Assembly: GCF_000330505.1 (NCBI RefSeq)
Contig: NW_004191777.1
Location: forward strand, 339,493-403,492
Reading direction: 5' to 3'
Length of the DNA stretch: 64,000 bases
Source of the DNA: Entamoeba invadens IP1
Lineage: Eukaryota; Evosea; Mastigamoebida; Endamoebidae
This document shows positions 1 to 64,000 of the stretch, in pieces (within the stretch, counting starts at the first letter, position 1; each line of letters opens with the position of its first letter). The position numbers were made by a program, and so were the translations under genes. Below the pieces are notes generated by a model, which was not told the origin of the DNA, did no database searches, and saw only the letters and a program-made list of their open reading frames with translations.

Positions 1-471
1 GGTTTTATTTTTTGTTTTTTATTTGTTTTTTTTCTCGATAATAATTGATATGAAAATGGGTGCCAAACTCATTTCATATCTTAAAATAATTCTGGTTCTC
101 AATAAGTTTCTGGCACCCCATAAATACTCGATCTGTATACTAACAACAACACTTATCATTGATATAATTGTAATTTCAATATTTATAACATACAAAAAAT
201 ACAACAAAAAAATTCAAGACTTTTTTATTTTTAAATTCAACAACACAAATCAATTATTTGTCGAATTAATTATATTTTAAAATAAATTGACAAATGAATA
301 AAAAACTTGGTGGTTGCATATCATTTAAAATTATTTTTTATTTGGTTTTTTATATTTTTTTAAAAATGTGCCTTCTTTTCGTTTTTGTTTTTTCCTTCTT
401 TACAATTGTTGTTTGTGTCTTTACAAATTGATTTAATTAATTTTGAGACTATAAAAAAGTTATTAAAATTA
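1..471. other. AT-rich intergenic stretch
   Basis: Very AT-rich sequence with long T and A runs. Short ORFs on both strands overlap one another and have low-complexity Ile/Lys/Phe composition, so I see no credible gene. It lies beyond the 3' side of the piggyBac relic. Confidence 0.6.
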
Positions 472-1838
472 TTAATTAATTCTTGTTTTCGATAGTGATG
501 ACAGTTTTTGTTTTTTGGATTTGAATGAAGTTAAAAGAATGTCGTCTTTTTTCCAAAATCGGATATTTAGTGGATTGGCTTCTTTATCTTTATAAAATTG
601 GGTTTTTTGCGTTTCAATATTATCCATCTCCATTTTAATTTCATCATTTTTGTTGTTTTCATCATCGTGTTTTTCTAATTTTTCCAAACTTTCCCGATTT
701 GGAGATTCTTTTGAAGATATCATTGCAACTTTTTGAAAAAGTTTTCTTCTTTTTTTCTTCAATAATTCCATTTTTTTTAAAATATTTTTTTTCAGATTTG
801 AATATTTCTTTTTCTGCCATTGAATTTTGTTTGGCCTCTTTTGGGATATTAGTACTTCGTTGGTTCAGAGTGCCAATGTACCCAATTTTTTTCAAGCTTG
901 CCAATTACATTTATTGTTGTAAAGTAATTGTCGCTTTGAAGTAAAAATTCCAAAGATTGAGAATTTTTTGGAAGCAAATTTTCTATTAATTCCATAACAA
1001 CAGACTCTCCATGGTGATATTCTTCTTTTGGAGTAACTTTCCCGATCAATTGGTCTTTCTTCCCCTCATACATTGTCATCCCAACACACAATTTTTTATC
1101 GTATGTACAAATACAATAAAATTTCACCCCCCTTTATATTGTTTTTTGTGGGCAGTATTGGATTGCCTTACAACGACCTTTGAACCCAAAAATTCTTTCA
1201 TCTACACAAACAATTTGACCGGGAGTACAAATGTTGGTAATATTACGGGAAAAAATCCCAAATAATTCTTTGACTGCTGGAAAAACTGTTGTTGTTCTTC
1301 TTTCTTCTCTTGTGGCTTTAAGATCACAACGGAACCTTCTATATAGTTCACAGAATCCATTTCTTTTTATTACAATTCCAAAAAATAGACGGGCAAATTC
1401 TTGATTCCAAAATCGGGAAAATGGACCTTTCGTTTGCATTGCCTTTATGTAAATCAACACCCCCATAAAACAACGAATTTCATCAGTGTAAGTGTTTTTC
1501 CTTTTCGTTGGTGCCAGCAACAATTAAGTCCACAAATTCAGGAGAAACATTTTTTTTTCAAAACACTCTATTTCGGTAGAAAATGTCCCCAAAATTATCG
1601 TCTTTCTATAGTTTTGATTCATTTTTGAAAAATCTGCCTCCCCAAAAACGGGGTCTAATATTTCCCAATTTTGAATATTTTTGGTTTTTTCCTCTGGAGG
1701 TTGGGTTGAAAAAATAATTTCTTTTTCTGAATTTTTTTCTGGAACAATAATATTTTCACCAAAATTGATTTCTTGTGATATTTCATTTTTATCTTCACAA
1801 GAATAGTAGACTGGTTCTTCAGGTAATTCAATTTCCAT
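472..1838 (-). pseudogene. piggyBac-type transposase, broken relic
   Basis: Remnant of a piggyBac (DDE_Tnp_1_7) transposase read from 1838 down to about 480. The N-terminal part carries an acidic leader. The middle (1523-1134) has the family block with VDERIFGFKGR, matching the first catalytic Asp region. The next part (1127-849) has LQSDNYFTT, matching the second catalytic Asp. Near the C-terminus, FWKKDDILLTSF resembles the third-Asp block. In-frame stops lie at 1524-1526 and 1134-1136. The frame shifts near 880-904, where the text moves from IGKLEK to IGYIGTLNQ, and again near 740-770. It therefore cannot encode an active enzyme. No clear TTAA-flanked terminal repeats could be assigned. 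The DDE landmarks make the family call fairly firm; element boundaries are unknown. Confidence 0.8.
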
Positions 1839-1943
1839 TTGAATAAAAACGATTTAAAATATAAGAAAAAATATCCCAAAATCGATTATTTCATGTAAAA
1901 ATTCAAATAAAAAAGCACATTTGGTCAAAATAAATTCAATTAT

Positions 1944-2122
1944 AGTCAGTCTGAAAACGTTGTCCGTTCTCCAACGTTGTCCAGGCATTTTTGGACCATC
2001 AAAACTGAAATATTTCGGGAAACCATTCGAAACATTTCAAAAACACTGTTTCATAATTTTTCAATTTTTTCAACTTATTTTGTGTAAAATTTTGTCAAAT
2101 GGACAACGTTTTTAGACAGACT
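1944..2122. mobile_element. MITE copy 1 (mariner-like, CGTTGTCC family)
   Basis: About 180 bp bounded by inverted repeats. The left end reads AGTCAGTCTG then AAAACGTTGTCC; the right end is the reverse complement with two mismatches. ACGTTGTCC occurs a second time just inside the left end, as in the copies at 7200 and 55889. An inner stretch resembling ATATTTCGGGAAA is shared with those copies in opposite orientation. It is non-coding and diverged; target-site duplication is not clean here. It sits about 100 bp upstream of the piggyBac relic but its ends do not look like piggyBac ends. Confidence 0.6.
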
Positions 2123-2149
2123 TTATAACTTTTTATCTTAGTTAGCAAA

Positions 2150-2336
2150 TGGATTCTTTTGGTAAAAAAAAGAAAAATAAATACCCGTTGGATAGATTAG
2201 GATACGAAGGTGTTAAACAAATTTAACAGTATGTTTAAAGAACACCAAGAGTATATATATATAATATCAAAGAAATTGAAAACTCTATTCGACAAGTTAC
2301 TCTTCCATACTTGAAGACACTTGAAAATGAAAAGTA
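2150..2336 (+). pseudogene. Decayed coding fragment, family unknown
   Basis: A 25-codon ORF starts at 2150 (MDSFGKKKKNKYPLD...). After a stop and a probable frame slip at the (TA)n run near 2250-2265, protein-like text continues in another frame (IENSIRQVTLPYLKTLENEK) and ends near 2336. The residue composition is more protein-like than the surrounding DNA, but a coherent gene would need one stop readthrough and two frame changes. I do not recognise a family. It may equally be chance. Confidence 0.25.
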
Positions 2337-3240
2337 AATAAAGTTAAAAATACTCAAACAACCACTTCTAGAAAAACAAACAACAAAATAATTGAAAAAT
2401 AAACCGATATACAACTTAAAAACAAAAGACAATAATGTCGTACTTTTTTCATCTCAATTTCTTCTTTTGTTATATAAACAACATAAAGAACAAATTAACT
2501 AAAGACTCAGTTAAAAAATAGATATATAATCTTAAATCATATTAAATCGTTACTTTTTAATTTGTTGTGGTGCTTAACACTTTCACAACCCAAAACTTTT
2601 TTTTAAGAAGAAAAATAAGTAAAAAGGAAATTGTCCAAATCATTTTTTATTATTTTTATTCCAAAATACCTTTCTAACCCAAACCGGCCAATAGTCAGTT
2701 TTATTTTACTTAAAATAATTAACAAATGAGAACTCAATTACCTAAGATTGATCAAAAATAATCTTTTTGGATGAAATTTCATATCGCTTTATAATGTTCA
2801 ACATTTAATATAAAAACCCTACATCATCAATCCACTTTATGACAAACGATGTCAAATAGACACATCAACAAATATAACGACAATATAAACACCAACATCG
2901 TTATAATCAAATGACAATATACTTTTTAAATAAAAAACAACCAAAAATATTAAACCATCATTAGACCCCATTTTTCTTCTTAATGCATTGCTCTTGTTTA
3001 ACACAAATAAACTCATTTATGTTTATTTGTGTGACTATAAAATATACAATTCAAATTTGAGTTGATAAAAAAATAAATAAAAAATTTCAAAAATTTGTTT
3101 TGTGTATGAAGGCAAAAAAAGGGTTTAGGTAAAAGAAAAAAATAAAAACTTATTATTATTACGTTTCTGTTTTGAACGTGTTAAAAATATAATCTGGTTA
3201 ATCATATTTAATACATGAATACAAAAATTAATAATTAAAA
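2337..3240. other. AT-rich region without recognisable gene
   Basis: AT-rich DNA with no ORF of believable composition on either strand and no clear repeat. I see nothing to annotate. Confidence 0.5.
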
Positions 3241-3530
3241 TGTAAAATGTGTGTTCCAAACAATAAAGTTGATGCTTTTTGACAAAATTTTAAAACAAAA
3301 AGTATTAAATTGGAAATTATTGATATGAATCATGGTTCTAGAAATGGATTGTTATCATCTGAAAATAAATTATTGGGAATTAATAAAATTTTATTTTCAA
3401 AAGATTCTATTGACACCCAAGAAGAAATTATTTAAAGACAATTCAAAGACAGAGAAAAATGTCGTTATGTCATTTAAAATGAAAAACGAGAATAAATCAA
3501 TTATGCTTTACTCTTATAACAATTAAAGAG
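3240..3530 (+). pseudogene. Decayed coding relic, family unknown
   Basis: Reading the frame that contains ATG 3325 gives protein-like text (MNHGSRNGLLSSENKLLG, then SKDSIDTQEEII) interrupted by stops, continuing as QFKDREKCRYVI and then NEKRE. Stops occur roughly every 15-35 codons. The text is less biased than random AT-rich translation, suggesting an old gene or transposon ORF in decay. I recognise no domain. Confidence 0.25.
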
Positions 3531-3534
3531 TCTA

Positions 3535-3945
3535 CATAGCGCCGAGGAGTCATCTTTTATAACCCACATCTTTGCTTCTGGTATTACCAGGTTTTATCCA
3601 AACCAATATTAAATAGAGGTCCTGTGCTATTCAATATGGCAAGAATCTGTTTTGGGGATCGAATGGAAAGACAATCTGACTCTCTAAGTTCAGAGCGTTC
3701 CCTTCAAAGCCTTTGGAAACACAGAGTTGGGACTTGCTGGAACGGCGAAGATGCGAAGAGACAAAGCTCGACTTACTCTTCCTAGTATATTGCCTTTGGG
3801 GTTTACTAGACCCTATCCAGCCACCGGTATAACTTCCGGTGGGAGATCTCGCTTATCGGAGGCATCGATGGCTACTTTCGACGACTCACACTTTGTGGTG
3901 TCTCCCTCGTGTAGGGTTGATCTCCCTGTCATTCAAAATTAAAAA
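3535..3945. ncRNA. GC-rich structured island: candidate ncRNA or SINE-like repeat
   Basis: About 410 bp that is far more GC-rich than its flanks. It contains several self-complementary segments: CTGGT-ATT-ACCAG near 3578, CTCT-AAGTTC-AGAG near 3680, and CCACCGG with an 8-nt loop and CCGGTGG near 3820. The right end runs into an A-rich tract after CTCCCTGTCATT. The longest ORF (about 70 codons, with no ATG-supported context) looks incidental. Family options are a structured RNA such as an SRP, RNase P or MRP type, or a retroposed SINE-like element with an A-rich tail. I could not align it confidently to any RNA consensus, and the strand is undetermined. Confidence 0.4.
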
Positions 3946-4370
3946 ATAGAATAAGATAAAAAATGAATAAATTACATCAAAAAGCAACAACTTACCATAC
4001 CAAATTTTAAAAAACAAAAAGCACAACAACAGAACAATATTCATGACTGTTGTATTATGAACACAAAGTGTGGTTTTTTGTACACTTTATTTAAACCTGA
4101 AATGTCTAAGAATTGTACTTTTAAATAGTGTTGTCATTATGGAAAATATCATTTCCCATTTCATTTGACATTTTAAAACAAGATCAAGATAAATTTTTTA
4201 TTGAATAAATTAAACAATGTCAACAATTTTAACCATAAAACAACTTAAAAGTAAATACCAGAGCAATCAATAATTTGTTACATTTTGTATCATTGTGCTA
4301 CAACATCAAAAGAATTACCTGTATTACAATTTTTCAATTGAGGGACATGTCGATTACTCAATATCTTTAT
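3946..4370. other. AT-rich region without recognisable gene
   Basis: AT-rich sequence between the GC-rich island and the next coding relic. I see no ORF, RNA or repeat that can be supported. Confidence 0.5.
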
Positions 4371-4886
4371 GGACACAGAAAATAACAAAGGTTTTTGTAC
4401 GATATTATGTTATATATTCTGAATTACAAAATCCCAAAAATTGAAAATAAACACAAGAAAATTATTGATTCTTTTGTTATTGAAACTATTGACAAAAAAT
4501 AATAAAGTAAATCCAATAGCAAAAAAGAATTTAATGGTGGAAATAATATTAAAACACAATCAAAAAATACGAATGTTGCTCTAGAATTTGTTCATGATAA
4601 AAGTTTAAATCAGAGAAGATTTAACACTCCAAATTTCCAATGAAATCCCCACAATTTTTATCAATCACTCACTCACATAAATAAGAATATTTATTCAACA
4701 GTGCTTATTATTGTAGAAAATTGGCAGACATTGTCACGATATAATAAATACACAATAATATCAACTCCGAGTCCATTCATTGATCCAATGTGCTTTACAC
4801 AGTCACTTAGTAATTATCCCATTTCAACTATGAATTTGTTATTATTTTGGTGTTTTGGGGGTCTCCGTCACTCAGTGGCGGGGTAA
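4371..4886 (+). pseudogene. Decayed coding relic, family unknown
   Basis: One frame stays nearly open from about 4409 to 4886, broken only by two adjacent stops near 4500 and a TGA near 4640. Text includes NTNVALEFVHDKSLNQRRF before the TGA and ENWQTLSRYNKYTIISTPS after it. A one-base frame change links an upstream segment starting ATG 4371. This length of near-open frame in such AT-rich DNA suggests a formerly functional gene. No family is recognised. Confidence 0.35.
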
Positions 4887-5312
4887 TTCCTTGTATTTAC
4901 AATAAATAATGTTTGACTTTTTCCAATTTTTATATTTTTTTATATTATTTTATATATAACAATTATAATTTCATAATTTAAAAAGTTTAATTATGAGTTT
5001 TTTAAGGAAAAATGAGTTATGAATTGTTTTGATACATAGGAATTAGTTTAAATATTAGCCCAAATTCCCGAAATATACTTTTTTTAAAAGCCTCAATAAC
5101 AGTTATATTACAACCTAATTTTGGGATCATTAATCTTAATTGATGTACTTTTGGGAAGATTTGCCCTATATTTATTAGTTATTATTAATAACAACTAATT
5201 TATTTTTAATTTTTGTCAAATCAATGGTTAAGTCTGTTTGTATCTAAAAATAACATAGAAAATTCTGTTAAAAAAAATAAGAACTTGGAATTCTCAGAAC
5301 GTATAAAGTGAG
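4887..5312. other. Intergenic region upstream of the first CYRI gene
   Basis: AT-rich DNA. A GTATAAAG string lies just before the start codon of the next gene, but at 5 bp from the ATG it is too close to be a confident TATA-like element. Nothing else is recognised. Confidence 0.4.
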
Positions 5313-6410
5313 ATGGGTCAAATTCTTGCTCTTTTCCGTGGAGGTGCATCTGGCGACGAGATTATAATCGACTTCGAGAGTTTGTGTATTACCATTTCAT
5401 AACAATTTTGACTCACATGAAGACGTGAACCCAACAGAACCAGAGCTCCCCGTCTGGAACGCCATCGACGCCCTTCTTAAAAAAAAAGATGATGTCCTCA
5501 AGCAAATATTCAGCTACACAGGCAAGGACGATTTGATCCGTGCAGCCATATCCTCGCGTACACCCGACGAGGAAGTCAATGGATTAACAAAAGTTGAAGA
5601 AGAGGCATGGCAGGCCATTTCCGGCCAAGCTGATATAGTTCATGAATTTTATCAATTCGCGTGTTCTCTTGGTTTGTTCTGTCTCTTAGTCTTCTTTGTA
5701 ATATGTTTTCGTTGTTTATTGTCAATTAACTCAAATTGTATTATTAACAAACAGAAAATGAATTCCCAAAGTTGATAACTGAGTTGTCGAATACCGAGCC
5801 TAAAATTACTTTGATGAACAAACAAGCGTTGTGCAAACAACTTGGGCTTATTCTCGATTTTGTGTTGGCGTTTGACAACAAGAAGGTTACGACTCCAGGT
5901 ATTCAAAACGACTTTTCGTACTACCGTCGTAACTCGCAAAGGATGAAACAGTTCAAGCGTGAGAACGAGTTGAAAATCCCTGAAGAAACACAAGGAAGAA
6001 TATCGATGTTTATTGCAAGCCCCTCTCCAATGATGAACCACTTGATTAATATCGTGAAAACGGTGCAAGGAGGGACCACAAATCCGGCGTTTGGCGAAGT
6101 CCTTACAACGTTTGCGAATGTGTGCAATGACATGGTCGAGAAGCAAATATTTTCGAACAACGAAATGAATTTATTCTGTTTGCGAGTTATGACTGGGTGC
6201 ATTATATTGAACGACCGCATTTCTGAACTCACATCATTCCACAAAAAGACGCCCGTCAAAATTAAAGACTGCATCATGCAACTGAAAAACTTCGGAGATA
6301 ACCCACAATATGCAGAACAAATCAACTCACTGTTGGACACACTCAGATACACTTGTCTTCATGTCAACGACCCAGAAACTCCGGGTTTCATTAAGGCGCT
6401 GTTGATTTAG
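5313..6410 (+). CDS. CYRI/FAM49 family Rac1-interacting protein (copy 1)
   Basis: Join 5313-5379, 5423-5671, 5755-6410; 323 aa, almost exactly the length of human CYRI-B. The family binds active Rac1 at the membrane and opposes SCAR/WAVE-driven Arp2/3 actin branching. The protein starts MGQIL, so Gly2 is a plausible myristoylation site as in animal CYRI. The signature IQNDFSYYRR is present; the two arginines match those that contact Rac in CYRI-B. C-terminal blocks (CLRVMTGCIILND, LLDTLRYTCLHVNDPET) match the family end to end. Intron 1 (43 nt) and intron 2 (83 nt) begin GTTTGT; each junction was fixed by frame and alignment (DFEN-VNPTE, CSLE-NEFPK). A second, divergent copy lies at 37008. 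The family call is firm; in vivo Rac control is inferred. Confidence 0.93.
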
Positions 6411-7199
6411 TGTTGTCAAACGTTGTTCAGTTTTTTTGGGTTTAATTAATTCTTTTTAACACTTTTACTATTTTAACTTATTATTATTAATAAATTAAAT
6501 TATAGTTATTTTTATGTGAATTTTTTGTTTGTGATTTCACATAAGTTACATATTCGAAAACGAAATGTTTTATTGTCGTACACAACAATGATTGGTCAGT
6601 TGTGCTACAATTAAGCAAATTCAACAAAAGATATTGCGACGAATAGACGCCTTTGATTCTATATTTTATGTTGTATATCGACCTTATCTAATAAAAAAAT
6701 AAAACATCAATCTCTATAAAAACTTTTATAATTGTCTATTTTATATTTCAAACAAAAACTTACAACAAATCTTATATTTATAATTTATTTTATTATAATA
6801 AACTTGTTTAAAAAACAACTGTTTAATTATTTATAATTAAAAATTTACTATAATAAACGATAAAAAAATACTACAACTTTAATTATTGTTTTATATTTTT
6901 TGGTTTATGATTTAATATAATTATTTCTGGTTATTGTACTTGTTATTAAAAACTACATGTTTTAAATTATTATTTTTTAAATCAATGAATTTGTAACAAA
7001 AACAACTTTTTTATTTGGATCATTTTAATCAATTATTTGGGGAAACAATCCGAAAAATTTAATTCATTGTTTCATTTCACAATATTCTTATTGCCTGTTT
7101 TTTTACACAATATTAAAGCCTATGTTTTCCACAAAACATAGGCTTTAATTTTAGAAGATTGACTTTTTTTTTAAATAATTATTGTTTTAAAGTTAATTA
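6411..7199. other. AT-rich intergenic region with a perfect hairpin
   Basis: No gene seen. At 7112-7149 there is a perfect 17-bp stem (ATTAAAGCCTATGTTTT and its complement) around a 4-nt loop CCAC, listed separately. The rest is AT-rich and featureless. Confidence 0.5.
7112..7149. repeat. Perfect 17-bp inverted repeat (foldback)
   Basis: ATTAAAGCCTATGTTTT, a CCAC loop, then the exact reverse complement. It lies about 50 bp before the MITE at 7200. It is distant from any gene end, so a role as a terminator is not evident. Confidence 0.7.
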
Positions 7200-7409
7200 G
7201 AGTCATTCTCTGAACGTTGTCCCTTTTGCAAAAAAATAAACAAAAAATTCTTTAAAAAATTGGGAAATAGGTAATAAATCATAAAAACGGTAAAAAAACT
7301 GAACCAATGATTTTCTGGCGTTTCGAAAAATTTCCCGATATATTCCAGTTATTAATATATAAAAACTGAAAGACAACGTTAAGGAAAGGACAACGTTAGA
7401 GAATGACTC
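7200..7409. mobile_element. MITE copy 2 (mariner-like, TA target)
   Basis: A 210-bp non-coding element. The ends are inverted: GAGTCATTCTCT followed by AACGTTGTCC. It is flanked by a TA dinucleotide on both sides (7198-7199 and 7410-7411), consistent with the TA duplication of Tc1/mariner-type transposition. AACGTTGTC is repeated subterminally near the right end. Copy 3 at 55889 is nearly the same over its whole length and in the same orientation. The element has no coding capacity and would need a transposase in trans. Confidence 0.85.
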
Positions 7410-8175
7410 TATTATTAAAAATAAAATCTAAATTTATTAGTTTTTTTGAATGTATTATAAATTATTGCTTAATTTGATATAAATATAATACAGTGTGATC
7501 AACTAAAATGAAATATAATTTTTTATTAATAAATAAATTATCGACTCTAATTAACGTTGAATTTACAACTTAGAGGTAAAAAAAGAGTTGTTTGCAATGG
7601 TTATTTTGATTATTTTTGTAGATGACAAAAATATAAATAAAAAATTAATAAAAATACATAAAAAGAACTATGTTAACTTAGAATATCGACTTTGATATGT
7701 GTTACAAATATTAAATATTTAGTGTCGAAATAGAGAAGCATTGTTGAAGATGTTGTTACTACATAAAATAACAAAAAAACATGTAAAATAAAATAAAAAT
7801 CACAAATAAATGATTTTTTTATAAATAAATTATATAGTTTATACTTTACTTTTCACAAAAAATATTTCTTTAAATTATTTTAAAAAATAAAATTAACCTT
7901 TTTAACAATTATTACTTTAAAGCCAAAATTAATAATAAACTATAGTAATTTATTTATTTAAAAAATACACTGAACAATTATCATGGAATTAAGAACACAA
8001 AATTATTACTAACATATAGTTTTAAATAATAAACTTTATTAAAAAGAAACCAAAAAAATAGAAGAAAGAACTGGGGGAAGAAGGTTTTTCTTAAATAGAT
8101 CGAAAAGAAAAATAGCTAATGAAAGAGATTTGAAATTCCAAGAAAAATGAGATTTGAAACTTAAAGGCATAATTC
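7410..8175. other. AT-rich intergenic region
   Basis: No ORF or RNA can be supported. The last 100 bp become purine-rich before the RasGEF first exon. A minus-strand ORF at 8091-8342 overlaps exon 1 of that gene and was rejected. Confidence 0.5.
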
Positions 8176-11100
8176 ATGCAACGACTTTGTGAACGTTGCC
8201 AAGCACTTGTTGGTCCGCTTGCCAATGATATTAGAAATTTGCGGACAGTAGTGGTTTGTTGTTTTGAATAATTGTTCTTCATGTTTTTATCAAAGCAAAA
8301 AATCATTTGGTATTCTTCTGTAAAATCGGTGTTTTTAGACATAACAAATTAACAAAATAGTTGGGTGGTGGGTCGAATCACTACGAAGAAATGGTCGCCC
8401 ATTTGAGTTCAATTAAGTCCCATACGAATGAACTCCGTTTGAAGTTGTCTTCAATCGACTGTTTTTGTGCAACCGATGATGTGTTGGAGATCTATGACAC
8501 CGTCGTTGCAAGTGTCGATGATCTTGAAAACGAAATCACTCCAGTGGTTAATTGCTCACGAAAAACATTGTTGGAAGACGACGGAGAAGCCAAACTCATG
8601 TTCAGTCAATTAATGAGGGAAATGACACAACACTTGTTTAATATACGAAACGGACTCACACAACTCTCTCAGAAAATTATGACAATGAGAATGGCCACTA
8701 TCAAACCGGAGTTAAGAGGAGACTTTTCAAGTCTTTTGGAAATCATGAACAAAACCACCGAAATTGTTAAGAACAAAGACTTCCAAAACGTCTTAAGTGT
8801 TGCGACACAAGCTAAAGACCGAATGATCTCGCTGACCAAATTAGCAGTGCAAACGGGGGCATCAGACAACGACCAAAAAGCAGTAGTTCTTTCCTTTAGA
8901 AATTTACTTTCTGAAATCATCAAATTGAAAAATCTGCAAGGCAATGTCGCCGAAGAAGAAGTTAAAGTCGTCTACGCACAAATTGATATCTTCAAACGAG
9001 CTATTCGAGCAGTCGCAATGGGCAATTCAGTGGTCCTACCAAATAGAGCGCCAGCACCACGAGAGTCAAGTCTTGGGGAATTAAAAGAAGAAAGCCAAAG
9101 CCCAATGTCCGAAGCTGACATCGCCAAGAGAGTTCGAGAAGAAGAAAGAAAGCGACTTGAGGAACAATTGCAAGAGACTAAAAAAGCGGAAGAGGAGAAG
9201 GAAAGAGCGCGACTCGAACAAGAAAAGAAGGAAGCGGAGATTAAAGCTCAGCAAGAGAAAGAAGCACAGAAATTGGAACAATCATCAGAACAACAGAAGT
9301 CAAATGCAGATGAAGTACGTAAGAATGAGTTATTAGAGAAATTAGACCAAATTAACATGAGTCTTCTGAGAGAAAAGGAAGAACTTGACAATTTGCTTAA
9401 AGCGGAAAAGGAACAAATCAACTCATGCACCACAGACAAAGAAGCTTTTAAAGAACTCAGAGAGATGAAAAAACAAAAGGACGCATTAATTTTGCAGCGC
9501 GACATGATTAAGAATAGACTCGAAGTCTTACACAAGTCGGAAAAGGCAGTGCGAAAGCCTTTAAAAATCAAAGGAGACTTCGGAAAGACGATTAAAAGAC
9601 AGAAGTATTTGTCTAAGGAAATGCCAGTGTTTAAGCAGTCTGCCGTGGAACTTAGAAAACAACTTGAAATTGATAAGTCTGCGCGTGTTATCAAACAGAT
9701 GAATGACGACAATGCAACTTCCATTGTCGACATCGCAAGACAATTAACCGGATTGTCTAATACACTTGATTTGGACAATGTCGAGAACACTACAGATGTG
9801 TACCAAATATTGAGACAGACAGACTTCAACTCAATTGCGCTGAGAATTACTTCGCCGAAGTTCAGGATTTCTTCCTCAATTTCTTATATTGGACATTTTG
9901 TGCCAGACAACGAATACGATCCAGAGAAGGACGTCGTTGCTATTGAAAAGTACGAGAAGGAGGCGTTCTACGATTTAGCTGAAAAGGCATCTGATATTGC
10001 TACAACCGTGGAAGATATGATGTGCTTTGGATCTTTGTCTATTGTTGCCAAAGACTCTTCGGACGACTATTTGAATGATTTACTCGGAAGTTGTCAATTG
10101 GCGCGAAAGGCCGTTGTGACATTTATGAATGCGATTCCGGAGATATATGGCCATGGACTTGAGTGTAAGAGTGACGACAAAGATGCTTTGATAGTGAAGT
10201 ACAGAGAACGTGTTTTAAAGATTCCAGTCATTAACCCAGTGACTAAGAAAAAAGACGATGAAATCGAGTTAGTCGATTATTACCAAGGAAATGTCACAAA
10301 GATAGAACGGACCGACTTTAAGTCTGAAGCGAAGTTAAAGCATGTGGAAGCAGCGCTTGGCCTGAATGCTTCGATTGGAGTGAAGAAGTTGTACCAAACG
10401 GTTCAGATCAATGCGGAAAAGATCCGATCGGTGGTTGGGCAGTTTCTTGCGATGTCGAAGTGCATTTCACATCTGCAACCAAAGGACTTTAAAAATTTGA
10501 AGGACAAAAGAGTGTTTGATTCAAAGGACTTTGAGAAGGAGTGCGACAAAATCGATAAGGACGCGTCCAAGGAATTTTCTTCACAGATCAAGAAGGACCA
10601 ATTCTTTACTATCAATTTGGAACAAGACTTTGACATTGAAATTCTCTACATTTTTGAGATCTTGACATTATCAAAACAACTGATGAATTACATTCAAGAC
10701 TTCATCGACTGTGTACAGACAGTTGTTGCCTTCCAGAAGAGACAGGACACAATGGAAGCAATTATAGACGAAAAGAGTGTCACAGAAGAGTTGGCTTCAA
10801 ACACGAAATTGATCAAAATAAAGAATGACAGAATCACTTGTGGGAGTTTGAATATGATCATATACCAATTTGTCATGGAAAATAACACCTTTGAAAAACA
10901 GTTCTTTTCAACATTCCAATTTTACACAACTCCAACAGTTGTCTTGAGTAAATTGGTTGGGATGTACTTTGGCGCTATTGACAAACAATTTGGACCAAAG
11001 ACGCTGATTGCTATGAAACACTTTATCGACGAATTTTACGCCATTTTCGACTCGCGCGCGATTTCAGTGATCCACCAATTTATCGAGAAATTGAAACAGC

Positions 11101-12036
11101 GAAATGAAAACAGTAACTTTGACGCGTTCTCTGCTGTTAATTTGCGAGAAGAAACTAAACTGAACCACACCATCTCTGAAAATTTAGTTCCTCCAATTAC
11201 ATTCTTCATTCCTCTTGAAGCAACTTCACCGTCGAATTTTGTGTTAATGTCGGACCCAAGTGAAGTTGCAAGACAGCTCACCTTAGTCATTTCGAATCTC
11301 TACCAAAAAATCGAGAAACAACAGTTCTTCAACAAAGCGTGGTCTAACGAGAAGCTTGCGCCACAGGCAATGGACTTAATTCGTGTCATGCGTTACACTG
11401 AAGAAATCTCCGACTGGATTGTCACCATCATTTTGTTGATGTTCTCTGCCGAGAATAGAGTCAAGGCTGCAATTCGATTCATCCAAATAGCAGACTACCT
11501 TAATAAATTGAACAACTTTCAACTCCTCTATGGCATCATCCAGGCGTTTGATCAGAAGTCGAAGATATGGAGTTTGAAGTTACTTGACTCCATTCCGTCC
11601 AAGTTCGTCAAGATGTTTTCGTCTCTTTCTAAAGTTGTGAATGAGAAGAACGACTTCAAAAACTACCGACAAATCATTTCAAAGTGCAATGAACCGTGTA
11701 TTCCTTTGTTGTTTGTTATTTTTATTAATTGCAATAAGTGAAGAACTCAATGACTCATCATATAGACCAGTTGTGTTAAAAGATCTTGAAAAGATTCATG
11801 ACAATGAACCGGATAAAGTGAAGCTTGGGAAGGTCGAAGTGATCAATGTAAAGAAGGCTGAGATGGTAGTTGACGAAGTTGAGAAATTCATGAAGCTGTA
11901 TTCGAGTACCTATCCATTCCCTGCAGTCGAGCCGTTTTCTACGTATCTGAAAGGAATAGAGAATATGGGGAGCAAGACGCGCAATGAAGTCACTTCGATG
12001 TGGACCAGGTTGTTGGACCAGAGTCTCGTTAATTGA
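8176..12036 (+). CDS. Large helical protein with C-terminal RasGEF domain
   Basis: Join 8176-8253, 8361-11710, 11766-12036; 1232 aa. The C-terminal about 230 residues form a Ras guanine-nucleotide exchange (CDC25-type) domain: DPSEVARQLT, the TEEISDWIVTIILL helix, IQIADYLNKLNNFQLL, and NYRQIISKCNEPCIP completed across the last intron by PVVLKDLEKIH. That continuity supports the 55-nt intron ending in TAG. The N-terminal exon (MQRLCERCQALVG) joins in phase to the main exon through a 107-nt GTTTGT...AAAATAG intron. Residues about 270-425 are a strongly charged coiled coil (EEERKRLEEQLQ type). The rest is helical with no recognised domain. It should activate a Ras/Rap-like GTPase; the target is unknown. 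The exon 1 assignment is less certain than the rest. Confidence 0.85.
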
Positions 12037-12177
12037 TTTCGCTTCGAGGAGTACATAACAGTTCTATAAATGAATTTTACACCGCCGTTCGTGTTCAAAT
12101 ATATCAATTTTTAATTCAAAAAGAACGCAATTAGCGAACTAAAGTAACGTAATAATAAATGACAATTCAATGGCGTG

Positions 12178-13053
12178 TTATTTTGTTGGCTCTCCAAAGT
12201 ACTCGTCACAACACTGATACACAGCATATACCTTTTCAACGGGTTGGGCGTGGGCAGCGGCTTCCCACTTCTCTGTACCAAAGTACATGAGAAGTTGATC
12301 GATGTCATAATTCAAATACGTCAGTGCAGTTTTGTATTGTTGTTGATTGACTGTTTTACTATATAACGGCAGACTTTGTTGCTGTTTTCCTCTGACGGAA
12401 ATCATCGAATACATCGCATTTGGGATCAGGGGATATTTTAAAGACACATCAAAGTATCTTGCAAGTAAATTGACGATATGAGCTAAGTCGCCATACACTT
12501 CATTCATCAATTCAAGCTCTTGGGAACCAATTCGTGTGGGGATCACAACGCCATTTAACAACAAAATGGGTTGGGCCAATTTTTCATCGGGGCGTTGTTT
12601 GAGGGAATAAATTTTCTTGAGTTGGGTGATCAACTCCTTCTTGAGCTGAACAACTTTGTTCTGAAGTTCGACGTGTTGTTTTTCTAAATCCTCTGCTATG
12701 GACAACACAGTCATCGAGGAGTCTAGCACTTTTTTCATTTGATCCTTTTGAACCTTTTCCATCTCTTCGACCGACTTCTTGAGCTTCTGCGACTCAGAGT
12801 CGATAAACACTCGAAGGTCGTCGTTCTGTTTTATCAACGTTTGCTTTTTGGTTTGGAGCTCAATGCGACGGAGTTGAAGTTCTTCCAGCCGTTGGAGCTT
12901 TTCAGGTAACGTGCTTCCGTCGGTTTTTTGCGTCAAAATCTTGGATATCTTTGTTTCGAGGTCGGCACATTCCGATTGGCGTGTGTTGATTAAGTTGCGA
13001 AGACGAATCAACTCCATGAGTTGGTCGTGGCTGCATGACATTTGGGGCTGCAT
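12178..13053 (-). CDS. UVRAG/Atg14-like subunit of a class III PI3-kinase complex
   Basis: 291 aa with no intron needed. A cysteine-containing N-terminus is followed by a long coiled coil (about residues 15-155), then a C-terminal domain with a pattern typical of the Atg14/UVRAG/Vps38 family: YGDLAHIVNLLARYFDVSL-KYPLIP, then ALTYLNYDIDQLL. Family members bind Vps30/Beclin and steer Vps34 lipid-kinase activity to autophagic or endosomal membranes. The start at 13053 is the only reasonable ATG before the coil. It is convergent with the RasGEF gene (141-bp spacer). I cannot decide between an Atg14-type and a Vps38-type role. PTEN and two myotubularins, which act on PI3-kinase products, lie elsewhere in this window. 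Confidence 0.75.
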   Translation of the reverse strand: MQPQMSCSHDQLMELIRLRNLINTRQSECADLETKISKILTQKTDGSTLPEKLQRLEELQLRRIELQTKKQTLIKQNDDLRVFIDSESQKLKKSVEEMEKVQKDQMKKVLDSSMTVLSIAEDLEKQHVELQNKVVQLKKELITQLKKIYSLKQRPDEKLAQPILLLNGVVIPTRIGSQELELMNEVYGDLAHIVNLLARYFDVSLKYPLIPNAMYSMISVRGKQQQSLPLYSKTVNQQQYKTALTYLNYDIDQLLMYFGTEKWEAAAHAQPVEKVYAVYQCCDEYFGEPTK

Positions 13054-13795
13054 CGATTGTGTGAAAGAATAGTTTTAATTTAGTTTTTCTTTTTGGACTG
13101 TTAATTGTTTCTCAGGCTCATTTATTGCATAACTGGCGGGAATGTTACCAGATCTTAATTATAATGTGTTATTTAAATTTTCCTATTTGTTATTAGTAAC
13201 AGAATATAGTTCTCCAGAATATAAATATTGTTAATTCAATCAAGATCATCATTGTTGTTTTAAAAATATATAGTTTCAACAGTCTTTAATTTCACTAAAA
13301 ATGCAAGTTGATGTGATAGAATTAATTTATAGTTATCATTTGTGTTACAAATAATACACTTGAGTTTTTCTTTGAATAAAGTGGTTTGATAAATACACTA
13401 TACAAAGCTGTACAATAAAGAAGTCTTAATAATAAAGACATCACAAGTTAATTCCGATGTTGATCAAACAATTTTATTCGAGTAGATGTTTTTTCTTCAA
13501 TTTATGTACTTGTTCAACCGAAATATCGTCAAAATACTTTTGTATTAATTGTTCACAGTTGTACATTAAAACATATATCATTTTCTATCAATTATAAAAT
13601 ATTGTTGAATTTTAGCAAATACAATTATAATTGTTACAACTTAATTTGGTACTTTAAGCGAGTCTGAAAATAGGTAAAACCGTCTTAACGAACTTTTACA
13701 CTTTGTTTTTGCATCGGGACTTGAAATTTAACAATATAAGTGACATAATTGCTTGGTTATGAAATATCATTATTCTCAAATTAAACAACAAAAAG
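13054..13795. other. AT-rich intergenic region
   Basis: Between the UVRAG-like gene and the tRNA. No supported ORF, repeat or RNA. Confidence 0.5.
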
Positions 13796-13866
13796 TGCAT
13801 TTGCCGGGACTCGAACCCGGATCTCCACCTTGGAAGGGTGGAATTCTGCCCTTAGACCACAAATGC
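13796..13866 (-). tRNA. tRNA-Gly (anticodon UCC)
   Basis: 71 nt on the minus strand. The acceptor stem is GCATTTG paired with CAAATGC, followed by A as discriminator base. The anticodon arm is CCACC-CTTCCAA-GGTGG, giving anticodon TCC (reads GGA). The T arm contains GGTTCGAGTCC (B box), and GTGGTCTAAGG fits the A-box/D-arm region. No intron. In Entamoeba most tRNA genes lie in tandem arrays; only one copy is visible here, 117 bp from an assembly gap. Confidence 0.95.
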
Positions 13867-13935
13867 TTCTTAAAATATTTAATAAATACCCATTTTCATT
13901 CTATAAATAGTAATTATTAATTATTGATTTATCAG

Positions 13936-14186
13936 TTGGCAATGATTATTGAAAATGGTAATAAAAGAAAGTTGTCCCAAGTCNNNNNNNNNNNNNNNNN
14001 NNNNNNNNNNNNNNNNNNNNNNNNNNNNNNNNNNNNNNNNNNNNNNNNNNNNNNNNNNNNNNNNNNNNNNNNNNNNNNNNNNNTGATGTTTTATTTTTCT
14101 TTGTCGACACAATTAAACCGATCTCTTCTGGTGTGAACTTCTCAACCACTCTCTTGTCTTCAATTAAAATAATCAATCATTGCCAA
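13936..14186. repeat. 12-bp inverted repeats flanking an assembly gap
   Basis: TTGGCAATGATT at 13936-13947 recurs as its exact reverse complement at 14175-14186, with the N run between. A palindromic or foldback element would explain why assembly failed here. A minus-strand open frame entering the gap from 14176 has protein-like text (RVVEKFTPEEIGLIV) but cannot be completed. Confidence 0.5.
13984..14083. other. Assembly gap (100 N)
   Basis: Run of exactly 100 N, a conventional scaffold gap of unknown true length. Confidence 0.99.
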
Positions 14187-14736
14187 TAGTGAATGTGCAA
14201 CATTTAGATTATTATATCTTCTTTGGATAGTCATTTAACTGAATCGTCTTTTTGCATCAAAAACTGGTTATAATTCATTGCGATTTTTAAAAACAATCTT
14301 TAATTTTTGTGTTTATATTTTGATTTTTCTTTAAAAACAAATTAACTCGATTTATAATTAATTTATAGTTATAGTTATTTTTTTTTGTAAACCAATAATT
14401 TATTTAACAACAATGAAACCATAGTAAAAATAAGTGTTTAGTTAAAACAGACAGACATTTTTTCCAGTTAATAGAAAAAGATTAATAAAATTAATTATAT
14501 AAATCACCAAAAAATAAATTGTTTACTAAACAAATAATTTTGTATTGAAACGACTCGTTTTTGATTTCTTGTTTTTAAATAATTCATGTTACTATGGCTA
14601 ATGATTGTTCAACTTTTTATATTTTTCATTCAAAAATGTTTGTATTTGAGTTTACAAATAACAAAATAAATATCTACTATATATTTGATAAACAATTGCT
14701 TTCCCAAAAAGTGAAAATTGTAACTTCAAACATCAA
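14187..14736. other. AT-rich intergenic region upstream of the TLDc gene
   Basis: No gene or repeat recognised. Confidence 0.5.
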
Positions 14737-15741
14737 ATGGATCGAAAAGTGTTGTTAGAAGTCAAAGACATCGATTTTGAAATCTCGGACCTTATCGTCC
14801 AAGCAAAGAAATACACCGAACACTACCTTGCTTCCAACTTAGCAGATGAATTCATACCAATTGCAAACGAGTCAACGGTTGACAAGATCACACGAATCGA
14901 AGGTACTCTCGACAGACTTTCGGAGACAAACTCAGTCCGCGAATTACTGATCAAAACAAGTTCTCTCATAGTCGATGAGATGTTTGATTTCATCGATTTA
15001 TTTAAAAGCGTAGTGTCAATTTGTGAAGATGAAGAGCCGCAAATTATTGCGTCCAACAACACTTTAGTATCACTTTTGCTCCAAACAGAACAAGAGAAGA
15101 CGGACGAAGAAATCGGAAAAAAGCCGACAAAGAAATCCGCGCTATTGCGAAAGTTGGAGTGGCGAAAAGATGAGATCAGAAAACTGGAAATGTGTGAAAA
15201 AGAACGCATTTCTTTTTCGGAGATCCAGCCCATACATCCCATGCTTTCACCAGACAACATTATGAAAATGGAAATGTGGTCCAAGCTCAAAGTAAAGAGT
15301 GTAGTCTTTGATTCCAATATAGACAACTGGAACAAAGACAACTCCGTCTTTTCTCAGAAGATAGTCGGTCTTCAAAATTTTTCCGTTTTTATCAAAGACG
15401 TTCAAGACAACATCTTTGGTGTTTTCATTCGAGAAAAAGTGACAAAGCGGAGTGGGTGGGTGACTGACAAAAATTCGTTTGTTTTCAAGTTAAAATCCAA
15501 TTCCAAGACAACCAGTGAGTGTTTCTTCGCCAACGAAGACTGTTTGCATATGTTTGCTGTCTTCGATGATGACAAAGAGGGGTTGTTTGCAGTTGGTGAT
15601 GGTCATGACATAGCAGTGAGGAAGAAAGGAATCGAAGGGAGTTATTGCTCACCAAAGTCTTTTCAATATACAAATGGTGGGGATCTATGTGGTGGAAAGT
15701 GGTTTGTCCCTTATCATATAGTAGTTCTTGATTACAAGTAA
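14737..15741 (+). CDS. TLDc-domain protein
   Basis: 334 aa, single exon. The N-terminal about 170 residues are helical and charged without a recognised domain. The C-terminal half (about 185-334) reads as a TLDc domain: a predicted strand-rich part with FSVFIKDVQDNIFGVFIRE, SFVFKLKSN, then LFAVGDGHDIAVRKKG and the terminal SYCSPKSFQYTNGG. TLDc proteins elsewhere are linked to oxidative-stress protection and V-ATPase interaction. Entamoeba has an expanded set with N-terminal coiled regions whose role is not known to me. The start at 14737 is the first ATG after AT-rich DNA. The domain call rests on pattern recognition. Confidence 0.75.
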   Translation: MDRKVLLEVKDIDFEISDLIVQAKKYTEHYLASNLADEFIPIANESTVDKITRIEGTLDRLSETNSVRELLIKTSSLIVDEMFDFIDLFKSVVSICEDEEPQIIASNNTLVSLLLQTEQEKTDEEIGKKPTKKSALLRKLEWRKDEIRKLEMCEKERISFSEIQPIHPMLSPDNIMKMEMWSKLKVKSVVFDSNIDNWNKDNSVFSQKIVGLQNFSVFIKDVQDNIFGVFIREKVTKRSGWVTDKNSFVFKLKSNSKTTSECFFANEDCLHMFAVFDDDKEGLFAVGDGHDIAVRKKGIEGSYCSPKSFQYTNGGDLCGGKWFVPYHIVVLDYK

Positions 15742-15863
15742 TTATAACCAAAGTATCTGTATTAAACGTATTGTATTTTAACATTTACAACAGTCTATAG
15801 AAATAGATAGAATTTTGAATAATAAAATCTCTTCTATTCTTGTATCAAAATAATACGAGTCAA

Positions 15864-16866
15864 TTAGATAAGGTCATACATCTGAAGAATATCCACTGGC
15901 ATGGCATATCGAGCATCAATTTTCCCAACAACATCCTCGTAAGCATTTAACAGAGTTAAACCAGCAATACCAAAATACGTATGATACACATCAGCACAAT
16001 CACCAGGTCGATCAGCAATTCCTCCATCCTCTAAATCTTGTGCTTTTAATATGAACGATATCAATTTGTCTTTCGAAATCCAATCGACAGTCCCTAATAT
16101 GCACATCGATGACAATACCCACCACGAATAACACACATCCGGTAACTTTTCTGGTCTTCCATTCAACCCACCAGTCTCCGTCTGTCTCTCTGCTAACCAC
16201 CAACTCAATTTTTCTTTTTGTAATACATCGAATCGATTTAACAATGCAAGACATGCGACACATGCGAACGTTTGGCCTGCGTGTGACTCTGCACCAGGAA
16301 CACATCCAAAGGCCCCATCAAAATTCATACAACGCACCAAATACTCTACGGCTTTGTCTTGATTTATCACATCCAATTTCCCAATCAGTTTCAACGTGAA
16401 GACTGCGCAATATGTAAACCTGTTATCGCCTTCTCCCCATTTGTCGGCCACAAAACTCCCATCCTCTTGTTGTCGTTCTTTAACAACTTTTTGTTAGCAC
16501 ACAATTCCTTAATTACACACTGATGAGTATGAAGAACAAACAATTGGCTACCTTATCAATCGGAATCAAATCACGCTTCCCTAATATGCACAACACTTGG
16601 ACAGCACTTAGAGTGTTGTATATATGTCCATCATACCCAATATTACCACCATACCCGCCAGTTTTCTCGTCGTAGCACCCCAACACAAATTTGGACAAGA
16701 CGTCTTTGTCCTCTTCTGTCACTTTGTTCAACATGTGCAACACCATCAACCCCCAGTACACCCCACACACTTTCAAATGAGACATGGTGATGGATTCAAT
16801 GTCTTCAGACGACTTCTCTTGCTGCTTCCGCACAAATGTGACGTGCTTCTCCCAGACGAACTCCAT
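15864..16866 (-). CDS. Rab geranylgeranyltransferase (type II) beta subunit
   Basis: Complement of join 15864-16486, 16542-16866; 315 aa. It transfers geranylgeranyl to C-terminal cysteines of Rab proteins together with an alpha subunit and REP. The protein follows the animal beta subunit nearly block for block: SGIYWGL-like region ([13 protein letters not shown]), [50 protein letters not shown] with Asp and Cys zinc ligands, and [20 protein letters not shown] with the zinc His. The 55-nt intron (GTTTGT...AAAAAG) restores [17 protein letters not shown]. The first true ATG is 16866; upstream codons GTG TTG are not used. Rab substrates in this window include the CC-ending Rab at 40653. Confidence 0.95.
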
Positions 16867-17186
16867 CAACACTACCTTTTACAGTTTTAGTTTTCGAGTA
16901 CATTTTATAATTGTATATTTTTTAGTTACTTTATAATATTTATATGGTTTATTTTTCACCCAGAATGATTTTTTCTTTTTATAAAATATAGTTTTTTAAT
17001 GATATATTTTCAGTACTTCTTTTTAAACATAATCAATGTTATATTTGATGTTTCCATTTCTTACATGATCTCGATATTAGTTGTAATAACAAAACTGTTC
17101 ATCAAATTCCTCAAATTTCGCGTTAAAAGTGTGTCAACCCCAACGAAAAAAGAATGAAACAAAAAACTGGAAAAGGCATAATAGTA
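16867..17186. promoter_or_regulatory. Shared upstream region of two divergent genes
   Basis: 320 bp between the oppositely oriented RabGGTase-beta and ARL1 genes must hold both promoters. I see no exact match to the GAAC or GTATTTAAA elements described in E. histolytica. Functional assignment is from position only. Confidence 0.35.
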
Positions 17187-17825
17187 ATGGGTTTGTTTAC
17201 ACTTTGTTCATTCACAATTTTTGACATGAAGGACAAATCTTGTCATGGTTTTCCTCCTTGTTTGGTCAGGAAGAAGTCCGTATATTGATATTAGGTTTGG
17301 ACGCTGCGGGGAAGACTACTATTTTATATCGTCTTCAATGTGGAAAAGTCATTCCGTCAATGCCTAGTTTGTTACTTATTACTATAGTTAATACTATATA
17401 GTTAATTGTTATAACAGAAAGCTATTGGGTTCAACATGGAAGTTGTTGAGTGCGAGAATGTGAAATTCAAAGTTTGGGATTTGGGAGGACAAAGCTCGTT
17501 GCGACCATATTGGAAATGTTACTACGAAAAGTGCAGCGCTATCATTTTTGTTGTGGACTCGACAGACAAGGAGCGACTTTCCATCGCTAAAGATGAACTC
17601 CACTCAATGCTTAGCGAACCTGAACTGAAAGAAACCATCATCGCAGTTTTCGCAAACAAACAAGACATGGCGGGCGCTTTAACTTCCGCAGAGATTTCCG
17701 ACAAATTAATGCTCCACACTATCAAGTCACACACTTGGAATATATTCAACACTAGTGCCATCACTGGAGCCGGTTTAGAGCCCGGATTGAAGTGGGTTGC
17801 CAACCAAATCAAGGCCAAACACTGA
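17187..17825 (+). CDS. ARL1-like small GTPase (Arf family)
   Basis: Join 17187-17190, 17232-17366, 17422-17825; 180 aa. The first exon is only ATG G. Splicing it over a 41-nt intron gives MGQILSWF followed by [12 protein letters not shown], restoring the myristoylated Gly2 and amphipathic helix of Arf/Arl proteins. G1 is GLDAAGKT, switch I has PTIGFN (completed by a 55-nt intron whose 3' end is AAAG, not the earlier CAG), G3 is WDLGGQ, G4 is NKQD, G5 region is TSA. The text [20 protein letters not shown] is closest to ARL1, which recruits golgins to the trans-Golgi. The alternative, a diverged Arf, is possible. Short introns near the start had hidden the N-terminus. Confidence 0.93.
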
Positions 17826-18208
17826 TGTATGAATGTTAATAACATTTTTATCAACGCTTGAAAATGTTATTCAGTATCTTCCGTTTTTGTTTTATGCAGA
17901 GTTTTTCTATTAATTTATCAATTATAATAATAATATTATATTATTATAATAAACATTTAGTAGTTACTTAATTATAATACTTTTGTATTTCATCTATATA
18001 ATATTTCTGAATTTATACAAAACAATTAAAAACATAAGAGTTTCCAATTAAATTTTTATAGTAAATTATAAAAAACGTATAGTAAAAATTGACATTTTTA
18101 GACACTAAAATAATAAAGATACTCTTTATTATTTTAGAGTAAATACACCAAAAATCAAAGGGAAAGACTAAAATAGAAAAAAAATATAAATGAACTGAAT
18201 ATTATATT
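17826..18208. other. AT-rich intergenic region
   Basis: Contains runs of TATTAT/ATAATA near 17925-17955 that can pair with each other. No gene seen. Confidence 0.5.
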
Positions 18209-19030
18209 ATGAAAGGACTTTTAATTGTTTTACTTTCGTTAAGTGTTTTGGCCGACGAGAGTTATTACCATTTCCGCCATGGGTGCATCATGCATAAAAG
18301 AATGATAAAGGTGCAGAAAAACACGAAAATATTGGAGGACCGGCTGGAGAAGATAAAACAAGTTGAGCGGAGGATCATGCACGAACTTGATTTGAACTAC
18401 GAGGACACGAAAATGGCGACGAAGAGAAAGGATAAAATTCTGTTGCAAAAAACGATTGACACATTGCAGAAACAGTTGAGAAAGGCTAGACAAACAAAAC
18501 TCGAGATATTACGAGCGTTAAGAAAACAGGCGGACTCCCTCACTGGTGTAGAGCGTGGGAGAATCATTCGAAAAAATCGATTGGAACAATACGTCGACTA
18601 TCACGGCACAAATATTGCAAAGGAATACCAAACCGCCAACCATAAAGTGTATCAACTCGAGGAGAAATACGCTTTAGAAACTGCAAAGAAGGCAGCGAAA
18701 ATTGCCGCAAACATCATTTTTGCAAAGGAAAAGAGTCTTCCAAAGGACAAACAGAGAGACCAAACGAAACTGAAGAAGTACATAAAGAAACATGCGAAGA
18801 AGGCGTATTTGAAAGCGTTCAGAATTGTCCAAAGATTCATCGAGAAAGAAACGTTGAGAGGACTTAGCATCAAAAGAGTCGAAGAGAATGTCAAAATCCA
18901 TACCGAAGAGTTGTTGAATGAGATGAAGGTTGGAGAAAAGATGTTGTTGCACCAAATCAAAATCACTGAGAAACTTGAAGGGAAAGCGGAGAAGAAGGCA
19001 GAGAAGAAAGAAGAGCAAAAAAGTAACTAA
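18209..19030 (+). CDS. Predicted secreted, highly charged helical protein
   Basis: 273 aa, single exon. A clean signal peptide (MKGLLIVLLSLSVLA, cleavage likely before DES) precedes a histidine-containing segment and then continuous Lys/Glu/Arg-rich helix to the C-terminus. There are no cysteine clusters and no KDEL-type retention signal; it ends EEQKSN. I recognise no family. It could be a lumenal or secreted coiled-coil protein. The start is the only ATG that gives the signal peptide. Confidence 0.75.
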   Translation: MKGLLIVLLSLSVLADESYYHFRHGCIMHKRMIKVQKNTKILEDRLEKIKQVERRIMHELDLNYEDTKMATKRKDKILLQKTIDTLQKQLRKARQTKLEILRALRKQADSLTGVERGRIIRKNRLEQYVDYHGTNIAKEYQTANHKVYQLEEKYALETAKKAAKIAANIIFAKEKSLPKDKQRDQTKLKKYIKKHAKKAYLKAFRIVQRFIEKETLRGLSIKRVEENVKIHTEELLNEMKVGEKMLLHQIKITEKLEGKAEKKAEKKEEQKSN

Positions 19031-19157
19031 AAAGTAACTCAAGTGGCTTGTTTGGGAGTAACTCGTTTTACTTCGTGTTTTGTGTACTTTTTCCTCTCTG
19101 TTTTTTTCTAGTAAAAATGCTAATAATAATAGTTTTATAAAGAACTTAAAAAATCAA

Positions 19158-20498
19158 ATGATCTTGTTGCTCCTTGTTACGACATTTGGGCATGTATTGG
19201 ACTTGAAAACACCGATAGACCCGGAGAAGATAAGCGAGTTTTATAGGTTTGAGGGATCGACACAAATTCTAAGCGATCGAATTATTTTGACGCCTGACGT
19301 GAACGACAAGTCGGGAAGACTCACATCACTCAGAGTTTGTTCTTTGTGACATTACAGACTAATAAGAATGAATTGTTATCAATACTTACAACACAGAGAA
19401 TCAAATCAAATGCATTCAAAGTAGAGATCGAACTGAATGTCTATACACAGAAGAGAATCATGGGAGACGGTGTTGGCATTTGGTTTACTAACACCCAAAT
19501 ATTTCAGGGAGAGGCCCATGGGGGTCCGACGGACTGGAAGGGATTTGCACTCTTCATAGACACATATGACAATGATAGAAACAAAGACACACCACTTGTT
19601 CTTGGGATTCAGAACAACAATGACAAGGTCTTTAAAGACGACAATGACGGGACTGATATCGCTAACGCAAAATGCACATTTAGAGAGCTTTCAAATAACA
19701 AAGACTTGAAAACAAAGGTGACGATCACATATTCCCAAAATACAATTAGTGTTACTTTGGAAAACAAGGACGCTAAAGTCGATTGTTTTACGACGGAAAA
19801 TATCAATTTGGAAGAACCGTTTTTGAGCTTCAGCGCAAAGACCGGGGGAGTGTCACAATTGTCGCAAATCTTTGGGGTGAGTGTCACTGAATTACCGCAA
19901 AACCAAGACACCCGTTCAAAAAAATACAAAGAACAAAATTTCAAACAAACAGACGAGAAAATCGATGAAGGCCTTCTCTTCAAGAATGAAAAAGATGAGG
20001 AACTGAAAATTAAGAACGGAGCGGAGGTGATCAATAAAAAGCTAGACGAGCTCAAAACAAGAGTCGAGGAAATAAGTAAAACAGCCAACATCAATAATGA
20101 GAAGTTTAATAACATCCACCAAACACTTATTAAGATGGTTGAGAAAGCTAAAAAGGGGTTTGTGTTCTTCGTTCTAATCAATTGTCTTCTATTTGAAAGT
20201 AATAAGGTATCTATCATAAATGAAAATGACAAAGAGTGAAGAGACTTTCGACGTGAATTTGTTGATAACACAATTTGATAACCTCCAAAAGTTTTACGAT
20301 TTGGTGTTGAGTGAGAGTAAAAGGACGATCGATGCTTCACAGAGACTGGTGAGGTACATACAGAGTCCGACTAGTCTCAAACAAGAAAGCCACATGTTGT
20401 TCTGGGGTATTGTGATTGTTGTACACATCGGCGTTGTGCTGGCACTCGCGTATCTTTACTATTTCAATCAACAGAAACAAAACAGGAAAAACTTGTAA
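19158..20498 (+). CDS. L-type lectin-like cargo receptor (ERGIC-53/VIP36 family)
   Basis: Join 19158-19334, 19397-20157, 20237-20498; 399 aa. Such membrane lectins bind N-glycoproteins and carry them between ER and Golgi. Signal peptide (MILLLLVTTFGHV), then a legume-lectin fold (about 15-245): MGDGVGIWFT, WKGFALFIDTYDND with Asp residues at the calcium/sugar site, LGIQNNND, CTFRELSNN, and FLSFSAKTGG. A coiled coil follows, then one transmembrane helix (about 365-388) and a short cytosolic tail NQQKQNRKNL. No clear KKxx or FF exit signal. The first intron is read as 62 nt ending ACACAG because this yields LTSLR-RIKSNAFKVEIEL; a 23-nt alternative is less plausible. The second intron is 79 nt. 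Confidence 0.88.
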
Positions 20499-20842
20499 GT
20501 TCTGTTATGTCTTTTATGGTTGTCTGTCTGTATATTCACCCATATTTTTATTTATAGTAAACCCCATTACTATAAATATGTAAAAAACAAATTCTATAAT
20601 TTATAATAAAAATTCTATTTAATATGGTATTTGTTTTGGAAAGGCTCAACACTTCAATTTTGATAAAAAATACACACGATTTGAGTTCAAATTGCCTTGT
20701 TTTTGAGCTAATATTTGATAACAAGTCCTAGTTATTTTTGGATTAGGGCTTGAAGCAACTCAATACACTCTCCAAAAGATAAAACCCACAATAGATGTGC
20801 TTGCAGCGCTCTTCTAAAACTGATTAATTCATAGAGTACTTT
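20499..20842. other. Intergenic region with a 10-bp inverted repeat
   Basis: ATTTATAGTA at 20550-20559 pairs with TACTATAAAT at 20568-20577 across an 8-nt loop, just after the lectin gene. It might act in 3' end formation; this is only positional. The rest is unremarkable. Confidence 0.4.
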
Positions 20843-21187
20843 ATGTCTAAAGACCCGTTTTACAGCGACAGACTCAAAGACGACGTGTATGAGTATCGGT
20901 TTGTCGCTCTTTTTATTGTTTTATGTTGAAAATTGACCTTATCGATTTTTGAGTGAAAAGTTGAGAATGTCGACTTTCCATTTTTGTGATTTGAAGCAAA
21001 TCAATAACACAAAAGGTTTGTGATACTCTCTGATGAAATGTTTAGTCATTTGCCACGAGACCGTTTGATGACCGAAGACGAGTGGAGGAAGTTAGGAGTT
21101 CAGCAGTCGGTTGGGTGGGAGCACTTTGACATCTTCAAACCGGAACCCAATGTTCTTCTTTTTAGAAGGAAGCGGAATGATGTATGA
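20843..21187 (+). CDS. CKS1-type cyclin-dependent kinase regulatory subunit
   Basis: Join 20843-20898, 21016-21187; 75 aa. It is a small gene split by a 117-nt intron, so neither exon alone stands out. Exon 1 gives MSKDPFYSDRLKDDVYEYR. Exon 2 gives FVILSDEMFSHLP, then LMTEDEWRKLGVQQSVGW, and HFDIFKPEPNVLLFRR. These match the Cks family fold, including the phosphate-binding surface residues and the HxPEPH-like hinge (here FKPEPN). Cks proteins bind CDKs and direct multisite phosphorylation in the cell cycle. Length agrees with the family (about 79 aa). The sequence GGTTTGT occurs at both exon edges, so splice choice depends on frame; the Arg codon is completed across the junction. Confidence 0.93.
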
Positions 21188-21284
21188 ATCCCCGACATAA
21201 TCCTCACCCCAGCAAATAACAAAATAATACTAAAACATTCTTTTCACTTTTTCTGTTTGTAGTTCTAAAAACTCGAAAACAGAA

Positions 21285-23161
21285 ATGAAACTGTTTTTGT
21301 TGGTATTAATCTGCACCTTGACGACTTTCGCGAGCGTGTGGACACCATTCAAAAAGAAAAATTCTTGCTCAAAAGGGGTCGACTTCTGCGAGGAGGCGAA
21401 GTGGAGTTTTGAGGGCGAAATTGTCGCCTTTGCAGATTACGACAACGACCAGGAGTTTGTCACCTTTTGTTATTAATTATAGTAACGCTCGATGAAGCTA
21501 TTAATTATAATAAAAATACTATAAAGAAACTAATGACAAGAATTGAAGTTTTTGTGGTGAAAGGTGGGAAAATGATTGACGTTGTTAAACACAATTCTGA
21601 CTCCGAAGAGAGGTTTAGTAATAACAAAACGTTGCTCGCGATGCAAGACACGGTAGTGAGTGTGACTCCAGGCGACTTCATGTATTTGGGACAAACGGAT
21701 TTGTTAGTTCAAACCAAGTCGGTCGATGGTCTGATCAAAGTACATTTGTGTCCTAATGTGGTGTCGACTCCTATAACATGCAAAGAAGTTATTTCGAGTC
21801 AAACACAAGTTGCAGTATACGACGTTAATGGGGACAATTACTTGGATTTGATTGGTACTGACGTTGAAAGTAAAGGCACTGTTGTGTGGCTTGGAGTAGA
21901 CTCGTTAAGCAAAAACTTTGAGAAAACGACGAAATACAACTTCCCGACATATGACTCTAAATTTCCGATTACTATTGCAGACGTTAATGGGGATTGTAGA
22001 GGGGATATCATGTTTGTCAATAGCCAAAATGTTGAGATATATCTTGCAAGTTTTGAGAATGAGGAAATCAAGTATGTGCACAACTCAGAGAAAGATGTGA
22101 AACTTGAGAACATGAATTCCATCTTTGTGACTGATTTCAATCGCGATGGAAATTTGGATCTGGCATGGACGACGACAAAGGGCGAATTGAAAATTGTCCC
22201 AAATACACAACGCAAGATTTGTAAGTCGTTTTTGAAGTCGGACAGCTCGTGCCGTTCACAGTCCCAATTGTGTGAAAAAGATGATAATTTCAAGTTCAAT
22301 ACTAGCGAGGTGTTTACATTTACTTTGAACAGTTCATTGAGTTTCAAAGAGGTGGATGGCCTCACACAAGTTGCTGTTGGTGATTATAACAATGACGCGT
22401 ATCCGGATTTCGTAGTAATTGTGCAGGACAATACAGCGCAAGCTAAAGATGTCTTTGGACTACTTTTAATGAACGAAGCTGGCAAAAAGATATCGATTGA
22501 TGGTTCAGCAGAGAATGTCTTCAGAAGTACCTCTTTGGGAGCAACAAACGCCGTCTTCTATGACTGTGAGAATCAAGGTATTTTGAACGTATTGTTCAAC
22601 GTTGAGTCCTCTGAAAATTCAATGACAACACAGAAGGTGAAAATTATTAGTAACAACGAAGTTCCTGACGCACTCTTTGTGAAAATAGCAGCACTCAATG
22701 GAGTCATTTTGAAGCACGACACCAAAGCATATGGCACTTCATACTTTGGAGGGGTCTTTAAATTGGCGTTGGCAGACACGAGTGGAGACAACGTTGGTAT
22801 TTCGTCGATGCAATTGACCCAGACGACTCACAAGATCATCCAAATGCCATTTGCGCACATTGGCTTAGGTCGAATTTCAAATTACATTCAAGTTGTTGAA
22901 TTTGGGACAAACATGAAGTACACCGTCAACCACAATCAGTGGCAGTCTATCATCCCTAACTCGCAGTTGGTCGTTATCCCCGACCCTCCACAGAAAGCGG
23001 CGAATTGGAAAATCGAGTTATACTTCTTGGATTTGACACTGATGTTTTGGATTGCAATCGCCATGACCATTGCATTGGTGATACTTGGAATCATCATGCT
23101 TGCCCTTTTCATCAGAGACAAAAGAAAAGAGGCCAACAGCCATTTCTTGAATATGAAGTAA
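21285..23161 (+). CDS. ITFG1/LINKIN-like FG-GAP membrane protein
   Basis: Join 21285-21454, 21541-23161; 596 aa, close to human ITFG1 (TIP). Signal peptide (MKLFLLVLICTLTTFA), then a beta-propeller with FG-GAP-type calcium loops: ADYDNDQ, YDVNGDNYLDLIG, ADVNGDCRGDIMF, TDFNRDGNLDLAW, GDYNNDAYPDFVV. Near the end PNSQLVVIPDPP and W precede a single transmembrane helix (about 557-580) and a short basic tail RDKRKEANSHF. LINKIN proteins in animals support cell adhesion and bind RUVBL and tubulin; function in amoebae is unknown. An 86-nt intron restores DNDQE-IEVFVVKGG, completing the first propeller repeat. Confidence 0.9.
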
Positions 23162-23244
23162 CCTCTTCTTCGTCTTTCTGGTTCATTTTATTACAATTTA
23201 ATTCATTGATAAACAAATTATAATAAAAATGGATCTATCGGATA

Positions 23245-23571
23245 TCATCTGAGCTTGATGTAGATGATGAGGAAGAGCACAAGAACTATCACTATAAGAG
23301 CACAAGCAATTAGAAGGTTCTTTCGATCCCCCGCCTTTTGTGAATTTCCCGCTTTATCGATTTCAAAGACCGATTGAGTGGTGTAATCGTCGGCATTTTG
23401 ATAGTTGATCTCAAGTTGATCGATAACAGTTTGCTGTGTTTTTGTCATGTCGTTGAGCATTGTCATCCCTTGGTGAATGTCTTTCATTTGTGTGTTAATG
23501 TGTTGAAGCCGTTGAGTCTTGTCGTTATCGACTTGGACCAATAAGTCACTTTCTGTTTGTTGGTTGTTCAT
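23245..23571 (-). CDS. Short Qa-type SNARE
   Basis: 108 aa. A central SNARE motif (HINTQMKDIHQGMTMLNDM, then TQQTVIDQLEINYQNADDY) has Gln at the zero layer and is followed by a basic linker and a C-terminal transmembrane anchor of about 22 hydrophobic residues (LLIACALIVIVLVLFLIIY). The IDQLE-NAxDY pattern is that of Qa SNAREs (syntaxins). The N-terminal Habc bundle usual for syntaxins is absent; only about 25 residues precede the motif. It could be a naturally short form, or an upstream exon may be missed, although an ATG at 23571 gives a clean start. Confidence 0.8.
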   Translation of the reverse strand: MNNQQTESDLLVQVDNDKTQRLQHINTQMKDIHQGMTMLNDMTKTQQTVIDQLEINYQNADDYTTQSVFEIDKAGNSQKAGDRKNLLIACALIVIVLVLFLIIYIKLR

Positions 23572-23750
23572 TTTGTTTTCTGTTTGGAGTTCATTTTTTC
23601 ACATCAGCAAATTTTTTGAATTGACAAAAGTGTTTTTTATGGAAGAGTCTTCTATATGTTTTTTTAATGGTTTATTTATAATTTAATTTACTATATTGTC
23701 TTGTTTCAACAAATTGCAAAGATTTGAATTAATAATTCAGTAAGATCAAG

Positions 23751-25454
23751 ATGATATCAATCGGAGCAACACCAAGAAAAAACTCTAAGATCATTTCTAA
23801 GCTTTTCACTAAACAGGAAGAAGAAAAGAGGAAAACACAAGCCAAGTTCGAAGCGGAAAGTCTAACATTAGTTCGTCGGCTTTGTATAGTTTACTTATAG
23901 TTTTTTATATACTCAAAGTATAGTTTAAGTACACACCTGCAATGAGCCCCCCAATTCTACTCGACGAGGAAGAGGAAGGACTTTCTTCAGTTATTGACAT
24001 CGATGACATATTTGCACAACAAACGAATGCGTTTATCGTTGACACAAAAGTTTGTTGTATTACCATTTCCTGTTATTTCCGATAACACCGTTTCAATAAC
24101 AACTTTTAATGTGGTACAAACATGTTAAGACATCTTTAAAAAGTTATTCAAACAACAAATGATTGAAAGGACAAAGCAAAAAAGAATTTACTCGAAAACG
24201 ACACATACCCACTTTGGCTTGGGCAGGCTCAATACCAAAAAGTGTCACCATATACCAACTTAAACTTAATTGATACAAAACACACAGACCGTAATAAACG
24301 TCCAATCATTTTGGTTCAACCACAAAATGAGCTCCACGACGTCCACACAAGCGAAGAAAGAATACGTCAATTGTACTATTACTTGATCTCTAAATTGGAT
24401 TCCTTTGTCAACAGCGAATACACAATCGTCTATATCGACAAAAACGATACTCTGCCCCTACACTTGGTCAAAGCACTGTATCGACTCTTTCCAGAAAAGT
24501 ACCACAAAAACCTTTACAAAATCTATTTAATACTTAACCCATCAATTAAACTGAAAATCACTACATCGTTCCTATTAAAAAAATCATACGATAAAATAGT
24601 CATTGTAAAGGACCTTTTTGATGTTTTTGAGACGATTCCAGTTGGGGTATTGACATTCCCAAAGTGGGTCATCACAGAATATACAAAAGTTTCTCATCCT
24701 GTTTTTGGACTCAATTTGCACGACTCAAATCAGCACAACAACAGAGGAGTTTCTGAACTTCCAATTGTCATGGAATGCGCAATCCAATATTTCTCGGCAA
24801 ATCCAGTCGCACTGACAACTGAAGGTATTTTTAGGTTAAGTGGAAATAAAGATAGAGTCGATTATTATGTTGACGCATTCAACCATTGCAGAGTCTTTGT
24901 GTTCCCTATTGAGGAAGACCCTCATGTGGTCTGCTCAGTCATGAAGACGTTTTTGCAGTCAATGCCAAACCCCATTTTGACTCCAGACGTTGGAGAAGAA
25001 ATTGTGACTCTTTTTTGTTTGTTGCTTCTATTTGTGTCTAATATTAGAATCTATATAATAATAATAATAATATGTTATTATTTAATAGTTCTTTTATATA
25101 AATAATTCCATTTTTAGAATAGTACATAATATAATAAATTTATTAATAGCAAATACGAATCAAGATGACGACATTTCACTGGAAATTGGAAGACTCTTCT
25201 TGATGACGCCAATTGAAAATCGAAGGCTTTTACTTGCACTTGTAAACTTAGCCCGACTTGTTGCTGATCATAGCGATGTCAATAGAATGGATGTTGTTAA
25301 CTTGGGCAACATCTTTGGCCCTTGTGTGTATTGGAAGGACTATTCCATCAAATCAATTAACGACGTGCGCTGTATCAATGCGTTCTTTTCGTATCTGATA
25401 AAAAACGTTGGCGACTACGTTGACGCGATGCTTGAGACGTATCAGGTGAAATAG
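23751..25454 (+). CDS. RhoGAP with N-terminal BCH/CRAL-TRIO-like domain (p50RhoGAP type)
   Basis: Join 23751-23888, 23930-24049, 24170-25016, 25150-25454; 469 aa. The N-terminal about 95 residues are charged and acidic (LLDEEEEGLSS). A Sec14-like BCH domain follows (about 110-270): LYYYLISKLDSF, YTIVYIDKNDTLP, YHKNLYKIYLILNPS. The RhoGAP domain (about 275-465) has the arginine finger in TEGIFRLSGN, then VMKTFLQSMPNPIL and NLGNIFGPCVYW. This order is the same as animal ARHGAP1. It should accelerate GTP hydrolysis by Rho/Rac proteins, so it acts on the same pathway as the CYRI proteins in this window. Introns are 41, 120 and 133 nt; the first opens GTTTAC, the only departure from GTTTGT, so exon 1 is the weakest part. 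Confidence 0.88.
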
Positions 25455-25512
25455 CTTCTTCTATTTTAGTATACCACAACAACCATAAATGAACTATATT
25501 TCTTAACTTACA

Positions 25513-26247
25513 TTATATTTTTGAAGAGCAACTTTGAGATGGAGTTTCAAGAATACTGACATCAAACTGAGTGAGGGAATTGAGTAAGACGTCTGCCTTT
25601 TTAAATGTTGGATCTTGTTTAACATGTGAGTCTGGGATGGCGACAGTCAATCCGCCAGTTGCTACACCAGCTAAGACTCCATTGACTGAGTCTTCAAATA
25701 CAACGACCTTCTTCATATCATATTCCCCACAGAGATGTGCTGCGTGAATGAAAATGTCGGGGTTTGGTTTCGACTTCTTAACAGATTTTGAGTCTCCACA
25801 AACAAGAATGTCAACGTATTTCATCATGTCTTGATGCGAAAACATTTTGTAGTCGACCATCCCCTGTTGACTACTTGTCGCAATGGCCACTTTCATCCCA
25901 AGCCCTTTCAATTTCTTAAGAATTTCAAGCGCTCCAGGAAACGCTTTCACTTCATTCTTGAGTGTTTCCAATCGCTCTTTCTTGTATTTTACCATCTACT
26001 TGTCAAGATGTATGATCTTTAGAAACAAACAAACTTCTTCTCTTGTTTTTGTGATTTTATGAGTGTCAATTATGGTTTGGTTTGCTTTGGGAGAAGACAC
26101 ACCCATCACTTTAGACCTCGTCTCCCAAGTGTATTCCTTCCCATCTCCGTACTTGTTGATGAATTCCTGATTAATTTTCGCGTAGATTTCTTCGGTGTCC
26201 AAGAGTGTCCCGTCCAAATCGAAAAGGGCGCAAGTATACTTCAACAT
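25513..26247 (-). CDS. HAD-family phosphatase (HDHD1/GPP-like)
   Basis: Complement of join 25513-25995, 26035-26247; 231 aa. Motif I is FDLDGTLLDTE with the nucleophile and acid Asp; motif II is ATSSQQG; motif III Lys lies in KKSKPNPDIF; motif IV is VVFEDSVNGVLAG. The helical cap sits between motifs I and II. This set and length fit the DOG/HDHD1 group of small-molecule phosphatases (sugar phosphates, pseudouridine 5'-phosphate). Substrate cannot be read from sequence. The 39-nt intron (GTTTGT...GTAG) joins in phase 0. Confidence 0.9.
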
Positions 26248-26529
26248 CTTTAGTCTTTGATAAATAAGTGTAACCCTTTTTATACCAAGAAAGTTAGTTA
26301 CAAATTTTTTATTTCGTTATGGAAATTTTTTATTGAATTTTAATTGTGTAAAATCATTTCATCGATTTTTTAACTTTCCAAAGAATTTTTTTCTCATTCA
26401 AATGATGAAACTATTACTTACTAAATAATAAACCAGAGAAGTATCTATTGAATACAAAGGAATAACACACAAATGAATATTAACAGTTGAACACTCAATT
26501 TGTACAAAGCACACGAAGTCTCTAAATTC

Positions 26530-29052
26530 TTAATTTTGTGTTGCTGTGTCTTCAGCTGTAGCTTTCACACATAGCGGGCAAATGACCTTTTCTTTCATGC
26601 AATTCTCAAAGCTCTCAATCTTTTCATTCATCCTTTTGATGACATCTTCTTCAATATTTGCATTCTTACTCACAGCAAGGGCTTTCTGCTTTAGCCCATT
26701 TCCGACGTATTTGTGTTTCTTCGGACAAAACACAATCAAGTCTGCTTGTGACTTGAGTTTAGTGTTCAGTCGTTGTGATGTCCCGTCGATGCTTGCGGTC
26801 ATCTTATCGACCATAAATTGTTCGTCACTTTTATTTTCTTCTGTTTTGCTGTTATCCACAACGCACTCAAAGTATATTTGGTTGATTAGTGTGACTTCAT
26901 AAGCCTCAAACTCTATTTTTGGAGTTTCGAAAACAAATTGAAGCAACTTGGAACACACGACCAAATTTGTTCGCAAGAAAGTACTTAACTTTTCCTCTGT
27001 GAAATCGTGGATGATGTCGATGATGAAATGCTCGATGTCTTCTCGGTTGACTGCATTATACACTTTGTCCAGTAAGTACTCAAGCGCACTTCCAGTTTGC
27101 TCAAACAGATACAGCAAAGTGGCGGACTCGATGATGTAATTGTTTTGTGTCAAAAAGATGTATGTTCGCGAAAAGTCGAAAAGTGGATCATCGAGTGAAT
27201 GCATCAAAGTAATAAACGCGCTTGGCGTTCTCTCCATCACAGGCAGCTTTTGCAGTAAAATTGCTTTGATATATAAATCGTACAAATCGTACTTAGCATT
27301 CTCGCTTATCATCGCGATGCAGTTGAACGTCAACGTCTTTGGGGTTATCAATTGCGTCAACGCTTCTAATTGTTGCGTTTTCAACTTTTTCAGAATGCCT
27401 TCAAGTTGTGCGATGTGTGACGCCGCTGGTGCCAATTTTATTCCACGACACAGGAGTTCAAATTTCTGCGAAGTGTCCAAAGCATCGTATAAAGGTGGGG
27501 TGTTCAAGATCTCAAATATCGACTTGGGGACGTTTTTAATGAGCGCAGATATGAACAGCTGGGGCTCGACTATATTTCGGGACAATCGTCGAATCGCTTG
27601 GCAATATGCTTCCACCACATCATACTCACACAATAATAGCATCTACTTTGTAAATAAAAATTCTATTTCTAGTTACTATATTATTATAATTAAAGTATTA
27701 TAAAATGCTTAATGGAGACAAACCTCAAGAACATATTTCCAGAAGAGATATGGATGTTCTGCTAGTCTTAACATCGCCTTTTTTCTGTCATAGAGCAATC
27801 TTTGGTTTAGGAAATTGATGAAGAGTGGATCATCAATTGTGTTAAAGTAATAATCCTTATCAATGTACAAACACACAACCAAGTCCGCGACTTTAGCATT
27901 TTCCTCTGCGAGTTTGTCGAGTGTTTTTATGATTTGCTCATACTCTTTAAGGTCGAGTCGATGTGAATAAAATATAGTTTGATATATTTCCGTGTCAAAG
28001 ACGTTGAATGTTTCAAGCAATTTATACGCTTTCATTGGTGACACCTTCACCACATTTTTGGCAATTTCAGAAACAACATCTTTCGAACAGTCATAGCTTC
28101 TCAGTAATTCACAGAGTTTCACATTTTTGTCGGCGTCATCTACTATACACAATTGTTGCGTCACCAAATGCTCTAATGTATCAACCGTTCTCACGTCTAT
28201 GATATTGCTTTCGTCCCACACAACCACCCCTTCCATCATCTTTTTTCCATGGACACACGGAAAACTGTATGGTATTATTTCTTTAGGTTTAATTATTAAT
28301 TTATTAGAATACAAGACGTTCTGCCCTATTAAAATACTCAGCACTTTGGAATCGAAAAGAAAGAACAGTTCCCCTGCGGCACACGCAGAGATGGACATGT
28401 TTTTCGAGAAGATCCGATTCCCAAAGTCCTGCTCTTTAACAGCAACTGGCGCCAGTGTATTATTACTGATCTCGAGAATTTGCAACTTGTTATTGTAATT
28501 CACTCCAACCGTGTTCCCATTCACATAAAACATGTCGCACATCCCAACTTCTTTTTGTTGCCCAAGTCGAATCTCGTCACTCTCACCCATTTTAATATAC
28601 ATCAGCTTCGTGTTGTTTTTAAAGAAGATGTATGACCCACAGCTTTTCACTTGCTCTATCGCGCGTTTCTCACTCTGATAGACCTCTATCAAACTCCCCG
28701 TGTTGATATTGAACAGTCCAACTTGTCCTCCACTCGTTCCAAAAACCCCAATCGGCAATCCAAAATGCGAGATCAATGTGAAGCAAGTGACGCTCCCCAA
28801 CTTGTTTTGTTTTTGCACTTTGATCGAGCGGAGGGTAGGGTTGTGTACAGGGTTTCTTGAAATCGTGTACGAAAAGTAATTGTAATTATCAAACAAGACG
28901 ATAACGTCCTGTCCGTGGTTGTCTATCGAGCAAAACGCTTGTCCGTTGTCAAACTCCGACAAGTTCAGGTGTTGAGTGAAATTTGCTTTTACAGACTCGA
29001 CACGAATTTGGAGGCTCAGTTGGTGTTTTAAGTCTTCTTGAATTGTTGCCAC
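26530..29052 (-). CDS. HOPS/CORVET-type vacuolar sorting subunit (VPS family)
   Basis: Complement of join 26530-27642, 27724-29052; 813 aa. The N-terminal about 330 residues look like a WD/beta-propeller without strong WD signatures (GVFGTSGGQVGLFNINTGS). The second half is alpha-solenoid of clathrin-repeat type, including YIIESATLLYLFEQTGSALEYLL. The extreme C-terminus has a lone CPLC pair after a coiled segment, like a reduced RING. This architecture is that of Vps8, 11, 18, 39 and 41, which tether endosomes and lysosomes through Rab5 or Rab7. I cannot assign the exact subunit. The 81-nt intron joins in phase 0. Confidence 0.6.
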
Positions 29053-29148
29053 TGCATGTTTTGTTGTTGAGGAAAAGATTGAAATCGTTAAGAAATTGGC
29101 TGAGCGTTATTTTGTTACTATTAATTAATTAAATAAATTTTTGAATAT

Positions 29149-29334
29149 TTAAATGACACTTTGGCGATCAAAAACCGTTCGAACAAGTGACTTCGTCGTC
29201 ACAAACTTTGTTGAGGAATAACAGGAAACACCGAAGTAAATTGGAACGAGTTGGGCAATATCGCCATTGGATTTTTTAAGTTCAGAGTTGATCATCGAAT
29301 TTTCCAATCGAATTTTCAGGTTCAAATCTTTCAT
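29149..29334 (-). CDS. Small hypothetical protein
   Basis: 61 codons, ATG at 29334. The text is amphipathic (MKDLNLKIRLENSMINSELK), then IAQLVPIYFGVSCYSS. Codons use C and G endings like neighbouring genes, which argues that it is real. GTTTGTG occurs inside it and could be a 5' splice site, so the 3' part is uncertain. I recognise no family. Confidence 0.4.
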   Translation of the reverse strand: MKDLNLKIRLENSMINSELKKSNGDIAQLVPIYFGVSCYSSTKFVTTKSLVRTVFDRQSVI

Positions 29335-29467
29335 CGTTTACTTCGCATCATTCCCATGCTTATGTTGTTCTAGTTTCTTTCTATATATAAAAATAAACTA
29401 TATTATAATTATAAAAATAGTATATAATATACCATTCGAATATAGTATGCCAAACTACAAAAAACAA

Positions 29468-30961
29468 TCATTTAAAGAGTTTTGTCAACACAACGTTCTG
29501 TTTCTTCTTTTCCGGATTTTGAGAGACGGGGCAGCTAGGGGGTCTAGACTGTTTTGCTTTGAAATGGTTAATTTGTTCGGGGTGGTCTTGTTGAGAAGTT
29601 GGCGACGAGTTTTGGCTTGGGGAATACGATCCTCCACCTGGTGGAGTTGTTGACGTTGAATATGACCTTGGGGAATCAAGAAGTCCTAGTGCTAAATTGA
29701 GGTTTACTCCAGACGGAGTTACTGTGACCGAGTCATGTTTCGACTTTGTTCTTGCGCCAATGACAAACGATTTTTTGGGTGCGTACTTAGCATAGAACTG
29801 TTGTAAAAAGTTTTGTTCGTGTTCTGGGAGTGGCACTGGTGTTGCGAAGTCGTTGTAAGTGAGAGCAAAAGTGATTGAATGTGGTATTTTCGATTTGAAT
29901 GGGTTTCGTATGTCGATTTGTTTCGATGTGAATTCAAGGGATTCGTTCCCGAGAAAAAATGTATGAAAAGATACTCGAGCGACGATAGTATGGCCATAAC
30001 TTGGGCTGTTTCATTATTCTATTTTTCTTCAAATGAACACCACCATCACACACAGTTCATTGAAAAAACAAACTTTGAATTGATGAGTCGGACTCGAACA
30101 TTGACATCACCACTTAGTGGTAAAGGGGGGTCTAAATTGAGTTGAATGACATTAGTTAATTCGGAAAAATTGCATGAATAAGTTGGTGAAGTGTCTACAA
30201 GTGGTCTCACACTAAAAAACGGTTTGTAATAGTTCTCGATATCGCTAATTTCTAACACATATGACACCGCGTTCGCTCGAGACATTTCTGGTAATGGCCC
30301 AAACTTAATCGAGTCAACCAAAATTGTACGTCCAACAAACAAAATTTGCCTTGATAACAACTCGCCAAAGTACTCGACGTATCTTGTCTGTGATGGCATA
30401 CAAACGCCTTTCCCCTTTTTCGATCGCTTTTCAGCAAATTTTGCAAGCGCCGCCTGCGGTGAATTACACTTTTTGATGTATTGCAAGAAGCATGTTATAA
30501 TAGTTCCTGTTCTTCCTCTTCCCGCAAGGCAATGTACAACAACTACATTTGAAGGGTCACTATAGTAATAACTCGCCATGTCTTCTATAATGTGACACAA
30601 CACAATTAAAGTTGGGTTGTGATGGTCTGGAAATGGGTACCACTTCACGTTGTCATGAAACGGTTTTGCGTCGTATGGATTTTCTGTGAGGTTGTACACT
30701 TTGTAGTGCCCTGGATGCCTTTGCTGGATTTTAGTTTTCTTTATAGTTTACTCTCTATTTGGTATAGTTCAGACAAACGTTGAGAAACTCTGAGACATCG
30801 TTCATATCATTTCTATAGTACGCCTCCATACCAAACGCAGGATACCCCATCGCAATAATTCTGTCGTCAATGTACGTCAAGTCCAAGTTAAACTGGTCGT
30901 CGATAAACCGTCTTTTGTCTTGTGAAACTTGTGTCTTGACAATGTTAAGCATGGATGCCAT
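29468..30961 (-). CDS. PTEN-like phosphoinositide 3-phosphatase
   Basis: Complement of join 29468-30005, 30074-30723, 30779-30961; 456 aa. The phosphatase domain aligns throughout with PTEN: DLTYIDDRIIAMGYPA, NVCLN region, HYKVYNLTEN, and the P-loop HCLAGRGRTG (human HCKAGKGRTG; both P-loop lysines are replaced, by Leu and Arg). A C2 domain follows: PLPLSGDVNVRVRL, then RVSFHTFFLG. The N-terminus starts ASMLNIVKTQVS-QDKRRF, close to the PTEN PIP2-binding segment. The last about 90 residues are rich in Ser, Pro and Gln, perhaps a regulatory tail. Introns are 55 and 68 nt. It should remove the 3-phosphate from PIP3; the changed P-loop charge could alter specificity. Confidence 0.93.
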
Positions 30962-32803
30962 TGTGTGGCTTTTTTAAGTTTATTCGAAACAATAGTTTTT
31001 TATGGTTATGAAATTGGTTTTTGTTTGTTTCCTTTCTTTAATAATAATCCACTTTTTTATTTTACTTTTTCAGTTTTTCAACTTTCGCTTTTCTTGTTGT
31101 TTTAAAGGTTCGAAAAATGGGTGTTTTTGAATCAATTAACCCGATTATTGGAAGAAAAAAAGAGAACAATATGACCAGTTATTATTTTGGAGTTCATTTT
31201 TTTTAATAATAAAATGTTATGCAAAATGTTTATAAAATAATAATTTTGAACATTATTTTCAATATTTCTTTTGAAAAAAAAAATAAAAGGTATGAATAAA
31301 ATTATATTTGTAATACTTAGTTAAAGTTTTTTTTGATTATTAAAAGTAAAGTTAAAATAATGTTCAAACAACATTTTTTTTATTGTTATCAAAAAAAGAA
31401 TTAAAGATTAATTTACAGAATTCAAATTTATTTTATTAGTTTGATAATAATTAAAAAACTGTTTTTTAGTATTTTTGTTTTGAAAATATTTAATTTTTTG
31501 AATAGTTTAATTACTAAAAAGTTATATTAATCATTTATAATATAACATATAATAAACTGTATTAATTCTTTGATACTTAAATTATTATTCAAAAAAAATT
31601 GCGATTTTTCTTCTTTCATTATTAAATTTTACTAAACTATTCTTTTTGTGAAAAAGAATAGTTGTTTTAACTATTTTTAACTTTATCTTTTTATAACAAT
31701 AATAAGTATTAAATTAACAATTATTAGTTTGTAATCAAATTGGCAAGTAAATAATTTAACTACCACTAAGACAAATTATATAATGAAGTATAAAATATTA
31801 TATATTTATTTTACATTTTTGTGGCATATAAGTTGGGGTAAAAAAAGGCGTGAAAAATTTTGTAGTTGAACAACTAGAAAATTGTTACAATCTATGATTT
31901 GATAAATTTTTGTGCCATAGAAATCAGATAATGACTTTTTTTCTTTCTCAAAAATGTTTTTTATATCATTTATTATTTTTTTTCAAACAAACATATTTAT
32001 TATGGTTGTTTTTTCTATTATTTTATCTATAAAAATACAATTGTTAAATAAAAAGTTTAAAACTTCTACAAAAACAATTTTTTATTCAAAATACTTTAAT
32101 TATAATGGCAACTACAATATAGTTTTACCACAATAATGAAACCACTAATTATTACACCATATTTCTTAAATAATGAGTAAAAACTATTTAAATTTATTCA
32201 ACAAAAACGAATTTGCCTTTGAACTTAACTAAAGATCTTCTATAACAATATTAATTTTTTGTGTGATATAACTTTTTAATAACAGCCCAACATAAGAGAA
32301 TATGCTTTAATCTTATACCTATTATTTTATTCGATGCGTTTTATGACAGTTTATTTTCTATGTATAGAAATGGAAAAATAATGGTCATTTTTGTCCAACT
32401 TTTCTTGGCTTTTTGCTCTTCCATTTTTGTTTTTTGTTTACTTATCAATGTTACTTCAACACTAATAATTATACATCATAGCGAATTTTGCCTCACATCC
32501 AAATTATTCTTGAGAGAAAAGTTTAATTCTTCTTTAAGAAAAAATCTTAGTCATTATCACTTACAGTTGAACATTTTTTTATTAAGTTTTGAATAAATGT
32601 TTTCATATATCTTAGTAAAAAACCTCTTTGAATGTGAATTTGAAACTTTTTATAGGTTGGACAAGTTTGCGACCAAACTAGATATCATTTGGCTGATTGA
32701 GAAGAGTAAACTTTCCATAAGAAAAAAAGACATGTACTAAAATTACCCACTGAATATATAAGCGCGCAAATCTCCAAAACTACAGAGAAACAACCGATTT
32801 TGT
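30962..32803. other. Long AT-rich intergenic region
   Basis: About 1.8 kb of extreme AT content. ORFs at 31954 and 32360 are hydrophobic, low-complexity and lack gene-like codon use. Nothing supported except that the last 100 bp lead into the ATPase start (GCGCGC at 32762). Confidence 0.55.
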
Positions 32804-35800
32804 ATGAGTACAACCTCGAACCCCAAAGAAATCGAAATGAAATGGTACGTTAAGCAACCCGCGAAACGTAACAAAAACAAAGAGACAATAGCCAGGATGT
32901 GGCAGAACCGTATCGATGAGTTGATGGTAAAAGCACCAGAAAACTCTCTGAAGGCTTTAATCGACTATTACAATGACCACCAGACTGATGGAGGTGCTCT
33001 TCCAGTAAAGATATGTTTTGCACTCTACAGTCTTATGACACATTACCAAACAACACAGAGAAAAGGCTTCAAATTCCTCCCAACCCCAATTGCTGTTGAG
33101 TCACTTGAACTGTTCTGCTTCCTGATTCAGTCAGACAGAAGCTTCCAAGACATTATTGAAACGATGAGCGTATCACAAGTCGCAGACGATTTCAAATTCA
33201 ACGCGCACTTAAACTCCGGAGATGACAACGAAATCCTCGTGATGCAAACCATTGTCCTCTTCTTATCACAGAACTACTTCAAATTCTCAAATTGGAGAGA
33301 CTACATCAAACCGACTTTCCACAATTTAATTGCAACAGAGATAGAAGCGGTCAAGCCCGAAGAAATCCCAGAAGGTAGATTCAGTACTGGAAACTACATG
33401 CCAACAGAGGGTCATTACTATGATGTTGACATCCCAACGACTTTGCAAACATTCAGAACTGATTTAAAAACTGGACTCCCCGCCCATGAAGTGCAGAGCA
33501 GAAGAGAGAATTATGGTACTAACGAATTACCAAAACCACCTAAGAAGAACATTTTCAAGATGTTCTGGACACAACTGACTGACTTCATTGTGATGATCTT
33601 GATAGTTGGTACAATCATCTCCCTTGGGATCCAAGAGTGGATTGCAGCCGGCATGCTCACTCTTGTCATTGTTTCAAATATTATCATTGGATTTACACAA
33701 GAATACAAAGCTGAGAGAGCACTTGAAGCACTTCAGAATTTCGATGTAACACATGTTAATGTTATCAGAGACTCTGAGGAAGTCATTGTAACTGCCGAAG
33801 AACTTGTTCCTGGTGATGTTGTTGTTCTTGATGAAGGGTGCAGCATTCCAGCTGATTTGAGACTGTGCGAAACGCATCACCTTGAAACTGTTGAAGTTCT
33901 TTTAACTGGTGAAATGAACTCAATAGAAAAATTCACAGAGCCCATTAAATCGTCAAATGTTACTGTTGGTGATAGAAAGAACATCGCGTTCATGTCAACA
34001 AACGTTGTAAAAGGTCGTGGTATTGGTGTTGTAGTTGCTACTGGTAAGGTGACTGAGATTGGTAAAATTTCAAGTGAGTTGAACAAAAAGATAGATAAGA
34101 CCATGCCATTAAAGAGAAAGTTGAGTGCATTAGGTAAATGGTTGGTGTTGATAGCGTGCGTCTTGTGTTTATTTGTTGTAGCGCTTCTTGTTACTTGGTT
34201 GTTCATTAAGAATGGGAAGATGGACTGGGATGATACTGAGAGTGTGATTAAGATTGGTCTTTCGCTTGCAGTCTCTGTCATTCCTGAAGGTCTAGTTGCT
34301 GTCGTGACAATTACAATGTCGCTTGGTGTCAGCAGAATGAGTAAACACAACGTCATCATTCGTAACTTGCCTGTTGTTGAAGGTCTTGGCTCGGTGACTA
34401 CCATCTGTACCGATAAGACTGGAACCCTTACACAAGGTCGTATGACAATGACTGAAATCAGACAAGGGCTTAATGTATACTCCTTCAAGACTATCGAGAA
34501 AAAACTAGTCAAGTACAATTCAATTGGTGCTGAGATCGAACAGTTACCCACTGACTGTGACGAGTTGTTGAAAGTGTGTGCCATCTGTAACAATTCCTCG
34601 ACAAAGGAGAATGACAATGGAAAGATGGAGATGATTGGAGACCCAACAGAAATTGCGTTGTTTGTTGTTGCAGAGACGCTTGGTGTCACCAAATCCGGAT
34701 ATACCAAGTCTGGCTATTCATTTGTCACAGAAGTACCATTTGATTCTGATAGAAAGCGAATGAGTGTCTTGTACAAAAATGCTCAAAACATGGGGTTTGT
34801 GTATGCCAAAGGAGCATGTGAATCCATTCTTACGTTGTGCAAAGAGAACTACGACCACAAACCATTGGACGCGAACAACTTGAAAGAGATTGAAACACAA
34901 ATGGATGAGATGGCGGTCGCGGGGAGCAGAGTCTTGGCATGTGCCATCAGAACAATCAATTTGAACGAACACAACATCACGGAAGACAACAACACCGAAA
35001 TTGAGAAGGACTTGACCTTTGTTGGGTTGGTTGGTATTGTCGACCCGCCACGAAATGAAAGTGCGATGGCAGTCAAAGCACTCAAAGCCGCCGGTATCAA
35101 CGTGCGAATCATTACTGGTGATCATCCAAAAACAGCCGGAGCTATTGCAAAGCAGATTGGTGTTATAGAAGAAGATGAGGATGCTGATCAGTTCGTTATG
35201 ACTGGAAGTGAGTTGTTTGGTATCACCGAGAAGAAGTTGTCCGAGAGAGATCCGTTCCCATCCGTCTTTGCTCGTGTTTCTCCGGAAGACAAATTGAAGG
35301 TCGTCAAAGCCTTAAAACGAAGAGGAGAAGTTGTTGCGATGACTGGAGATGGTGTGAACGATGCTCCTGCCATCAAATCTGCGAACATTGGTATTTCTAT
35401 GGGGAGTGGGACTGATTTGACCAAGCAAAGTGCCGATATAGTGTTGCTTGATGATAACTTTTATAATATTGTAGCGACTATTAAAGAGGGGAGAAGAGTG
35501 TATGATAACATTCTGAAGTTTGTGATGTACCTCTTAAGTGCAAACTCTTCAGAAATTTGGACTATGATGATCTGTGTAGCTTGTGGACAAGCTCCTCCAT
35601 TCTCTGCTATTATGATCTTGTGGGCAAACTTGGTTGTCGATATTCCACCATCAATTTGTCTTGGGTTGGACCCACCTTCGATGAACATTATGGAACGTAA
35701 ACCAAGAAATCCAAATGATGGAATATTCAATTGGAAGAAAGCTTTGTTGGTATTGTTCCAAGGATTTTTGATGGCATTTTTGGCGGTCTGCGCTTACTTC

Positions 35801-36217
35801 GCTACACTCTATATTAAGCCGCTCAGAGAATTTGGACACTACACACTCCCAGATGGTTTGACGGACGAAGAACCCAACAAAAGTCGAACACTTGCATTCA
35901 TTGGTCTTTCAGTTGTCCAATTGGTTCACGCGTTTATTAGCAAGTCAATGACTAATATGACCATCAATAGAGACTTGTTAAGAAACAAAACGTTGCTCAT
36001 TGGTATATTCATTTCAATAGTGTTGCTTGTGTGCGGGTGCTACATCCCTTATGTCAACGACATACTTGAACAGTACCCACTCAATTGGCTCGATTGGTTA
36101 ATTATATGTGTAATGGTAGTTGTACACTTTACCATTTGTGAAACGATAAAGTGGATCCTTAGAATCATCATCAAAAAGAAAGAGAATAAAGCCATGCTAT
36201 TCCACGAGGATCTTTGA
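32804..36217 (+). CDS. P-type (type II) cation-transporting ATPase with N-terminal extension
   Basis: 1137 aa, single exon. Core motifs: phosphorylation loop CTDKTGTLTQ with Asp about 537; PEGL in M4; KGACES in the nucleotide domain; TGDGVNDAPAIKSANIGI hinge; M6 region NLVVDIPPSICLGLDPP. About ten membrane helices are evident. The actuator motif reads LLTGEMNS, so the usual TGES serine is Met (residue 371). The M6 text is closer to the Ca2+/Na+ (SERCA/PMR1/ENA) branch than to Na+,K+-ATPase, so the ion is uncertain. About 190 residues precede the cation-ATPase N-domain; they are helical, with no match I recognise. It likely sits in the plasma or an endomembrane. Confidence 0.9.
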   Translation: MSTTSNPKEIEMKWYVKQPAKRNKNKETIARMWQNRIDELMVKAPENSLKALIDYYNDHQTDGGALPVKICFALYSLMTHYQTTQRKGFKFLPTPIAVESLELFCFLIQSDRSFQDIIETMSVSQVADDFKFNAHLNSGDDNEILVMQTIVLFLSQNYFKFSNWRDYIKPTFHNLIATEIEAVKPEEIPEGRFSTGNYMPTEGHYYDVDIPTTLQTFRTDLKTGLPAHEVQSRRENYGTNELPKPPKKNIFKMFWTQLTDFIVMILIVGTIISLGIQEWIAAGMLTLVIVSNIIIGFTQEYKAERALEALQNFDVTHVNVIRDSEEVIVTAEELVPGDVVVLDEGCSIPADLRLCETHHLETVEVLLTGEMNSIEKFTEPIKSSNVTVGDRKNIAFMSTNVVKGRGIGVVVATGKVTEIGKISSELNKKIDKTMPLKRKLSALGKWLVLIACVLCLFVVALLVTWLFIKNGKMDWDDTESVIKIGLSLAVSVIPEGLVAVVTITMSLGVSRMSKHNVIIRNLPVVEGLGSVTTICTDKTGTLTQGRMTMTEIRQGLNVYSFKTIEKKLVKYNSIGAEIEQLPTDCDELLKVCAICNNSSTKENDNGKMEMIGDPTEIALFVVAETLGVTKSGYTKSGYSFVTEVPFDSDRKRMSVLYKNAQNMGFVYAKGACESILTLCKENYDHKPLDANNLKEIETQMDEMAVAGSRVLACAIRTINLNEHNITEDNNTEIEKDLTFVGLVGIVDPPRNESAMAVKALKAAGINVRIITGDHPKTAGAIAKQIGVIEEDEDADQFVMTGSELFGITEKKLSERDPFPSVFARVSPEDKLKVVKALKRRGEVVAMTGDGVNDAPAIKSANIGISMGSGTDLTKQSADIVLLDDNFYNIVATIKEGRRVYDNILKFVMYLLSANSSEIWTMMICVACGQAPPFSAIMILWANLVVDIPPSICLGLDPPSMNIMERKPRNPNDGIFNWKKALLVLFQGFLMAFLAVCAYFATLYIKPLREFGHYTLPDGLTDEEPNKSRTLAFIGLSVVQLVHAFISKSMTNMTINRDLLRNKTLLIGIFISIVLLVCGCYIPYVNDILEQYPLNWLDWLIICVMVVVHFTICETIKWILRIIIKKKENKAMLFHEDL

Positions 36218-36347
36218 GTATTGAATTCGAATTTTTATTGGTTTTTTGTTTAATTTTTTAAGAAACTTATCTTAGGCAAATGAAGTCTAAATTCAAAGGT
36301 TTTTTCCAGTGATTTTGAAATGGGCAAAGAACTAAAAAACTACAGAA

Positions 36348-36866
36348 ATGGCAAGGGTACCAATCAACAATGGTGCGGTGTATGAGAAGTATAGATTCAC
36401 ACAAACTCTTGCTGAGGTGAGTGTCGTTGTTCCTTACACGACTCCTATTAAAGGGAAAGATGTTGTTTGCAAAATCAGTAACGACACTCTTTTAGTTCAA
36501 ATCAAAGGGGAGACTTTTATAAACGGGAAGTTGAGCAAAACAGTCAAAAAGGCTGACAGTTGTTGGACTATAGAAGACAAGCAGAATGTTGTAGTTGACT
36601 TAGTTAAAACAAAAGGAATGGAATGGTGGAGCTGTGTGATTCAAGGCGATGAAGAAATAGATACAAAACAGATCAAAGCCGAGGCATTGAGCGATGTGAG
36701 TACATTAGACACCGACACACAAGAAACTGTTCGAAAATTAATGTTTGACCAACATCAAAAAGAACAAGGTCTTCCCACCACCGACGAGATCAAACGTATG
36801 GAGATGTTGAATGACTTCCAAAAGGCCCATCCCGAGATGGATTTCTCGAACGCAAAGATCAATTGA
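36348..36866 (+). CDS. NudC-like CS-domain protein
   Basis: 172 aa. It aligns with the C-terminal part of nuclear distribution protein NudC: NGAVYEKYRFTQTLAEV, the CS (p23-like) beta sandwich with KGKDVVCKIS, DSCWTIEDKQ, GMEWWSCV, then the conserved tail RKLMFDQHQKEQGLPT and HPEMDFSNAKIN. The N-terminal dimerisation coil of animal NudC is missing, as in several protist forms. NudC proteins are HSP90-linked chaperone cofactors that support dynein/LIS1. The start ATG at 36348 is well placed before the first strand. Confidence 0.93.
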   Translation: MARVPINNGAVYEKYRFTQTLAEVSVVVPYTTPIKGKDVVCKISNDTLLVQIKGETFINGKLSKTVKKADSCWTIEDKQNVVVDLVKTKGMEWWSCVIQGDEEIDTKQIKAEALSDVSTLDTDTQETVRKLMFDQHQKEQGLPTTDEIKRMEMLNDFQKAHPEMDFSNAKIN

Positions 36867-37007
36867 ATAACACTTTGAATCCCATTTTTATAGTTCACAA
36901 AATTCGATGGTCAACTCAAAAAACTCCAATTTTTTCGATGCAAAGTATAAATAAAACTTATCAAAAAGAAAAAAGAAAACAGAACAAAGAAAAACAGGGA
37001 GAAAGTG

Positions 37008-38097
37008 ATGGGCTCTAAGCATAGTAAAGTCCAAGCCGTCAACATCGACTTCAACGCTCAGCCGTCGGGCGAGGAGTCTGACCTCCACAAAAAGTTGGTC
37101 GAGGTCACTAGTAAGACGGCGGACATCCTCGACAAGATCTCGAACTATAAGGCAAAAGAGGCTGAGATCCGTTGCGCCATTGCAACGCCATCAGCCGAAA
37201 CGGAAGAAGCTGCTTGGCGCGCTATTATCCCACAAGTCCAGTTGATCAACAGTTTCTTCGAGTTTTCGCGAAGCATGAGTTTGTCTCTTTTTGACTTCAA
37301 CGCTCTTTTGATACCCACCAGTTTCTATAGTTACTTTTCTATATTTTTATTATTTATTTTAGGATGTGTGGAGCCGTCGGTATCCTCTTCACATGAGTGG
37401 AAGTTTCACTCAAATTACAAAAAAGCCTATAATTATAACTCTGGTTGAGTACTCACAGGTAGAAACACAGTTTTCGGAGGCGATGAGTGTTGTGAGCCGC
37501 ACTAATGGGACTCTGTCGGTCACAAATCTTCAGGCGACAACCGTCCAAATCATGGAGTTAATCGATTTCGCGATTCAATTTGACAACAAGAAACTCATGA
37601 ACCCGGGACTGCAAAACGACTTTTCGTACTACCGCCGGTCTGTCGGGAAAATGAAACAGAAACACCGCGAAGATGTTGTACTAAGAGATGATGTTACAAA
37701 TCAGATATCAATGTTTTTTGCGTTTGCTGCGCCAATGGTGCTATGTTTAAGTGAGACTGCGACAGAGAGCGTGAAGGGTGGGACCAATTTGGAAAACTTT
37801 GCGTCGTTCCTCAGTGTGGTTGCAAGCTCTTGTTGTGGCAGTGCAATGGTCAAAGGACAAGACGCGGTGAAAAACTTACGAATTATGACTGGGTGTATAC
37901 TCTTGTATGACACTGTTGTTCCAACTGGTGTTTTTAACACAAAAGGCAAATTCAATATTCTTGACTGTGTTAGGGCTTTGAAAGGGTTTGAAACAAATAG
38001 AGACGAAGTGGACTTGCTTGTCAACGCACTCAAGTTCTCAACCAAGCATTTTAACGATAGCGACACACCCAAGAACGTACTTGCGCTATTGCTCTAG
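37008..38097 (+). CDS. CYRI/FAM49 family Rac1-interacting protein (copy 2)
   Basis: Join 37008-37278, 37463-38097; 301 aa. It starts MGSKHSK, again with Gly2 for myristoylation, and keeps DFN near residue 15 and the Rac-binding signature LQNDFSYYRR. C-terminal blocks LRIMTGCILLYDTV and LVNALKFSTKHFNDSDT match animal CYRI as well as copy 1 does. It is clearly diverged from copy 1, so duplication is old. The intron is read as 184 nt (GTTTGT...GGTAG) since that gives SRSMK-TQFSEAM matching copy 1; a shorter intron ending at 37362 would add a 33-residue insertion with no counterpart. Two introns are another possibility. Confidence 0.9.
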
Positions 38098-39393
38098 GTA
38101 TAACTACTCGTGTTTTAAGGTTATTGTTTGTCTTCTTTCCTCGCCATGTCTTACGTCTTTTTTTGTCTAATCAAAACTGTTACTTGTAAACCATTGGGTA
38201 TTGTAATTTTTTAAATCAAAGTCTAAGAGTCGATAGTTTTGGTATAATGTCTTGTTTGTTTATTTTTAAAATCGGTTTGTTAATGGAATAGTAGATGTAT
38301 AGTTTTTTATAGTTTTGTATTCTTTGTTTGCAGTTTAGAATCTTGTATTTCCACCTCTAATTAAATACTAAATTGTTTTGATGTCGCAAAGAAAATTCCC
38401 ATTTGAAAATCAAATTATGAATAAAAACTGACCGTACTGAGTAAATAATAATATGACAAAAACACTGAAACTGCGATCACATTGGTCTTATTTCTCATAG
38501 TAAAACGGCAAAAACGAAAAGTGCTCCCAAGACAGTTGTTCATAATCAAAACTACATTCATACTATTAATATTTTATTATATTTTTAGTAAAACATATTT
38601 TTTTTAAATAACCAAAATAATGATTTTTATCAATTCGATAATTAATAATATTATTTTTATTAATTGTTACTATTAATTTAATAAATTCATTATTATAAAA
38701 ACAAAATAATAAATAGTAATTTTTTACTATTTTTAATTATTTTTGTATTTTATTGTGAAAAACATTCTTTTAATTAATTTTAATAATTGTTATTTTATCC
38801 AATAATAATGGAAGGACATAAAGTGCTTTTGATATGTTTGTTCAATTTAAAAGCAATAAAATAAAACATATTATTAAAGACAAAACTTAATCCACACCAT
38901 AAACATCAAATGTTTATTCAAGATTGCTCAATTGATTTCATTAGATATTCACATATGTATTGAATACATACCGTCGTATCTGAGTAGTGAAATTATTAAT
39001 TGAAAATATTTTGAATTATTTTAATAATAATATGTATTATTATAAACATTACATTATATTTATATTAATAGTGATCTATTAAAAAACAATACATTTAATT
39101 ATATAATAATACTTTTTGTTAAATAAAATATTATTTAGTTTTAAAATAATATTATTTGATTTATAATACAAATATAAATATTTGTTTTTTATTCAAATAA
39201 AAATCATTAGAGTATTATTTTTTGAATACAAATTTTATTGTTTTAATATAATAATATATATTGTATAAATACTATAAAGAGTTGATTGATATAGTATTTT
39301 AATATCCTAAAGTAGAAGTTAATATTTTATAATAAAAATATATAACCTCTTTTTACTATAAACACAATAAAAAAATATATACAGTCTTCATAA
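38098..39393. other. AT-rich intergenic region
   Basis: After about 38400 the sequence is extremely AT-rich. No ORF, RNA or repeat can be supported. Confidence 0.5.
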
Positions 39394-39605
39394 CTAGCAA
39401 GTCGTATGGCCAATACACACCACTGGATCTCTTCGACCACTTTTGTGTTTTGCTCTTTCGAGTATCACGTGTGTTTGTCTTTCCACATCACAACAGTGAA
39501 AACTGGCTATCTTCATGACACTAGCCACAACTCCCAACATATACATTTTCGACCAAGCGCTGAGTCAGAGAGACATTCATCGAACCACCAACAATAAATA
39601 CATTT
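39394..39605. other. GC-richer island of unknown nature
   Basis: A 200-bp block of balanced composition inside AT-rich DNA, downstream of the Aly/REF-like gene. Both strands are open: + 39406-39597 (62 codons) and - 39546-39394 (50 codons, text MYMLGVVASVMKIASFHCC). Neither is recognised. It may be a small gene, an exon remnant, or a non-coding RNA. Confidence 0.3.
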
Positions 39606-39626
39606 TCACAAAGCACTTGATAAAAC

Positions 39627-40265
39627 TCAGTCCGAGCCCATATATTTAGTCAGATCTGAATCCATTTGTTTGAGTCGAGTCTCGAATGGCAATCTTGGCT
39701 TACGGCCGCCCACTTTCTTGGTATTTGTTCTCGTAGCTTCTTTATTGACAAATCGCTTCAAGCCACTTCTCCCCAATATACGTCTCTCCAAATAGCGTTC
39801 TCTTGACGCGACCTCTCGCATCACTTGGTTAACAATTCTGTTTTTGTATGAATCAAGTGGGCTTTTGTTCGTATTTTTGTGCATTTTACGTCGTTCTTGG
39901 ACGTTGTGAACCTTCTTTGGTACAATTGAGATGGACAATAGTCTTCCATCAAACTCCACTTCCTTAGATGATTCAATGACCTGTTTAATCTTCTCTTCGT
40001 CATCCTTCAAAGTGATCAAAGCCGTTTTTGTAAGGTCTGGAGCAGAAAGAAGTTTGCTCGAGATGACAGTTAACTGCCAATGTTCGCAGAGTTTCTGTAA
40101 GTCCTCTGATGTCATAGTCGGTGATAAGTTCATCACTTTGACTTGAAATCCATCAACCTTAGCAACTGGTTTATCAGCTTTGTCCATACGGGGTGGTAAC
40201 TCGCCGTCTCTTGTTGTTTCTCTTTCTTTTCGATCAAACCGTCTTCCATATCTTCTCCTTTCCAT
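39627..40265 (-). CDS. Aly/REF-like RNA-binding protein (RRM)
   Basis: 212 aa, single exon. An Arg/Glu-rich N-terminus (MERRRYGRRFDRKER) precedes an RRM-like domain (about 40-117): FQVKVMNLSPTMTSEDLQKL, then LITLKDDEEKIKQVIES and FDGRLLSISIV. The C-terminal half is basic, and the end (LKQMDSDLTKYM) resembles the short terminal motif that Aly/REF export factors use to bind UAP56. The family couples splicing and mRNA export. RNP1 is weak, as is common in Aly proteins. Another RRM family is possible. Confidence 0.6.
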   Translation of the reverse strand: MERRRYGRRFDRKERETTRDGELPPRMDKADKPVAKVDGFQVKVMNLSPTMTSEDLQKLCEHWQLTVISSKLLSAPDLTKTALITLKDDEEKIKQVIESSKEVEFDGRLLSISIVPKKVHNVQERRKMHKNTNKSPLDSYKNRIVNQVMREVASRERYLERRILGRSGLKRFVNKEATRTNTKKVGGRKPRLPFETRLKQMDSDLTKYMGSD

Positions 40266-40353
40266 CTTTACTTATTTTCAAGTTTGAGTTCCTTTTTTTA
40301 TATAACCTATTTATCTCTTTTTGTCATATTTCTATAATTAACTCCAAAGAATT

Positions 40354-40386
40354 ATTTTTTGTTATAATTTTGTTATAACAAAAAAT
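40354..40386. repeat. 14-bp perfect inverted repeat
   Basis: ATTTTTTGTTATAA, loop TTTTG, then its exact complement. It lies between the Aly/REF-like start and the minisatellite. No function is evident. Confidence 0.6.
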
Positions 40387-40450
40387 AGTTAAGATATAAC
40401 TCATATCATTTTATAGTTGTTTTATTAATTATGTGGTTAAAAAAAGATAT

Positions 40451-40645
40451 AACATTTTAAATAACATTTTAAATAACATTTTAAATAACATTTTAAATAA
40501 CATTTTAAATAACATTTTAAATAACATTTTAAATAACATTTTAAATAACATTTAAATAACATTTAAATAACATTTAAATAACATTTAAATAACATTTAAA
40601 TAACATTTAAATAACATTTAAATAACATTTAAATAACATTTAAAT
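40451..40645. repeat. Minisatellite: 8 x 12-bp then 9 x 11-bp units
   Basis: AACATTTTAAAT is repeated 8 times (40451-40546), then the one-T-shorter AACATTTAAAT 9 times (40547-40645), with no other variation. The array ends 7 bp from the stop codon of the Rab gene, so it forms nearly all of that gene's proximal 3' flank. The sharp switch between unit lengths points to two separate expansion events. Confidence 0.97.
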
Positions 40646-40652
40646 AACATTT

Positions 40653-41327
40653 TCAGCAACACCCCGACGATGAAGACTTAATTACCTCATTCTGGTCTGG
40701 ACCAACGAGATTCTCTGGTGTTCGTGGGAGTGTCTCGACAATTTTTCCAAAAAGCTCTTTAACCCCTTTTTTTGTCTTAGCAGAAGTCTCGAAATAGTCC
40801 ATTTTTAAAACACTTGCGTAACACGAGGCAGCTTCCTTGGTGACTGCTCGGATCTCAGTCAAGTCTTCTTTGTTGCCCACGAGAAACAGCTTTGCTCCCA
40901 AATCGTTTACTTTACTAACCCATTGTTGAGCTTTCAAATAAGATTCCTTTATTGTTAATTAGTTGAGTTAATAACTTAATTAATTGATATGAAGTAATGA
41001 ATGAAGTGATTTATAACAAACAGTGGAAGTTAAGTCAAACACAATGATTACACATTTGCTGCCTCGATAGTACATTGGTGTAATCGAGTTGTAGCGTTCT
41101 TGCCCCGCTGTGTCCCAAATCTCTAAAGACACAGTCACCTCTGGTGATACTTCATATCTTTTCATGACAAAAGCAGCCCCAATAGTACTGCTCATCGTTT
41201 CACTAAAAAGGTCTCTGCACTCGCTTGAAACAATTGAAGATTTCCCCACATTTGTACTCCCAAGCAAAACAACTTTAAATTGGTACGTTTGCATGCCACT
41301 TTCAAGTTCTTTCTTCCAATTATTCAA
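40653..41327 (-). CDS. Rab5-like small GTPase
   Basis: Complement of join 40653-40946, 41022-41327; 199 aa. G1 GSTNVGKSS, switch I STIGAAF (a Rab5/Rab22 hallmark), G3 WDTAGQERYNS, MYYRG, G4 GNKEDL, G5 ETSAKT, and C-terminal GCC for double geranylgeranylation. Rab5-type proteins organise early endosomes and phagosomes and recruit tethers such as CORVET. The 75-nt intron joins in phase 0 (LTST-ESYLKAQQW). A later Met (residue 12, MQTYQF) could also be the start. Its stop codon is almost directly followed by a minisatellite. Confidence 0.93.
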
Positions 41328-41572
41328 GTTGCATTATTTTTATTATTTATTACTAGAGTTATTGTTTTTCTGTAGTTTACAAAACTGCTGAATAATTCGT
41401 TCTTTGAAAAGCAAAAATTTCCACAGACTTTTCACATGGCTCGTTACAAAATGATATGAATTAATGTTATTATTGATGTATTAATAATAATGCTTATTTC
41501 TAATATATGTATTATTCTTATTCATTCATATTATATGTAATTTGAATCAACTCTCATTAAACTATAATTCAT

Positions 41573-43054
41573 TTAAAAAAATAACGACAAGTGCAGAATA
41601 ATCACTGCAACAATCATTAGTATTGTAGCCCCAGCAGCAATTGCATACATCCCATATGCCAACAGTTCTTTAAGGGTTATACGATCGTTGTCAAACACGG
41701 TATCATTTGAAGTATGATTGTTATGACTCTCATCATTGCTCTGATGGGAAAGACTTCCCTCAGAAATAGAAGAACTATACTCCTCCATACTATTCGATGA
41801 TTCATTTCGACTCGTTTGGCTTTGTTCGTGACTTTGGCTTGATGCTTCGCTTGGTGTTTCACTTTGGTTGTGGACAGGGTTAATTGCTGGGTCGTTGCTT
41901 GTGTTATACAACACCGGTTGTACATCGACAACGCTTCTAAAAGTGCCATAAGGACCCGCCTCAACATCAGAAAACGCAACATGATGAACCAAAGAGATAG
42001 GGATGTCTTCGTTATCATTCCCACCAATCCCACACAACGCCTCTTGCGCCAATTTGATATATCCACCAAGCCCCCAATTCTTCCCCCAACTGTTTCTTAC
42101 AATAATATAGTCGACTCCATTTTCTCTCCCATAGCCAACAACTCCAATGACATGTGTTGTGATTTCATTCTTACTGCACCCAACATTTTTCAATATGCCG
42201 CCGGCGTATCCACTCCACCCAATTGGTTTCACACATGACACAAAACTCCCGTAGTGATGCACTATTTGTTTTAAAGTCGCGACGTCTTGTGCATCATCAA
42301 ATAAAGTATAACTCAATTTCATTGGAGTTTTCTTGCCCTTTTGACACCCTTTGTTCGTCGAAGGAGATGTCCCCGAGTAGTAAGGATAGTCATCAGCAAG
42401 AGAAATGTAGTGACTGTAATCAAGAGGACCATCTGCGTACCCGCCTCGACATCTTTCCCCGTTAACCTCACAATCCAAGAGTTGTTGTGGACTCATCATT
42501 TTGTATGTGGGAACTCCGTCTCTGTGATACGTTAAATTGGCGTATTTAATTTGGAGAGCCATTGCATTTGAAACGGAAAAACATGAGCCACACCCACCTT
42601 GGTCAAATTCCATTCCTTTACAAAAGTCGATTTCGTTGTCTTTGATGGAGCCAAACAAAAGCTCTTGTCCACATGCAGAATAGTTTTCTGGGAGTGGTCC
42701 ATTTGGGTGTGGAATTGGAATATGGATGTTGTTGTGAAGTCCTTTGGGGTGTGCGTGTGCTTTTTTTGTTGCGACTGTTTCCATAAACTCTGTCTCTGTT
42801 AAGTCACTGAATTGGTCCAAATCGAAGTACGCGTCTTCATCTGATTCTCGTTGCGAATTTTTGAGTTGGATATCTTTCAGGTTCTTTAAAAACACTAGCT
42901 TCCGGCGGATTTCGTTGGTTCCTTCATATGCTTTGTGATATTTGAGTTTCCATGTAGACCATAAATCATGTTCAGAAGTGCTTGTGAGATAGTGGAGTCG
43001 AGATATTGGGCGAAGCGACAAACAAAGTACAGCCATATGCAGTAAAAACCACAT
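41573..43054 (-). CDS. Papain-family cysteine protease with C-terminal membrane anchor
   Basis: 493 aa, single exon. Signal sequence (MWFLLHMAVLCLSLRP), I29 inhibitor prodomain (WSTWKLKYHKAYEG ... FDLDQFSDLTETEF), mature enzyme with active-site Cys in DQGGCGSCFSVS (usual Trp replaced by Phe), His in THVIGVVGYG, and Asn in VRNSWGKNWG. A Ser/Glu/Asn-rich stalk of about 100 residues follows, then a terminal hydrophobic helix of about 25 residues with no cytosolic tail, so a GPI or transmembrane anchor. This layout is that of the Entamoeba CP-B group, surface or phagosomal proteases. No RGD motif is seen. All catalytic residues are present. Confidence 0.92.
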   Translation of the reverse strand: MWFLLHMAVLCLSLRPISRLHYLTSTSEHDLWSTWKLKYHKAYEGTNEIRRKLVFLKNLKDIQLKNSQRESDEDAYFDLDQFSDLTETEFMETVATKKAHAHPKGLHNNIHIPIPHPNGPLPENYSACGQELLFGSIKDNEIDFCKGMEFDQGGCGSCFSVSNAMALQIKYANLTYHRDGVPTYKMMSPQQLLDCEVNGERCRGGYADGPLDYSHYISLADDYPYYSGTSPSTNKGCQKGKKTPMKLSYTLFDDAQDVATLKQIVHHYGSFVSCVKPIGWSGYAGGILKNVGCSKNEITTHVIGVVGYGRENGVDYIIVRNSWGKNWGLGGYIKLAQEALCGIGGNDNEDIPISLVHHVAFSDVEAGPYGTFRSVVDVQPVLYNTSNDPAINPVHNQSETPSEASSQSHEQSQTSRNESSNSMEEYSSSISEGSLSHQSNDESHNNHTSNDTVFDNDRITLKELLAYGMYAIAAGATILMIVAVIILHLSLFF

Positions 43055-44110
43055 AATTGATTTTAGATTTCTAGTTCACTCCTTTTTGTTTTCATTATAG
43101 TGTTTTTGGTTCAAAGTATTTGGTTTGCTATTTATAGTTTGTTAATCCTTTTATTGTTAAAGCAATTTTTGTGTTGTAAATCGGGATGTTTTATTATTAA
43201 ATCAAATTGTACTATTTAAAAACCATTTAAATAGTTTGTTTCATTGAAAAAAAACAGAGAATTTAATATATTTATTTAATAATATATAATATATAAAAAC
43301 TTGAATTGTCAATTCATTCTTGATTCAAATAAACATTTTTTAAGTTAGTTGATTATTTGTTTTTAATTATATTTTAATTAAAAATGTAACATTTTATACA
43401 AATAAAAGTGTATAATTTAACTAATTTTTATTATTTATTATTATTATTANNNNNNNNNNNNNNNNNNNNNNNNNNNNNNNNNNNNNNNNNNNNNNNNNNN
43501 NNNNNNNNNNNNNNNNNNNNNNNNNNNNNNNNNNNNNNNNNNNNNNNNNTATAATTATTATTGTTTTGTTATTTTTTTCAAACTATAAAATAATTATTTG
43601 ATAATAAAATAAATCATTTTCAAAAATGAAAAACCCGAAAAAACACGCCAAAAATTTAAAAAATACAACGAAAAAAAAACAGAAAAAATAAAAACCACAG
43701 AATTTGGAATTTTATAGAATAAATTCAGTTAATTATTATAACAAAAAAATAGCGAGTTTTTAAATAAATTTAAAAATATTTGGGAACATCATTTCAAAAT
43801 GATAAATATTATTATTTCTATTTTCTGAACATTTTTGTTTTGTATTTGTCGATATAATAATTAATGAATAATAATAACAAAAATAATAAAACATTTTCGT
43901 CTTGAAAATCGGGAAATAAAAAACATCAAAAAACACTTTTAGTGGCACATTATTTGCACCTCAAAAAAGGTACAAATAATTGAACGTTGTTTATTTAATA
44001 GTACACAAAATGTACTAAATTAATTTTAAATACAAATAATGTAACGACCAATTTGTTCAAAAAATGTTTTCTCACTTATAAAAAGCGATTTTTTAATAAT
44101 CAGACACCAC
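43055..44110. other. AT-rich intergenic region including an assembly gap
   Basis: Contains a 100-N gap at 43450-43549 flanked by simple AT-rich sequence (TTATTATTA). The minus-strand ORF at 43760 is low-complexity. No gene supported. Confidence 0.55.
43450..43549. other. Assembly gap (100 N)
   Basis: Exactly 100 N, a placeholder of unknown true size within AT repeats. Confidence 0.99.
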
Positions 44111-44518
44111 ATGTCCGTTAGCATTGCTACACAAGAAAACCTTCTTGCACTCTTTGACCATCAAGAGGAGGAATTGAAACAAATTTTAACGTTCACACAT
44201 CTCTCTTTGAATGTCCCAGTGTGTGTTAGCCCAATAACTCAGCGCTATTGGAACGACAATGAACACATGAAGTTTTTGATATGCATTTGCTTTCTCAACG
44301 CAACATCTTCCAAACGACTACCTGTCTCCAAGATCAGCGAGTTTGTCGAAACACGAACAGCAGTTCAGGTTAGAACTCACGCTCAGAAGTACTTTGCTAC
44401 AAAACAAAAAGGCAAACATATGAATCAAGACGTCATCACGCTCATGAAGCAAAACATAGAAAAGCTCAGGAAGACTTTTGGCCGAGAAAGACCTGTCATG
44501 GTTTACAAGTCTTTATAA
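44111..44518 (+). CDS. SHAQKYF-class single-repeat Myb protein
   Basis: 135 aa, single exon. The central domain (about 45-96) begins RYWNDNEHMKFL and ends QVRTHAQKYFATKQ, the signature of SHAQKYF-type Myb DNA-binding domains (here RTHAQKYF). The first helix tryptophan is present as YW. In Entamoeba, members of this class include stage-specific and stress transcription regulators. No other domain. The short N-terminal part is acidic/helical. Confidence 0.88.
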   Translation: MSVSIATQENLLALFDHQEEELKQILTFTHLSLNVPVCVSPITQRYWNDNEHMKFLICICFLNATSSKRLPVSKISEFVETRTAVQVRTHAQKYFATKQKGKHMNQDVITLMKQNIEKLRKTFGRERPVMVYKSL

Positions 44519-45393
44519 AGGATTTGGTTGTGATAAATATATATTGTTTGCTTTTGATTTACTTTTTATGATGATGTTATTTCATTTCATTTTTAAATTC
44601 TGGTTTTTTGAACCATATTTTAATAAAATATTAAATTAATAATTTATTATCATTATTTAGTTTGATACTCGATCATTTCGTCATTCTATATTTGCATCAC
44701 CAATGTTACAAAAATTGCACAAATAAAAGAGATTTATTTTATAATATTGAATAATTAAAAAACTATTATTTTAATATTGCTATTTGTTTGCAAAAATAGA
44801 ATTTTTTTAATTATCAAATTATTATAGTAAATTTATCTATATTTTTTTTCTATAAATAATTGTGAGATTTGAAGAAAAAAGAGATTCACCTTTAAAATCT
44901 TTCATGATAAAAAGGTTAAAAATTTTTATTTATCTTCATTTATTAATTAGAAATTATATTTATTTAGTTATTTTATAAAACTGACAGCACAACATGGTTA
45001 TTCAATTGTATATAAGTCTTTTATTAGATTCTAATTTAAATAAACCATTCTTATAGTTTTAAAACTTGGAAATTTTTAGTGTTTATGGTTTTAGAATGTA
45101 CGATTATTAAATAGTTTTGTTTAATAAAAATTTATCAATAAAGTTTTTAAAAAATGATGAAACAGATTATTTTATCTTCTCTAATAGAAAAATAATGAAC
45201 AAATATTATTTAAGTATAGTTAAAACAAAAAACGAAAAAATACTGTACGAAAAAAAATCATTTTGGAATTATTAATTTAGTAAAAATTTCTTACAAAATG
45301 CTAATATTCAAATAAAAATTTCAAAGAAACAAATCATTGGTCTTACTTCTTTTTAAAATGCAAGAAACAAACAAACAAAGCGAACTATAAAAT
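44519..45393. other. AT-rich intergenic region
   Basis: No supported ORF or repeat. ACTATAAAAT lies directly before the next start codon and may be part of a core promoter, but its spacing is short. Confidence 0.5.
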
Positions 45394-46056
45394 ATGGCTA
45401 TGAAGGTGAATCGTAAGTTGATCAAGTTTGGGAAGGGTGTGACGATTTTATTTGTAGGTGACAAGGATTGTGGTAAGACGTGTGTTATCACCCGGTACAT
45501 CAATGACATGTACTTTGAGGAGAAGATGGAACATGAAGAGTCAGTTTGTATATGTAAATAAAATGTGTATAAAAACGTATTATATTAAAATAGAAAAATG
45601 ACGTGTTAGCGATTGAAAGACTACCAAATGAATGGGGAGAATGTTGAAGTCCGTTTAGTTGAGTTTCGTCAGTGTGAATACAACGAAGAAGAGACGTTAT
45701 CGATATTCCGTAAAGCAAATGCGTTGATTTGTTGTTTTCCATCGAATGAAGGGATGAAAGCGATGCAGCAATGGATGAATTATGTTGACCGATTTATTAC
45801 ATCCGACAAGTTATGGTTTATCTGCCAAACAAAAACCGATCTTGGGTGTATGGACATTCCAATAGAAGACCGAAAAACGTTTACCTTCCAACACACATTC
45901 ACAAAATACTTTGAAGTCTCATCGAAAACAGGAGAAAACATTCAAAATGCTTTGAATGAAGTCATCGACATAACTGTAAAGAAATTTGTTAATTTCGAAC
46001 CAAAGCCGTCACAACCGGAACCTGCTCCTAGAAGAGAAATTTGCACTGTTGTGTGA
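45394..46056 (+). CDS. Atypical Ras/Rho-like small GTPase
   Basis: Join 45394-45543, 45610-46056; 198 aa. The P-loop is GDKDCGKTC (fits GxxxxGKT). The G3 segment that should read DxxGQE is VEFRQCE, so the catalytic Gln and conserved Gly are missing. G4 is TKTD in place of NKxD. G5-like text is VSSKTGENI. The C-terminus PAPRREICTVV carries a CaaX box (CTVV). It may bind GTP without hydrolysing it, as Rnd or RhoH proteins do, or bind no nucleotide. The 66-nt intron (GTTTGT...GTTAG) joins in phase 0. Frames are intact, so this looks like a working divergent gene. Confidence 0.75.
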
Positions 46057-46246
46057 CGTCTACTGTCTGAACAATTTAACCCATTCTTGTAGTTTCCACT
46101 CCTTTTTTTTATCCTTATCAACTATAATGGACTTGGTATTAGATAAAGTTCATATTAAACTATAAAAAGTACTTCCCAAATTCCTCTGAAAATGGTTGGG
46201 TGAATTATTTATACCAAAAAGGTGGTTGAGGGAATCTGTTAATTCA

Positions 46247-48409
46247 ATGAGCGTCAACCAGAAACAAGTGACACTGAAATCCAATCCAAACGATTCAAAG
46301 CAAAATAAATTTATGCTACGGAAAGTCGAGTTGTGTGATATCAGTTCCAAAACAAATCCAGACTCTTTAGCGAACAAATGGATGTGTGGAGTCATCGTAA
46401 GCTCGAGGCAATGCTTCAAAAATGATAAAGATGGGACTCCAGAAATTGATTATGAGGAGGTTGTAGTTGGTAATGGCGAGCACTTTGTCATCATTCAATT
46501 TGCTCCAATACTTTTTGGGTCGAAAATTAATTTGGAGAAGTACTTTTCCGCACACAGAAAAATCATATTGGAGAACATCCCAGTGAGGAAAGTTGTTAAC
46601 AAACAGGGTTGTGTCATATTGAATGTCGGGACAACAAGGAAACCAACTGAATTTTGCTTGAGGGTGTTTAACAACGAAGTGAAGTACGTGTTCAAACTTT
46701 TAGATTTGGGAGTCATCAAAACAGAAGTACCAACAACGCTCGAACACTATATATTAGACGACGTGCAATACTTAAAAGGCGAGTATTACCCAAACGTTCT
46801 CACAATCTCCAAAACAAAAGAAATGCGACGCGATGGGAAGTTTCTGGATTTTGTTGGGTATGTTGTGAGTTTTGCAACGAACTTCTGTGAGCGCAGACGA
46901 GGGACAGTGTTTGTTGGGTATACTGCAGATGACGTTAAAAACTATGAAAAGGGGCAATCCGAAGAATTTCAAATACCTGGCCTTCTTGGGGTAGGACGGG
47001 TGTTTGAAGTTGTGTTTGAAAACATCACACAAAACCCACTGAACAAGTGGATTAAAGTCAGTGGGTACCAATTTGAAGGGGAATTAGTCCGCGTGTGTTC
47101 TGAGAGTTGTGTACTTCTTAATGATAATGACAATGAAGTTTACTTTAAGAAGAACGACATTATAACAACAGTTGTTGAGATGGCAGAGAGGAAGGAAAGT
47201 AAGACGAATAAAGGGTTTATCAATGCACTGGAGAAGTTCCAACAGTCTTTGATTGAAAGGATGAGCGCCACAGACAAAGAGAAAATAATAAACATCACTC
47301 AAAACCAGAAAGTCAAAAAAGAACTTGGTGCACAGACGGACAACGCTATTGAGATGCACCAGACATCCGGGATAGAATATAAAATGTCAGAACTTGGCGA
47401 AAAGAAAGAGCAGTCACAAATCACACAAAACACGATTGATGAGATAATGGCAGAATACAGTCAAGACCATGTCCAGGCACTTAACAAAGGCGAAGACGAT
47501 AATAAGAATACGGAAAGTTTCAACTTTGGAGTGGATGATATCGACACCATCATGGAAACTTTCGAAAAAGAAGAGAAAAAGACTGCTTGTGTCAAAGAAG
47601 AACATGGAACTGTTCAACTGAATTCAAATGATAGTAAACTACAAAAGGAAGAACAGGAACTTATACAAGGAGACAACGTAACAAACCCTATTGTTCTTGA
47701 TTTGAACAGCGAAAGCACACAAGAAGTGAGTGAACTACCCACGGAAGAAAATAATGGGAACGATGGGTGGGCGGAAGTACAAATTGAAAAGACTGCTCGA
47801 AAGACATTATGTCAATCCGACATATTAAAGTTGAGAAAAGCTGACTTGTTGGTGCAAACGGCCTCTGAAGAGGATTTTCCACGAAAGAGACCAAGTTGCG
47901 ATGTGTTTTCGTCGAATTTTAACAACGTTTCAGTCACCCAACTTACACAAAACGATGTTTTGGAGAGCAACTCAAAGTTAAAAAATGAGACTGACGCAAC
48001 AGAAAAGACTAAAACGCCAAGCGAAATTCCACTTGTTTCCGATGATAAGTTTCTGCTCAGTGTGAAAATAGGGAAGTACACAATGAGCGATACACCAGAC
48101 TTGATTAAGACCAAAATTTTTTTTGATTGCGTCTCCAGCAATAACGAGAAAGCTACCGTCACATTCACGGAGAGTCTTATTGTTTGTTTATTAATCTCTT
48201 GTGTTCTTCTGTGTATGAGTAATTTGAAAGGGAATAACCGATAGGAACATTTGAAGATGATACTCAAACTCGACACAAAATTGAAATTTGTGGAATTTCT
48301 GAACGAGGCTCTTGTTGGCAATTCAGTGCTAATGACAGTTACACAACGAGTTGATTATGAAACAGGTTCGCGGTATTTTGTGTGTGAACGAATCACTCTA
48401 ACGTTTTAA
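46247..48409 (+). CDS. Large protein with possible OB folds, family uncertain
   Basis: Join 46247-48181, 48245-48409; 699 aa. The 63-nt intron ending CGATAG restores FTESLI-EHLKMILKLD. Residues 1-120 (WMCGVIVSSRQCF, EHFVIIQFAPILF) and about 190-300 (FVGYVVSFATNFCERRRG, WIKVSGYQF) look strand-rich. A long acidic, Gln/Asn/Glu-rich linker follows (about 310-560). The last about 110 residues (KIFFDCVSSNNEKATVTF ... SVLMTVTQRVDYE) resemble an OB fold such as those of RMI1 or RPA. The layout suggests a single-stranded DNA-binding or telomere/replication scaffold. This is inference from pattern only; I cannot name the family. Confidence 0.55.
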
Positions 48410-49420
48410 ATACGAGTGAGGGACAAATATAATACTATTTATAAATGAGTGCCATATTGATAATTTGTTTATTGAAGTTTGAACGAGTTTAATAAATGAA
48501 GTATAGTAAAGTTAAGTACCACTTCGACTAAAATATTGGTACTTTATAATTCTACAATAGTTGGTCAGAAAATATTTGTTGAAAGTCATATGTGGTGGTT
48601 AGTTCTGACCTATAGACATTTCCGTTGTAAGTGGTTTTGGATAGTGAAGGAGTCAAGTGTGAATAATTATACCCTTTTTGAATTTAAGAACAAAGTGTAT
48701 TTTGAGCAATTCTACATTGGATGACTATTGTATGATGTTAAAACATGTTGAATGAGTTTTTGTTGTTGTTTTTTAAAATGTGGTGTTCACCGAATCTTTA
48801 TTTTTACAAACATTTAAGGAATGGTTGGACATCCCTAACCCTTCAATCTACAAATAACAAAAGCATTTAGGCACTTTTATGACATTTTTACTTAATCCAC
48901 TTGTCTCGTGTTAATTTGCTTTTTGTTCATTTATATGTTTTCCATTACATAATTTATGCCACAGTCGCAAAGAAAATCTTATCAAATTTTTTTGTCTTAA
49001 AAAAACTAAAACGATTCTTTGTCTATTTTTTCATCAGGATTATCAAAAAGATGTCTTTGAGTTTTCTTAAACACCCATGTCCTCGGGGAATCACACACCA
49101 TTATTAAAAATAAAGCAAAGGCTGTTTTACATAAGAAAAAGGTTCGTTTTCTTTTGGATAAGAAAATTATTTCTTTAAAAGAAGTTTTTAAAGAAAACTA
49201 TTTTAACGAACGAAGTTAAGACTTGTTCTTTATTACATGCAAAAATATATTAGTGCCAATGGTAGTTTTACAATAAATAAGTGGTTCGTATATAATTAAT
49301 TGTAAAAAATTCCGAAATTGTGTTTTTTTTACCAATAAACTTCTTTCGATTATTTGAACCCATCTATTATTAAGGTAACAACATATAATAAACAGAACAA
49401 AAATCGTGCGAAAAACAGCA
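48410..49420. other. Intergenic region, no gene supported
   Basis: Small ORFs at 48536 and 48901 are interrupted and of mixed composition. The first has Trp-rich text (MWWLVLTYRHFRCKWFW) that may be a decayed transposase fragment, but no domain is recognisable. Confidence 0.4.
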
Positions 49421-49429
49421 CTATTAACC

Positions 49430-49815
49430 TTTTTGGACCATGAGTTCAAGGTTAAAACAATAATAACGTCTTTGCGATGGCTCGACCTTTTTCTGCCGTT
49501 GCTTCGAAATACTTCGTACAATTTTTTTTCCTATAAATAAGATACAAGGTAAATTATGGTGAGAAAAAGGAAATAACAGTAGTGTCATTCCATATCACCA
49601 TGTTTTTAATACACTAAACGGGATTATCAGACGATTTATTTTTCCAATCGGCAACTTCTGTTTGGGGTAAATCTCCATCAACTTTCTGAAAATAGAGCAT
49701 TAACAAATTTAATAGGTGTGAATTCCGGGTGTTTGATAATATCCCGAAATTGTGCACTTACACTGAAGGACGGATAATTCTCTAAATAAAGTCTAATAAT
49801 GAAAAAAGATGAAGT
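49430..49815 (-). pseudogene. Decayed Ras-superfamily GTPase fragment
   Basis: On the minus strand, text KVDGDLPQTEVADWKNKS (near 49690-49640) resembles a G4 region (NKVD), and further on TKYFEATAEKGRAIAKTL (near 49513-49460) resembles G5 and the last helix. They are separated by a stop-containing stretch that may be an intron ending TTTATAG. A GTAAGT...TTTCAG segment precedes the first piece. No P-loop or G3 is visible. Stops make it unlikely to be functional. Confidence 0.4.
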
Positions 49816-50088
49816 TTTTTATAAAGAAATCAAAAAATTTCAGAAAATAACGAATACAAGTTATGATAAGCATAACTGGTTTTTGTGTTACTAGAAGAGA
49901 TCATTTCAGTTTTCTTTGGTTCAACAAACCATACAAAATAGTAACAAACGGGCGAGTTGAGGAAAATGTTACAATGCATTGAGCGTTGCCTGGCACATTT
50001 CTAAGAGAAACGGAATCATTTGAAATTTTAAATTAGAAAGGCGGTTGTGCCTTTAAAAACACTGCCAAACTGGAAAGCTCATAACACC
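49816..50088. other. Intergenic region
   Basis: No supported feature. It holds the presumed upstream region of the gene at 50089. Confidence 0.4.
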
Positions 50089-50406
50089 ATGCCAAAGGGT
50101 CTCATCAATATCAAGCGTCCAAATTCACAAGAAGTCGAATACAAGACTAAACGGACGTTCTTCTCGCCAATAACGCAGAGGTGTGAAGAGAAAGAGCTCG
50201 ACATGCTTGGAGCTCTCGAACAGCTTGCTGCTTTGAAAGCAAAGCGCGAGAATCGCAAGGCGAAGACGCCACAGAATTTGTCATATAGAAAATCTGCCCC
50301 CATTCTTTTCGAGAATGAAGACAGATACGACTCGCTCATGTTTTTCTTGAGCAACGGTCAGGACGATACGCACAACAACACTACGCAACTCAATTCATGT
50401 TATTAA
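50089..50406 (+). CDS. Small basic hypothetical protein
   Basis: 105 aa from ATG 50089. The in-frame upstream codons start with GTG and add no ATG. Lys/Arg-rich with RTFFSPITQRCEEKE and a helix LDMLGALEQLAALKAKREN. The C-terminus is acidic then Asn/Thr-rich and ends SCY. Codon use (many C and G third positions) is like neighbouring genes. No family is recognised. Ser-Pro and Thr-Pro sites would suit kinase control. Confidence 0.6.
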   Translation: MPKGLINIKRPNSQEVEYKTKRTFFSPITQRCEEKELDMLGALEQLAALKAKRENRKAKTPQNLSYRKSAPILFENEDRYDSLMFFLSNGQDDTHNNTTQLNSCY

Positions 50407-51217
50407 TTTGTTTTTAGCATTAAGTTTTCTTTTGAACGAATAGATTTCGCAACATGATATTTTAGTAAGTGTTATTTTCTTTCAACTTTTCTTATTGTTT
50501 TTTCTCATCCAATCCGTCTCTGCTCCACTATCTATCGGGTATTGTATTTCAAAACTCATTTCCAAATCGCAGTGTAAATTAAACATCAAAATGTATCAAA
50601 TAATTGCTTTTCTTTTTTGTCAAAGCATCACCACGTGTTGTTGACTTACATAAATTCTTTGGATTTCTCACATCGAATCAGGGATTGCCATTTTTGTGGT
50701 AATACAAAACATAAAGTTGTTTGTATAAGATTTCTTGTTTATCAGCTTTTAAAATTGCTCTTATTATTTTATTGATTATTTTTGGTATTTAAAACAATTT
50801 TTTCTGTTCCACTAAAACAAAGTTTAGTAATAATAGCAAATAACAACTCAAAATTGTAATTCAAATGAAAAAAATGTTAATAAAAAAAGTTTTTTATCAT
50901 TTTTTTAATAAAATAGTTTTAATTTACAATAGTTTAAATTGATATTAAATAATTCATTTTTTATTAAAAATATTATATAAAGATTAATATTATAGTAGTA
51001 TGTATATTATTATTTAATAATTTAATTACTAAATGTTTTAATTGGTATTTATAACTCTTTTTATTAAAAAGTTGTCATAATTTTACACCAAAGATTTACC
51101 AAAAATTTTTTTAAACAAATTCATTCACAAAAAAACTTTTTTTGTTTTATTATAAATAGAATCAATCGCCATAAAAGCAAATAAACTTAACATAAACACC
51201 ACTACATGATTAAACCT
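50407..51217. other. AT-rich intergenic region
   Basis: Convergent gene ends flank this region. No supported ORF, RNA or repeat. Confidence 0.5.
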
Positions 51218-53160
51218 TCATATAGAATCGATCACTATGCATTCCGTTTTTCTTAGATAATATCTTTCCCATACTCCAAACTCGTTGCAACAAATATCCA
51301 AGTCAACATCCTCCAACTTCTCACAGTCAATTTCTTCCCAGTTCTTCTCCTCAATAGTAAAAAAGTCCTCATAATTTTGACAATTCGCATTATTTCGATC
51401 GCTGTCACAATCAAATAGAAATGTCACTGTTTTGGGGCACACAGCTTCCGCAGCAAGTTCGATCAGGAAGTCTTCGTTGAATTGAAAAGCACTTGGACGG
51501 TGTTTCACAAGCATGACGACAACTTCGATGAACTGAAGAAAAACAGGGGAGTTCTCATCGTTACTTAAATGAAGTCTTGTCATGAACTTATGACCAGCCA
51601 AAATCCACTCTTGATAGATCAAGTCGAAAAAGCCTTTGACTGTTCGTGCCTTCTTTTCTAAAACAAGACGTGTGAGTGCAGACATTTGTGCAGTTCTGTC
51701 CCACCCATCACTACAATGAACCAATACGTTCACTTCACTCCTGATCAAGCCAACAGCCATTTTCGTTGATATTAACAGAGTGTACAATAGTTCTAACCAG
51801 CCACTTGTTTTAGAGAAGTATTGTGTTGGTGTTAATGTTTTTCGGTCACGAAGTGCATTTCTCATGTTGGTATATATGTTTCTCACTTCGTGGATGTTTG
51901 GCATGTTCAAGAACTGAAGATCTGTTTTAATGTATGTGTTTGTGTTCTCGTACCCACCCCCATTCACTCGATTTGCATATGCATTGGTGTAAGGACGGCA
52001 GTCTAAAATGATCAGAATTGAATCGTTTGACTTCCCAACAGTACGCATACAATCGAGATATGTCTGGTCTTCTTTTGATTCACTGTCTGCAAAGACTCTT
52101 TTGTAATAACTTAAGTTTGCAACCAATGGCTGTGCGCTTCTAAAAAGTGACGTGTGTGTTAAACTATCGTTGTACATACACATTGGAAGCTTTATGTTAA
52201 TTGCATTATAACTCAATGTTACGTATTCGTTACTTAAGAACAATTGAGTTCAACACAGATACAAATTAATTTGTAATATAAAAGAGTATCTATCAAAGAA
52301 TTAATGACAAACCCTCCCTTTTGACCTAAATTCGGCGCATTTTAATATCGTATCATCAGCAACAGGTTTTGGAATCACAAAAGATGGTGGATATGTTGCA
52401 CATAACTTATAGTTGGTATTGGTGTAAATTTTAAAGAAGTCTGAATCATAATCAATAAGACTCTTTCTTTCTGCTCCTTGTTGTTAGTCTTTTGCATAAT
52501 TAAAACAACCCAAAATCAAATGAAAAAATTAATAAACAAACTAAAAGGTTGTGTTAAGTAATAATTTCGAACTTCTGGTTTATCTTTAGGATTTACTATT
52601 CGAAGCTTTTTGATTCCATTTCCAATATTAATTGCTTCATCCCGCTGCAGTGGGATGTTCAAATTATCTGGTAAATCTGCATTATAAAAAGGATTTAATC
52701 CAATGCTCAACACTCCATTATAATACCGTTGATTAAATATAGCGTTAAGTGAAATATCTTCAACAACTTGTTGTTTGTCTTTGACAGAAACATGAATAAA
52801 TCTTTGTGATGTGATATAAAGGGCACCGTCTAAAGACTTTGCAGACTCCACCACATATTCATTTTCAGCCAATTGCATTTTTAATACCAGGTGGAGATTA
52901 TTTGAAAATAATGTGATGTTTTGTCCTTCTCGCTTTACAGACTTTTGCACCAATTTGTTTCTATTCAATAGAGTTGGAGAGCGAATAACAACTTTTTGAT
53001 TATTTGGTAAATCGTATAATGTTTTAATTTGAATGTTCTCATAACACGAGAGTGAAATATTATCGTAACAAAACAAATAAAACATTTCATTTTGGATATC
53101 AGCCAGTGTATCGTTACTTACAGGAATTACTTCGTATGGCTTATAAAAAAACATCTTCAA
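51218..53160 (-). CDS. Myotubularin-like phosphoinositide phosphatase (copy 1)
   Basis: Complement of join 51218-52189, 52313-52476, 52542-53160; 584 aa. N-terminal PH-GRAM-like region (VVESAKSLDGALYITSQRF), then the myotubularin core: DYDSDFFKIY, YPPSFVIPK, FRSKGR-LPMCMYND, SLFRSAQPL, DCRPYTNAYANRVNGGGYE, NMPNIHEVR, and the active site HCSDGWDRTAQ with Cys and Arg intact. It continues LAGHKFMTR and FLQFIEVVVM. These enzymes hydrolyse PI3P and PI(3,5)P2. Introns are 65 and 123 nt; the second 3' site was chosen because it rejoins KGR to LPMCMYN exactly as in copy 2. Head-to-head with copy 2 across 306 bp. Confidence 0.92.
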
Positions 53161-53466
53161 TCATTTTTAAGAGTTTTATGATCCAACTAATTGATAATTA
53201 AAAAACATCATTGGATTAATAAAAGCAATTTATAAAAAGTGTCATTAAAAGTTTTTTGTGTTATGTAGTATTAGTCAACATAACTCATATGTTTTCTTTA
53301 TTGTATTATATAAAAACAATGTTATATTATTATTATATAATACAGTATTATGAGAAGTCGATAGAATTTGACTCTTTGGATACTTCTCAAACCTAAAAGA
53401 AATGAATGGAAAATCTTAAATGCTTTTGAAAAGCAACACCACAAACTTGAAAACCCCAAACAAGTT
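53161..53466. promoter_or_regulatory. Bidirectional upstream region of two myotubularin genes
   Basis: About 300 bp between divergent paralogues. The right part stays open in frame to 53368, so copy 2 may have a short upstream exon (3' splice candidate at GAAGTCGATAG). No core-promoter motif can be assigned with confidence. Confidence 0.35.
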
Positions 53467-55399
53467 ATGGAAAAGGTTGGCCAGTCGCCAGAACACAGAA
53501 AGTTCCAGGCGAAAAGGTTTGCCGTTCCTCCACCAGTAAAACAAAAACCCACAAAAGAGCCACGTCCACAAACTCAACCAGAAACCCAACCATTTATCCC
53601 ATACAAATATTCAGAAACCTTTTTAAAAAGAAAAGCAGTGTTTGAGGCGGATGACCCATCAGCACAAGTAACCACTTCATTGTATAGAAACACTATGAAA
53701 TTCACAATAATCGACGAATACAATGAAGAAGGAGAAATCAACGTTGCAACAGTGATCTCGCACAAACAAACGACATTACCTAAAATTGGAGAACGACGAA
53801 TTTTGTCTACCGACGTCGTTTTAACTTCAAGAAACGACACCGTCTCATTTGTGGAGACAAAAGGAAAGTTCATCATGACAAATTATAAAATCGAATTTCA
53901 AGCAGAACTCGACTTCTTCTCGTTTTATGTCCCGCTAATCAAAATCGCCAACTTCAAAAAAATCAACACAAATGAACGCGTCCGAAAGCGACTCTTTTAC
54001 ATCGAGACAAAAGACAACCAATGCTTCACATTCTCATTCGACGATAACCAACGCCTTCGGCGTGCTGTTAACAAAGAACTTTTGAATCGAGTTTACACAA
54101 CATCGCCAGAAATGCTTTTCATCTTCTGCTCGCCTTCTTTTAAGAAGACAAAAGCGTTTTACAACTTTCAACGTGAATTTGAGCGACAGGGGGTGTTCCA
54201 GGTTTGGGACGTATACAGTGGAAATTCACGGTATGCGATGTCTTCCACTTATCCGGCTTTGGTGTATGTGCCAAAGACAGCCACCGACGCGATGATTAAA
54301 AGTGCTATTAACTATAGAAGTAAAGGAAGATTTCCAGTGCTGACGTGGTTCAATGACAAAATGGGTTCTGCACTACTAAGAAGCTCGCAACCATTACCTG
54401 GACTTATTACTTCAGTCACTACAAAACAAATTCCAGGGGATATGGACTATCTGTGTAAAGTAGATGAAGTCACAGGTAGAAAGTTGTTGCATGTCCTCGA
54501 CTCGAGACCATTACTCAATGCTATGACTAATAAAGCAGCTGGAGGAGGATATGAAGACGAAAACACTTATCCATTTCTTAAAGTCGATTTTGAAAATATT
54601 CCGAATATTCACATTGTGAGAGAAACGTGGAGACAACTGTATTTGAGTGTGTATGGGATCTCGACAAAATTCATCGATGAAAATTTTATTAAAACAAAAG
54701 AAGTTGTGCGGTGGTTCCAATTGCAAGAAGCCGTGTTAAACTCTTCGGAAAAGACAAGCAAATTGATTGAAAGTGGAACAAGTGTGTTGGTACATTGTTC
54801 TGATGGATGGGACCGAACTGCGCAGTGTTGTGGAATAGCAGAAATAATATTAGACGGGTATTACAGAACATTGGAAGGGTTTATTGTGTTGGTTGAAAAG
54901 GATTGGAAGAGCTTTGGACATCGTTTTATGACAAGGTTTGTTGTTAAAGAACTGACAAAGATTAATGAATAGGACTGGCTTTGCTGTAGAATGTCCATTT
55001 GGGCAATACTCTCCAATCTTTTTCCAATTTTTAGACTGTGTGCACATCCTGATGAATACATTTACTCACAAATTTGAGTTCAATGAAGACTTTTTGGTTG
55101 AGCTGAACGAAGCAATTTTCAGTGCGGCATTTGGAACGTTCATGTTTGATACCGAAAAGGAAAGGGTTGAAACAAAAGTCGAAGAGAAGACACCTTGCTT
55201 CTGGGAATATGTCTTTCAAAATAGAACAAAGTTTGTGAATATCACTTACGATGGGCAGATGGGCAAATTGGATTTGGAAACGACACAACCGAAGATGGTG
55301 ATTTGGGAAAAATACTTTTTGAGGAACAAAGTCGTTGTTCCCAAAAAGGATGAAAACTCCGAGATAGAAAAACATGATAAAAAGCCTTCGGGTGGGTAA
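53467..55399 (+). CDS. Myotubularin-like phosphoinositide phosphatase (copy 2)
   Basis: Join 53467-54935, 54973-55399; 631 aa from the first in-frame ATG. A Pro/Lys-rich N-terminus precedes a GRAM-like domain (about 100-230: KGKFIMTNYKIEFQ, FYVPLIKIANFKKI), then FERQGVFQVWDVY, YPALVYVPK, YRSKGRFPVLTWFND, ALLRSSQPLPG, DSRPLLNAMTNKAAGGGYE, PNIHIVRETWRQL, active site HCSDGWDRTAQ, FGHRFMTR and IFFQFLDCVHILM. A 37-nt intron restores TRTGFAVECP. Catalytic residues are intact. The frame is open upstream to 53368, so the true start may be in an unseen exon. It is longer at the N-terminus than copy 1. Confidence 0.92.
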
Positions 55400-55466
55400 T
55401 ACTGTCGGTGGAAATGGATGTAGTTCTTTTATTGATTGTGTTTAAATGTTTATTCCATGTAATTAT

Positions 55467-55529
55467 AACAGAATCTAATTTGTTTAAATATCTTGAGTTT
55501 GTAGTTTTCTAAGGTAATTAGATTCTGTT
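55467..55529. repeat. 14-bp perfect inverted repeat with 35-bp spacer
   Basis: AACAGAATCTAATT (55467-55480) and its exact complement (55516-55529), about 70 bp after the myotubularin stop. It could help end transcription or be a small transposon scar. Confidence 0.6.
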
Positions 55530-55888
55530 AAAATCAATTGATTGTGTTATAAATGTAATTTATTCTAATAACAAAAAACTGATTTATTTGTCTAAAGTCG
55601 GATTTTTAATTAACAATGGAAAAAATTAACTATACATTTAATTTTTTAATTATAATCAATAGCTTTTTTTTCTTTTTTTTTCGAAATAATTATTTTTTTG
55701 TTTTATTATTAAAATTAGTTATTCTTTAACACTCAAATGGCCTAAAGCCAAAAAATATGATTTTTTAAATAATTTATTACCAAATTTGATTTTTGCCTTT
55801 CATTTCATTTTTCATGAATTTCATGTTTCAATATGAAATTTGGTAAAAATTTTATAAAATTAATTTTTAAAGTGACCAAAAAATAATA
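55530..55888. other. AT-rich intergenic region left of MITE copy 3
   Basis: No gene. The last about 30 bp (ending ACCAAAAAATAATA) pair imperfectly with the sequence just right of the MITE. Confidence 0.5.
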
Positions 55889-56096
55889 GAATCATTCTCT
55901 AAACGTTGTCCCTTTTGCAAAAAATACAAAAAATTGTTTAAAAAATTGGGAATTAGGTAATAAATCATAAAAATGGTAAAAAAACTAAAACAATGATTTT
56001 CTGGCGTTTTGAAAAATTTCCCGATATATTCCAGTTATTAATATCTAAAAACCGAGGGACAACTTTAAGGAAAAAACAACGTTTAGAGAATGACTC
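55889..56096. mobile_element. MITE copy 3 (mariner-like, TA target)
   Basis: A 208-bp element nearly identical to the one at 7200 throughout. Ends: GAATCATTCTCT plus AACGTTGTCC on the left, complement of GAGTCATTCTCT on the right, with TA on each side (55887-55888, 56097-56098). It is non-coding. It sits at the centre of a larger imperfect inverted repeat and 250 bp before the truncated TMK pseudogene. Confidence 0.88.
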
Positions 56097-56141
56097 TATT
56101 ATTTTTTTGGTCAATTTAAAATTAGAATGTTTTCAAATAAT

Positions 56142-56169
56142 CAAAAGTGCCAAATATTTGGCACTTTTG
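56142..56169. repeat. 28-bp perfect palindrome
   Basis: CAAAAGTGCCAAAT followed immediately by its reverse complement with no loop. It could extrude as a cruciform. It lies between MITE copy 3 and the TMK pseudogene. Confidence 0.85.
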
Positions 56170-56174
56170 GCTCA

Positions 56175-56219
56175 TCTATCTCCTAATCACTTTCCGATTA
56201 GGAGATTAATCGGAAAGTG
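56175..56219. repeat. Two overlapping, mutually exclusive hairpins
   Basis: CTCCTAATC pairs with GATTAGGAG across a 7-nt loop, while TCACTTTCCGATTA pairs with TAATCGGAAAGTGA further right. The two stems share bases, so only one can form at a time. Confidence 0.75.
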
Positions 56220-56307
56220 AAAAAATAAATAGAATTTGTTCACTTTTTTAAATAAAATTCATATAAAACAGAAAAAAGGAAGTTCCAACGTGTTAAATAT
56301 TTAAAAT

Positions 56308-59300
56308 CTGACCAAAAGTGACACACACTGCGCAAAATGTTCGTCTGCATTCGAAAGAAAGTGTGTGATGTGTAACACGGGATATTACCCAGACGAAAAC
56401 GGCCAATGTGTTCAATGTAGCACAATCAACACAAATTATACGAGTCGCAGCCAAATAACAAAGAAGTGCCTGGAGTGCAAAGACCCACAATACCTGGCTT
56501 CAAACGGGCTTTGTTCAAATTGTGAAATTGGGACTTACAAGAAGACCGAGACAACGTGTGAAAATTGTTATTTTGCAACTGAGAACTGTGATGCGCGTTC
56601 AACACTTTTTGTTGGTGTTTCCAATTGCACCTCTTGTATGACCAACTATGTAGTGAATAGTGGGAAGTGTCAGTTGTGTCTAAGTGGGAAGTATTACAAT
56701 CCAAATTCAAAGAGTTGCCAAAGTAATGATGTGAACTGTCAAATTCAAGTCGACGAGTCAACTTGTCTTCTATGTAACAGCAACTACTTTTTGGCGAATG
56801 GGGTTTGCCAACAAACAACTCGATGTCAAAGTCCTTCCAACACCACAATGTCTTTTTGTGACTGTTATGATCAGATCTCAGTCAACTCCGACTGTAAAGA
56901 CAATTTGACAAATTGCAAACACCAGAAAGTTGAAAAGGGAAATTCTGTTTGTATTAATTGCAACGACAACTTCACTTTGAATGAAAACGAATGTCAAAGT
57001 GCAAATTTGGAAATGAGAAATGATATTGTTTACAAGTGTGGAGATGGTGCGTATCTCAACATCTCAAACGAATGTGTCGGCTGTGGTGTTTCCGTCTCGG
57101 TTTGCCAATTATCAAAGACCAAAATGATACCATTGCAGTGTCAAACCAATTATATATTTGACACGACTACAAACCAATGTGTTACAGATGATAATTGCCA
57201 TACAGTAAAATATGGGTTTTGCACCAAATACAAATCTGATTTAAATTACATATCACAGGGAAGGTGCTCAAAGTGTCAAACCACCAACTGTGGTCTCTGT
57301 GACATAAGTACCTGTCTAAAGTGTTTGGATAGCTTTGTGAAATACACTGACACTTGGTGTGTATCAAAGAGTGTTATATCAACATACAAAACAATTAGTT
57401 CAGGTGGATGTGTTGTTTGTTGTGAGGAGTATTACCAGACAGACGCAAAGAATGTAGAAGACAAGTATGATTACTGTGTTCCAATAGAATCCACAACAGT
57501 CACAAATTGCAAGAGATACGGTGCACAGAACACCAATGTGTAGAGTGTCTTGATGCATTCAAATTGAAGGGCGGAATTTGTGCTGAGACATTTGATGAAG
57601 ACAACAAATTCAAAACAGACACAAAAACAGCAACAGAGACATCCTGTCAAATAAGAAACAACAAAAAATAACAACTCTGCGCTGATGGGTATTACAACAT
57701 CAACAATGAGTGTATTCATTGTGAAACTGACTGTTTAACTTGTTACAACACAACTTATTGCACTTACAAAAACTATAATTACTTATTGTAATTATAGTTT
57801 TTATCTGAGTGCTGACATGTCATCAAATCACTTGGTACATTACAAGAGAGTTGTAAAATGGCCATCCCTGTAGGTGGATGTGCGATCTGTAACAGTGGGT
57901 ATTATCGAGAGGGTATCAGCTGTACATCATGTGAAGAGTCATGTGCACTTTGTGTGAACAGTAATGAGTGTCTTGTATGCAAAGACGGCTATTTCAACAT
58001 CCCAAGTGAAAGCAAATTGTGTCAATCGAATACAACGCTCACAAACTGTGAGCCGTCATCATTGTCTGGATGTGAGAGGTGTGTGTCTATTCGTTTCTTA
58101 TCAAATCACAAGTGTTATGAATGTTCTCCAAATTGCACATCATGTGAGAGTGAAAGTGTGTGTACCATATGTAACGATTTGGAAAATATGTTGGTTGACT
58201 CGCAATGCCTTCATTTCACAAAAGTTGAATTATGTGTGTTAGCTATAAATTCGAAGTGTGTTAAGTGTGAGGGTCGACGAGAACCAACAGATTCCGGTGA
58301 CAGTTGCACAAAGTTGGTCAATCTTGGTGTTGTGATTGGCATCCCAATTACTGTTTTAATACTTTTGGTAATCTTCATTTTACTCAACAAACGCCAAGTG
58401 AAAAAGAACAAAATGTCTGTGTTTTTGATATTAAGAAATCGAACATAACAATGAATCCACTCAACAAAGTGTTGTGTTCCAATAAAATGTATTAAAATTT
58501 GCCATAGATTCAGACGCTCTCATTCCAGTCGATGAAGAATCGCGCGACTTGATATGTATTGGAAACCTCACCAAACACCATTTAAAAGTGCAATTTGGTG
58601 TTATAGAAGGGTGTGATTGTTATGAAATACGAACAATGCCTTCAATAGTAACACTAAAGAAAGGAGAAGCGTGTGAGTTTGAGATATTCAATAAGCTGTT
58701 GTGCTCATGTAAGATAGACTAACACTTTGTAGTTATCTGTCTCAACCTGACAACAGGTGAACAAAATAATCACAAACTTCAAGTAGTTGTTTGTACTGCA
58801 AACTCGACAAAATTGAATTACAAAGAACTTGAAGAAATAAAGCTAATTTGCGAAGGGTCTTTTGGAATGGTATACAAAGGCACATTCAGAGGAAAAGAAG
58901 TTGCAACAAAAAAGATGAAACAGATACAAAAGATGAATCAACTTCTGAATGATTTCGAAAATGAAGTGAATATGTTGGACAAGTTTAGAAGTGAGTATAT
59001 CATCCACTTCTATGGCGCTTGTTTTATTCCAAACCACATATGCATGGTCACCGAATTTGCTTTGTATGGAAGTTTACAAGACTTGATGAAACACAAAAAG
59101 AGTGATGAAATTAGTTCGAAAATTAAAATGAAAATCATAATAGATGCTTCTAAAAGGATATTACATTTACATGAGAATCACATTTTACACAGAGACATTA
59201 AACCAGACAACATACTCGTCATTTCCTTGGAAAATGGAATGAATGTCAATGGAAAGTTGACTGACTTTGGAAGTAGTAGAAACATCAATTTACTCACAAC

Positions 59301-59634
59301 TAACATGACTTTCACAAAGGGTATCGGATCACCAAAATACATGGCACAAGAAATCTTGAATAAACAACATTATAAGAAGGCAGCTGATGTCTACTCGTTG
59401 GCTGTGACGTTGTTTGAGACTTTGATATGGGGAGAAGCATATACTGGCGATGAGTTTAAATTTCCATGGAGCATTGCCAATTTTGTAGCTTCTGGAAAAC
59501 GGCTTTCAGTTCGAGAAGGAATTAGTCCAGAAGCTTATCGTGTTATTTCAGAAATGTGGACACATAAACCTGAAAACAGACCAACCGCAGATGTTGTGGT
59601 GATTCTTTTACAAAAGTTACAAAGAATTAATTAA
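56308..59634 (+). pseudogene. Transmembrane receptor kinase (TMK) pseudogene
   Basis: A Cys-rich furin-like ectodomain (CxxC repeats, e.g. CVMCNTGYYPDENGQC), a transmembrane helix (VVIGIPITVLILLVIFILL), a beta-rich linker (VDEESRDLICIGN, LKKGEACEFEIF) and a tyrosine-kinase-like domain: CEGSFGMVYKG, VATKKMK, HRDIKPDN, DFGSSR. This is the Entamoeba TMK plan. Lesions: no signal peptide or start (open only after a TGA near 56310), frameshift near 57525, TAA at 57669, a palindromic insertion at 57768-57802, TGA at 57813, frameshift near 58420, TAA at 58493 with another shift, and TAA at 58720. The kinase part (58723-59634) is open, but the APE motif reads AQE. I regard it as dead. Confidence 0.88.
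57768..57802. repeat. 15-bp perfect inverted repeat inside the TMK pseudogene
   Basis: AAAAACTATAATTAC, loop TTATT, then the exact complement. It interrupts the Cys-rich reading frame between TYCTY and the next block, so it looks like an insertion or local foldback duplication after the gene lost function. Confidence 0.8.
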
Positions 59635-61233
59635 AATGGTTTTTATAATTATCAAATTTATTATTAAATTTTTTATTGTAATTTATTATTTTAATAAAAA
59701 TTTTTTATTAAATGTTATAGTAATATTGGGTTTAATACAAATACTATAACTAAATGGTTATATTATGAAGTAATATAATATAGTTTNNNNNNNNNNNNNN
59801 NNNNNNNNNNNNNNNNNNNNNNNNNNNNNNNNNNNNNNNNNNNNNNNNNNNNNNNNNNNNNNNNNNNNNNNNNNNNNNNNNNNNNNACATTCATTAACAT
59901 TGATGTTTGTGAAAGCGAGAACCAAGAAAATGGTTTGTACATAATTTGGATTCACAGGGATACAAATTTCGCAACTTACCAATATTTTTTATTTTTCTAA
60001 GCAAGGTTCCCCATTTTTTGGTCTGTAAAAAAATTACACCAATAAAAACTTTTAAGGTTTCTTAAACTTTATAATATTTTTCTTTTTTCCATTTTGCCTA
60101 AGGAAAAAGAATCAGAAAATTAAAAATGTTAAAATAAAAGCCAAAAAACGGATAATTTTACTAATTTATATCGATAATTAGTATCAATTAATTTTGAAAA
60201 AAGAAAAATACTTCATATTTATAAATTTTATAGGCTTTTCTATGTTTAAAAAAAGATATTTATTAATGATAAAATAAATCAGGATAAAATTAACCTAATT
60301 TATAAATAAAACCGTTTCTTTTCTTTTTTACTTTAAAACACTGAAACGACAGGACTATGTCCTGACAACCAAAAATAGAATATTTTTAAAGAGAAATATC
60401 TTGACAAAAATAAAAGGGAACAATAATATTTTACGATTTTTCTAATCGTTATCTTCTCGTCTTCATCTGCTCAATTACGGCTCATTATTTTCTAAGCTCT
60501 TCTTCAGCCATTTTTTCATTGTTTTTATTCTTTTTTTCCTTTCTTTGTTTATCGTCTTCTCGTCATAGACTTTTATACATTAATAAATTTCATTTCTCAT
60601 TTTTTTGAAAAAAGTATAGAATCTCTATTAGAGATCAATTGTTTACGTTTTATTTTTCAACTGTTCTGAACATTAATTTTAATTTTGTTTTGTAATAATT
60701 TTATTTATTAACTATGGGGTTTGTTAGTAAATATTCACTTGTTATTGTTTTTGTGGATGGTTTTGACAATAACCAATAATAATGTGTTTTAATAATTTAA
60801 AAACGTATTAAACACACCAAAAACGTGTCGTGTATTATACGTTACAACTTCAAAACAAATCAAGACTAGAGTGACTTTCCTCTTTTAATTGAATCAAACT
60901 GGGTAGTCCATGTGTATAATATCGAAGCGGTGTAAGCTGCGTTATACTCATTCAATTAATGTTTTAATTGTTTTTATTATATTAATAGTTTGTAAAAAAG
61001 TTAAAAATAACTTGAAATGTTTAATAATCGTAGTCTATTTATAATTTGTTTTTCGTCATTGTTTTCGTAACTTTCCTTAAAAAATACATAACCTGTGGCT
61101 AAACTTTGATGTTTTTCCTTCCAAAATATTCAAAAAGAGCTTAATCAATGCTGTTGTCGTTGTAGTAGTTTATAAATTATGTGGATTTGTGGGCACCCAT
61201 TTTAATCAATATTTTATCATAATTTAATTAAAT
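59635..61233. other. AT-rich region with assembly gap, no gene seen
   Basis: Includes the N run 59787-59886. CAGGAC-TAT-GTCCTG near 60351 is a 6-bp hairpin. A slightly GC-richer patch at about 60830-60950 has no recognisable structure. No ORF supported. Confidence 0.5.
59787..59886. other. Assembly gap (100 N)
   Basis: Exactly 100 N. Sequence to the right differs in character from the TMK side, so the join across the gap deserves caution. Confidence 0.99.
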
Positions 61234-61258
61234 CGCGAGAAGGACGCCGAGATCTGAA
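61234..61258 (-). repeat. GC-rich repeat module (CAGATCT...GCGTCC...CTCGCG)
   Basis: On the minus strand this reads CAGATCTCGGCGTCC then TTCTCGCG, matching 63973-63994 (CAGATCTTCGCGTCC then CCTCGCG). It is strikingly GC-rich against its surroundings and marks the left limit at which the foreign-looking segment can be recognised. Confidence 0.6.
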
Positions 61259-61272
61259 TTTAATTATAGATC

Positions 61273-61325
61273 AATATTTATAGTAAATTTATAGTAATAT
61301 GATTTTTTTATCTTCCTTAAAATGA
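61273..61325 (+). promoter_or_regulatory. Shared 5' leader, copy A
   Basis: About 50 bp ending at the ATG of the ORF at 61323 (ATTTATAGTAAATTTATAG...ATATGATT...CTTCCTTAAAATG). The mirror copy upstream of the minus-strand gene at 63843 matches at nearly every position. Conservation right up to the ATG suggests a promoter or 5' UTR shared by genes of one element. Confidence 0.6.
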
Positions 61326-61845
61326 CTAAAGGGATAATCAATTCCGCTTTTATAAAGTATATTGAGCTTTGTCCTTTACAGTTCTTCGATCCTCAGTCAC
61401 GAAGTGAAGTAAAACTAATTAATAATATAGTGTTGGATGAAGATATTGATGAATTTATAGATGATTCTGAAAACAAACTATTAGTGAACGAGTAAGTGAA
61501 TATAATGATGAACCCAGTGATGAAAATGTTATAGAAAATTATGATTATTCTAATGGTAATGATAATAATAATGATGAATCAAGTGAAGAAGATATAAATG
61601 ATTATGTTTATTATAATGAAGAAGATAATAAAGTTGTAGCTAACTTGGAATGTGATTATACTAAATTTGAATCAAGAATCAATAAATTTGAAGAATATTT
61701 CAATAAGTTTATTAGAAATAACAATATAAAAGATGTGATAATTAAATGTTATGTTAGTCCTAATGTTATTCAAAAGGGTTATGATATATCGTTATATTTA
61801 AATAATCAAGATAATTATCAAAAAATTATCTTGATTTTTATATAA
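61323..61845 (+). pseudogene. Foreign-looking ORF with one frameshift
   Basis: Starts MTKGIINSAFIKYIEL. At about 61494 the frame ends in TAA, but a neighbouring frame continues with very similar acidic Asp/Asn/Glu-rich text (SEYNDEPSDENVIENYDY) to 61845. Joined it would be about 175 residues. Codons are almost all A/T-ending (AAT, GAT, TAT), unlike the C/G-rich third positions of the amoebal genes in this window. No domain recognised. It may be a degraded viral or transposon gene, or a sequencing slip may have split an intact one. Confidence 0.5.
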
Positions 61846-62124
61846 TTTAAAACTATATGAAATATGGTTATTGTAAGGGAGCTGATAAACAAATATTTTT
61901 CATTAATGAAATTTCAGTTCATGTAATCTAATAGATATTTACTGTTATTTTAACCTGAGTGTTTTTTTTTCGTAAAAACAAAGTAATAAAATTTACATCT
62001 TATCTGAAGATATCTATTGAGAATTTTATTTATATAGTTATTATAATAATACATTAATATTACTTTATTAATAATATATTTAGTAATGTATAAATAATAT
62101 ATTTTTATTTTTATCTTAATATAA
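61846..62124. other. Spacer between foreign-looking ORFs
   Basis: AT-rich, no gene. It ends TTTTTATCTTAATATAA before ATG 62125, partly like the shared leader. Confidence 0.4.
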
Positions 62125-62670
62125 ATGAGTACAGATATCACTTCTAAATTAAAAACAAAGTCCTTAAAAACATTTTTCAAAGATTTGTTTTCTTCTAACA
62201 AAAAAATCAAACTACAAAGACGGACCCATTAAAACAAATAGATACTTCTGAAATTATAAAAGTAAGAAAAACATCACTCCAAAGAGTGAACGATGTAACA
62301 CCAAAAACAGTATTTGGTATGAGTTATTCTCCAAATGAAATTGATGAAAGTGAAGATGAATATGATATTGAGCAATGCATCGACACATCTAAAAGATGTG
62401 GTGAAAAACATTCTGAGCAAAGTATCATGCCGAAGGCGAAACAAAGACCAAACTTTATCTGATAAGACTTCTAAACATATTATTGCATTACAGAAAATTA
62501 TAAACAAATACAATTTAAAAGAAATATATATGTTAAAACAATGTAACAAAGAAATCAATAGATATATTAATAATAATCCAGAAGTTGACTTAATCAATAC
62601 AAAAGATTTAAATCTACTATTTATATTAATGGTTATGTATTTTATTAAATTAAAGGTAAACAAACATTAA
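62125..62670 (+). pseudogene. Foreign-looking ORF carrying in-frame repeat modules, two frameshifts
   Basis: Starts MSTDITSKLKTKSLKTF. An A7 run at about 62200 shifts the frame to text ending ...EIDESEDEYDIEQ. Two GC-rich repeat modules then read through in frame (CIDTSKRCGEKHSEQSIMPK, 62370-62435). A second shift near 62450 leads to LSDKTSKHIIALQKIINKY and a terminal hydrophobic stretch. Codon use is A/T-ending except in the repeat. No family recognised. The modules match intergenic repeats at 63300 and 63950 in reverse orientation. Confidence 0.5.
62370..62436 (-). repeat. Two GC-rich repeat modules inside an ORF
   Basis: Module 1: GAGCAATGCATCGACACATC then a hairpin CACATCT-AAA-AGATGTG; it matches the reverse complement of 63947-63980. 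Module 2: TCTGAGCAAAGTATCATGCC then GAAGGC; it matches the reverse complement of 63301-63326 (GCCTTCGGCATGATGCTTTG then CTCAGA). Confidence 0.75.
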
Positions 62671-63295
62671 TTAAGATACAATATAGAATTACAAAAATGA
62701 TTTAAATAAAAAAATCAAAAATATAGATGGCGAAAAGGAAGAATAATTAGAATTATAACTTAATAAAATAGAAGAATGAGAAAACAATCAAAATTAATTA
62801 AAAGATAATATTATTACTAAGATTATTCCTATAATAGAACATTATACAGATCGGTACGAAACCCCTATCGTTTTCTTAAACCCCTCAAGTCGTCAATTGA
62901 TAAGTCGAAACCAGAAAAAATATTTTATATTTAGAAACGACATTTTCTGATGACGATTGTAAGCCAACTCCACAAACGCGTTGTTGAAATTTGTTCTCCG
63001 ATGTCACTTCTTACGGTTTTACACTAGACGCGACTTGTTATGATCATATATTGAACAGTTATAAACAATTGTAGTTTTTTATGGTTTTTATTTTTATATT
63101 TTGTTTTTGTTTTTGTTATACAACATTTTTTGTCCAATTTTTTATCGTACTTCTTCGGGATGACGTCGTAATTAATTTCTATGAAGGCTTGAGGTGTTTA
63201 AGACAAATTGATGGATTTTTACCATACCTGTATTACTGTTAATAATTTAGATGTTAATAAATTCTTTGAGAATTAATTAATCTTTGTTAACGATC
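62671..63295. other. Region without supported gene
   Basis: AT-rich to about 62850, then more balanced composition (62850-63060). Both strands are full of stops. Fragmentary protein-like text on the minus strand near 62990-62930 is too short to assign. Confidence 0.4.
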
Positions 63296-63298
63296 ATT

Positions 63299-63332
63299 CA
63301 GCCTTCGGCATGATGCTTTGCTCAGATCTGAG
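63299..63332 (+). repeat. GC-rich repeat module (CAGCCTTCGGCATGATG type)
   Basis: CAGCCTTCGGCATGATGC followed by TTTGCTCAGATCTGAG. This is the intergenic, opposite-orientation copy of module 2 in the ORF at 62125. Its first part recurs at 63497, 63517 (inverted) and 63907. Confidence 0.75.
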
Positions 63333-63493
63333 GTGAGTGATGAGTCGCGCACTTAAAATACGCTATGCACCGTAATGATTCATCAAATAACAAATCACCA
63401 TATTTTTTGGAATTGATTCACATAATATATTAGTACTATATGAAATTGTTTTAGATTTCATTGTTTTTTCTGAACTTCTCGTTCCTTAGTATC

Positions 63494-63531
63494 TTTCAGC
63501 CTTCGGCAAATCATCATGCCGAAGGCTGAAA
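63494..63531. repeat. 15-bp perfect hairpin built from the CAGCCTTCGGC repeat
   Basis: TTTCAGCCTTCGGCA, 8-nt loop, then the exact complement. On the minus strand it encodes the last residues (FQPSA) of the ORF at 63843, and the TGA stop lies in the loop at 63514-63516. The hairpin therefore coincides with that gene's 3' end. Confidence 0.85.
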
Positions 63532-63843
63532 TGATTTCATACGGTTCACATTTAACTTTGATTTTATATACTTTCCATGTTTTATTTTTTTAGTATAAGC
63601 TGGTTTTATACTTCTTATACCAGATGGCTTTAAGATAAATATTTCCTTTGATATTTCATTATAATATAAATCTTCATTGTAACCGTCAATGTTAATAATA
63701 TGTTTACATGTAGTCAGATTTTTATTTTTAAAATGAGATATTAAATCATTTTCTTCTTCAAAAAGTTTAATATCTTTTTCATCCCCATATACGACTCTAA
63801 GAGTCTGAGGAACTTTTAAGTTCTGTACAACTTTAGTCGTCAT
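63514..63843 (-). CDS. Foreign-looking small protein, unknown function
   Basis: 109 aa from ATG 63843 (MTTKVVQNLKVPQTLRVV). This start is preferred over an in-frame ATG at 63864 because the shared leader ends precisely here. Acidic/helical first half (DEKDIKLFEEENDLISHF), then IINIDGYNEDLYYNE and a Lys-rich tail KKIKHGKYIKSKLNVNR. The last five residues and stop are supplied by the GC-rich hairpin repeat. Codons are A/T-ending as in the two broken ORFs nearby. It is the only intact ORF in this segment. No family recognised. Confidence 0.6.
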   Translation of the reverse strand: MTTKVVQNLKVPQTLRVVYGDEKDIKLFEEENDLISHFKNKNLTTCKHIINIDGYNEDLYYNEISKEIFILKPSGIRSIKPAYTKKIKHGKYIKSKLNVNRMKSFQPSA

Positions 63844-63893
63844 TTTAAGGAAATAAATAATCATATTAATATAAATTTACTATAAATATGTAT
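63844..63893 (-). promoter_or_regulatory. Shared 5' leader, copy B
   Basis: The minus strand reads ATTTATAGTAAATTTATATT, AATATGATTATTTATTTCC, then TTAAAATG, nearly identical to 61273-61325. Likely promoter/5' UTR of the ORF at 63843. The two copies face each other across 2.5 kb, so they also behave as inverted repeats. Confidence 0.6.
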
Positions 63894-63905
63894 CAAAAGG
63901 ATAAT

Positions 63906-63994
63906 TCAGCCTTCGGAATAAATACATCGCAGATGCGGACTCCACATCCTCTGGATGTGTCGATGTTTTGCTCAGATCTTCGCGTCCCCTCGCG
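63906..63994 (+). repeat. Compound GC-rich repeat cluster at the window end
   Basis: In order: CAGCCTTCGG, a CATC-GCA-GATG hairpin, CACATCC-TCT-GGATGTG hairpin with TCGATGTTTTGCTC, then CAGATCTTCGCGTCC and CCTCGCG. Each piece recurs elsewhere in 61.2-63.5 kb. The cluster may continue beyond the window. Confidence 0.7.
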
Positions 63995-64000
63995 TTTAGT

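Follow-up and report, generated by a model that had tools for sequence, protein, structure and literature searches.

The right-hand end of a 64,000-nucleotide stretch of the Entamoeba invadens IP1 genome (contig NW_004191777.1, positions 339,493 to 403,492; hereafter the window) stands out by its codon style, broken reading frames and GC-rich palindromic modules, and raises the question of what kind of element it represents. The initial annotation, made from the letters alone, placed the segment from 61234 onward and suspected remnants of an integrated giant virus or of a virus-like mobile element. The segment proved to be real: it is one copy of a mobile element. Its left boundary lies at 61164, however, its right end falls at ~64066, about 66 bases beyond the end of the window, and a separate 384-bp MITE inside it had been missed. 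We conclude that it is probably a dead copy of a coding, non-autonomous satellite of Polintons (Mavericks), which supplies TIRs and terminal proteins itself but takes polymerase and integrase from other elements.

The copy in the window is dead, with frameshifted reading frames. The left TIR with the leader of gene A (61164..61326, plus strand) begins with AGTAGTTTATAAATTATG and is homologous to the TIR ends of the other copies and of a 12.2-kb Polinton-type element. Gene A, a terminal-protein-like gene whose homology was judged on clean copies at other loci, occupies 61322..61931 (plus strand) and is spread over three frames (61322-61495, ~61498-61842 and 61857-61931). The 5' and middle part of gene B (62125..62846, plus strand) contains several frameshifts and stops, confirming the earlier impression of broken frames; an own-genome protein search matched C194:401593-402340, corresponding to window 62101-62848. 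The MITE (62847..63230, plus strand) sits within gene B, with TA at 62845-62846 and 63231-63232, and this stretch was matched at 19 other places. Other copies of the element lack the MITE and jump directly from window 62846 to 63231, where the 3' end of gene B (63231..63277, plus strand) joins with 89-96% identity. Gene C' (116 aa; 63514..63864, minus strand) reads inward from the right TIR (63838..64000, minus strand), which is cut by the window end and runs on to ~64066. The two TIR arms of this copy are 74-92% alike. The shared leader described initially is also real: a 62-nt inverted match of 79% connects 61247-61308 with 63855-63916, and the leader is common to both outer genes because each of them starts within a TIR.

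Outside the MITE, the element was matched at no fewer than 22 loci, including the window, a count that is a lower bound since 40 of 85 candidates were scored. It is an interspersed family, with units of ~2 to 2.6 kb (~2.3 kb for elements bearing genes A, B and C) that contain TIRs and two to three ORFs. Its sequence occurs on 18 contigs besides that of the window, and 1.3 kb separate the unit from the 100-N gap at 59787-59886, which speaks against the misjoined contig considered earlier. In 8 of the 11 copies compared, the two TIR arms of a copy showed 97-100% identity, whereas divergence between copies was larger, mostly 67-92% identity over at least 200 nt. Near-identical arms in otherwise divergent copies are expected if replication renews the ends.

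TIR pairs of the AGTAGTATATAAATT type bound the satellite family, the 12.2-kb element, polymerase elements of 4.5 kb, and elements of 1.1, 3.8 and 7.4 kb. Moreover, the TIR ends, the gene leader and an exact 4-bp target duplication are common to the satellite family, the 12.2-kb Polinton-type element, the 4.5-kb polymerase elements and the deletion derivatives. The 4-bp duplication was found in 10 of 16 own-flank pairs, the 12.2-kb element included, against 10 of 240 swapped pairs; matches of other lengths between own flanks were seen in 0/16 (3 bp), 0/16 (5 bp) and 1/16 (6 bp). These 16 pairs exclude copies with one end missing or degenerate as well as the helicase element at C186:393209-397096, whose flanks are an inverted duplication. 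The flanks of the window copy itself gave no 4-bp duplication match. Judged from sequence, the small elements are probably non-autonomous Polinton derivatives, having TIRs homologous to those of a co-resident Polinton and a target duplication of equal length.

The 12.2-kb element is of Polinton type in having a family B polymerase between TIRs and a target duplication. The polymerase occupies one open frame of 1287 aa (DNA_pol_B_2, 6e-30 and 7e-12 on two fetched pieces). Integrase-like and packaging-ATPase-like genes were assigned by eye or below cut-off, and the family assignment of the candidate integrase and capsid ORFs is putative; Pfam and PDB sequence searches lent the integrase-like ORF no support, and a relative of it returned two PDB sequence matches at chance level. 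In the 4.5-kb elements, DNA_pol_B_2 matches reached 5e-34 with the frames in pieces. Some variants, of 3.9 kb, carry a helicase, which had no match among PDB sequences and for whose relatives a scan of viral contigs returned no confirmed relative. A polymerase ORF was seen neither in the window element nor, among the ORFs listed, in the small copies; the ORFs listed for the small copies did not include an integrase either, the integrase-like ORF being confined to the 12.2-kb element.

The location of polymerase, helicase and terminal-protein-like domains on separate elements with related ends would also be compatible with a single multipartite linear DNA virus or plasmid system, whose separately integrating pieces would be the 4.5-kb polymerase, 3.9-kb helicase, ~2.3-kb A-B-C and full 12.2-kb elements with their shared TIRs. 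We regard this as rather unlikely, since the 12.2-kb element alone unites polymerase with putative integrase-like and packaging-ATPase-like genes and makes a partition unnecessary, and these genome data show no extrachromosomal form.

The satellite reading depends on what genes A and C encode. In pairwise comparison gene C matched the Polinton polymerase at 7e-14. When the polymerase N-terminus was searched against the same genome, gene C was recovered at 6 loci of mini-elements (E 3e-10 to 3e-8), with matches that always fell at ~residues 194-325. Gene A matched the polymerase at 5e-6 and gene C with an hhalign probability of 96 (E 4.8e-9, 44 columns), and its profile against the polymerase alone gave a weak match (probability 40). 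These alignments show strong homology of gene C, and moderate homology of gene A, to a single region within the N-terminus of the Polinton polymerase. Gene C' has a relative in the small convergent gene of the 4.5-kb polymerase elements (E 0.005 for the window copy, 3.4e-7 for the C186 copy); a protein search with the minus-strand ORF 63514-63864 gave no match. Pfam and PHROGs searches with genes A, B, C and C' yielded weak matches only, and in other copies none of genes A, B and C had a Pfam match at gathering level. The earlier notion of a virus-like mobile element is thus borne out: in TIR ends, leader and 4-bp duplication the family agrees with the 12.2-kb Polinton-type element, whose polymerase, of the protein-primed type, is matched at its N-terminus by genes A and C.

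The structural model of gene C (mean pLDDT 63, residues 21-90 at 70-83, pTM 0.60) runs in the order strand, helix, two strands, helix, loop and strand. In a Foldseek search of the PDB, Y-family polymerases made up 41 of the 50 best matches, none of them significant, and the region matched in pol eta was ~316-429; VIA-align, a second look at the same Foldseek matches, placed them in 42 of the top 50, again none significant. The best viral match was an adintovirus DNA polymerase, and the fold matches listed for gene C include no phi29-type terminal protein, which is uninformative either way. The N-terminal domain of polinton polymerases has been described as a terminal protein with the little-finger fold of Y-family polymerases (PMC11071308). 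As modelled, gene C has this published terminal-protein topology. By eye, the conserved Tyr in the DYD motif of gene C lies in the loop between helix 2 and the last strand, and the Tyr in HGYCKGK of gene A, conserved in the four aligned sequences reaching it, falls in the same loop; both are candidate linking residues, since in a PRD1-like terminal protein a linking Tyr or Ser would be expected there.

The dN/dS ratio (NG86) was below 0.7 in 16 of 21 pairs for gene A and in 34 of 36 pairs for gene B, so that, on codon comparison, both genes show purifying selection. A profile search with gene B found three proteins, all from E. invadens, and its model is coiled-coil-like at low confidence (pLDDT 55, pTM 0.27). 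Selection on gene A could also be expected if the stand-alone A and C were repressors or decoys, that is, truncated replication proteins restraining the parent by binding to Polinton ends or to the polymerase, the small elements then being ordinary deletion derivatives. Truncated-protein repressors are known from other transposons, and the 3.8-kb derivative at C186:454324-458141 retains only the N-terminal part of the polymerase, as a 522-aa ORF devoid of the catalytic domains (dN/dS 0.28 over 495 codons against the full element); the same derivative also counts in favour of the satellite reading. The repressor explanation is unlikely: that genes begin inside both TIRs and that the arms are near-identical in most copies is consistent with the small element itself being actively replicated, and some variants carry a helicase with a dN/dS of 0.33 (one pair).

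We think it improbable that the family corresponds to Ei_ERE1, an E. invadens repeat (GenBank EU099445) whose published description gives a single ORF of 327 aa and leaves its ends undefined (PMC2657916). Compared by description only, the published account gives Ei_ERE1 no large TIRs and one ORF, whereas copies of the satellite family are bounded by TIRs and contain two to three ORFs. The integrated giant virus proposed initially, which the AT-rich, acidic and Asn-rich frames had suggested, can practically be dismissed, because a discrete TIR-bearing unit, ~2 to 2.6 kb long, is present at no fewer than 22 loci with Polinton-type ends and target duplication, the gene B profile matches are all from E. 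invadens, and, with a discrete repeat unit and no gathering-level Pfam match for genes A, B and C, neither hallmark genes of nucleocytoplasmic viruses nor a long colinear block was found.

The GC-rich modules lie in frame and form DNA hairpins with 3-nt loops, 18 of the 21 distinct ones reading C-NNA-G. The sequence CAGCCTTCGGC, allowing one mismatch at most, occurs four times in the window, always at 63.3-63.9 kb, with 0.07 occurrences expected. The modules had rightly been called palindromic, and their reported absence from the first 61 kb was nearly right, one exact GCCGAAGGC core being found in window 1-61163. Gene B contains the triloop hairpin CACATCT-AAA-AGATGTG (62384..62400) and a GCC-GAA-GGC module (62429..62437; C194:401919) that reads MPKA, and a GCC-TTC-GGC module (63299..63309) is located between genes B and C'. 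Two facing GCC-GAA-GGC modules (63497..63528) mark the 3' end of gene C', which also bears the triloop hairpin GACTC-TAA-GAGTC (63793..63805), and a further one, CACATCC-TCT-GGATGTG (63943..63959), lies in the right TIR region. An excess of loop-5 hairpins (17 vs 0.8) was discarded, as 12 of the 17 were loop-3 hairpins recounted with one pair opened.

The distinct codon style noted initially was confirmed, with GC3 of 0.10 in gene A (61498-61842), 0.29 in gene B (62335-62670) and 0.20 in gene C' (63514-63864), compared with a mean of 0.43 (0.25 to 0.51) for the 18 ORFs of window 1-59786 that reach 200 aa. The bulk composition, in contrast, is not abnormal: 500-bp GC of the element ranges from 0.17 to 0.30, against a 5th percentile of 0.186 elsewhere in the window. 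We therefore rejected composition alone as a sign of foreignness, since the rest of the window has equally AT-rich parts.

For the satellite, we propose that the Polinton-type TIRs would serve both as replication origins and as integrase sites. The stand-alone terminal-protein-like domains, A and in many copies also C, are read inward from the ends, and protein B is encoded as well. Terminal protein made by the satellite would prime at the TIR ends. Help would be provided in trans: the polymerase of a co-resident Polinton or of a 4.5-kb polymerase element would copy the linear DNA by strand displacement, and the Polinton integrase would presumably be the enzyme that inserts this linear intermediate with a 4-bp duplication. 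Protein B and the hairpins may play roles, too. More speculatively, Entamoeba may host a community of linear, protein-primed replicons with common ends, whose polymerase, helicase, terminal-protein and integrase functions are divided among interdependent elements. The smallest members would be satellites in the strict sense, providing primer proteins of their own, and their evolution would be shaped by a traffic of very small in-frame C-NNA-G hairpins that arise, or are selected, on single-stranded intermediates of replication; this wider picture is possible, and we offer it tentatively.

Among the literature searched by title and abstract, we found no non-autonomous, miniature or satellite Polintons, a description in RepBase alone being possible, and the main text of a survey on endogenous protist viruses, published in 2023, does not contain the word "Entamoeba" (PMC10120064). 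E. invadens carries a published Polinton of 16.5 kb (PMC3511435). According to a published account, the evidence for protein priming in Polintons comes from structural prediction, and several DNA virus groups are thought to derive from the Polinton lineage (PMC11071308), to which our element would add satellites. A satellite with TIRs and terminal-protein domains and devoid of a polymerase would show which parts are needed in cis, and could offer a small system for testing priming, end specificity and integration in trans.

Like Polintons, the satellite has the TIR ends, leader and 4-bp duplication that it shares with the 12.2-kb element, and the polymerase N-terminal region is homologous to A and C; unlike them, it is ~2 to 2.6 kb long, lacks polymerase, integrase, ATPase and capsid genes, and has terminal-protein-like domains that stand alone. 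Plasmids of the pGKL type and transpovirons have inverted ends. These cytoplasmic linear plasmids and the transpovirons are described as linear, protein-primed or helicase-bearing parasites (PMC11071308), whereas the satellite copies are integrated with target duplications. Adenovirus, tectivirus and a coral polinton have been reported to encode the terminal protein as a separate gene (PMC11071308), as the satellite would do, but that of the satellite sits on an element without a polymerase. MITEs and other non-autonomous DNA transposons are likewise short TIR elements that borrow enzymes; the satellite differs from MITEs in being coding, with genes under purifying selection, and its borrowing would extend beyond integration to replication. 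In Rickettsia, small palindromic elements sit as in-frame insertions in genes that are unrelated to one another. The in-frame hairpin modules would be a eukaryotic case of palindromic units spreading within coding sequence, differing from those of Rickettsia in that they reside in a eukaryotic transposon family and form tight hairpins with 3-nt loops, mostly C-NNA-G.

The segment at the right end of the window is one of the decayed members of a family of small elements bounded by terminal inverted repeats (TIRs). This copy starts at 61164 and ends past the window, at about 64066 as read in the stretch L048, and its TIR arms are 74-92% alike. The initial annotation had ascribed to the segment a codon style of its own, and GC3 was indeed low, at 0.10, 0.29 and 0.20 in the three readable pieces against an average of 0.43 across 18 long ORFs. 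The reading frames are broken, as it had also stated, and the leader it described as shared recurs within the segment in inverted orientation. The bulk GC is low, yet inside the range shown by other 500-bp windows. Just past the right end of the element, at L048 4911-5909, lies a transposon whose endonuclease belongs to DDE_1 (PF03184).

A search of the genome (35 Mb, 233 contigs, the window being C194:339493-403492) with window 61200-64000 gave 139 matches. Outside a 384-bp, TA-flanked stretch at window 62847-63230, the query matched 22 loci on 19 contigs, the window counted in. The 384-bp stretch itself matched 19 other places in the genome and is missing from the other copies, where 62846 joins 63231 directly with a single TA left; it is a separate MITE inside the window copy. 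Among the 11 copies whose two ends were both used for comparison, nine are 1.5 to 2.6 kb long, one is 3.6 kb, with about 1 kb of its interior lacking a match to the query, and the window copy is 2.9 kb with the MITE counted. The TIR arms of the same copy were 97-100% identical in 8 of the 11, which fits ends renewed by replication.

The TIR end AGTAGTATATAAATTNTG, allowing at most two mismatches, occurred genome-wide 65 times forward and 51 times reverse, compared with 18 and 15 for the reversed-pattern control, and facing pairs of such ends enclose further elements besides the small family. The full-length Polinton-type element (C134:236401-248607, 12.2 kb) carries polymerase, ATPase-like and integrase-like genes as well as small ORFs. 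Its polymerase is a single 1287-aa open frame with DNA_pol_B_2 matches, and its ATPase-like ORF matched Pox_A32 at 0.006, under the cut-off. A 543-aa ORF was called integrase-like by eye and had no match in Pfam or PDB searches. Two 4.5-kb elements (C23:151383-155890 and C213:70430-74996) each hold two small genes besides a fragmented family B polymerase. A 3.8-kb Polinton deletion derivative (C186:454324-458141) retains the ATPase-like gene and, of the polymerase, the N-terminal part alone, kept open as a 522-aa ORF without catalytic domains (L096 2140-3708). Further TIR-bounded elements are found at C28:112088-113192 (1.1 kb) and C60:22769-30163 (7.4 kb). An exact 4-bp target duplication was observed in 10 of 16 own flank pairs versus 10 of 240 swapped pairs, one of the former (ATAT, on C9) to be discounted as self-complementary and sitting in inverted flanks. 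Own flanks matched in 0/16 pairs at 3 bp, 0/16 at 5 bp and 1/16 at 6 bp, and those of the window copy (TTGT/ATGT) gave no 4-bp match.

The small elements encode gene A, reading inward from the left TIR, then gene B, and a third gene reading inward from the right TIR. This right-hand gene is of type C in many copies and of type C' in the window and at two helicase loci on C186. Gene C aligned with the Polinton polymerase ORF over residues 195-324 of the latter (7e-14), and the polymerase N-terminus as genome query independently recovered gene C on C59, C9, C30, C58, C201 and C154 (E 3e-10 to 3e-8). Gene A resembles gene C (hhalign probability 96, 44 columns) and, less strongly, the polymerase (5e-6; profile probability 40). 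The 4.5-kb elements have a convergent small gene to which C' is related (3.4e-7 for a C186 copy, 0.005 for the window copy). Gene B is conserved inside the family; a profile search returned three proteins, annotated in Entamoeba invadens IP1, the best of them 92% identical across 37% of the query. Any relationship between gene B and a Polinton protein of 98 aa is unproven. NG86 dN/dS, which in all three genes contains post-insertion decay, was below 0.7 in 34 of 36 pairs for gene B and 16 of 21 for gene A, and 0.65 to 2.78 for gene C, whose pairs are too close for a verdict.

The gene C model begins with a helix (2-23), two strands (24-27 and 32-36) and a second helix (41-61), followed by strands 68-74 and 77-83 and helix 87-102, and then, beyond a low-confidence loop that includes helix 104-116, by strand 138-143. 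Y-family DNA polymerases made up 41 of the best 50 Foldseek rows against the PDB, including two that we take to be Y-family entries, and 42 of the best 50 in VIA-align, where the three best rows were not Y-family; many rows are the same enzyme, VIA-align re-ranks Foldseek rows, and none is significant. The aligned range in pol eta was about 316-429. The best viral row was an adintovirus DNA polymerase (E 0.094). These rows were obtained before the comparison with PMC11071308, in which the N-terminal domain of the polinton polymerase is described as a terminal protein. Its fold there is that of the little finger in Y-family polymerases, built from four strands and two helices, and the linking Tyr or Ser lies in the loop that follows helix 2 and precedes the last strand, close to a Gly or Pro. 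By eye, a conserved Tyr in the DYD of gene C copies falls in this loop, as does the Tyr of HGYCKGK or HGYCKRK in the four gene A rows reaching that far. Homology, the order of helices and strands, and the fold rows agree with one another, which makes it likely, though not proven, that A and C are terminal proteins. The main rival for their role is that they are repressors, truncated terminal proteins restraining the parent element.

The GC-rich palindromic modules of the initial annotation were also recovered, concentrated toward the window end (62384-62437, 63299-63309, 63497-63528 and 63943-63959), with further examples in L039 (2553-2569, 3978-3994) and L093 (7898-7927). The 11 copies (26.1 kb) contain 42 hairpins with a 3-nt loop (stem at least 5, at least 3 G/C) versus 0.93 in 30 shuffles (maximum 3), and loops of 4, 6 and 7 were at chance level. 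The host comparison (window 1-59786) gave 10 such hairpins versus 8.9 expected. Hairpins of this class were absent from the 12.2-kb element, both 4.5-kb elements and 3.4 kb of a helicase locus, which makes the enrichment a property of the small elements. Since the copies are related by descent, the per-copy test matters: shuffles reached the count in 0/200 for seven of the 11 copies, 1/200 for one, and 12/200 and 14/200 for two, and one copy lacks such hairpins. C-NNA-G spans the loop in 18 of 21 distinct hairpins, compared with 7/89 host hairpins at stem at least 4 and 3/10 at stem at least 5. Identical units occur in frame in different genes and orientations; one copy, for example, has them in both gene A and gene C. 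The short unit GCC-GAA-GGC is present at the helicase as well and, reversed, within the 12.2-kb element's integrase-like ORF. Genome-wide, ATGCCGAAGGC..GA gave 33 rows at 23 distinct sites (backwards control, 2 rows), all but one (C8:332577) of these sites within or beside loci marked as elements by genome searches. C-GNA-G hairpins are known for their unusual stability when DNA is single-stranded, which would be consistent with a single-stranded intermediate.

The helicase element (C186:393209-397096) has related but diverged ends and carries, split over two frames, a helicase of the superfamily 2 type; this label comes from motifs recognised by eye together with SNF2 and DEAD matches below threshold. 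For the helicase (L047 21-1957 = C186:393520-395456), 10 relatives at 26-34% identity were found, all of them on contigs from metagenomes, of which one measures 363 kb and the other nine 3-23 kb. Relatives of these 10 were in turn found in assemblies of Bacteroidales and Bacilli. Judged from these matches, transfer from gut bacteria is possible. One Bacilli MAG contig (JAGAYY010000025, 376 kb) holds nine loci of bacterial helicase relatives (L070, L071, L073, L078, L080, L081, L087, L088 and L090). The flanks outside the TIRs (C186:392952-393208 and 397097-397353) form a perfect 257-bp inverted duplication, either a true flank capture or an assembly artefact.

The following mechanism is probable, all its steps beyond the encoding of proteins being ones that we infer: the satellite-encoded terminal protein would prime at the TIR ends, and the linear satellite DNA would be copied by a Polinton-type polymerase and inserted by the putative Polinton integrase. 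A literature search, with RepBase outside its reach, found no publication on non-autonomous, miniature or satellite Polintons. Among the repeats listed for E. invadens in PMC2657916 are Ei_Polinton, of which 5 copies are complete and 126 incomplete, and Ei_ERE1, a name that could conceivably cover part of the small element family. Both non-autonomous transposons and stand-alone terminal proteins have precedents; as far as literature searches reach, stand-alone terminal proteins on a non-autonomous Polinton satellite are a new combination.
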